Assembly (NCBI RefSeq): GCF_006539545.1
Contig: NZ_BJNF01000035.1
Span: 1 to 37,683 of the forward strand
Length of the DNA stretch: 37,683 bases
Direction of reading: 5' to 3'
Source of the DNA: Nitrobacter winogradskyi
GTDB lineage: Bacteria > Pseudomonadota > Alphaproteobacteria > Rhizobiales > Xanthobacteraceae
Shown here: positions 1 through 37,683 of the stretch, one piece after another
Layout: each line of letters opens with the position of its first letter
How positions within the stretch are numbered: the stretch's first letter is position 1
The notes under the pieces: model-generated
Database searches by the model: none
What the model was told of the DNA's origin: nothing
The model's input: the letters and a program-made list of their open reading frames with translations, nothing else
Translations under genes and position numbers: made by a program

Positions 1-20
1 CTTCGCTCGAAAACGCTATA
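1..20. repeat. Family B repeat, end fragment
   Basis: The first 20 bases are the terminal segment of the family B element (cttcgctcgaaaacgctata), identical to the end of the full copy near 1081-1100. The rest of the element lies outside the window. Confidence 0.75.
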
Positions 21-49
21 GTTCGTTGAATCGACAATGTGCGTGAGCC

Positions 50-123
50 AGTGTGGTGGTTCAGAAGTTCGCTTCATTGCCCCATCGAGTCCGTCAAGCG
101 AACGTCTGAACCTAAACCACACT
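50..123. repeat. Long inverted repeat (hairpin 1)
   Basis: The arms 50-74 and 96-123 are complementary over about 24 pairs, with one mismatch and one 3-base bulge. The loop is 21 bases. The left arm contains agtgtggt then ggttcaga then gttcgctt, and the right arm mirrors it. The left arm resembles the left arm of the hairpin at 152-204, so the two may be diverged copies of one palindromic element. Confidence 0.6.
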
Positions 124-151
124 AAGATCATAAAGTTGCTAGTGTGCCTTT

Positions 152-204
152 GATTCCGAAGTTTGCATCAAAGGTTGCGGCAAGGGTATGCGAACTTCGG
201 AATC
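152..204. repeat. Inverted repeat (hairpin 2)
   Basis: The arms 152-167 (gattccgaagtttgca) and 189-204 match at 15 of 16 positions around a 21-base loop. The right arm covers a possible upstream ATG at 188 of the nucleotidyltransferase gene, which argues for the start at 218 instead. Confidence 0.6.
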
Positions 205-217
205 GGGACACCAGGAC

Positions 218-943
218 ATGCCGACCACTCCCACCAAAGCCATGGTTCTCGCCGCGGGCCTCGGCCTGCGCATGCGGCCGCTGACCGAACGGATGCCCAA
301 GCCGATGGTGCCCGTGGCCGGCAAGCCGCTGCTCGATCACGTGCTGGACAGGCTGGCCGACGCGGGCGTCAGCGAAGCTGTCGTCAACGTGCGCTATCTG
401 CCCGATCAGATCATCGACCATGTCGCGCAACGCGACCGGCCGAAGATCATCATCTCCGACGAGCGCGATCAGGTGCTGGGCACCGGCGGGGCGGTGGTGA
501 AGGCCTTGCCGCTGCTGGGCGATGCGCCGTTCTTCCATCTCAACGCCGACACGATATGGATCGACGGCGCGCGCCCCAACCTGACGCGGCTGGCCGAGAC
601 CTTTGATCCGGCACGCATGGACATTCTGCTGCTGATGGCGCCGACCGCGAGCAGCATCGGCTACAGCGGCAGCGGCGACTACGCCATGCTCCCCAACGGA
701 GCGCTTCGCAGGCGGCAAGAGAATCAGGTCGTGCCGTTTGTCTATGCGGGGGCCGCCATCCTGTCGCCCGCGCTGTTCGACGGCGCGCCGGCAGGCGAGT
801 TTCCGCTGACCGCGATATTCGACCGGGCGGGTGAGCGGGATCGGCTGTTCGGGCTGCGGCTCGACGGCGTCTGGATGCATGTCGGAACACCCGATGCGGT
901 CGATGCCGCGGAGAAAGCCGTGCTCGCGAGCCTCGACGCCTGA
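218..943 (+). CDS. MurU-like sugar-phosphate nucleotidyltransferase
   Basis: This 241-residue protein resembles N-acetylmuramate alpha-1-phosphate uridylyltransferase (MurU) of the anomeric cell-wall recycling route, which makes UDP-MurNAc from MurNAc-1-P and UTP. The N-terminal signature LAAGLGLRMRPLT (residues about 11-23) followed by PKPMVPVAGKPLL is the nucleotide-binding loop of this superfamily. HLNADTIW carries the metal-binding Asp. The family context fits, because in many alphaproteobacteria the gene lies between a MurNAc/GlcNAc kinase gene (amgK) and addB; the kinase gene would lie upstream of this window. An in-frame ATG at 188 would add ten residues, but it falls in the arm of an inverted repeat, so 218 is preferred by homology. 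Neither start has a well-spaced ribosome binding site. Another sugar-1-phosphate substrate is possible. Confidence 0.8.
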   Translation: MPTTPTKAMVLAAGLGLRMRPLTERMPKPMVPVAGKPLLDHVLDRLADAGVSEAVVNVRYLPDQIIDHVAQRDRPKIIISDERDQVLGTGGAVVKALPLLGDAPFFHLNADTIWIDGARPNLTRLAETFDPARMDILLLMAPTASSIGYSGSGDYAMLPNGALRRRQENQVVPFVYAGAAILSPALFDGAPAGEFPLTAIFDRAGERDRLFGLRLDGVWMHVGTPDAVDAAEKAVLASLDA

Positions 944-971
944 CGACCGCCTCTCAACCGGTCGCCGCACT

Positions 972-1100
972 TAGAGCATTTTCGCTTCTGATTGAATCAG
1001 AAGCGAAGCTCTGGACTGTTGTTTGACGCGTTTTCTTCACGCGAACCGGATTCCATCCTCGGGTCAAGCCCGAGGACATGCTTCGCTCGAAAACGCTATA
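972..1100. repeat. Family B palindromic repeat, full copy
   Basis: The copy begins with tagagca and a perfect hairpin (ttcgcttctgattgaatcagaagcgaa, about 981-1007, quoted in two halves: ttcgcttctg and cagaagcgaa). It continues through gacgcgttttcttcacgcga and a second hairpin (cctcgggtcaagcccgagg), and ends with cttcgctcgaaaacgctata. Similar copies lie at 13529-13654 and, inverted, at 16603-16732 and 37619-37683. It is open in the addB frame and would falsely extend that gene. Confidence 0.85.
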
Positions 1101-1145
1101 TCCTCCCCGTGTCATGATATGCCTGATCTCGAATCAGGATCTTTT

Positions 1146-4100
1146 ATGCGCGTCCGCAACATCCCCCCCTCGGTACCGTTCCTGCATACGGTCATCACCG
1201 CGCTGGTCGACGGCGAGCTGATCGAGGGATTCCGCCCGCGCGCGCAGCCCGAGCGGCTTGCCGAGGCCACGCTTTATCTGCCGACCCGCCGCGCCGGCCG
1301 CATGGCGCACGATATCTTTCTCGAGGTGCTGGATACCGACGCCGTAATCCTGCCGCGCATCGTCACGCTCGGCGACATCGACGAAGACGAACTGGCTTTC
1401 GCCCAGGCCGTCCCGCTGTCGCGCGAAACGCTCGAACTGCCGCCGGCGCTGGACGGGCTCGCGCGCCGCCTCGCGCTGGCGCAGCTTATCGACGCATGGG
1501 CGCGTCGGCTGAAACCCGGTGAGCCGGAGGAGCGGACGCCGCTGGTTCTCGGCGGCCCGGCCTCGACGCTGGCGCTTGCGGATGACCTCGCGCGGCTGAT
1601 GGACGACATGGCCACGCGCGGCGTGGACTGGCGTGCGCTCGACAGGCTGGTGCCCGAGGCGCTCGACCGCTATTGGCAGCTCACGCTCGATTTCCTGAAG
1701 ATCGCGCGCGACTACTGGCCGGTTCACCTTCAGGAGACCGGCCGGATCGAACCCGCGGCGCGGCGCGATCGCCTGATCGAGGCCGAAACCGCGCGTCTCG
1801 TCGCCCATCATGCGGGACCGGTGATCGCGGCGGGCTCCACCGGCTCGATGCCATCGACCGCGAAACTGCTGCATGCCATCGCCACGCTGCCGCAAGGCGC
1901 GGTCGTGCTGCCGGGGCTCGACACCGACCTCGATGAAGAGGCGTGGGAGTTGATCGGCGGCGTCAGGGATAAAACGAACGGTGCGTTCATCAGGCCGCCC
2001 GCCGCCGGTCATCCGCAGTTCGCGCTGCACGGCCTGCTCGCGCGCTTCGGCATCAAACGATCCGGGGTGAAAGCGCTCGGCTTCCCCGCGCGATACGGGC
2101 GCGAAATGCTGGCGTCCGAGGCGATGCGGCCGGCGGAGGCGACCGCGCAATGGCACACCCGGCTCGCCGAGCCCGAGGTCGCGGAGAAGATCGCGGCCGG
2201 ACTGCAAAACCTCGCCGTGATCGCGGCCGCCAATCCGGAAATGGAAGCGCTCGGCATCGCCGTCGCCATGCGCGAGGCGCGCGACCAGAACAGGACCGCG
2301 GCGCTGGTGACGTTCGACCGCGCGCTGGCGCGACGGGTGATGGCGGCGCTCGGCCGCTGGAATCTCGCCTTCGATGATTCGGGCGGCGATCCGCTGATGG
2401 ACACGCCTGCGGGAATCTTCGCACGGCTGGCCGCCGAAACCGCATGCAACGGTCTGGAGCCCCCGACCCTGCTGGCCTTGCTGAAGCACCCGCTGTGCCG
2501 GCTGGGACGCGCGGCCGGCGGCTGGTCGCGCGCCATCATGACGCTGGAGCTTGCGATCCTGCGCGGCACCCGGCCGCCACCGGGCGGCAAGGGTCTCGCG
2601 GACGAATTCGCGCGCTTTTGCGGCGAGCGCGAGAAGCTCGATCGCGGCGAAAGTTCCTCGCTGCATCGCAGCGAGCCCTGCGCTGCGCTGAAGCCGCATC
2701 ATCTCGATGATATCAGCGCCCTGATCGTGGCCCTGCGGGATGCGCTCGCGCCGCTCGAAGGCGATGGCCCACCCGCGTCGGCGGACTTCACCCTCCTCGC
2801 CATGCAGCACCGCCAGGCTATCGAAGCGTTATCCTGTGACGACGAAGGCGTCGCCGCCGCATTCGACGGCCAGCACGGCCGTGCGCTCATTGATGCTTTC
2901 GACGACCTGCGCGGGGCGGGCGAGCGCAGCGGCCTGACGGTCAGGATCGCGGACTACCCGGACACGTTCGAGGCCGCGTTCGGCGACCGCGTCGTGCGCC
3001 GGCCGCAGACGACATCGGCGAGCCTGCGCATCTACGGACCGCTGGAAGCGCGTCTGACCCAATGCGACCGCGTCATCCTCGGCGGGCTCACTGAAGGCGT
3101 CTGGCCACCCGCGCCGCCGACCGATCCCTGGCTGAGCCGGCCGATGCGGCACGAACTGGGGCTCGATCTTCCGGAACGGCGCATCGGACTGTCCGCGCAC
3201 GATTTCACGCAACTGCTCGGCGCCGGCGACGTCATCCTCAGCCATGCCGCCAAGACCGGGGGGTCGCCGGCGGTGGCGTCCCGTTTCCTGCATCGGCTCG
3301 AAGCCGTCGCGGGCGCGACACGCTGGGCAACTGCCAAACAAGCCGGCGCGCGATACATTCAGTATGCCGAAGCGCTCGACCGGCCCGACGAGGTCACGCC
3401 CATCGCGCAGCCCGAGCCGAAGCCGCCGCGCACGGCGCGGCCGACGCACCTGTCCGTGACCGCGATCGAGGACTGGCTGCGCGATCCCTATACCATCTAT
3501 GCCAGATACATCTTGAAGCTCCTGCCGCTGGAGGCCGTCGACATGCCGCTGTCGGCGGCGGACCGCGGCTCGGCGATTCACGACGCGCTCGGTGATTTCA
3601 CCAAACTTTATCCGGCCAACCTGCCCGACGATCCGGAAGACGTACTGCGCGCCATCGGCGAAATCCGTTTCGCGCCGCTGATGCAGCGGCCGGAAGCGCG
3701 CGCGCTGTGGTGGCCACGCTTCCAGCGCATCGCGGCATGGTTCGCGGGATGGGAGCTGACGCGGCGGACGCATCTGGTCAGGATCGACGCCGAGGTCAGC
3801 GGCAAAATCGAAATACCGATCGACGGCGATCGCAGCTTCATTCTGTCGGCGCGCGCCGACCGTATCGAACATCTCGGCGGCGGCCGCTTTGCCGTTCTCG
3901 ATTACAAGACCGGCAATCCTCCGAGCAGCAAACAGGTGCGGCTCGGCCTCTCGCCACAGCTCACGCTGGAATCCGCGATTCTTCGCAACGGCGGCTTCGC
4001 GGGCATTGCTCCCGGCGCATCGGTCAGCGAACTGGTCTATGTCCGGCTGAGCGGCAACAACCCTGCCGGCGAATCGAGACCGGTCGATCTCGATAACGGC

Positions 4101-4304
4101 AAAACCGCAACCCAGTCGCCGGATCAGGCGGCCGATCGCGCTCTTGAAGAACTCACCGCGCTGATCCGCGCTTTCGACGACGAGCAGCAGGGCTACGCAT
4201 CGCTCGACCTGCCGATGTGGAAAACCCGCTACGGCGCCTATGATGATCTCGCACGGATCAAGGAATGGTCGGCGGCCGGCGGACTTGGGTCGGAGGAATC
4301 GTGA
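1146..4304 (+). CDS. addB: Double-strand break repair protein AddB
   Basis: AddB is the partner of AddA in the AddAB helicase-nuclease, which resects double-strand DNA ends and recognises Chi-like sites, feeding RecA-dependent recombination (the role RecBCD plays in E. coli). The predicted 1052 residues match the alphaproteobacterial AddB size. The C-terminal PD-(D/E)XK nuclease domain shows the active-site stretch VLDYKTGNPPS near residue 915. LPTRRAGR lies near the N-terminus. The start at 1146 has AGGA at 1136-1139, six bases upstream. Upstream in-frame codons (TTG 1023, ATG 1119) only translate the family B repeat and the spacer. The stop overlaps the addA start by four bases (GTGA), implying coupled translation. 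Confidence 0.93.
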   Translation: MRVRNIPPSVPFLHTVITALVDGELIEGFRPRAQPERLAEATLYLPTRRAGRMAHDIFLEVLDTDAVILPRIVTLGDIDEDELAFAQAVPLSRETLELPPALDGLARRLALAQLIDAWARRLKPGEPEERTPLVLGGPASTLALADDLARLMDDMATRGVDWRALDRLVPEALDRYWQLTLDFLKIARDYWPVHLQETGRIEPAARRDRLIEAETARLVAHHAGPVIAAGSTGSMPSTAKLLHAIATLPQGAVVLPGLDTDLDEEAWELIGGVRDKTNGAFIRPPAAGHPQFALHGLLARFGIKRSGVKALGFPARYGREMLASEAMRPAEATAQWHTRLAEPEVAEKIAAGLQNLAVIAAANPEMEALGIAVAMREARDQNRTAALVTFDRALARRVMAALGRWNLAFDDSGGDPLMDTPAGIFARLAAETACNGLEPPTLLALLKHPLCRLGRAAGGWSRAIMTLELAILRGTRPPPGGKGLADEFARFCGEREKLDRGESSSLHRSEPCAALKPHHLDDISALIVALRDALAPLEGDGPPASADFTLLAMQHRQAIEALSCDDEGVAAAFDGQHGRALIDAFDDLRGAGERSGLTVRIADYPDTFEAAFGDRVVRRPQTTSASLRIYGPLEARLTQCDRVILGGLTEGVWPPAPPTDPWLSRPMRHELGLDLPERRIGLSAHDFTQLLGAGDVILSHAAKTGGSPAVASRFLHRLEAVAGATRWATAKQAGARYIQYAEALDRPDEVTPIAQPEPKPPRTARPTHLSVTAIEDWLRDPYTIYARYILKLLPLEAVDMPLSAADRGSAIHDALGDFTKLYPANLPDDPEDVLRAIGEIRFAPLMQRPEARALWWPRFQRIAAWFAGWELTRRTHLVRIDAEVSGKIEIPIDGDRSFILSARADRIEHLGGGRFAVLDYKTGNPPSSKQVRLGLSPQLTLESAILRNGGFAGIAPGASVSELVYVRLSGNNPAGESRPVDLDNGKTATQSPDQAADRALEELTALIRAFDDEQQGYASLDLPMWKTRYGAYDDLARIKEWSAAGGLGSEES

Positions 4305-7300
4305 AAGCGCCCCGCCCCGTTCATCCCGACGCCAGCGCGCGCCAGCAGCGCGCGTCCGATCCGGCCGCATCGGTGTTCGTGTCGGCCAATGCGGGATCTG
4401 GCAAGACGCACGTTCTCGTGCAGCGCGTAATCCGCCTTCTGCTCAACGACGTCGACCCCGCGCGCATCCTCTGCATCACCTTCACCAAGGCCGCCGCCGC
4501 GAACATGGCGGAGCGGGTGTTCTCCACGCTGGGTCACTGGGTCACGCTCGACGATGAGACCTTGAACGTGGCGCTGCGCGATGTCGGCATCGCGCAGCCC
4601 GGCGCGGGATGGCGCGAGCGAGCACGCAAGCTGTTCGCCTCCGCGCTCGAAACACCGGGCGGCCTGAAAGTGCAGACCATCCACGCGCTCTGCACGCGGC
4701 TATTGCAGCAGTTTCCTTTCGAGGCCGAAGTGCCGGCACGTTTTACCGTGCTCGACGAGCGCGACCAGACCGAAATGATGGAGCGCGCAAGCATCCATGT
4801 CATGCTTGACGCCGCGCAGAATCCGGACAGTCCGGCCGGCCGCGCGCTGCAATATGCCATGGGCGCGGAGGCCGACTCGACGCTGCGCGATGTCATCCGT
4901 CAGGCTTGCCTCCGCCGCGATCATGCCGTGGCGTGGACCGGGGATCGCGGCACCGGGCAAGCGGTCCGGGACGTCGCCGATGCGCTCGGCGTCGATCCGG
5001 ACGAGCGCGTCGAGGGCGTCGAGCGCGAGATGATCGACGGGCCGAACCTGCCGCGAAGCAAGTGGCTCGATACGGCGGCGCTGTTCGCAACAGGCAGTTC
5101 GAATGACATCAAACAATCTGAACGGCTGCGCGCCGCCCATGCGGAAGCGGGCGACGCCGCGCAGGCCGATCGCTACCTCGACGTCTTCCTGACCGCAGGC
5201 GGCAGCCCGCGCAAATCCTTCGTCACCAGGAAGATCAGCGATGTCAGGCCCGCCATCGCTGAAATGCTCGCCGATGAATGCCAGCGCGTGATCGCGCTGC
5301 TCGCACGCCGCTGCGCGATCAACATCCGCGACCGCACGCAATCCCTGCTCGTCATCGCCGCGGCGGTCGCCGCCCACTACCGGCGCGAGAAGCACGAACG
5401 CGGCCTGCTCGACTATGACGACCTGATCGACAAGACGCTTCGGATGCTGGAGCAGACCTCGCCCGGCTGGGTTCACTACAAGCTCGATCGCGGCGTCGAT
5501 CACGTGCTGATCGACGAGGCGCAGGATACCAGCCCCAAGCAATGGGACATCGTCGAGCGCATCATCGCGGACTTCACCACCGGCGAAGGCGCGCGCGAGG
5601 GCGTGCGCCGGACCGTGTTCGCGGTCGGCGACGAGAAGCAGTCGATCTTCTCGTTCCAGGGCGCGGCGCCGCGCGAATTCGACGAGCGGCGGCGCAAGCT
5701 GGAGAGGAAGTTTACCGATGCAAAACTTCCGTTCCGCAAGGAGGATTTCATCTACTCGTTCCGGTCCGGCAAAACGATCCTGGAATCGGTCGACCATGTG
5801 TTCCGCGATCCCGAAATCTACGCCAGCATCCATGCGGTCGGCGCTCACCCCGTGCACGAATCGCTGGCGGACGCCGCACCCGGCATCGTCGATCTCTGGA
5901 ATCTGGAGGAGCGGGACAAGCGCGAGGAGATCGAGGGCTGGCGCGCGCCGTTCGATGCGGTCACCGCAACCAGCCCCGAGGTCAAGCTCGCCCGACGCAT
6001 CCGCGACGAGATCAAGACGCTGATCGCGCAAGGCGCCATGACCGGGCATCTGGGCAACCGTCGCCCGCTCGGCCACGGCGACATCCTGGTGCTGGTGCGG
6101 CGGCGCGGCAACGCCTTCGACGCCGTCATCCAGGCGCTGAAGCAGTCCGGCATTCCGGTGGCCGGCGCGGATCGTCTTAAACTCACCGAGCATATCGCGA
6201 TCATCGACCTGATGAACCTTGCGGATGCGCTGCTGCTGCCACGGGACGATCTGGCGCTGGCGGTGGCGTTGAAAAGCCCGCTGTTCGGCCTCGACGACGA
6301 CGACCTGTTCAAGCTGGCGTGGCAGCGGGAGGGCTCGCTACGCGATGCGCTCGCCGGGCACGCGGCCGCCGGCGACAAATTCCGCGACGCCTTCGAACGC
6401 CTGAAGCGGTGCGAAAGTCGCGCCGCGCGCGACACGCCGTTCGCGTTCTTTGCGTGGCTTCTGGGCGAGGAAGCCGGACGGCGGCGGATCCTGCGCCGGC
6501 TCGGCCATGAAGCCAATGACGCGCTCGATGAGTTTCTTGAACTGGCGCTGACCTATGAGCGCAAGGCCCCCGCGTCGCTGCAAGGCTTCATGGCGTGGCT
6601 GCGCGCCGCCGATACCGAGGTGAAGCGCGACATGGAAATCTCGCGCGACGAGGTCCGCGTGATGACCGTGCACGGCGCCAAGGGGCTGGAGGCCTCGGTG
6701 GTGTTTCTCGCCGACACCTCGACTTCGCCGGCCGACACCGAGCGTCTCAGCCTGATCCGCATGGCGCGCGGCAACGCTCCCGCCGGCGTTGCCGGCGTGA
6801 CGATCTGGGCCGGCAGGAAGGCCGAGGATCCGCCTTGCGTGGCGCAGGCCCGCGCGGCCATGACCGCGGAAACCGAACACGAATATCGCCGCCTGCTTTA
6901 CGTCGCGATGACGCGCGCGGCGGACCGCCTGATCGTCGGCGGCTGCAAGCCGGCCAACCGCAAGGACGTTCGGGAATTGTCCTGGTACGACCTGATCGAG
7001 AAAGGTCTGGACGGTTCCGGCCTTGCGATGCAGGCGTTCGAAACCGCAAGCGGCAAGGTCAAGCGTTTCACCCGGCCAGATCACGATGATCCTGGATCGA
7101 ATCGATCCAGGATCATGAACGTGATCGATTCCAATATTTTAGAGCGGGATGCGGGCGGAAAACCGCTGCACACTTTTCCTCATCCCGCTCTAGAGGAAGC
7201 CGAACCGGATGCCGCGGGCCCGGCGCCGCCGGCGTCCCCCGGCGCTACCCCGATCGCGTTGCCGCCGTGGCTGCATCGCTCAGTCGGGCCGGAAGCACCC

Positions 7301-7906
7301 GCGCTCCGATCGCTGCGACCATCGGATGCCGACGAGGCCGCGCATCACCGCTCGCCGGCCGGCGTTGCCCCGGATCAGCGCCACCATGCGCGATTGCGCG
7401 GCACGCTGGTGCATCGCCTGCTGCAATCCCTGCCCGAGGTGCCGCGGGATCGACGCCGCGACGCGGCGCTGTCCTATCTCGCGCGCAACGCGAATGACTG
7501 GGACAAGGCCGAGCACGACGCGCTGGCGGCGCAGGTCGTGGCGGTGCTCGATGATGCGAGGTTCGGCCCCGTTTTCGCGGAGGGCAGCCGGGCCGAGGTC
7601 GCGATCGCCGGGCGGCTGAAGACGCGGCGGGGCGATCCCCTGCCGGTCTCGGGCCAGATCGACCGGCTCGTGGTCACTCCGCACGGGGTTCTGGTCGTCG
7701 ACTACAAGACCAGCCCCGCGTCTGCGAACCTGGCCGACGTTCCGCCCGCCTATATCCGCCAGCTCGCGCTCTATCGCGCGGTGCTCGCAGGCCTGTACCC
7801 GGAACTGCCCGTCAAGGCGGCGCTGCTCTGGACCGAGGCGCCTGAAATGATGGAGATTTCCGTCTCGACGCTGGATGCCGCCCTGGAAGCCATCATCTCG
7901 GTGTGA
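4301..7906 (+). CDS. addA: Double-strand break repair helicase AddA
   Basis: AddA is the superfamily 1 ATP-dependent helicase and nuclease subunit of AddAB. In order: Walker A NAGSGKT (residues 30-36), motif Ia CITFTKAAAANMAERV, Walker B LIDEAQDTSP (near 402), motif III VGDEKQSIFSFQGA (near 441), motif V VMTVHGAKGLE (near 786), motif VI LLYVAMTRAADRL (near 867), and the C-terminal nuclease with GTLVHRLL (near 1032), QIDRLV and VVDYKTSP (near 1132). The GTG start at 4301 is preceded by GGAGG at 4292-4296 and overlaps the addB stop; an ATG at 4265 is possible but lies inside addB. Residues about 927-965, in the helicase-nuclease linker, are encoded by a palindromic repeat (7079-7193) inserted in frame. 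Predicted length is 1201 residues. Confidence 0.93.
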   Translation: MKAPRPVHPDASARQQRASDPAASVFVSANAGSGKTHVLVQRVIRLLLNDVDPARILCITFTKAAAANMAERVFSTLGHWVTLDDETLNVALRDVGIAQPGAGWRERARKLFASALETPGGLKVQTIHALCTRLLQQFPFEAEVPARFTVLDERDQTEMMERASIHVMLDAAQNPDSPAGRALQYAMGAEADSTLRDVIRQACLRRDHAVAWTGDRGTGQAVRDVADALGVDPDERVEGVEREMIDGPNLPRSKWLDTAALFATGSSNDIKQSERLRAAHAEAGDAAQADRYLDVFLTAGGSPRKSFVTRKISDVRPAIAEMLADECQRVIALLARRCAINIRDRTQSLLVIAAAVAAHYRREKHERGLLDYDDLIDKTLRMLEQTSPGWVHYKLDRGVDHVLIDEAQDTSPKQWDIVERIIADFTTGEGAREGVRRTVFAVGDEKQSIFSFQGAAPREFDERRRKLERKFTDAKLPFRKEDFIYSFRSGKTILESVDHVFRDPEIYASIHAVGAHPVHESLADAAPGIVDLWNLEERDKREEIEGWRAPFDAVTATSPEVKLARRIRDEIKTLIAQGAMTGHLGNRRPLGHGDILVLVRRRGNAFDAVIQALKQSGIPVAGADRLKLTEHIAIIDLMNLADALLLPRDDLALAVALKSPLFGLDDDDLFKLAWQREGSLRDALAGHAAAGDKFRDAFERLKRCESRAARDTPFAFFAWLLGEEAGRRRILRRLGHEANDALDEFLELALTYERKAPASLQGFMAWLRAADTEVKRDMEISRDEVRVMTVHGAKGLEASVVFLADTSTSPADTERLSLIRMARGNAPAGVAGVTIWAGRKAEDPPCVAQARAAMTAETEHEYRRLLYVAMTRAADRLIVGGCKPANRKDVRELSWYDLIEKGLDGSGLAMQAFETASGKVKRFTRPDHDDPGSNRSRIMNVIDSNILERDAGGKPLHTFPHPALEEAEPDAAGPAPPASPGATPIALPPWLHRSVGPEAPALRSLRPSDADEAAHHRSPAGVAPDQRHHARLRGTLVHRLLQSLPEVPRDRRRDAALSYLARNANDWDKAEHDALAAQVVAVLDDARFGPVFAEGSRAEVAIAGRLKTRRGDPLPVSGQIDRLVVTPHGVLVVDYKTSPASANLADVPPAYIRQLALYRAVLAGLYPELPVKAALLWTEAPEMMEISVSTLDAALEAIISV
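7079..7193. repeat. Family A palindromic repeat inside addA
   Basis: This 115-base element has two hairpins: one around atcctggatcgaatcgatcc and one formed by agagcgggatg with catcccgctct. It is the inverted form of the copies at 14418-14534 and 35015-35133, which lie between or at the ends of genes. Here it is read through in the addA frame without a stop and adds about 38 residues to the linker between helicase and nuclease domains. Confidence 0.88.
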
Positions 7907-8001
7907 GAAACCTTGACCCGGGAAGATCGCCTTCTTAACTACATCCGCAGTTTCAAGCGCATTCTTTCGTCGCGCATCTCATCGAGACAACGAGGTATTC
8001 C

Positions 8002-8322
8002 ATGGCTGTTGGCAAGGTTTCGGACGCCAATTTCGAAGCGGAAGTGCTCAAGGCGACTGGCCCGGTCGTGGTTGATTTCTGGGCGGAGTGGTGCGGCCCC
8101 TGCCGCATGATCGGCCCGGTGCTGGACGAAATCTCCAGCGCCATGGGCAGCAAGGTCAAGATCGTGAAGCTGAACGTCGACGAAAGCCCGAGGACGGCCT
8201 CGAAATACGGCGTGATGTCGATTCCCACTTTGATGATCTTCAAGGACGGCGAACTGGCCTCACGTCAGGTCGGCGCGGCGCCGAAGCAGAAACTGGAGCA
8301 ATGGATCACGGCCACGGTGTGA
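8002..8322 (+). CDS. trxA: Thioredoxin 1
   Basis: This is a classical 106-residue cytoplasmic thioredoxin, a disulfide reductase recharged by thioredoxin reductase. The active site is WCGPC at residues 30-34 in the usual DFWAEWCGPC context, and the cis-proline loop reads SIPT near residue 75. The gene follows addA by 95 bases in the same direction, an arrangement common in alphaproteobacteria. It has its own weak ribosome binding site (gaggt, about seven bases before ATG). A strong terminator follows, so it ends the operon. Confidence 0.96.
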   Translation: MAVGKVSDANFEAEVLKATGPVVVDFWAEWCGPCRMIGPVLDEISSAMGSKVKIVKLNVDESPRTASKYGVMSIPTLMIFKDGELASRQVGAAPKQKLEQWITATV

Positions 8323-8347
8323 TCTTTTCTCGCTTTGAGTTTTGCGG

Positions 8348-8376
8348 ACGGCCGGTTCATCACCGGCCGTTTTTGT
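8348..8376 (+). terminator. Rho-independent terminator after trxA
   Basis: The arms acggccggt (8348-8356) and accggccgt (8362-8370) form a perfect 9-base-pair stem with a 5-base loop, followed by a T-rich tract (ttttgttt). It lies 26 bases past the trxA stop, between convergent trxA and folC. Confidence 0.85.
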
Positions 8377-8419
8377 TTGGGTGAGGAGAACGTTGAGGTC
8401 AGGGCGCGCCTTCCCTTCT

Positions 8420-8449
8420 CGTCATGCCCTGCTTTATGCCGGCATGACG
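8420..8449. repeat. Family D short palindrome
   Basis: The arms cgtcatgcc and ggcatgacg form a 9-base-pair stem. The same cgtcatg ends occur in the copies at 13496 and 26054. It lies in the convergent gap between trxA and folC. No T tract follows on either strand, so it is called a repeat rather than a terminator. Confidence 0.55.
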
Positions 8450-8479
8450 ACCGAGATGCACCCATTCGAGCACCGAATT

Positions 8480-9808
8480 CTACGCCGGCGGCGTACCGTT
8501 CTCCGCCAGCACATGGCCGGCGAGATACAGCGATCCCGTGATCAGAATGCGCGGCGGAATTTCGTAGGCCAGACGCGCGACCGATTGCAGCGCGGCGGCG
8601 ACACTCACTGCGGTTTCGGCGCGCATGTCGAGCGCGCGCACCGCTTTGGCCAGCACCTCCGGCGGCATCGCGTTCTCCATGCCGGGGATCGGCACGGCAA
8701 TGACATGGCGCGTCAGGCCGGCGAAGTTGGCGAGAAAACCCTTCGCGTCCTTGTTGCCCATCATGCCTGTTATCACGACCAGCGGTCGCGACACTCGCTC
8801 CTCGAGATCGCCGAGCGCCGCCGCCGCGACCCGCCCGCCATCGGCATTGTGCCCGCCGTCGAGCCAAAGTTCGGCATCGCGCGGCGCCTGATCCACGATC
8901 CGGCCGGATGTCAGCCGCTGCATCCGCGCCGGCCATTCCGCGCCGGTCACGCCGCGCTCGAACGCCGTCGTCTCGATGGAGAAGCGATCCTGCGCCCGCA
9001 GCGTCGCGATCGCGAGGCCCGCATTGTCGAACTGATGCCGGCCGAACAGCCGGGGCGCGGCGAGGTCGAGCAGACCGTTTTCGTCCTGATAAACCAGTCG
9101 TCCGTGTTCCGCGTGGACGTGCCAGTGCTGGCCGGCCGCGTGCAGCGGACTGCGCATCTGCTTCGCCCGCTGCTCGATCACGGCCTCCGCTTCGGGCAAC
9201 TGCTCCGCGCAGATGACAGGCACGCCAGACTTGATGATGCCGGCTTTCTCGCCGGCAATCTGCGCCAGCGAGCCGCCCAGAAACTCGACATGATCGATGC
9301 CGACGGGCGTGATGACGCTCGCCAGCGGCGTCTCAACCACGTTGGTGCTGTCGAGCCGGCCGCCGAGCCCGACCTCCAGCAGCAGCACGTCGGCGGGATT
9401 TTGCGCGAACAACAGAAAGGCCGCCGCCGTCTTGATCTCGAAAAGCGTGAGCGCATCGCCGCCATTGGCGCGCTCGCATTCAAGCAGCGCGTCGCGCAAG
9501 GCATCGTCGGCAACCAGCGTTCCCGCAAGCCGCACGCACTCGTTGATCCTCACCAGATAGGGCGAGGTAAAGACGTGCACGCGCAAACCGGCGGCCTCGA
9601 GGATCGCGCGCAGATACGCAACGGTGGAGCCCTTGCCGTTGGTGCCGGCGACATGAATGACCGGCGGCAGCCTGCGTTCGGGATGATGGAGCCGCTGAAG
9701 GATACGCCGCATCCGGCCGAGCGTGAGATCGATCCTTTTCGGATGCAGCTTCGATATCCGCGCAACAACATCGTCGAGCGGGCTTTGCCGGGGCGGAACA
9801 GCGCTCAC
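8480..9808 (-). CDS. folC: Bifunctional folylpolyglutamate / dihydrofolate synthase
   Basis: FolC adds L-glutamate to dihydropteroate and gamma-glutamate to folates, using ATP. The 442 residues fit the family. The ATP-binding P-loop is GTNGKGST (residues 55-62), followed by the folate-loop region [11 protein letters not shown], the [12 protein letters not shown] segment of Mur-ligase-like enzymes, and a C-terminal WLDGGHN motif. The start is GTG and overlaps the accD stop by four bases (9805-9808). The accD-folC pairing is common in proteobacteria. The gene is the last of the trp-accD-folC unit and runs convergently toward trxA. Confidence 0.94.
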
Positions 9809-10764
9809 GCCGGAGGCGCGGCAGTCGCCGCCGGTGGAGCTTCCTGAGCGGCGGCGGGTTCATCCGGCTCATCCGGCGGAACGGCAGCAGTCGGTTCCGG
9901 CTCCGCCTCGATCATTTCCGGCGCCTTGGTCAGCAGCCGGCACACCCGCGCCAGCGTCGGCCGCAACTCGTGACGATGCACCACCAGGTCGATCATGCCG
10001 TGGTCGCGCAAATATTCCGCTCGCTGAAAACCGTCCGGCAGTTTCTCGCGGATGGTCTGCTCGATGACGCGGGCTCCGGCGAAGCCGATCAGCGCGCCGG
10101 GCTCCGCGATCTGAACGTCCCCGAGCATCGCATAGGAGGCCGTGACGCCGCCGGTGGTCGGATTCGTCAGCACCACGATGTAGGGCTGCCTGGCCTCGCG
10201 CAGCATCTGCACCGCCACGGTGGTGCGGGGCAGCTGCATCAGCGACAGCACGCCTTCCTGCATCCGCGCGCCGCCCGACGCCGCGAACACGATGAAGGGG
10301 CATCGTTTCTCGACCGCGAGTTCGAGCCCCCGCACGATCGCCTCGCCCGCCGCCATGCCGAGCGAGCCGCCCATGAAATCGAAATCCTGCACCGCGACCA
10401 CGACGGCGGAGCCTTCCAGCTTGCCGAACCCGACCTTCACGGAATCATGGAGCCCGGTTTTGGCGCGCGCGTCCCTGATGCGGTCGACATACTTGCGCTC
10501 GTCACGGAATTTCAGCGGATCGGCCGTCACCTCCGGCAACGCCACATCGTACCATGTTTCGTTGTCGAAGATCGATTTCAGCCGCGCGTCGGCGCTCATG
10601 CGCATGTGGTAGTTCGATCCGGGGATGACGAACTGGTTGCTCTCGACGTCCTTGTAGAACACGAGCTGCCCGGTGTCGGGGCACTTGATCCAGAGATTAT
10701 CCGGCGTTTCCCGCTTGAGGATATTGCGGATTTTTGGCCGGACAACGTTGGTCAACCAATTCAT
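9805..10764 (-). CDS. accD: Acetyl-CoA carboxylase carboxyltransferase subunit beta
   Basis: AccD pairs with AccA to transfer carboxyl from carboxybiotin to acetyl-CoA, the first step of fatty acid synthesis. The 319-residue protein has the crotonase-like core with [27 protein letters not shown] and [16 protein letters not shown]. The N-terminal zinc ribbon is degenerate. Only Cys28 remains; the positions equivalent to the other three ligands are Thr31, Ile47 and Ser50. The last 30 or so residues form an Ala/Pro/Glu-rich tail. The start has GGAG eight bases upstream. The family E repeat separates it from trpA upstream, and it overlaps folC downstream. Confidence 0.94.
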
Positions 10765-10802
10765 GCCTTACTCCGTAACGCCGCACCATCTGGCGACGGC
10801 CC

Positions 10803-10960
10803 GAACCTTCTCCCCTTGCGGGACGGCGTGCCCGGCACCGCGAAGCAAGGTGCGAGCCGGGTGAGGGGTTCTTTTATCGCAAACAGGATGACGGGACGAC
10901 CCCTCACCCGCCTCGCTGCATAGATGCGGCCCGGTACCCTCTCCCACAAGGGGAGAGGGA
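10803..10960. repeat. Family E composite repeat between trpA and accD
   Basis: The segment has ends ccttctccccttgcgg and ccctctcccacaaggggaga, with the internal ggtgaggggt / acccctcaccc pair. This is the layout of the common ctctcccc-type intergenic repeats of Bradyrhizobium relatives. It fills almost the whole gap. The hairpin near trpA is not followed by Ts on the transcribed strand, so transcription into accD may continue. Confidence 0.7.
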
Positions 10961-10967
10961 AAAAAGC

Positions 10968-11804
10968 CTAGTCCGCCGCTTGCCGCGCCGACCGCACGCC
11001 CTCGGCCAGCGCCGCCGCGAGAGAGGCGACCGCCTGGACGGTTCCGGACGTCGCCTTGCCTTCGGCGTCGAGGCTGGCGCTGAGCGCATCGACCAGCGCC
11101 GAGCCGACCACCGCGCCGTCCGAGCGCTCGGCGATGCCGCGCGCGGCATCCGGGGTGCGGATGCCGAAGCCGACGCAGACCGGCAGGCTCGTATGGCGCT
11201 TGATGCGCCCGACCGCCGCGCCGACCGCGGTCGAATCCGCCGCCGCGCTGCCGGTGATCCCGGTGATCGAGACGTAGTACACAAAGCCCGACGTATTCGC
11301 GAGCACCGCCGGCAGACGCTTGTCATCCGTCGTCGGCGTCGCCAGGCGAATGAAATTCAATCCGGCTTTCATCGCCGGGATGCACAACTCGGAGTCTTCC
11401 TCCGGCGGCAGGTCGACGACGATCAGGCCATCGACGCCGGCCGCCCTGGCATCGTCAAGAAATTTCTCGACGCCGTAGATGTAGACCGGGTTGTAATAGC
11501 CCATCAGCACGACCGGCGTCGAATCGTCGTCCTTCCGAAACTCGCCGATCATCCGCAGCGTGCCGGTCAGGGTCATGCCCGCATCGAGCGCGCGCCGCCC
11601 GGCCGCCTGGACCGCCGGACCATCCGCCATCGGATCGGTGAAAGGCATTCCGATTTCGATGATATCGGCGCCGGCCTTCGGCAGCGCCCTGATGATGGCG
11701 AGCGAGGTCGCGGGGTCCGGATCGCCAGCCATCAGAAAAGTGACGAAGGCCGAGCGTCCCTGCTTGCGCAACTCGGCGAAGCGCGTGTCGATACGGGTTG
11801 TCAT
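10968..11804 (-). CDS. trpA: Tryptophan synthase alpha subunit
   Basis: TrpA cleaves indole-3-glycerol phosphate to indole and glyceraldehyde-3-phosphate and channels indole to TrpB in the alpha2-beta2 complex. The 278-residue TIM barrel contains the catalytic Glu50 (DIIEIG) and Asp61 (DPMADGP), the loop [10 protein letters not shown] and the phosphate-binding VGFGI and VGSAL segments. The ATG at 11804 overlaps the stop of the upstream small membrane-protein gene (ATGA). There is no convincing ribosome binding site before it, so translation probably depends on coupling to that gene. An open frame up to 11918 belongs to the neighbouring gene's DNA and is not part of TrpA. Confidence 0.94.
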
Positions 11805-12244
11805 ACTTTGTATCCGAAAACTCGAACTAAGGAGAACACCATGCCCCCAAACGACATAATTCCAAAGATCAAGAAGACCGTGTTGAATATCTGACGATAT
11901 GAAAGAGTGCCTTCGCACTCGTCTGCCAATCTGATGGGATTAGGCATTTCTGGATCTCCGATGCGCTCCAAGCAATAACTTAGGAGTTCTTCGCCGTGCT
12001 TGACCAGAGTTGCAGTTCGTCGATCGAGATACTTGAAGCAAATACATATCGCCCCTAGTACAAATGCAATTGTACTCGCAGCTAATGGGCTGACAGATAG
12101 CGCGGTAAAAAAGCCTCCTATACAGAAGCCAGCGATTAAAAGAAAAAAGTTGAAAGCCTTTAGACGCTGATCTGCATGGACTTTGAACCACTCAAGGCCA
12201 ATCTCTTTTGATAGCTTGAGACAGTCCTGATGAGTGTCATTCAC
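11801..12244 (-). CDS. Small three-helix membrane protein nested between trpB and trpA
   Basis: This 147-residue protein has no function I can assign. The N-terminal helix [17 protein letters not shown] leads into transmembrane segments at about 31-50 and 53-72. A charged cytoplasmic stretch with [18 protein letters not shown] follows, then a third segment at about 119-141. The [12 protein letters not shown] pattern resembles a poorly described family of small accessory membrane proteins, from memory only. The GTG start overlaps the trpB stop (GTGA) with AGGA four bases upstream, and the stop overlaps the trpA start (ATGA). The DNA is visibly richer in A+T than trpA and trpB, suggesting acquisition. 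Frame, helices and overlaps support a real gene; the role is open. Confidence 0.82.
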
Positions 12245-13485
12245 TTCTTCCTGCCCTTCAGGATATCGCCGACCTGCGGCACGTCCTTGTCGCCACGGCC
12301 CGAGAGGTTGACCACCATCAGGTGATCCTTCGACCGCCGCGGCGCGAGTTCGATGACGCGCGCGATGGCATGCGCCGATTCCAGCGCCGGGATGATGCCT
12401 TCCAGCCGCGACAGCAGTTGAAACGCGCCAAGCGCTTCCTCGTCGGTCGCGGAGAGATAGGTGACGCGGCCGGTCTCGTGCAGCCATGAATGCTCCGGCC
12501 CGATGCCGGGATAGTCCAGCCCCGCCGAAATCGAATGCGCGTCCTCGATCTGGCCGTCGCCATCCATCAAGAGATAGGTGCGATTGCCGTGCAGCACGCC
12601 GGGCCGCCCGCCGGTGAGCGAGGCCGCGTGCTGCTTGTCGAGCCCGTGTCCCGCCGCCTCGACGCCGAAAATCTCCACCGAGGATTCATCGAGGAACGGA
12701 TGAAACAATCCCATCGCGTTGGAGCCGCCGCCGATGCAGGCGATCAGCGAATCCGGCAACCGGCCTTCCACCTCCTGCATCTGCCATCGTGTTTCCTCGC
12801 CGATGATCGACTGGAAGTCGCGCACCATCATCGGATAGGGATGCGGCCCCGCCACCGTGCCGATGCAATAGAAGGTGTCGTGAACGTTGGTCACCCAGTC
12901 GCGCAGCGCCTCGTTCATCGCATCCTTCAGCGTGCGGGTGCCGGACTGCACCGGCACCACTTTCGCCCCCAGCATTTCCATGCGGATGACGTTCGGCTCC
13001 TGCCGCGCCACATCCACCGCGCCCATATAGACCACGCAGTCCAGGCCGAAGCGCGCGCACAGCGTCGCGGTGGCGACGCCATGCTGGCCCGCGCCGGTCT
13101 CGGCGATGATGCGCTTCTTGCCCATGCGCCGCGCCACCAGAATCTGGCCCAGCACATTGTTGACCTTGTGCGAGCCGGTGTGGTTGAGCTCCTCGCGCTT
13201 CAGGTAGATTTTTGCGCCGCCGGCGCCGCCCGAGGCCGCGGAAATCTCCCGAAGGTGTTCGGTCAGACGCTCGGCGAAGTACAGGGGCGACGGTCGTCCG
13301 ATATAGTCCTTGCGATAGCGCGCCATGTCGCGCTGGAACGCGGCGTCGCCCTTGGCGTCGGCATAGGCCTTCTCAAGATCGAGGATCAAAGGCATCAGCG
13401 TTTCCGCCACGAAGCGGCCGCCGAACATGCCGAAATGCCCGCGCTCGTCGGGGCCGGACCGGAAGGAATTGCGGAGAGAACTCAT
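12241..13485 (-). CDS. trpB: Tryptophan synthase beta subunit
   Basis: TrpB condenses indole and L-serine to L-tryptophan with pyridoxal phosphate. The 414-residue protein has the PLP lysine Lys107 in [10 protein letters not shown], the [10 protein letters not shown] loop and the phosphate-binding [11 protein letters not shown] short Gly/Ala-rich insert (about residues 82-91) precedes the KIYLKRE strand. The ATG at 13485 has AAGGG five bases upstream; a GTG two codons earlier (13491) would lie inside that site. The stop overlaps the GTG of the nested membrane-protein gene. Repeats fill the gap to trpF. Confidence 0.95.
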
Positions 13486-13495
13486 CGTCACCCTT

Positions 13496-13528
13496 CGTCA
13501 TGGCCGGATTCATTCCGGCCATCCACGT
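13496..13528. repeat. Family D palindrome beside the trpB start
   Basis: The segment cgtcatggccgg ... ccggccatccacgtc is the half-unit seen in the larger copy at 26054-26145. It directly abuts the trpB ribosome binding site on one side and the family B copy on the other. Confidence 0.6.
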
Positions 13529-13654
13529 CTAGAGCATGTTCGCTTCTGATTGAATCAGAAGCGAAGCTCTGGATTATTGTTTTGACGCGTTTTCTTCACG
13601 CGGTGCCCATCCCGGGTCAAGCCCGGGGACACGCCTCGCTCGAAAACGCTCTAG
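13529..13654. repeat. Family B palindromic repeat, full copy
   Basis: Same organisation and orientation as the copy at 972-1100: ctagagcatg, the ttcgcttctg / cagaagcgaa hairpin, gacgcgttttcttcacgcg, a cccgggtcaagcccggg hairpin, and tcgctcgaaaacgct followed by ctag. It occupies most of the trpF-trpB gap. Confidence 0.85.
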
Positions 13655-13691
13655 TCTGCGCGGACATACCAACTCCCGTGTTTCCCGGAAA

Positions 13692-14369
13692 CTAACCCAC
13701 ATGCGAGGTGGTTTCGCGCAAACTGGTTGCAGCCCGTCGCGCGGCATCGATGAAGTCCCGGATCATACCGGCATCCTTCACCCCCGGCGCGCTTTCCACG
13801 CCTGAGGAAACATCGACGCCGCCGGCCCGCGTGATCCGCACCGCGTCATCGACGTTGCCTGCCGCCAAGCCGCCCGACAGCATGAATGGAATATCGACGG
13901 ACAGATTTTCCAGAAGACGCCAGTCGAAGGGTACGCCCAGCCCGCCCGGCCGGGTCGCGTGCTTTGGCGGACGCGCATCGAACAGCAGGCGGTCGGCGAC
14001 TGTGACATAGCGTGGCAGGTCCGCGAGATCGGCGGCGGTCTCGACGCCGATCGCCTTCATCACCGGCAGGCCGAAGCGCCGCTTGACCTCGCGGATGCGC
14101 GTCACGGTTTCCTTGCCGTGAAGTTGCAGCAGATCCGGCCGCAAGGCCTCGATGATTCCGGAGAGCGTCTCATCATCGGCGTCGACAGTCAGCGCGACCT
14201 TGGCCGCCCGGCCTCGCACCTGCGCGCCGAGATCTTGCGCGCGCGCAAGCTCAAGATGCCGCGGCGACGGCGGAAAGAAGACGAATCCCACCATATCGGC
14301 GCCGGCCTGCAACGCCACATCGAGCGTCGAAGGGGTAGACAGGCCGCATATCTTGACGATCAGTGACAT
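13692..14369 (-). CDS. trpF: Phosphoribosylanthranilate isomerase
   Basis: TrpF isomerises N-(5-phosphoribosyl)anthranilate to CdRP, the third step of tryptophan synthesis. The 225-residue TIM barrel has the catalytic Cys8 (VKICGL) and Asp131 (LLFDARPP), and the phosphate-binding SGGLAAGNV and VDVSSGVES loops. It is the first gene of trpF-trpB-X-trpA-accD-folC, the usual alphaproteobacterial order apart from the inserted X. The 338-base gap upstream holds a family A repeat and no recognisable attenuator. Confidence 0.95.
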   Translation of the reverse strand: MSLIVKICGLSTPSTLDVALQAGADMVGFVFFPPSPRHLELARAQDLGAQVRGRAAKVALTVDADDETLSGIIEALRPDLLQLHGKETVTRIREVKRRFGLPVMKAIGVETAADLADLPRYVTVADRLLFDARPPKHATRPGGLGVPFDWRLLENLSVDIPFMLSGGLAAGNVDDAVRITRAGGVDVSSGVESAPGVKDAGMIRDFIDAARRAATSLRETTSHVG

Positions 14370-14417
14370 GATCTCGAATGGTCCGGCACAACCCGGCCAT
14401 GGCAGGCCGGCGCGCAG

Positions 14418-14534
14418 CTAGAGCGGGATGAGGAAAAGTGTGGTGCGGTTTTCCGCCCGCATCCCGCTCTCAAATATTGGAATCGATCACGTTTATGGTT
14501 TTGGACCAATTCGATCCAAAACCATCGTGATCTA
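14418..14534. repeat. Family A palindromic repeat upstream of trpF
   Basis: The element runs from ctagagcgggatg to gtgatcta with two hairpins: gagcgggatg with catcccgctc, and atggttttgga with tccaaaaccat. It matches the copies at 35015-35133 (same orientation) and 7079-7193 (inverted). The rest of the trpF-lapA gap (14535-14707) shows nothing I can identify. Confidence 0.85.
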
Positions 14535-14707
14535 TCAGCACGATGGGCCATTTCTACAACGTCGCAAGCGGCTTGTCTCGCTTGCGTGAGACGCGACCCG
14601 AACGTTCTTTCCACTTGCGACGGGGTATGCAGGATCGGCGATCGCGGAACGCGGTTCACAAGCCCAAGGACATGCTCGAGGACATGCTCGGCGGCGCTTT
14701 AACACCG

Positions 14708-15055
14708 CTATCCGGCGCGCCGGGTCAGGTCCGGCAACCGCGACACCTCCTGCGCCTCGTAGCGGGATCGCAGATCCGCCAGTTCCACGTGCGCTTTCCG
14801 CGCATCCGTCTCGTACTGACGGGCTGCATAGCGCCAGCGGCGCTGCCCCACCCAGGTCGCGACGCTGCCGGCGACCACGCCGAAAATAGCCACCGAGATG
14901 ATCAGAACGAACAGCGGCAGCGTGATGCCGGTCTGAGGGTCGGATCCGCCGAAGGGGTCGAACGTCACCGTGACCAAACGGCGGTTGGCGAACGCGAACA
15001 CGATGAAAAGGACACCAAGCGGAATCAGGATCAGGCCGGTCAGGAATTTGCGCAT
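14708..15055 (-). CDS. LapA-type (DUF1049) inner-membrane protein
   Basis: This 115-residue protein has two transmembrane segments (about residues 5-24 and 46-67) and a charged, probably coiled-coil C-terminus (WRYAARQYETDARKAHVELA). That matches the LapA/DUF1049 family. In E. coli, LapA with LapB helps control lipopolysaccharide synthesis. The start has a purine-rich GAGAGAG upstream. It lies downstream of ihfB in the same direction, an arrangement seen widely in proteobacteria and often followed by trpF. Confidence 0.82.
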   Translation of the reverse strand: MRKFLTGLILIPLGVLFIVFAFANRRLVTVTFDPFGGSDPQTGITLPLFVLIISVAIFGVVAGSVATWVGQRRWRYAARQYETDARKAHVELADLRSRYEAQEVSRLPDLTRRAG

Positions 15056-15138
15056 GATCTCTCTCGCGACGCTGCGTCAGCCGGCACTCATGCTGACAGG
15101 TGCGCTTGCCGATTGATGGGGCCGCCCCCCTGAACGTT

Positions 15139-15444
15139 CTATGCGTTCGCTTCGCTCGTCGCATTGTCGCGATTGAGCCGCTCACGCATTTCCTTGCCGG
15201 TCTTGAAAAACGGTACACTTTTCTGATCGACCGGGACGTGTTCTCCCGTACGCGGATTGCGGCCCGCGCGGGCAGGACGATGTTTGACTGAAAACGCACC
15301 AAAGCCACGCAACTCGACGCGATCGCCCCGCGCAAGAGCGGCGACGATCTCATCGAGGATCGCGTTCACGATGTTCTCCACATCCCGCTGGTAGAGGTGC
15401 GGGTTATGTTCGGCGATGCGCTGAACGAGTTCGGATTTGATCAT
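15139..15444 (-). CDS. ihfB: Integration host factor subunit beta
   Basis: IHF-beta pairs with IHF-alpha to bind specific sites and bend DNA sharply in recombination, replication and transcription. The 101-residue protein begins [19 protein letters not shown], has the [10 protein letters not shown] strand and carries RNPRTGEHV, whose Pro intercalates DNA. The [13 protein letters not shown] tail is typical. A tail of Asn/Ala-rich residues ends the protein. It is followed by lapA. A palindrome and a -35-like TTGACA lie about 55 bases upstream. Confidence 0.95.
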
Positions 15445-15494
15445 CGAGACAAAGGCCCATGCGTGGGATGCCCATTTCCGTGAAAATGGTCAGG

Positions 15495-15508
15495 ACTGTC
15501 AAGACAGT
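15495..15508 (-). promoter_or_regulatory. Perfect palindrome with TTGACA upstream of ihfB
   Basis: ACTGTC-AA-GACAGT is a 6-base perfect inverted repeat about 50 bases before the ihfB start. On the minus strand it contains TTGACA, a consensus -35 hexamer, but the -10 region 17 bases on (GGAAAT) is poor. It could be an operator overlapping a promoter; this is a weak inference. Confidence 0.3.
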
Positions 15509-15609
15509 AAATGTGATTCGGGTCGCGGGAGAAATCGGCCGCGATGGCTTGCGTTGCAACATCGGTGGCTTTTCGCGGCGCGAAATGCCTGCTCACGAGC
15601 GGCTTGACC

Positions 15610-16593
15610 TCAATTCGATGGCGCAGGATGCCAAAGCGCCAGCATTCCGTCGAGATTCAGGCGATCCGCTGCCCGCACGATCCCGGCCTGCTCGACCTGC
15701 CGCGCAATGCCGCCCAATCCCAACGCGTCGAACGCCACCGACGCAGCGGTGCGGATGAACGTCAGATCGGTGAAGCGCGGCGTCAACTTGAAATCGCGCA
15801 CCGGAAGGTCGGGCGCGACCTTCTTTTCCGCCACAAGCCAGGCGATCGCGACCTTTTCGTCGCCAAGCTGATCGATCAACTTGAGATCCAGTGCCTGCCG
15901 GCCGGTGAAAACGCGCCCGTCGGCGACTTTCTCGAGCTGCGCATCGTCCATGCCGCGCCGGTTCTGCACCAGACCCCGAAACCAGGCGAAGGAATCCTTC
16001 ACCAGGGCGTCGATCGCGGCCCGCGCCTCCGGACTGGTCGGTTCATATCCGCTCGGGGCCGCCTTCAGCGGCGAGGATTTCACCGCCTCCACCTTGACCC
16101 CGACCGTTTTCAGAAGTTCGGTGACGTTCGGATACTGAAACAGCACGCCGATCGAGCCGACCAGCGCTGTTTGCTGCGCGACGATGTGATCGGAGGCAAG
16201 TGCGGCGATATATCCGCCGGACGCGCCGAGCCCTTCCACCACCACGACCATCGGCTTTTTGGCCTTCAGGCGCGTCAGGGCCTCATAAAGCTCTTCCGAC
16301 CCGGCGGTGGTGCCACCCGGCGAGTTGATGTGGACGACGACCGCAGGCGCCTTCGATTTTCCAAGCCGCTCCAGGGCCTCGACCCGCTTCTGGTCGCTGC
16401 GGATCAGACCATCGATGTTGACGCGCTGGATCGCGGAGTCACCCGTCAGTTTGCTCCCCCAGGGCGAGGCATAAGCGCCGAGCGCGACGATCGCGCCGAT
16501 CACGATCAAAGCCGACGCCACGCGCCAGAAGGTGAGCTTGCGGCGCAGCCTGCGGCGATCGACGATCATGTCGGATTCCATCGACATCGACAT
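15610..16593 (-). CDS. sppA: Signal peptide peptidase SppA (S49 family)
   Basis: This short-type S49 serine peptidase digests cleaved signal peptides in the membrane. The 327 residues contain an N-terminal transmembrane segment (about 22-42), the nucleophile Ser125 in LGASGGYIA, the general-base candidate Lys177 in SSPLKAAPSG, and the INSPGG loop (about 90-94). The ATG at 16593 is preceded by GGAGGAG; three more ATGs follow within eight codons, but the first has the proper spacing. A family B repeat ends right at the ribosome binding site. ihfB follows in the same direction, as in many relatives. Confidence 0.92.
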   Translation of the reverse strand: MSMSMESDMIVDRRRLRRKLTFWRVASALIVIGAIVALGAYASPWGSKLTGDSAIQRVNIDGLIRSDQKRVEALERLGKSKAPAVVVHINSPGGTTAGSEELYEALTRLKAKKPMVVVVEGLGASGGYIAALASDHIVAQQTALVGSIGVLFQYPNVTELLKTVGVKVEAVKSSPLKAAPSGYEPTSPEARAAIDALVKDSFAWFRGLVQNRRGMDDAQLEKVADGRVFTGRQALDLKLIDQLGDEKVAIAWLVAEKKVAPDLPVRDFKLTPRFTDLTFIRTAASVAFDALGLGGIARQVEQAGIVRAADRLNLDGMLALWHPAPSN

Positions 16594-16602
16594 TTCTCCT
16601 CC

Positions 16603-16732
16603 ATAGCGTTTTCCCGCGAAGCATATCCTCAGGCATGGCCCGAGGACAGATATCGGTTCGCGTCAAGAAAACGCGTCAAAACAACGATCTGGGACTTCGC
16701 TTCTGATTCAATCGGAAGCGAAGCTCCCGGGT
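16603..16732. repeat. Family B palindromic repeat, inverted copy
   Basis: This copy is inverted relative to 972-1100: atagcgttttc at the start, a diverged cctcaggcatggcccgagg hairpin, ttcgcgtcaagaaaacgcgt, and ttcgcttctg / cggaagcgaa. It starts next to the sppA ribosome binding site. The remaining bases up to 16867 show no gene. Confidence 0.8.
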
Positions 16733-16867
16733 TGCGGCCGATTGCACCGTCACCGGTGCACGGGTGATACCAAAGGTCCGCCAGGCTACACCAGTTGCGG
16801 CCCAATATGAAGAAAGCATGGCCGGAGTACGACACCGCGCCGTCTCGGTGATTCGGACCTTGCATGG

Positions 16868-17608
16868 CTAGCGGCTGTGCCGATCTGGCGCGATCAGTTC
16901 CGGCCGCGGCCCCGACAGCCGCTTGTGCATGTGGACCATGAAGGCCATGCCGAACAGCGGCGTCGCCAGATTGACGATCGGAATCGCAACAAACGCGGCA
17001 ATGATCAGGCCGGCCATAAAGACTGTCGAGGCGTTATCGCGGCGCATCGCCTTGGCTTCCGCCGGCGAGCGGAATCGCATCGCCGCAAGCTCGAAATATT
17101 CACGGCCGAGCAGCCACGCGGTCGCGATGAAGAACGCGATCACGCCCGCGCCGGCCACGAACACGAACGGCAGCGCAATCAGATAGACGAGCAACGTCAG
17201 CAGCGCCGCCTTGATGCTTTCGGTCATCGCAAGGCCGATCGGCAGCGCAGCTCCCGGACGGTCGGCCGGGTAATGCTCGTGCTCGACGATCTCCGCGACA
17301 TCGTCGACGAACACGCCCGCCACCAGCGAGGTGATCGCGGGCATCAGAAACACCGCGCCGAACACGATGCCGAGGCCCGCGGCGATTGAAAGAATCCAGG
17401 CGAGGATATTGAGCGGCGTGTGGAAGGCGGGCCCCAGCATGGTCTCCGCCCAGACCTCGCCCGATCCGGCAAGCCAGCTCAAAAGCCGCTGCAGCCCGAC
17501 AGCGGTGACGACGATCAGCACCAGCGCCAGCCCGATCACGCGCCACAGAATGGCGCGCATCGGCAGCGAAAGAATCTGCGTAAGGGCGTTGACAGCGGCG
17601 CCGATCAT
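16868..17608 (-). CDS. EI24/CysZ-like membrane protein
   Basis: This 246-residue integral membrane protein has about four hydrophobic stretches: GLALVLIVVTAVGLQRLLSW (near 28), ILSIAAGLGIVFGAVFLMPA (near 72), LLVYLIALPFVFVAGAGVIA (near 140) and FMAGLIIAAFVAIPIVNLAT (near 197). The central LLGREYFELAAMRF is typical of the EI24 domain, which includes CysZ, a sulfate permease. Here no cys genes are nearby, so the substrate is unknown. The gene is flanked by the redoxin gene and sppA on the same strand. Confidence 0.75.
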   Translation of the reverse strand: MIGAAVNALTQILSLPMRAILWRVIGLALVLIVVTAVGLQRLLSWLAGSGEVWAETMLGPAFHTPLNILAWILSIAAGLGIVFGAVFLMPAITSLVAGVFVDDVAEIVEHEHYPADRPGAALPIGLAMTESIKAALLTLLVYLIALPFVFVAGAGVIAFFIATAWLLGREYFELAAMRFRSPAEAKAMRRDNASTVFMAGLIIAAFVAIPIVNLATPLFGMAFMVHMHKRLSGPRPELIAPDRHSR

Positions 17609-17712
17609 GACGGAGCGTTCCCCGGGAAATCCCTGCGCTCAGATAAACGCCGCAACCCCGGCCGGCAAGAGCGCGAGGCTTCTGACGCTGGACTGATCAG
17701 AAGCGAGATATT

Positions 17713-18198
17713 TTAAGCGGCGTAGGTCTGCGCGCCCGCGAGTTCGGCCGCGATCATGGCGCCGAGCGCCATGTCGCTCTGCTGGCCGAAGCCCTGATGA
17801 ACGATGCGGCCATTGCGGCCGATCAGAATGCTGGTCGGCGTGCCCTGCATTCCATAGCGGCCCATGGTGACCGGCAGCGGAGTGCCCTCGCCCGCGGCAT
17901 CGACGCCGATCGGAAACGTCAGCCGGTACTCGTGAATGAAGGCCTGAAGCGAAACCGGCGTCATCGCGGCATGATGTTCGAACACCGTGTGCAGACCGAT
18001 CACCTGAAGATCGGTCGCCTTGAACAACTCATGGGCGCGCTGGGTCTGCGGCGTGCCATGCGCGACGCAGCCGGGACACAGCATCTGGAAAGCATGAATC
18101 AGCACCGGGCGGCCACGCAGCGCCGCCAGCGTGATGGGCTCAGCCGTGTTGAACCATTGCGAAACGGCAAGTTCGGGAGCGGGAACGTCAGCGGACAT
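17713..18198 (-). CDS. Redoxin-domain (AhpC/TSA, TlpA-like) protein
   Basis: This 161-residue thioredoxin-fold protein has the motif CPGC (residues 41-44) after the strand PVLIHAFQML, and a late GMQGTPTSILIGRNGRIV segment with the cis-proline. That fits the TlpA/peroxiredoxin-like redoxin group: a thiol-disulfide reductase or peroxidase. No signal peptide is evident from the start at 18198, so a cytoplasmic location is likely. That start has GAGG seven bases upstream; an open frame to 18291 lacks support. Confidence 0.78.
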   Translation of the reverse strand: MSADVPAPELAVSQWFNTAEPITLAALRGRPVLIHAFQMLCPGCVAHGTPQTQRAHELFKATDLQVIGLHTVFEHHAAMTPVSLQAFIHEYRLTFPIGVDAAGEGTPLPVTMGRYGMQGTPTSILIGRNGRIVHQGFGQQSDMALGAMIAAELAGAQTYAA

Positions 18199-18303
18199 GG
18201 ATGGCCTCGCAAGGCCATTCGCGGCCCGGTTTCCAACACGATCTTCCCGCGTCGGATAGACTGATGATAGCGGGCCGATCCGGCGATGCAATGCGCGATC
18301 GCG

Positions 18304-18780
18304 TCACCGAGGGCTGCGCTCGTGGTGGAACGTCGCGCCAGGATGGGTTGATCTTGCGCCGGACGCGCGTCGCGGCGAGCGCGGCCTCGCGCCGCGGACA
18401 TGCGCTGCGTCTGACGTTTCGGATTGCGCGCGCGTCGGGACACTTTCGTCGGCGCTCACCTCTTCGACCGTCACGGGCGAATCATGCGGCGCGGGATCAA
18501 ACGACGGAACGCCGGCCCCGACCTGAAACGGATCTTCTCCATACACGGATTCAGCGAGCGGCTTTGGCGTGTCGGCCCAATGCAGGGAGCGATAGTCGAA
18601 GCCCCGCGCGATCGTGGGTTTGACGATCTCGAAATAAGGCGAGATGTCGAAATCCCGCGGCATATAGAGGGAAGAATCCCGAATGTGCAGAATCTCGCGC
18701 CGCGCGCTGCGACTGCCCGCGCGCGTGACCTTCGGCAGGACCGGATAGCGCACCGCGCCGAAAGCTTGCGCGATCAGCGC
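18304..18780 (-). pseudogene. C-terminal remainder of the permuted NlpC/P60 protein after an amber codon
   Basis: This stretch continues in the same frame directly after the TAG at 18781-18783, starting A-L-I-A-Q-A-F. It contains REILHIRDSSLYMPRDFDIS and PYFEIVKPTIARGFDY, which read as genuine conserved protein sequence rather than random translation. With the upstream part it would form one protein of about 334 residues. A GTG at 18753 could restart translation to give a 149-residue fragment, but no good ribosome binding site is seen. The last 35 or so residues are Arg/Ser/Pro-rich and may be degenerate. Confidence 0.6.
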
Positions 18781-19308
18781 CTAGCAGATCATCTTGGTCG
18801 GATCACCAGAGCCGAACGCGATCATGCGCCGCCGCCAGCGCTGCGGAAAGGGTAACGGAACCAGGTACCGCATCAGATCGATGATGTTCTTGGTGTCGTA
18901 GCCGAAGCCGATCCGGTTGATGGCATAGCGGCACACCGTCACGCGGTCCTCGTGAGACAGGCCGACCGGACGGCACACCCGGCTGTGATAGGGAAAATAC
19001 TTCGACAGCGGCGCCGAGACGACACCCTCGCCGACATTGGCCTCGATCAGCACATGCGGCTCGCCGTCAGCCTCGCTGGCGCCATCGATCGGGCCTACAT
19101 AAAGCGCGGAGTGCGACCACGTCGACTGCGTCAGGTATTTGATGATGCCGGAGATCCGGCTGTTGCCTTCGACCAGGAGAACGTCGCCCTCCTCTATCAG
19201 GTCGCGCAGATGCTCCGGATCGCTGGGCGTGAACGGCCTGTATCCCGGTATCTCCTTCTGAAGATACGCCGCGATCCATTTTCCGACCGTATCGAGTACG
19301 AGACCCAT
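18781..19308 (-). CDS. Permuted NlpC/P60 (YiiX/YebB-like) hydrolase, cut off at its catalytic Cys
   Basis: This 175-residue product resembles circularly permuted papain-like amidases (YiiX/YaeF/YebB group), which act on peptidoglycan peptides or lipids. DLIEEGDVLLVEG and STWSHSALYVG (catalytic His near 67) and the acidic VLIEANVG are present. In this permuted family the nucleophile lies C-terminally in a C-S-x-L-[IV] motif. Here the protein ends at KMIC, and the next codon is TAG, followed in frame by ALIAQAF. So a Ser codon (probably TCG) seems to have become amber immediately after the nucleophile. The product would keep Cys but lack the C-terminal half. It may be a pseudogene, a read-through case or a sequencing error. 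Confidence 0.7.
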   Translation of the reverse strand: MGLVLDTVGKWIAAYLQKEIPGYRPFTPSDPEHLRDLIEEGDVLLVEGNSRISGIIKYLTQSTWSHSALYVGPIDGASEADGEPHVLIEANVGEGVVSAPLSKYFPYHSRVCRPVGLSHEDRVTVCRYAINRIGFGYDTKNIIDLMRYLVPLPFPQRWRRRMIAFGSGDPTKMIC

Positions 19309-19547
19309 GAAGTCTCTCTCCGCGTTTCGCGCCTGACCGGTTTTCCCTCCTTACCATGGACAGAACCCGTTGCAATTTGGTTCATGGCTGCAATCGCGAA
19401 ATCACCATTGATTCACCATGACGGTTGCCGCAGGCTCATTGATGCGGCAAGCTGGCCGCGTTCCAGCATCCGGCCGTGCAGCAAGGGGCAAGCGATTTTT
19501 GAATCACCACGCCGATCGTTCCTGCACCTCAGTCCCGGAACCGGGCC

Positions 19548-20990
19548 ATGAGAATGACACGCCGCGATTTTCTGTCGGCGTCCGCCGCCTGTGCGGCGGG
19601 AATGAGCATCGGCCGCGCGCGGGCGGCGGCGCTGCCGCGCGACGCCGATGTCGTTGTAATCGGCGCTGGCGCGGCAGGTATCGCGGCAGCGCGGCGGGTA
19701 CAGGCCGCGAACCGCACCGTGCTGGTGCTGGAAGCGGCAGGCAGGATCGGCGGACGCTGTCACACCGATACCGGGACGTTTGGAACGCCATTCGATCGCG
19801 GCGCGCGCTGGCTGTTTGAACCCGACACCAACCCGATCATCAGGCTGGCGCGAAGCGCCGGCATGGAGGTGTTTCCGTCCCCACTCGGCCAGAAGATCCG
19901 CATCGGACGGCGTAACGCGCGGGCTGGTGAAACCGAGCAGTTCCTCGCCGCACTGATGCGCGCCAGGCGCGCCGTCGGCGAGGCCGCGCGAGGAAAGGTC
20001 GACGTCGCCTGCGCCTCGGTGCTGCCCGAAGATCTCGACGTCTGGGCCGGGACGATCGATTTCATACTCGGCGCCAGCGCCACCGGAAAGGATCTGAAAG
20101 ATCTCTCGGTGATGGATCGGGCGAGCGCGCCCGAGCGCAACGCCGCGATCGACTGCAGGCAAGGCCTCGGCGTGCTGCTCGCAACGCTCGGCCAGGCCGT
20201 CCCCGTCAGTCTGTCGACGCCTGTCAGCGGGGTGACGTGGACCGGCCGCAGCCTTAGGGTCGAGACATCCGCGGGCCGTGTCGATGCACGCGCCGTCATC
20301 GTCACGGTCTCCGTCAACGTGCTGACCTCAGGCCATATCCGCTTCACGCCCGAATTGCCGAAACGGCAGCTCGACGCGGCCGCGAGACTGTCGCTCGGCA
20401 GCTACGATCGCATCGCGCTATGGCTGCCCGATAACCCGCTCGGCCTCGGACCCGGCGAGACCATGATCGAGCAGAGCAGCGACGGAAAGACCGCGCTTCT
20501 CGTGGCGAACGCGCATGGATCGTCGTTGTGCACGGTTGATATCGCCGGCGGTTTCGGCCGCGATCTGTCGGCGCAAGGAACGAGCGCAATGACGGCCTTC
20601 GCCACGGAGTGGTTGACGAAACTGTTCGGCAGCGACGCGGCGGCCGCGGTGAAGCAGTCGGCCGCGACCCGCTGGAACGCCGATCCCCATGTGCTCGGAG
20701 CAATGTCGGCCGCCGAACCCGGCGGCCATCCGTCGCGGAAGATCCTGATGGAGCCGCTGGGCAACCTGTTTCTCGCCGGTGAAGCCGCGCACGAGACGCT
20801 GTGGGGCACCGTCAACGGCGCATGGGAGAGCGGCGAGCGCGCGGCCGACGCCGCGCTGCGGAAGATCGGCGGGAGCAAGGAAAAGGAGCCCGCACAGCCA
20901 CCGGCGTCGAAGCATAAGCAGTCCCGCCCCCGGAGACAGACGCCCTCGCGGCGCGGAAACGACGCCTTCGGCTTTCCACTGCCCCGATGA
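19548..20990 (+). CDS. FAD-dependent amine oxidase with Tat-type signal
   Basis: This 480-residue protein is of the flavin monoamine oxidase family, which oxidises amines or related substrates and releases hydrogen peroxide. The N-terminus has a twin-arginine signal (TRRDFLSASAACAAG), suggesting periplasmic export of the folded flavoprotein. The FAD-binding VVVIGAGAAG lies at 36-45, followed by LEAAGRIGGRC. The C-terminal FAD motif reads LFLAGEAAHETLWGTVNGA. A Lys/Arg/Pro-rich tail of about 45 residues ends the protein. ATG codons at 19548 and 19554 are both possible. The stop overlaps the start of the next gene (ATGA). The substrate cannot be inferred. Confidence 0.85.
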   Translation: MRMTRRDFLSASAACAAGMSIGRARAAALPRDADVVVIGAGAAGIAAARRVQAANRTVLVLEAAGRIGGRCHTDTGTFGTPFDRGARWLFEPDTNPIIRLARSAGMEVFPSPLGQKIRIGRRNARAGETEQFLAALMRARRAVGEAARGKVDVACASVLPEDLDVWAGTIDFILGASATGKDLKDLSVMDRASAPERNAAIDCRQGLGVLLATLGQAVPVSLSTPVSGVTWTGRSLRVETSAGRVDARAVIVTVSVNVLTSGHIRFTPELPKRQLDAAARLSLGSYDRIALWLPDNPLGLGPGETMIEQSSDGKTALLVANAHGSSLCTVDIAGGFGRDLSAQGTSAMTAFATEWLTKLFGSDAAAAVKQSAATRWNADPHVLGAMSAAEPGGHPSRKILMEPLGNLFLAGEAAHETLWGTVNGAWESGERAADAALRKIGGSKEKEPAQPPASKHKQSRPRRQTPSRRGNDAFGFPLPR

Positions 20991-21655
20991 CGCGACCGAA
21001 GGCGCTGATCTCATGGTCGTCCGGAAAAGACAGCGCCTTCGCGCTGCATGAAATCCGCCGCGAGGGCGCGTTCGATGTCGTCGGCGCGCTGACCACCGTG
21101 AACGAACGCTTCGGACGCGTCTCGATCCACGGCGTGCGCCAGCAGGTGCTGGACGCGCAACTCGCCACCGCGGGATTGCCGCCGTGCGTCGTGCCGATTC
21201 CCGATCCGTGCCCGAACGACGCCTATGAAGCGCGGATGATCCGGGCGATGGCGGATGCGAAGCGATCCGGCATCACGCATGTCATCTTCGGCGACTTGTT
21301 TCTCGCGGACATCCGCGCCTATCGCGAACAAAAGCTCGCCGGCGCCGGGATCACGCCGGTGTTTCCGCTGTGGGGCCGGCCGACCCCGGCGCTTGCGCGC
21401 GAGATGATCGCAAGCGGGCTGGAAGCGCGTCTTGTCTCGGTCGACCGGGCGAAGCTCGACCGTTCGCTCGCCGGCCGCACCTTCGATGAGCGGCTGCTGG
21501 AAGACCTTCCCGCCGGAATCGATCCCTGCGGCGAGAACGGCGAGTTTCACACTTTCGTTTCCGCCGCGCCGGTGTTTTCGCAACGACTGGAGGTCGTATG
21601 CGGCGACGTCGTCGAACGCGGGGGATTTGCCTATTGTGATCTCATGCTGACGTAA
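20987..21655 (+). CDS. PP-loop adenine nucleotide alpha-hydrolase (diphthine-ammonia ligase-like)
   Basis: This 222-residue protein has the ATP-pyrophosphatase loop SWSSGKDSA (residues 9-17) and the C-terminal GENGEFHTF (about 182-190). Both mark the DUF71/ATP_bind_4 family. The archaeal and eukaryotic members (Dph6) amidate diphthine, but bacteria have no diphthamide, so the bacterial role is unknown; an adenylating amidation of another substrate is the natural guess. FGDLFLADIR and PLWGRPT are also family hallmarks. The start overlaps the amine oxidase stop by four bases, so the two are co-translated. Confidence 0.85.
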   Translation: MTRPKALISWSSGKDSAFALHEIRREGAFDVVGALTTVNERFGRVSIHGVRQQVLDAQLATAGLPPCVVPIPDPCPNDAYEARMIRAMADAKRSGITHVIFGDLFLADIRAYREQKLAGAGITPVFPLWGRPTPALAREMIASGLEARLVSVDRAKLDRSLAGRTFDERLLEDLPAGIDPCGENGEFHTFVSAAPVFSQRLEVVCGDVVERGGFAYCDLMLT

Positions 21656-21690
21656 TCGCGGGACATCAGGGTCCGCGTTCTCGCCCGGGT

Positions 21691-21713
21691 GACGCGCTTC
21701 GCTCGAAAACGCT
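21691..21713. repeat. Family B fragment abutting the pheT stop
   Basis: The sequence gcgcttcgctcgaaaacgct is the terminal segment of family B. It ends exactly where the pheT stop codon (21714-21716) begins, and lies in the convergent gap between the PP-loop gene and pheT. Confidence 0.65.
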
Positions 21714-24152
21714 TCAACCGCGCAAGCTCCCGCCGGTTCTTTTCGCGACTTCGGCGACAATTTTCCCCGCCACCGCGTCGATCTCCTGATCGGTGAACGT
21801 CCTGTCGCGCGGCTGCAGCCTCACCGCGATCGCGACCGATTTCTTGTCCGCATCGATGCCCTTGCCTTCGTAGATATCGAACACGGTGACGCCGGAGACG
21901 AGCTTCCTGTCCACGTTCTGCGCCGCGCGCACGATATCGGCCGCTTTCACGGCACGATCGACAATAAAGGCGAAGTCGCGCGACACCGGCTGGAACGCCG
22001 GCAATTCCAGCACCGGCTTCGCGCGCGTCGGTTTCTGCTTCGCCTCCGGGATGCGGTCGAGAATCACCTCGAATCCGAGCAGCGGGCCTTCGGCCTTCAG
22101 CTCGTCCAGCACCCGAGGATGCAGCTCGCCGAAATAGCCGAGCACGTTATGGGGGCCGATCTGGATCGCGGCGGAGCGTCCCGGATGCAGCCATGCGGGA
22201 AAATTCTTCGATTCATCGCTGGTTGCGATCTGCAAGGCGGCGACCGGCGCACCCGCGGCAGCCAGCACGGCGAACGCATCGGCTTTCGCATCCAGCGCAT
22301 TGACCGTGGCCGAGCCCGACCAGTGCCGTCCGAGGCCCGCCGACGAAGCGATGCCGCGGCGAAGCCCCGCGGCGGCCATGAACTGATCCTGCGGGCCGTC
22401 GCCTCTGAAGATCTGCCCGACCTCGAACAGCGCGACATCGGCAAAGCCCCGGTCGGCGTTGGCCTGTGCGATCGCGACGAGACCCGGCAACAGGCTCGGC
22501 CGCATGTCTGAAAGATCGGACGCGATGGGATTAGCCAGCGCCAGCTCGCTTGAGCCGCCACCGAACAGTTCAGCCTGCGTCCTTGCGATGAACGACCAGT
22601 TGACGGCCTCGACCATGCCGCGCGCCGCCAGCGCGCGCCGTGCCTTGCGCGTACGCGACTGGATCGGCGTCAGCACGGGTTTGCGCGGGGCCTCGCCGCG
22701 ATCGAACGGCGTCATCGGCACCTTGTCGACACCGACGATGCGCACGATCTCCTCGACGAGGTCGGCCTTGCCCTGAACGTCGGTGCGCCAGGTGGGAACG
22801 GCGACCTTCACCACCGGACCGCTGCCGGCCACCATGAAACCCAGATGGCCGAGAATGCGCCGCACTTCCACCAGGGACACGTCGATGGCCGCGAGCCGCT
22901 TGATCTCGCTCAAGGGGAAATCGATCACCCTGTCTTCGGGCAGCGCCTGCCCGGCAACGACATTCTCCGACGGCGTGCCGCCGCAAAGCTTCATGACGAG
23001 TTGCGTCGCCATCTCAAGCCCCGGCACCATGAAGGCGGGATCGACGCCGCGCTCAAAACGATAGCGCGCGTCCGAATTGATGCCGAGCCTGCGCCCGGTC
23101 TGCGCGATGTTGATCTCGCTCCACAGCGCCGATTCGATCAGCACGTCGGTGGTGGTCTCGTCGCAGCCGGTTTCCTCGCCGCCCATGATGCCGGCAAGCG
23201 ATTCGACGCCCTTGTCGTCAGCGATGACGCAGACATTCGGATCGAGCGTATAAATGCGGCCGTCGAGCGCCTTAAGCGTCTCACCGTCGCGGGCACGGCG
23301 TATCGTGAGATCGCCATGCACCTTCTTCGCGTCGAACACATGCAGCGGACGGGCGCGGTCGTAGGTCATGAAGTTGGTGATGTCGACCAGCGCGTTGATC
23401 GGACGCAGGCCGATCGAAGTCAGGCGCTTTTGCAGCCACTCCGGCGACGGACCGTTCTTCACCCCGCGCACCATTCTCAGCGCGAAGCCGGGGCAGAGCG
23501 AAGCGTCTTCCACCGTGACCTTCACCGGACAGGGGAATTCACCGATGACCGGCTTGATGGTCGGATCCTTGAAGCGGCCCATGTCGGCGGCCGACAGGTC
23601 GCGCGCGATGCCGTGCACGCCGGTGCAGTCCTGCCGGTTCGGCGTCAGGTTGATCTCGATCACGGGATCGCCGAGCCCGGCCCATTCGGCATAGCCGACG
23701 CCGACCGGCGCGTCGGCGGGCAGTTCGATGATGCCGTCGTGATCGTTCGAGATCTCAAGCTCGGCCGCCGAGCACAGCATGCCGCGGCTCTCGACGCCGC
23801 GGATGGTGCCGACACTGAGCGTGATGTTTTTTCCGGGAATATGGGTGCCGGGCGGCGCGAACACGCTGATGAGACCGTCGCGCGCGTTCGGCGCGCCACA
23901 CACCACCTGAATGTAAGCCGGCTCACCCTTGTCGCTGGTCTCACCGGTATCGACCATGCACACCCTGAGACGATCGGCGTTGGGATGCTGCACGGCGGAG
24001 ACCACGCGCGCGATGGTGAAGGGCGCGAACGTCTTCGACTTGTCTTCGATATGCTCGACCTCAAGCCCGATCATGGTGAGCTTGTCGGCGAGTTTTTCCA
24101 GCGGCTCGTCGGTGTCGAGATGATCCTTCAGCCAGGAGAGAGTGAATTTCAT
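21714..24152 (-). CDS. pheT: Phenylalanyl-tRNA synthetase beta subunit
   Basis: PheT is the large subunit of the alpha2-beta2 enzyme that charges tRNA-Phe. The 812 residues start [19 protein letters not shown] and carry the N-terminal tRNA-binding domain ([17 protein letters not shown]), the B3/B4 editing region ([34 protein letters not shown]), B5 and the catalytic-like core, and the C-terminal anticodon-binding domain ([14 protein letters not shown]). The start is two bases after the stop of the HEPN gene, so expression is tied to that gene. The C-terminus borders a repeat fragment. Confidence 0.96.
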
Positions 24153-24154
24153 GA

Positions 24155-24613
24155 TCAGGCACGCTTGCGGGTTATCAGTTGAGTGGCCAATCGAAGTTTA
24201 TCTTCGGAAGGCAGCGCTCCAAGACGTGTGATCGCCGTTCTTGCTTGCGCGATGAGGTCAAGTGTTTCCGCTCGCCCGCGGAAAGGTTCGGGATGGTAGT
24301 CGGCTCTGTGCCGTTCTTCTTGAAGCTTGATAAAAGTCTGCCCGATCAGATTTATATCAGAGCTCTGCCGACGGCCCCACCCGTTGAAGTCATCCTTAGC
24401 GCGCGAGTGATCGAGAGATCGATAGATGGGTGTGTAGACCTCCCAGGGCTTCGTCCATCCGACCAACTGGACAGCACACAAGCTGGCCAGAGCATGAAAC
24501 AGCGCATAATAAGCGCTGGATACAGCCCGCCGTAAGCAGGCCTGGCGCGGCCGGCCTCCATCTAGCTTCGCGAGTGTCTCGGCAATATCCAGAAGATCGT
24601 TCTGCATCGTCAT
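24155..24613 (-). CDS. HEPN-domain protein nested between pheS and pheT
   Basis: This 152-residue all-helical protein matches the HEPN superfamily. The core helix reads [18 protein letters not shown] (residues 29-46), with a conserved [10 protein letters not shown] segment after it and a late [22 protein letters not shown] proteins are often RNases in toxin-antitoxin and phage-defence systems; the active motif is R-x4-6-H. Here R101-x5-H107 fits the spacing, but relatives I recall may lack the His, so nuclease activity is unproven. The ATG overlaps the stop of the partner gene (ATGA) and the stop is two bases before pheT. Codon use looks less GC-rich than pheS and pheT. Probably an acquired two-gene module. 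Confidence 0.78.
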
Positions 24614-24909
24614 GGTGTCGGTAAATCAATTGACTCGCCCTGCGGTCGCTCGTCATCAGGCCGCGTGATGGAAAGATAGGACAACCGGTCGTCGCCAGCG
24701 CTTTCCATCAGCTTGGCAACCGCAGCGCTCGCCGCGCCGGAAATTTCGCCCGGCATCAACGGAGAGTTGGGTGGTAGAACCGCCGTGACGAATATGGCGA
24801 CCTCCCCGTCATGATCGCGACCGACGACGAGATCAACACGATCAAGCCCGAACGATCCAAATTCCTTTCGAAGCGTCTTTTCGATATCGGTCAAAGCGAC
24901 TTGAGGCAT
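24610..24909 (-). CDS. Small partner of the HEPN protein
   Basis: This 99-residue soluble protein has no assigned function. It has an N-terminal helix (LTDIEKTLRKEFGSFGLDRV), a strand pair around VDLVVGRDHDGEVAIFVTAV, a second helix (GAASAAVAKLMESAG), and a C-terminal SYLSITRPDDE strand. The ATG at 24909 has GGAG six bases upstream; a TTG four codons earlier is less likely. It overlaps the HEPN gene by four bases. Similar short proteins paired with HEPN genes occur in other proteobacteria, from memory. An antitoxin-like or chaperone role is a guess. It is too short for a canonical MNT nucleotidyltransferase. Confidence 0.7.
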   Translation of the reverse strand: MPQVALTDIEKTLRKEFGSFGLDRVDLVVGRDHDGEVAIFVTAVLPPNSPLMPGEISGAASAAVAKLMESAGDDRLSYLSITRPDDERPQGESIDLPTP

Positions 24910-24949
24910 GAGAGACTCCAATTGCCGTCAGCCCTTGGCATATATCCTC

Positions 24950-26032
24950 TCACGAACTCAATCCCCCCGCCAGCGTCGGGATTTCGAGCGGCTTGAAGCC
25001 GTAATGCGTGAGCCAGCGGACGTCGCCCTCGAACAACTGCCGCAGATCGGCGATGCCGTATTTCAGCATGGCGATGCGGTCGATCCCCATGCCCCAGGCG
25101 AAGCCCTGATAGACCTCGGGGTCGATGCCGCACAGCTTCAGCACGTTCGGATGCACCATGCCGCAGCCGAGGATCTCCAGCCAGTCCTCACCCTCGCCGA
25201 AGCGAATCTCGTTTTTGTCGCAGCGACACTGGATATCGACTTCCAGCGACGGCTCGGTGAACGGGAAGAACGACGGGCGGAAACGCATGTTGACGTTGTC
25301 GACCTCGAAGAACGCCTTGCAGAACTCGTGCAGGATCCATTTGAGGTGGCCGAGATGCGACGACTTGTCGATCACCAGGCCCTCGACCTGATGAAACATC
25401 GGCGTGTGGGTCTGATCCGAATCGCTGCGATAGGTGCGGCCGGGACAGATGACGCGGATCGGCGGCTGTTGGCTCAGCATGGTGCGCACCTGCACCGGCG
25501 AGGTGTGGGTGCGGAGCAGGAGGCGCGAGCCATCGTCTTTTGGATTGAAGTAGAAGGTGTCGTGCATCTCCCGCGCCGGATGGCCCTCCGGGAAATTCAG
25601 CCGCGTGAAATTGTAGTCATCGGTCTCGATATCGGGGCCTTCGGCGACCGCGAAACCCATGTCGGCGAAGATCGTGGTGACCTCGTCCCACACCTGGCTC
25701 AGCGGATGGATGCGGCCGGCTTCCGCGGGCGTCTCCCGCAAGGGGAGCGTGACGTCGATGGTTTCCGACGCAAGGCGCGCATCGAGCGCGAGAGCCTTCA
25801 GCACCTCGCGGCGCGCGGCCAGCGCCCGCGTCACCGTATCCTTGGCGAGGTTGATCTTCGCGCCTTCGGTCTTGCGCTCGTCCGGCGACATCTTGCCGAG
25901 AGTCGAGAGCAGCGCCGAGATCGAGCCTTTCTTGCCGAGCGCCGCGACGCGCACCGCCTCCAGGGCGGCCTCGTCGGAGGCGTTCGCGATGTCGGCGAGG
26001 ATTTTGGATTGAAGAGCGTCGAGATCGGACAT
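24950..26032 (-). CDS. pheS: Phenylalanyl-tRNA synthetase alpha subunit
   Basis: PheS is the catalytic subunit that activates phenylalanine with ATP. The 360-residue protein has an N-terminal coiled coil, motif 1 region [26 protein letters not shown], motif 2 [35 protein letters not shown] and motif 3 [15 protein letters not shown]. The start at 26032 is the conserved [11 protein letters not shown]; the frame stays open upstream to 26098 only because it translates the family D repeat. Two accessory genes separate it from pheT. Confidence 0.96.
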
Positions 26033-26053
26033 GAAGCGCCACCACCTGCACAA

Positions 26054-26145
26054 CGTCATGCCCGGACCTGATCCGGGCATCCACGTCTTGCGGCGCATCC
26101 ACGATCAATCGACGTGGATGGCCGGGACAAGCCCGGCCCATGACG
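26054..26145. repeat. Family D composite palindrome between rplT and pheS
   Basis: The outer arms cgtcatg (26054-26060) and catgacg (26139-26145) enclose gcccggacctgatccgggc, gccgggacaagcccggc and the pair atccacgtc / gacgtggat. The whole segment can fold as a clover-like structure. Confidence 0.8.
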
Positions 26146-26175
26146 GCGTTAGCGATCGATGCCGGGCAATAACGA

Positions 26176-26535
26176 TCAGGCCGCGAGCGCGGCCTTGGCC
26201 TTCTCGGCGATCGCCTGAAACGCGGCGGGCTCGTTGATGGCGAGGTCCGACAGCACCTTGCGGTCGACCGTGATGCCAGATTTCGACAACCCGTCGATGA
26301 AACGGCTGTAGGTCATGCCGAACGGCCGAACAGCGGCGTTGAGACGCTGGATCCACAGCGCGCGGAAGGTCCGCTTCTTGCGCTTGCGGTCGCGGAAGGC
26401 GTACTGGCCGGCCTTGTCCGCGGCGGCCTTGGCGGCGCGGATGGTGTTCTTCCGGCGGCCGGAAAACCCCTTGGTGACCTTGTAGACTTTCTTGTGCTTG
26501 GCGTGAGCCGTCACACCGCGCTTGACGCGAGCCAT
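26176..26535 (-). CDS. rplT: 50S ribosomal protein L20
   Basis: L20 is an early 23S rRNA-binding assembly protein. The 119 residues start [19 protein letters not shown] and contain [34 protein letters not shown] and [13 protein letters not shown], all family hallmarks. GAGGAG lies seven bases before the ATG. rpmI is 65 bases upstream in the same direction and pheS follows downstream, the common infC-rpmI-rplT-pheS order. Confidence 0.97.
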
Positions 26536-26600
26536 GACTGAACTCCTCTCAAAATCAACGGGTTAAATACGGGATACCGCATTAAGGCGGCGAACGGACG

Positions 26601-26801
26601 TCAGGCGTTGGGCAAGAAGTATTTCTTGATGTTGTCGCCGTCGGTCTTGAACAGAACGCGGGTGCCGCGGAGCTGACGAATCTGCTTCTTGGTCCGCTTG
26701 ATCATGCCATGGCGCTTGCCGCGCTGGGCATGCTTGACCTTCCCGGTGGCCGTGATCTTGAAGCGCTTTTTCGCGCCCGATTTGGTCTTCAGCTTGGGCA
26801 T
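26601..26801 (-). CDS. rpmI: 50S ribosomal protein L35
   Basis: L35 is a small basic 23S rRNA-binding protein. The 66 residues start [17 protein letters not shown], with [14 protein letters not shown] and the C-terminal [15 protein letters not shown] lies six bases before the ATG. It precedes rplT. The infC terminator and family C repeats separate it from infC, so it probably has its own promoter. Confidence 0.97.
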
Positions 26802-26868
26802 TTGGCTCTCCTGTCGCCACGACGAAATCCGCCCCGAGGGCGGCCCGCTGGCTGAAAATGCTCGTTAT

Positions 26869-26926
26869 TGGGCATGATCTTACCCGAAATGGTTTTCACC
26901 TTTCGGAACCATGCTTCAGAGCGTTG
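26869..26926. repeat. Family C repeat, degenerate inverted copy
   Basis: The stretch gcatgatcttacccgaaatg followed by gttttcacctttcggaacca resembles the reverse complement of the core of the copy at 27080-27119. It lies upstream of rpmI. The rest of the 466-base rpmI-infC gap holds only the other family C copy and the infC terminator. Confidence 0.5.
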
Positions 26927-27043
26927 AAAGTGCCCGGCGTTTCCCGAAAGAAATCCCGGCACGATCGTCGCCACGGCAGCCCTTGAATCAGCCGGGCGAC
27001 GAAGACTGGGCTTATGGCAGAGGTTTTGCCGATTGGCAACGAT

Positions 27044-27184
27044 TTAGAGCAGGATCCCGACCCGAAGGGCCGCGCCAGCGCAAAGTGGAAACCGGTTTTC
27101 GGATAAGATCATGCTCTAGAAATGGTTGTCTGGTCGCATTTTCTTGCGGCGAACAGGTATCCACTTCGCCGGAAAATGCTCTAG
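27044..27184. repeat. Family C palindromic repeat
   Basis: It runs from tagagcaggat to aaaatgctctag, with the core aaagtggaaaccggttttcg and ataagatcatgctctag. I recognise this core as a dispersed element of Bradyrhizobium relatives. The tagagca / tgctcta ends resemble those of families A and B. Confidence 0.72.
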
Positions 27185-27210
27185 CGAAAGAACGACCGCC
27201 GCTTCTCGTC

Positions 27211-27243
27211 GAAAATGGCCCGCCAGATGCCTGACGGGCCCAT
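27211..27243 (-). terminator. Rho-independent terminator after infC
   Basis: Read on the minus strand, ggcccgtcag and ctggcgggcc form a 10-base stem with one G-T pair and a 4-base loop (27217-27240), followed by atttt. It is 25 bases past the infC stop. Confidence 0.75.
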
Positions 27244-27267
27244 TTCAACTCGAACCTCGAACTGGAG

Positions 27268-27807
27268 TCAGCGCGGCGCCAGCACCATGACGACCTGGCG
27301 GCCCTCGAACCTGGCGTCCTGCTCGACCTTGGCGTAGGCGGAAACGTCGGCCTTCACCTTGTCGAGCAGCTTGGTGCCGATCTCCTGGTGAGCCATCTCG
27401 CGGCCGCGATAGCGCAAGGTGATCTTCACCTTGTCGCCCTCCTCGAAGAACCGCTGCATCGCCTTCATCTTCACGTTGTAGTCGTGATCATCGATCATCG
27501 GGCGGAGCTTGATCTCCTTGATCTCGACGATCTTCTGGCGTTTGCGCGCCTCGGCAGCTTTCTTCTGGGCCTGAAACTTGTATTTCCCGTAATCCATGAT
27601 CTTGCAGACGGGAGGACTGCTGTTCGGCGCGATCTCCACGAGGTCCATGCCTGCTTCCATGGCCATCTTGATCGCGGCGATCGTTTCCACGGTACCTTGA
27701 TTGGTACCTTCCTGGTCGATCAGTTGAACCTGGGCATTGCGGATTTCATCGTTGGTGCGCGGTCCGTCTTTCGCGACGGGCATTGGCGCTCTGTTGGGAC
27801 GGCGAAT
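27268..27807 (-). CDS. infC: Translation initiation factor IF-3 (ATT start)
   Basis: IF-3 binds the 30S subunit, prevents premature 50S joining and checks start-codon choice. The product has 179 residues if started at the ATT at 27807, with GGAGAG six bases upstream (27814-27819). Typical segments are [50 protein letters not shown] and the C-terminal [15 protein letters not shown]. The next ATG (27783) is eight codons in and has no ribosome binding site, and a longer frame to 27882 lacks support. An ATT start is the classic IF-3 self-regulation signal, known from E. coli, because excess IF-3 rejects it. Confidence 0.93.
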
Positions 27808-28025
27808 GGGTGGCTCTCCAATGTGGTGACGGAAGCGCCTACTTTGAAGGAATAAGCGGCTCCGGGCAAGCGGCTGAATCAACGTGCCGGCAAAACCATC
27901 GACCGCGAGGTATTTTGGTCACGTATTTGGTCACGCCGGCTGGCCCCGGTCAGAACCCGGAAGCCCGCTGCTTGTTCCGCACGCGGCCAGGCCGTGAGAT
28001 AGATTGCTAAAGACGGGGCGGACCT

Positions 28026-28799
28026 ATGACAGACGGAACGGCAACACAGTTCATCGAGGTCGGCGGCGGTGACGCCGCGCGCCGGATCACGGTGCGGGCG
28101 CGGCGCGGCGGCGCGCCGGGCCTGTTCTGGCTCGGCGGCTTCAGGTCCGACATGGCGGGCACCAAGGCGCTCGCGCTCGATGCGTGGGCCGCCGAGCACG
28201 GCCGGGCCTGCGTGAGGTTTGACTATTCCGGCCACGGGGAAAGCGGCGGCGAGTTCACCGACGGCACCATCAGCCGCTGGCTCGAGGAAAGCCTCGCGGT
28301 GTTCGATGCCTTTTGCGAGGGACCGCAGGTGGTTATCGGCTCGTCAATGGGCGGCTGGATCGCGCTCCTGCTGGCGCGCGCGGTGGCGCGAAGGGCATCC
28401 GCCCGCGCCACGCTTTCCGGCCTCGTGCTGATCGCGCCGGCGCCCGACTTCACCGAGGAACTGATGTGGAAGGCGTTTTCGCCTGAAGCCAGACATGCCC
28501 TCGAAACGCACGGCGTCTGGCTGCGGCCCTCCGACTACGGCGATCCCTATCCGATCACGCGCAAGCTGATCGAGGACGGGCGCAGCCATCTGCTGCTTGG
28601 CGGCAGCATCTCGACCGGCTGTCCGGTGCGCATCCTGCAGGGCGCCCAGGACACGGACGTACCGTGGCGGCATGCCTTCGCGCTGACCGAACGGCTGCCG
28701 AGCGACGATGTGGTGCTGACCATGATCAGGGACGGCGATCACCGGCTGTCGCGTCCGCAGGACATCGCGCGGATTCTCGCGGCGGTGGGGGAGTTCTGA
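28026..28799 (+). CDS. Alpha/beta hydrolase (ABHD10-like)
   Basis: This 257-residue serine hydrolase has the nucleophile Ser107 in GSSMGGW, the acid probably in GAQDTDVPW (near 210), and the His in DGDHRLS (near 239). The oxyanion strand reads FWLGGFRSDMAG, and FDYSGHGESGG is typical. The pattern resembles carboxylesterases or thioesterases like ABHD10/palmitoyl-acyl hydrolases. The substrate is unknown. It is divergent from infC, with a 218-base gap that holds both promoters; I see no clear boxes in that gap. Confidence 0.85.
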   Translation: MTDGTATQFIEVGGGDAARRITVRARRGGAPGLFWLGGFRSDMAGTKALALDAWAAEHGRACVRFDYSGHGESGGEFTDGTISRWLEESLAVFDAFCEGPQVVIGSSMGGWIALLLARAVARRASARATLSGLVLIAPAPDFTEELMWKAFSPEARHALETHGVWLRPSDYGDPYPITRKLIEDGRSHLLLGGSISTGCPVRILQGAQDTDVPWRHAFALTERLPSDDVVLTMIRDGDHRLSRPQDIARILAAVGEF

Positions 28800-28851
28800 A
28801 CCGGCCGGTCGCTCGGACCCCTGGCTGTTCAAGCCTTCGGACCGGGCCGCT

Positions 28852-31092
28852 TCATCTGCGCTTCACGATGAGTTTGGCCGCGCCTTCATTGTTGCGGTAG
28901 AACGTGTCGTAGAATCCGGGAACGCCCAGCACCGCATCATTGACGAACACGAGCAGCTCGCCGCTGCGCGTCGGCCGGATCACCGCCTCGATGGTGCCGT
29001 CTTCGGGATCGGGGTCGAGAAACACTTCTTCGCCGCCGACCGCGCCGTAGCGCAGCACCAGACGGAACCACGGCCGCGTCAGCTCACGGCGCAGGGGGAC
29101 GCCGAGCACCAGCGCAAGCTGCTGATGCCAGTCCGGCGCATCGGTCGAGTAGAAACCGCCGAGCGGGGACGCAATGCCACCGTCACGGAACGGCTCGGTG
29201 GTTTCCACCTTGACCAGATAGCGCGCGCCGTTGCCCTCGACGAATATGCCGGTGTTGTTGCAGAGGCCGGACGTGGCGAACGTCACGCTGGCCTCCTCGC
29301 CGCGCGCCAGCCTTTTCGTGTCCGGGTTCTCCCGACAGGTGAAGCCTGCAATGTCCTGAACATTATAAAGGAGATGGCTTGTCAGCGTGACGCCGAGATA
29401 GACAAACAGGAGCGCGAAGAACGCCGGCGCGCCGCGCCGCTTCAGCCAGTCGTGAAAGGCCGTGTAGATGCGGCTGGTGCGCAGCCGATAGATCCAGTTT
29501 TTCGGCCGCGTGACGGGCGCGGACGGGGCGCGCCGCCAGATCGCGCCCATCGTATCCGAGATGCCGGCCGCAAGCCGCCCGCTCCAGGCGATCAGCACGA
29601 TCACGGCGGCGAACAGAAGTGAAAACTGTACCGGGCTGCGGGCGTAGCCATCGATCCAGGTCTGCGCGAATCCCGGCAGGAAGCCGCCGACCAGGCGGAT
29701 GATGTCCGAGATCCAGCGGAACGGGCTGAGATACTCGTCCTTGGCCGGCAGCTTGCGCAACAGCGGATAGAGTACGAGCCAGAGCGAAACGCCGACGGTG
29801 AGAAAGTAAACGATGCGGCGCTTCCACACCTCGTTCCAGACGTGCTCCTGCGCCTCGGCGCGCGTCGCCGCCTCGCTCGAGGTCTCAAGCCCGAACGCAT
29901 CCGGCGTGACGATCCGCCCGTCGTAGGTCGCGACATCGTAAACCGCCGGAAGCCCTACCGGCGCATAGGCGTGGGCACGGCTTGCGATACGGCACAAGGC
30001 GCTCTCGTGAACCTTTGGCCGCGCCACCGACACCACGTCGCGTTTCGCGTAGGTATAGTTGGAGAGAAGCTCAATCTTGCGCGGGCCGTAGCGATAGTAG
30101 CCGCCAAGGCCCTTACGCGGATCATAGAGCCGGCCATCCTTGTCGCAGTTGACGATGGCATGCTTGAAGGTGTCGGGATCAGCCGGCGGAGTCCCCTGAT
30201 CCGACTTGAAGCGCAAGCCGCAGGCTTCCGCCTCCCGCAGCATCCAGACCAGCGGGATATAGGCCAGCGAATCGTCCGGATAGCCGCCGCCAACGTTGGA
30301 GTGAACGCCGGGAAACCAGACCTGACTGACCTGCTCGTCGGCAAAATAGCGCTCGCCGTCCCTCCGTGGCGAGGCAGACCGTGCGCCGCATTCATCCCAC
30401 AGTTCGGGATGAAAAGTGGTTCGCTCCTCGTCGATCGACAGCGCCTGGCAGGCCCGCGTCACCCGCGCCAGATCGAGCCTGTGGTCGGGGAATTGCAGCG
30501 GCCAGATGAAGCGGCTGATCCCTCGCGTCATCTCGTCGATCGGCAGCCCGTAGGCGGCGACCGTATCCCACACGCCGATGAAGCGGATGCGCTGGATCAC
30601 GCGATTGTCCGCCTTGTCGTAATCGTCGCGCCACACCAGATCGCGCAAGGTCCGGAACAGATGCTCGACGCGCCAGACGGTATGATAGCGTTCGCGGCGA
30701 TAGGCGCGATAGGCGGCGCGCGCCTTGCGGTCCAGTTCCTTCTCGGTGGCGGCGACGATCAGTCCCTGATTGAGAATCAGCCCCATCACCACGCGAATGG
30801 TGAAGGCGCCCCGGCTGAAGCCGAAACCGAAGATCTCGTTGCCATCGTCGCGCCAGTTGCGGCAGGCGAACTTGTAGATGTCGATGACGTTGCGTTTCAG
30901 CCCGAAGCCGAAGGCGCCGCCGAGCATGGCCAGCGGCTTGAACGACGAGGTGCCCACGCCATCGTCGTAGAATGCGACCTGATCCGATCCCGACAGATCG
31001 AGCGCCTCGAACGTGCGCCAGACATTGGTGCGCCAGACCTTCGCCGCGGAATTTCCGGTGCCGTCGGACAGCAGAACGATTTTCCGGCCCAT
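28852..31092 (-). CDS. DUF2235 (Tle1-like alpha/beta hydrolase) membrane protein
   Basis: The N-terminal 300 or so residues form the DUF2235 domain, an alpha/beta hydrolase fold found in type VI secretion phospholipases (Tle1). It shows LLSDGTGNS at the start, the nucleophile Ser93 in FGFSRGAF, GVWDTVAAYG and FPGVHSNVGGGYPDD. Unlike Tle1, the C-terminal half has three hydrophobic segments (about 425-445, 488-505 and 556-575) and a soluble end with beta-rich sequence. Length is 746 residues from the ATG at 31092, which has GGGAG six bases upstream. No secretion genes are near. It may be a membrane-bound lipase. The frame to 31143 is not supported. Confidence 0.85.
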   Translation of the reverse strand: MGRKIVLLSDGTGNSAAKVWRTNVWRTFEALDLSGSDQVAFYDDGVGTSSFKPLAMLGGAFGFGLKRNVIDIYKFACRNWRDDGNEIFGFGFSRGAFTIRVVMGLILNQGLIVAATEKELDRKARAAYRAYRRERYHTVWRVEHLFRTLRDLVWRDDYDKADNRVIQRIRFIGVWDTVAAYGLPIDEMTRGISRFIWPLQFPDHRLDLARVTRACQALSIDEERTTFHPELWDECGARSASPRRDGERYFADEQVSQVWFPGVHSNVGGGYPDDSLAYIPLVWMLREAEACGLRFKSDQGTPPADPDTFKHAIVNCDKDGRLYDPRKGLGGYYRYGPRKIELLSNYTYAKRDVVSVARPKVHESALCRIASRAHAYAPVGLPAVYDVATYDGRIVTPDAFGLETSSEAATRAEAQEHVWNEVWKRRIVYFLTVGVSLWLVLYPLLRKLPAKDEYLSPFRWISDIIRLVGGFLPGFAQTWIDGYARSPVQFSLLFAAVIVLIAWSGRLAAGISDTMGAIWRRAPSAPVTRPKNWIYRLRTSRIYTAFHDWLKRRGAPAFFALLFVYLGVTLTSHLLYNVQDIAGFTCRENPDTKRLARGEEASVTFATSGLCNNTGIFVEGNGARYLVKVETTEPFRDGGIASPLGGFYSTDAPDWHQQLALVLGVPLRRELTRPWFRLVLRYGAVGGEEVFLDPDPEDGTIEAVIRPTRSGELLVFVNDAVLGVPGFYDTFYRNNEGAAKLIVKRR

Positions 31093-31141
31093 GCCAGCTC
31101 CCGGACGATGTCGCGCGACGGCGACGCCTACGCTCTTCCTC

Positions 31142-31174
31142 AAAACGAACGACGCCCATAACGGGCGTCGTTCG
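31142..31174 (-). terminator. Terminator-like perfect hairpin
   Basis: The arms cgaacgacgccc (31146-31157) and gggcgtcgttcg (31163-31174) make a perfect 12-base stem with a 5-base loop. On the minus strand TTTTG follows. It could end transcription of the PAS gene, whose stop is 214 bases upstream, before the DUF2235 gene. The 295-base gap has no gene; a 9-base inverted repeat (cgacgggtt / aacccgtcg, 31316-31362) is the only other structure seen. Confidence 0.6.
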
Positions 31175-31387
31175 CGTCGGCATCAGCTTAACCCTGACCG
31201 TGACATAACTTGCGAGTTAGGCGCCTTCCAGCTGTGATCGGCCTTGATCCTATCCGGGAGCCGATCTCCCCTTTTGCGCCGGTTGCGTCCCTTTCGGGTC
31301 GTTCTGTGATCGTCACGACGGGTTCGAGGTCATCCCCAAATTACCGACCATCAAACCCGTCGTTCCCTGAGTGACGTGACTCAATCG

Positions 31388-33091
31388 TCACAAGAAGTTA
31401 GCGACAGCTTTCGTCGAGGACGCCACCGCGGAACTGAATCCCTCACGAAGGTTCGTCAGGAACTGAGCGAAGGGCGACGGACCAGCCTTGACGGTCTTGC
31501 GACGGTTTTCCAGCCGGTTCATGCTCAAGCTCTGCCCGTCGGCCTGCTCAGCCATCGACACGGGCGCTTCCTGGACGGAGGCACTCATTTCTTCGCTGGC
31601 AGCGGCGGCCGATTCGATCACCGTGGCGTATTGGACAACCTTGGTCGTCTTGCCCTGGGCATCGAGGACCGGGATGTACGAAGCCCGGATCCGGACTTCG
31701 CTGCCGTCCTTGGCGATACGCTTGTATTCGGCCGACTGAGCCTCGCCGCGATTGAGCTTGCCCCAGAACTCGCGATAGGCAGAACCGGAACGCTCCGAAG
31801 ACTCGACGAACATTCCGTCATGCTTACCGCTAACCTCGCCGAGGGTGTAACCCATCGCCTTCAGGTACTTATCGTTGGCGGCGATAATGGTGCCGTCCGG
31901 CCTGAACGAAGCGATCGCCTGGGCGCGTTCGATGGCGGCGAGCTGACCCTCGTTCTCCAGGGCCTTGAGCTTCCGGGAGGTGATATCGGTCGCGATCTCA
32001 ACCACCTTTACAGGCTTGCCCCTCGAATCCAGAACCGGATTATAGGAAGCCTGCAGCCAGACCGTCTTGCCATCCTTGCCGATGCGCTTGTACTCGGCGG
32101 ACTGAGCTTCGCCGCGAGCGAGCCTGGCCCAGAAGTCGCGATAGGCGGTGCTGGTCCGCTCAGCAGCCTCCACAAACATGTTGTGGTGCTTGCCCTGGAT
32201 GTCCTTGAGGAGCGAGTAACCAAGCGTTTTCAGGAAGTTGTCGTTCGCGGTCAGGATCTTTCCATCCATGCCGAGTTCGACGACCGCCTGCGACTTTCCG
32301 ATGGCCGTGATCTGGCCTTCGAGATCAGCCGACTTCACCTTCTGCTTGGTGACATCAGTCGCGAACGCAACGACCTTGAAAGGCTTGCCGCTCTCGTCCG
32401 CGATCGGGTTGAAGGTCGCCAGCAGCCACACTTCGTTCCCGGCCTTATTAATCCGCTTGTATTCAGCGGATTGAGGCTCACCGAGATTGAGCCTGGCCCA
32501 GAAGTCGCGATAGGCGTCGCCAGCCCGCTCCGATGACTCCACGAATACCCGGTCATGCTTCCCCTGCATTTCACCGAGAGTGTAGCCCATCACATTGAGG
32601 AAGTTCTTGTTCGCGGTAATGATCGTGCCGTCGAGGTTGAATTCGACCACGGCCTGCGCGCGCTCGATGGCGGAGACCTGACCCGCGTTCGCCAGATCCT
32701 TGATCTTCTTCGCGGTGATATCAGCCGCCAGCGCGATGATTTTTTTCGGATTCCCCCTCGAATCCAGCACAGGAATGTAGGAAGCCTGAACCCAGACCTC
32801 GTCGCCGTGCCTGTCGATACGTTTGAATTCGGCCGATTGGGTCTCACCCTTGTTCAGCCTGGCCCAGAAGTCGCGATATGCGGCGCCGGACCGCTCGTCC
32901 GCCTCCACAAACATGCTATGGTGCTGGCCTCGAACATTCGCCAGCGTATAGCCGAATATGCCGAGGTAGTTCTCGTTAGCCGTGATGACCGTTCCATCAA
33001 GCCCGAGCTCGATGACGGCTTGCGATTTTCTGATGGCTGCGGTTTTCGCAGCATCTTCTTTCGCGATCGACCACTTTTTGAAGAAAAACAT
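31388..33091 (-). CDS. Protein of four tandem PAS domains
   Basis: This 567-residue cytoplasmic protein consists of four near-identical PAS-PAC units with a period of about 122 residues (starting near 19, 141, 263 and 386). Each has QAVxE-x-DGTIITAN, F-GYTL, YRDFWARL, G-x-QSAEYKRI and Y-P-VLDSRG. This layout is seen in Aer-like and alphaproteobacterial chemoreceptors, but the expected methyl-accepting signalling domain is absent. After the last PAS unit there is only ESAAAASEEMSASVQ, reminiscent of the start of such a domain, and a short tail of about 60 residues. So it may be a truncated receptor or a stand-alone sensor. A CtrA-like box lies about 90 bases upstream. Confidence 0.82.
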   Translation of the reverse strand: MFFFKKWSIAKEDAAKTAAIRKSQAVIELGLDGTVITANENYLGIFGYTLANVRGQHHSMFVEADERSGAAYRDFWARLNKGETQSAEFKRIDRHGDEVWVQASYIPVLDSRGNPKKIIALAADITAKKIKDLANAGQVSAIERAQAVVEFNLDGTIITANKNFLNVMGYTLGEMQGKHDRVFVESSERAGDAYRDFWARLNLGEPQSAEYKRINKAGNEVWLLATFNPIADESGKPFKVVAFATDVTKQKVKSADLEGQITAIGKSQAVVELGMDGKILTANDNFLKTLGYSLLKDIQGKHHNMFVEAAERTSTAYRDFWARLARGEAQSAEYKRIGKDGKTVWLQASYNPVLDSRGKPVKVVEIATDITSRKLKALENEGQLAAIERAQAIASFRPDGTIIAANDKYLKAMGYTLGEVSGKHDGMFVESSERSGSAYREFWGKLNRGEAQSAEYKRIAKDGSEVRIRASYIPVLDAQGKTTKVVQYATVIESAAAASEEMSASVQEAPVSMAEQADGQSLSMNRLENRRKTVKAGPSPFAQFLTNLREGFSSAVASSTKAVANFL

Positions 33092-33175
33092 TGATCCTCC
33101 CCAGGAGTTAGATCCAAGAACACCGAGGCTCCGACTCGCGGGCGAAACCTTGGTATACCGATCATGAATGGAATC

Positions 33176-33192
33176 GGTTAAAACGAGGTTAA
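33176..33192 (-). promoter_or_regulatory. Putative CtrA-binding site upstream of the PAS gene
   Basis: On the minus strand the sequence reads TTAA-CCTCGTT-TTAACC. This matches the CtrA consensus TTAA-N7-TTAAC exactly. A third half-site (TTAACC on the plus strand, 33197-33202) is adjacent. The site ends 85 bases before the PAS gene start. CtrA controls motility and chemotaxis genes in many alphaproteobacteria. Confidence 0.5.
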
Positions 33193-33202
33193 TTCTTTAA
33201 CC

Positions 33203-33636
33203 ATCGCGGCCGGGTGCCGGCCTGCGCCGCAAGGCCCGACCTCACAACGCCTTGCCGGTAGCCGGCTCTGACATTTATTTAGTTATTTCAATATCTTACT
33301 ATCGCCAATGCACGGGCCAGGACGCCGGGCGGCGGAGTTTCCCGCCTTTGTTGCAGTGCGAGGACAGCGGCCCGGTTTCCTTAAGCAAGACAGCATCATG
33401 GCCGCCGCTGAAGGCAGCGTTAACTATTCAGGACGCAGGAAATTTGGCCGGCTCCGGAGCCGGGAAAGCCCTCCGGGCATCAAAAAATTGTCCCGGCGTC
33501 CCTGAAAAATCAGAAGCGAAAATGCCCTGAGAAGCCGGCGGAACGTCAACAGTCCGTTCCGCGTGGACCATTCCCACGGATTGAACCCCGGTTTTCGGTG
33601 ACGGATACTGAAATAAAGAAAGTGTCTGTTGAAATC
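33203..33636. other. Gene-free stretch between the PAS gene and tRNA-Gly
   Basis: No open frame here looks like a gene. The stretch has an A+T-rich segment around 33270-33305 that may hold promoter elements, and a short gatttttcagggac / aaaatcagaagcg region near 33500-33520. Nothing further is identified. Confidence 0.5.
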
Positions 33637-33711
<75 letters not shown>

Positions 33712-34082
33712 ATCCGAAAACAGGCGACCGATCGCGGGCCGCCGGAGGCGAGAGCTATGCCAAATGCGGCGCGCGAATGCAACAGCCGGATCAGATATTA
33801 ATGTCACTCCTCCAAGTCTTCCGGTTGGGTGACGGCCGCGAAGAGACCGGGCGAACCCGGCCGCCGATTGCAAAAATTCCGCACAGGGACCAATTTAGGG
33901 TCCGGGGCGTGCTAGCGTGACGGCTCAGACTTTGCTTTCGTCGCGACGCTTCCGTCTCGGCGAAATTTACCCAGCGGGTTTCCGATGACGAGGGTTTGTG
34001 TCACGGGGCGCTGGCCAAGAATAGGCGAACGTCGGATAACGGCACCAGACCGCTCATTCCGGGGACATCAGGCGAGGATCAC
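33712..34082. other. Gene-free stretch upstream of cnoX
   Basis: No gene is visible. The tRNA promoter (minus) and the cnoX promoter (plus) must lie here, but I find no convincing boxes. An open frame upstream of the cnoX GTG start is not supported by homology. Confidence 0.45.
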
Positions 34083-35018
34083 GTGACCATAGTCGAGCAC
34101 GGCGGCGGGCCGCCACCACAGACGCCGGATCTGATCAATGAGACGACGACGCAGACCTTCATGAAGGATGTCGTCGAGGAATCGATGCACCAGCCGGTGC
34201 TGGTCGATTTCTGGGCGCCGCGGAGCGGAGGTTGCCGCCAACTGACCCCGCTGCTGGAAAAGGCGGTGCGCGCCGCCGCCGGCAAGGTCAAGCTGGCGAA
34301 GATGAATATCGATCAGCATCCCGCGATCTTTCAGCAGCTCGCGGCCCAGATCGGCAATCAGTCGATTCCGGCGGTATTCGCCTTCGTCGGCGGGCGGCCG
34401 GTCGACTATTTCACAGGCGCGGTCCCCGAAAGCCAGGTCAAGGATTTCATCGACAAGCTGACGCAAGGCGCGGGGGCGGCGCCGGGCGCCCCGAATATCG
34501 AAGAGATCCTGCAAGAGGCAGACGCCGCGCTCGCTGAAGGCGATCCGGCCACCGCGGCCGCGGTTTATGCCGAGGCTCTCGGGATCGACGCCGCCAATCT
34601 CCGGGCGATCGCCGGGCTGGCGCGCTGCTATGCCAGCACCGGCGCGATCGACAAAGCCAAGCAAACGCTCGCGCTGGTTCCGGAATCGAAGCGTGGCGAC
34701 GCCGCCGTGACCACCGTTCAGGCCATGATCGACCTTGCCGAACAGGCGAGCTCACTGGGACCGATCGCCGAGCTCGAGCAGAAGGTTGCGGCCGACCCGC
34801 TCGATCATCAGGCACGATTTGACCTGGCCACGGCATTGAACGCCGACGGCAAACGCAGCGAGGCCACCGATCATCTGCTTGAAATCGTGAAGCGCGATCG
34901 CAAATGGAACGATGATGCCGCCCGCAAGCAGCTCGTGCAGTTCTTCGAGGCATGGGGCGCCACAGACGAAGCCACCGTGGAGGGGCGCAAACGACTGTCG
35001 ACGATTCTGTTTTCCTAG
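34083..35018 (+). CDS. cnoX: CnoX/YbbN-like thioredoxin-TPR chaperone
   Basis: This 311-residue protein joins a thioredoxin fold (about 15-130) to a TPR-like helical region (about 140-311), the layout of the chaperedoxin CnoX (YbbN), which protects and delivers clients to GroEL/DnaK. The active site reads WAPRSGGC (residues 44-51), so the usual WCGPC has become RSGGC, leaving only Cys51. Many relatives I recall keep CxxC, while E. coli YbbN has SxxC. The cis-proline is in QSIPAVFAF (Pro97). The GTG at 34083 has GAGGA four bases upstream and begins VTIVEHGGGP, which matches the usual start. The stop codon TAG is contributed by a family A repeat. Confidence 0.85.
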   Translation: MTIVEHGGGPPPQTPDLINETTTQTFMKDVVEESMHQPVLVDFWAPRSGGCRQLTPLLEKAVRAAAGKVKLAKMNIDQHPAIFQQLAAQIGNQSIPAVFAFVGGRPVDYFTGAVPESQVKDFIDKLTQGAGAAPGAPNIEEILQEADAALAEGDPATAAAVYAEALGIDAANLRAIAGLARCYASTGAIDKAKQTLALVPESKRGDAAVTTVQAMIDLAEQASSLGPIAELEQKVAADPLDHQARFDLATALNADGKRSEATDHLLEIVKRDRKWNDDAARKQLVQFFEAWGATDEATVEGRKRLSTILFS

Positions 35019-35133
35019 AGCGGGATGAGGAAAAGTGTGGTGCGGTTTTCCGCCCGCATCCCGCGTCTCAAAATGTTGGACTCGATCACGTTCATGGTTC
35101 TGGATCGAATAGATCCAGAACCATCGCGATCTA
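35015..35133. repeat. Family A palindromic repeat at the cnoX stop
   Basis: It runs from ctagagcgggatg to gcgatcta, with the gagcgggatg / catcccg hairpin and the atggttctggatc / gatccagaaccat hairpin. The first bases ctag supply the TAG stop of cnoX (35016-35018). It fills the gap to the LON-domain gene. Confidence 0.87.
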
Positions 35134-35149
35134 AGCGCCGGACCAGCCC

Positions 35150-35824
35150 ATGCCCATCAATGCCGATTACCGCGGTCCCGCCGACCTTCCCGAAGTGATA
35201 CCGGTGTTCCCGCTGCCCGGCGCGCTGCTGCTGCCGCGCGGGCAAATGCCGCTCAACATCTTCGAAATGCGCTATCTCGCGATGGTCGACGACGCGCTGC
35301 GGGACGGCCATCGCCTGATCGGCATGATCCAGCCCGACCTCACCCATTCCGCGAGCGAGGACAAGCCTGAACTGTTCCATGTCGGCTGCGCCGGACGCAT
35401 TACCCAGTTCGCCGAATCCGGCGACGGCCGTTATATTCTCGAACTCACCGGGGTGTCGCGTTTCAAGGTCGTGGAAGAGCTGACGGTGCTGACGCCCTAT
35501 CGCCAGTGCAAAGTCGATTTCTTCGCTTACGCCGATGATCTAACCGCGCGTAAAGGCGAGGACGACGTCGACCGCAAACGGCTGCTCGAAGTGCTGACCG
35601 ATTTTCTCAGGGTCAACGATCTGAAGGTGGACTGGAACGGCATCGAGAACGCCCCGAACGAGGCGCTGGTCAACGCGCTGGCGATGATGTCGCCCTACGG
35701 CCCCCCCGAGAAGCAGGCCATGCTGGAGGCAGCCGACCTGAAAACCCGCGCGGAAATTCTGATCGCCATCACCGAAATGGACCTCGCGAAGAAGCGCACC
35801 AGCGGCGATCCCGGATTGCAGTAG
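35150..35824 (+). CDS. LON substrate-binding-domain protein
   Basis: This 224-residue stand-alone LON N-terminal domain (PUA-like fold) has no ATPase or protease part. The signature VIPVFPLPGALLLPRGQMPLN and IFEMRYLAMVDDAL lie near residues 16-50, and GCAGRITQFAESGDGRY follows. Its function is not well established; a role in protein turnover or substrate delivery is assumed for the family. It lies directly after cnoX, a thioredoxin-chaperone gene, in the same direction, a pairing common in alphaproteobacteria. No strong ribosome binding site is seen. Confidence 0.88.
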   Translation: MPINADYRGPADLPEVIPVFPLPGALLLPRGQMPLNIFEMRYLAMVDDALRDGHRLIGMIQPDLTHSASEDKPELFHVGCAGRITQFAESGDGRYILELTGVSRFKVVEELTVLTPYRQCKVDFFAYADDLTARKGEDDVDRKRLLEVLTDFLRVNDLKVDWNGIENAPNEALVNALAMMSPYGPPEKQAMLEAADLKTRAEILIAITEMDLAKKRTSGDPGLQ

Positions 35825-35901
35825 CGAGGCAAGCGCCTCACACCTCGTCATGATGCAATGATGCACCTACCCGCCCGACCTGACCTTTCGAAGAGACCCG
35901 C

Positions 35902-36102
35902 ATGACGTCGCCTCCCTCTGATCGTCCCGAGGATACCGCCGATCCAAAGCTTCTGGAGATTCTGGTCTGCCCGGTGACCAAGGGTCCGCTGGAACTGGAC
36001 GGCGCGCGGCGGGAACTGATTTCACGCTCCGCCAAGCTGGCCTATCCGATCCGCGACGGCATTCCGATCATGCTGCCGGAAGAGGCAAGGAAGATCGAGT
36101 GA
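35902..36102 (+). CDS. Trm112-family small protein
   Basis: This 66-residue protein has the Trm112p-like pattern [19 protein letters not shown] and [17 protein letters not shown]. Relatives with four Cys bind zinc and activate methyltransferases; here only Cys23 is present, as in many bacterial members. It lies 77 bases after the LON-domain gene in the same direction, a frequent pairing. Its partner enzyme is unknown. Confidence 0.88.
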
Positions 36103-36161
36103 GACGATGCACGACGCGTCATCTCCAAAAAATCATCTCACAAAACAAGCGTAACGAATCG

Positions 36162-36512
<351 letters not shown>

Positions 36513-36725
36513 TTATCCTGCTCGGCAACCCGGTTATGACCGGATACGTTCCGGCCAATCTGCCATCTTTCGCGGCCGCCGGCACGGCGAATTTGCCGAT
36601 CACAACATGCGCGCGCGAATTGGCCGCGCCGCGCCAACGGGCCGGATTTTTTCATGAACCAGCGGCGTCTTCTTTCCGACCAATCATCGTTCCGGCAGCG
36701 GGGCCGAAGGATTTGAGGGGCATCC

Positions 36726-37607
36726 ATGCCGAATCGTCAGTGGTTTTTCGCTTCCGGTAATACTCAGCAGGGCCCGTATTCCGAGGACCAGTTGCGGGAT
36801 TTCATCGCCCGCGGCGCGGTCAGAGCCGACACGCGCGTCTGGACCGAGGGCATGTCGGACTGGCAGAGAGCGGGCGATGTTCCGGGCCTCCTGTCCGGCG
36901 GTTCGGCTGCTCCGCCCATGCCGCCGGCGTCGGCGCGTGAGAGCGCGGTGCTGGCGAGTGCCGGACCCACCGGCGCTCCGCTGTCCGTGGATCTCAACAT
37001 CTGGGCGCTGCTTGGACGCGCCCTGATCTTCGTGATCGGCTTCCTGCTGGTGATTCCGGCGCCGTGGGTGGCGACCAGCTTCTACGGATGGTTCATCTCT
37101 CAGGTGCGGGTGCCGCAGCGCCCCAAGCTGAGCTTTACCGGCCAGCCGATGGACATCTGGTGGGTGTTCGTGCTGCTCGCGCTGTGCGCCTATTCCGGCC
37201 TGACCGACATACCCTATATCGGGGTCATTCTGATTCCGGTGCAGGCCTGGCTATCATGGATCACGATCAAATGGGTGGTGGCGAACATCAGCGCCAACGG
37301 ACAGCCGCTTCGGCTTTCATTCCGGGGCGAGGCGCTGCATTACATCGGCTGGTTCGTGCTGCTCAACCTCTCCTTCATCACCATCATCGGCTGGGCATGG
37401 GTCACCACGGCGATGACGCGGTGGCTGTTCCGCAACATCGACGGCACCCGGCGCGAGATCATCTTCAATGCCAGCGGCCTTGAAGTGTTGTGGCGAACGG
37501 TGGTGGTTGCGATCGGCTGTATATTGATCATCCCGATCCCGTGGGTGCTCGGCTGGTTCGCGCGCTGGTACGTCTCGCAGGTCGCGCTGGCGCCGCGGAC
37601 GGCATGA
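36726..37607 (+). CDS. GYF_2-domain membrane protein (DUF898-like)
   Basis: This 293-residue protein starts with a GYF_2 (DUF4339) domain: GPYSEDQLRDFIARGAV and RVWTEGMSDWQRAGDVP (residues 17-54). A flexible Ala/Pro linker follows, then five or so hydrophobic segments (from about 92 to 282), including LIFVIGFLLVIPAPWV, WVFVLLALCAYSGL, YIGVILIPVQAWLSW and LNLSFITIIGWAWV. The pattern GWFISQV / ARWYVSQV at the segment ends is characteristic of DUF898-like proteins. The function is unknown. Confidence 0.78.
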   Translation: MPNRQWFFASGNTQQGPYSEDQLRDFIARGAVRADTRVWTEGMSDWQRAGDVPGLLSGGSAAPPMPPASARESAVLASAGPTGAPLSVDLNIWALLGRALIFVIGFLLVIPAPWVATSFYGWFISQVRVPQRPKLSFTGQPMDIWWVFVLLALCAYSGLTDIPYIGVILIPVQAWLSWITIKWVVANISANGQPLRLSFRGEALHYIGWFVLLNLSFITIIGWAWVTTAMTRWLFRNIDGTRREIIFNASGLEVLWRTVVVAIGCILIIPIPWVLGWFARWYVSQVALAPRTA

Positions 37608-37618
37608 TGCGGATTGCC

Positions 37619-37683
37619 ATAGCGTTTTCAAGCGAAGCATGTCCTCGGGCCAGACCCGAGGATGGAAGCCGGTTCGCGTGAAG
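37619..37683. repeat. Family B repeat, inverted copy cut by the window edge
   Basis: The sequence from atagcgttttcaagcgaagc through a cctcgggccagacccgagg hairpin to ggttcgcgtgaag matches the end of family B in inverted form. The rest lies beyond the window. Confidence 0.8.

Follow-up and report, generated by a model that had tools for sequence, protein, structure and literature searches.

A palindromic repeat of Nitrobacter that lies in frame within addA and three other conserved genes

Rickettsia palindromic elements (RPEs) and other MITEs can be fused in frame to genes, as described in extracts from two reviews (PMC2229807, PMC10969869) through which we also cite the source papers on RPEs, Ogata et al. 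2000 and 2002. In the same extracts, RPEs form a class of 105-150 bp that is palindromic, present in many copies and found in frame within conserved genes. The enterobacterial ERIC, Yersinia YPAL and Neisseria Correia/NEMIS MITEs are also small and non-autonomous, with frames that fuse to host genes (extracts from PMC2229807), and the Coxiella MITEs QMITE1 and QMITE2 extend or enter open reading frames, QMITE2-like hits having been reported in Bradyrhizobium (extracts from PMC5896051). Within the bacterial family to which Nitrobacter belongs, palindromic repeats named Br-REP1 and Br-REP2 are described from Bradyrhizobium, and Br-REP2 is said to belong to a larger element that Nitrobacter also carries (extracts from PMC5082802). 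In-frame insertions of palindromes or MITEs are known in several other groups, and the phenomenon we report is therefore not new in kind.

The element described here lies in a window of 37,683 nucleotides, by which we mean the whole stretch of DNA that was analysed, from a Nitrobacter winogradskyi genome (G000; 3.96 Mb, 172 contigs). Genomes G001 to G008 are listed as the same genus, and the closest named loci carrying addA are those of Nitrobacter. Like RPEs, the element is small and repeated (118 bp with both terminal tetramers, in at least 40 places in the sister genome G004) and lies in frame in conserved genes whose homologues are without it (addA, cheB, cyoC and comEC); like MITEs, it is non-autonomous and multi-copy, with empty sites. 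The likeness to RPEs is drawn from their published description, and the Nitrobacter element differs in belonging to another bacterial order, in forming two separate hairpins, in its CTAG-like ends and in its in-gene rate, which is about 3 per 38-40 places per genome, whereas a high rate is reported for RPEs in the extracts cited. ERIC, YPAL and Correia/NEMIS are set apart by their description in extracts from PMC2229807, being from other species and having different ends; unlike them, as there described, the Nitrobacter element is one family whose sites in genes comprise a loop, a tail and two linkers between domains, and for which empty sites have been aligned. QMITE1 and QMITE2 are likewise set apart by description, being larger (300-400 and 150-190 bp) with other direct repeats (extracts from PMC5896051), and the printed consensus of Br-REP1 and Br-REP2 differs by eye, those repeats being described between genes (extracts from PMC5082802). 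The element is not described in the extracts we searched, mostly from open-access papers, on Nitrobacter palindromic repeats, MITEs and repeats of the N. winogradskyi genome (including PMC5082802 and PMC2680597), and nothing in that literature appears to describe the repeat family, its tendency to sit at CTAG or its presence in four conserved proteins of a nitrite oxidiser. Drawing on the repeat family, its covarying hairpins, its empty sites, its in-frame reading in four genes and the gap in homologues, all observed directly, we think it highly likely that the element is a non-autonomous, MITE-like palindromic mobile element that works like RPEs and is tolerated in linkers and loops.

The insert in AddA and its repeat family

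The addA gene (4265-7906, plus strand) encodes the 1213-residue helicase-nuclease subunit of AddAB, recognised by its Pfam domains (UvrD-helicase, residues 28-477; UvrD_C, 604-891; PDDEXK_1, 1036-1188). Directly 5' of it is an open reading frame with a PDDEXK_1 domain (1023-4304, plus strand) that is probably addB, judging by its position. A sequence-only reading of this DNA had placed a 115-base two-hairpin element at 7079-7193 in the addA frame, adding about 38 residues between the helicase and nuclease domains. Both the position and the open frame hold: when the left CTAG-like tetramer is included, the element, bounded by CCAG and CTAG, spans 7076-7193 on the plus strand as delimited by aligned empty sites in other Nitrobacter, and the frame from 4265 to 7906 is stop-free across it. 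The net gain is 114 nt, or 38 codons, corresponding to residues 939-976 counted from the ATG at 4265 (and not to residues 927-965 or so, as first given), in the helicase-nuclease linker between the end of UvrD_C at 891 and the start of PDDEXK_1 at 1036.

We aligned fragments of 99 other AddA open reading frames, from 109 loci, the remainder having fallen below the length filter. The 38-residue segment is absent from 98 of the 99, the sole exception being that of G004, and each of the 98 has a single residue at the insert position. At least three of these 98 are duplicates, one genome under two handles: L061 (Nitrobacter vulgaris Ab1), L062 (Nitrobacter sp. 62-23) and L063 (a Hyphomicrobiales MAG) have the same sequence as L034 (G003), L035 (G006) and L037 (G008), respectively, over the 2 kb compared. 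Between two anchors the linker measures 113 residues in the two carriers versus 66-79 in the others, and at the DNA level the empty addA alleles of G005, G003, G002, G006 and G008 align on both flanks. The clean gap that the sequence-only reading expected among homologues is thus found, and a segment common to all AddA proteins is not. In an AlphaFold2 model of AddA residues 580-1213 (33 sequences), which is modest overall (mean pLDDT 68.6, pTM 0.37), fragment residues 361-421 score below 50 in pLDDT; the insert occupies 360-397, so that all of it except its first residue falls in this range and is predicted to be disordered. Its place between domains, together with this prediction, supports the earlier suggestion that the linker tolerates it.

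The element folds into two hairpins, at 7079-7126 and 7137-7195 (plus strand), as delimited by RNA folding and covariation within the family. The folding energy of the addA element is -64.5 kcal/mol, versus a mean of -31.65 for shuffled sequences (z -9.5); at the Rfam gathering score no family matched the element, a tRNA being the only match in the window. Across 75 distinct full copies, 93% of cells stay paired in the two hairpins, versus 34-50% when the structures are slid by 1-3 columns, and one hairpin pair is A-T in 36 copies and G-C in 36. Cells changed on both sides number 114, a count that kinship among copies inflates, whereas shuffles average 29.5 and reach 52 at most; counted as pairs changed on both sides, the figure is 14, which is not above shuffles (mean 8.8, maximum 14). 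We take the hairpins to be conserved structure, the copies being related. At one site in G000 (L313 and L244, contig 85) hairpin 1 stands alone where G004 carries the full element, so the hairpins are separable.

With the 115-nt element as query, we found at least 43 matches at E<=1e-5 in G000, at least 42 in G004 (a complete genome, single contig, of 3,402,093 bases) and 28 in G002, of which 3, 2 and 5, respectively, are self-matches of hairpin 1 on the opposite strand. Forty of 65 candidates were scored in G000 and 40 of 73 in G004, so these are lower bounds, with at least about 40 places in each of the two genomes, some of them partial, far more than chance resemblance would give. G007 and G008 gave no match to this query. 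Among 248 genomes sampled within the bacterial family, a peptide search detected the element in 15, in 8 of 47 genera.

The two further copies in the window that had been read from the sequence are real, and both are on the minus strand. One, at 14418-14535, is 90% identical and has no recognised gene through it. The other, at 35015-35134, was placed by sequence match, and its terminal CTAG (35015-35018) provides the TAG stop of a thioredoxin-TPR gene (33996-35018, plus strand). A general preference for providing stop codons was considered and rejected, since among 71 ends with a stop, out of 102 terminal-tetramer ends, 10 frames of at least 120 codons are closed in this way, compared with 9 and 7 in the other phases.

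The window also holds other palindromic or dispersed repeats, often adjoining one another (972-1024, 1060-1109, 13530-13582, 13613-13662, 16601-16739, 21676-21725 and 37617-37683), and similar repeats flank many copies of the element in G004. Two G004 copies, L153 and L160, share an identical 298-nt left flank and differ on the right, which suggests duplication or rearrangement at the element. Repeats of about 300 nt in direct orientation, spaced at 366-369 nt, lie at 31635-33035 within a long minus-strand open reading frame (31388-33091) and probably represent a repeated protein domain.

Copies within genes and the frame in which they are read

We followed the frames through 81 copies of the element (30 loci in G000, 30 in G004 and 21 in G002), plus 20 further loci and 29 from other genera. 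Four recognisable genes account for seven of the 81: addA, cheB and a cyoC-like gene, each in both G000 and G004, and comEC in G002. In CheB, the insert falls between Response_reg (21-131) and CheB_methylest (235-414), again with a net gain of 114 nt, and is predicted to be disordered, pLDDT being below 50 over residues 153-217, which span it. The nucleotide alignment of cheB placed the gap poorly; by BLAST coordinates, 3-7 bases separate the flanks at the empty sites in G005, G003 and G002, and in the protein alignment 12 of 13 other rows have the gap (G005, G003, G002, G006 and G008 among them); the remaining row, L261, has residues in the insert columns from a long linker of its own. The cyoC-like gene encodes an oxidase protein whose COX3 match covers residues 27-178; the insert, at about 173-212, precedes the final hydrophobic segment. 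This gene is element-free in G002, G005, G003, G001 and G006. In ComEC, the insert is in the C-terminal tail, beyond the Competence match (61-345); comEC of the aligned relatives is without the element, and the tail is highly variable in length, with other repeats in G000 and G004.

Among the places examined, these four genes hold 3 out of 38 in G000, 3 out of 40 in G004 and 1 out of 21 in G002. Bacterial genomes are mostly coding, and in-gene copies therefore look strongly under-represented, as would be the case if insertion into a gene usually did harm. Several other open reading frames that span a copy (L004, L013, L019, L146, L173, L176, L178, L228, L308/L340 and L343) were set aside, by eye and by base composition, as antisense, as upstream of the likely start or as not coding-like in composition, and at L028 in G000 no long frame runs through the copy.

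A few loci are candidates for further in-gene copies. At L245 in G006 (about 1521-1604), a shortened copy lies in phase within a 296-aa open frame that is coding-like in composition on both sides and has no Pfam match; at L341 (1500-1613, reversed locus) in G124, of another genus, a copy lies in frame close to the N-terminal end of a DctQ protein, of the TRAP transporter type; and L359 in G101 is a third.

The same reading frame of the element is used in all four genes, largely because stop codons close the others. Among the seven in-gene copies, the shared frame is the sole open one in six, and the seventh, L015, has one more; in four copies analysed in detail that have ATGAT in hairpin 1 the shared frame alone is open, and in the type common in G004 three frames are. 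Over the 81 copies, one frame is open in 36, two in 30, three in 10, four in 1 and none in 4. The shared frame was accordingly rejected as evidence of coding function, the agreement being largely forced by stop codons.

The length of the element matters for its reading in genes: in the standard form, a core of 110 nt and one tetramer make 114, which is divisible by three. A form longer by two bases, with a net length of 116, makes up 7 of the 19 full copies in G000 and would shift the frame. Between G000 and G004, the cyoC copies differ by two indels, of 3 and 6 nt, that keep the frame, whereas the indels that separate six orthologous pairs located outside these genes measure 3, 1, 2, 7, 2, 1, 2 and 1 nt, seven of eight not being multiples of three. 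This pattern, in small numbers, fits selection on the frame within a gene. Upkeep of the frame across the family was considered and rejected: the copies found by the peptide search all have a net length of 114 (10 of 10 in G101, 9 of 9 in G067), a result biased by the search itself, and an even sample of G101 (40 stretches of 20 kb) has 3 of 7 full copies with a net length of 114 and an open frame, all three already among the peptide-search finds.

Mobility of the element and selection on the addA copy

Between G000 and G004, the addA copy has changed at 1 of 115 sites, compared with 44 of 600 in its flanks, and the single change is synonymous and in the unpaired spacer between the hairpins. 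The insert has no non-synonymous change over 86.7 sites, whereas the next 300 nt downstream have 18.3 over 212.7, and in eight further orthologous pairs of full length 3 to 15 sites have changed. This conservation, as compared between two genomes, hints at constraint beyond tolerance. One possibility is that the AddA segment has been co-opted and is under selection, either as a peptide or through mRNA hairpins, very stable in this copy, that would pause translation between the helicase domain and the nuclease domain. We regard this as unlikely, in that 2.8% of same-size windows in addA have one change or none, another orthologous pair (cut by a contig end) differs at 1 of 91 sites, though with a less diverged flank (7 of 300), and the addA copy is present in only two of the genomes examined. 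Moreover, the changes in the cheB insert between G000 and G004 comprise 3 non-synonymous and 0 synonymous, and by reading of the alignment a pair has been lost in hairpin 1. Substitutions thus offer weak evidence of constraint in addA and none in cheB. A broader proposal, that the palindrome repeatedly creates linkers of 38 residues in a free-living bacterium, by virtue of its 114-nt net length, hydrophilic frame and CTAG-like sites, with the addA mRNA hairpins retained as a translational pause, is one to which we attach little probability.

The element ends in CTAGATC and GCTCTAG (ends CTAGATCACG and CATCCCGCTCTAG). Of 51 copies matched over the full length of the query, 26 have CTAG as the left tetramer and 39 as the right, selection of copies that match to the last base favouring the right-hand CTAG; most other tetramers differ from it by one or two changes. 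The target tetramers in genes are also near CTAG, being CTGG in cheB and CCGG or CCAG in addA. For five G004 copies that lie in none of the four genes, a search with their flanks joined gave one clean empty site, L154, where G000, G003 and G005 have CTAGGTTG, G004 has CTAG-element-CTAGGTTG and G002 has another tetramer. The other four gave no usable junction: G000 has hairpin 1 alone (L155) or keeps both flanks with about 140 nt of other sequence between them (L149), L145 was matched well on the right side only (in G000 with a weak 77-nt match on the left), and the flanks of L152 were unmatched. The left and right tetramers of the 51 copies do not covary (direct match, p 0.66), so we consider target site duplication, as read from these ends, to be likely and no more. 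The empty sites in addA, cheB, cyoC and comEC and at one intergenic CTAG indicate that the element is mobile, which, with the three or more further genes that carry it, agrees with the earlier proposal of a mobile family that adds segments to proteins.

CTAG-type 4-bp targets are known from IS5-type elements. The palindromic form and high copy number would also suit a REP sequence mobilised by a RAYT-type (Y1) transposase, as opposed to a MITE of a DDE-type insertion sequence. We consider this very unlikely, since a search for RAYT (Y1_Tnp, PF01797) found no match in any of four genomes, three of them rich in copies and one, G008, without the repeat, whereas the PF01797 control matched in 5 of 14 named genomes. 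Among the matches listed for G000, as judged by reading, none are partial hits resembling the two ends of one longer element. That the AddA segment is instead an ancestral protein-level feature, its likeness to the repeats being secondary, is hardly conceivable: the frame is open throughout and the domains on both sides are intact, but nearly all other AddA fragments (98 of 99) are without it, dozens of copies elsewhere are highly similar to it and the same family recurs in cheB, cyoC and comEC.

We return to a MITE-like element that is tolerated in linkers and loops. A core of about 110 nt flanked by CTAG-like tetramers would be moved by a transposase acting in trans and would insert at CTAG or a near match (CTGG, CCGG, CCAG), leaving a tetramer on each side and, in the standard form, a net gain of 114 nt, or 38 codons. 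Where orientation and phase in a gene happen to be stop-free, the element would be translated into a hydrophilic peptide, predicted to be disordered (DHDxxGSNRSxxMNVIDSNILERDAGGKPLHTFPHPAL). Insertions of this kind may be neutral, and would survive where extra unstructured residues are tolerated, as in the helicase-nuclease linker of AddA, the receiver-methylesterase linker of CheB, a loop of the CyoC-like protein and the tail of ComEC.

Nitrobacter is free-living. In this non-pathogenic alphaproteobacterium, the insertion of a palindrome into conserved proteins can be traced through occupied and empty alleles, in sister species and in four genes, which indicates that in-gene palindromes like those of Rickettsia need not depend on an intracellular life style. 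The question of whether the segments so added are tolerated or useful thereby becomes testable.
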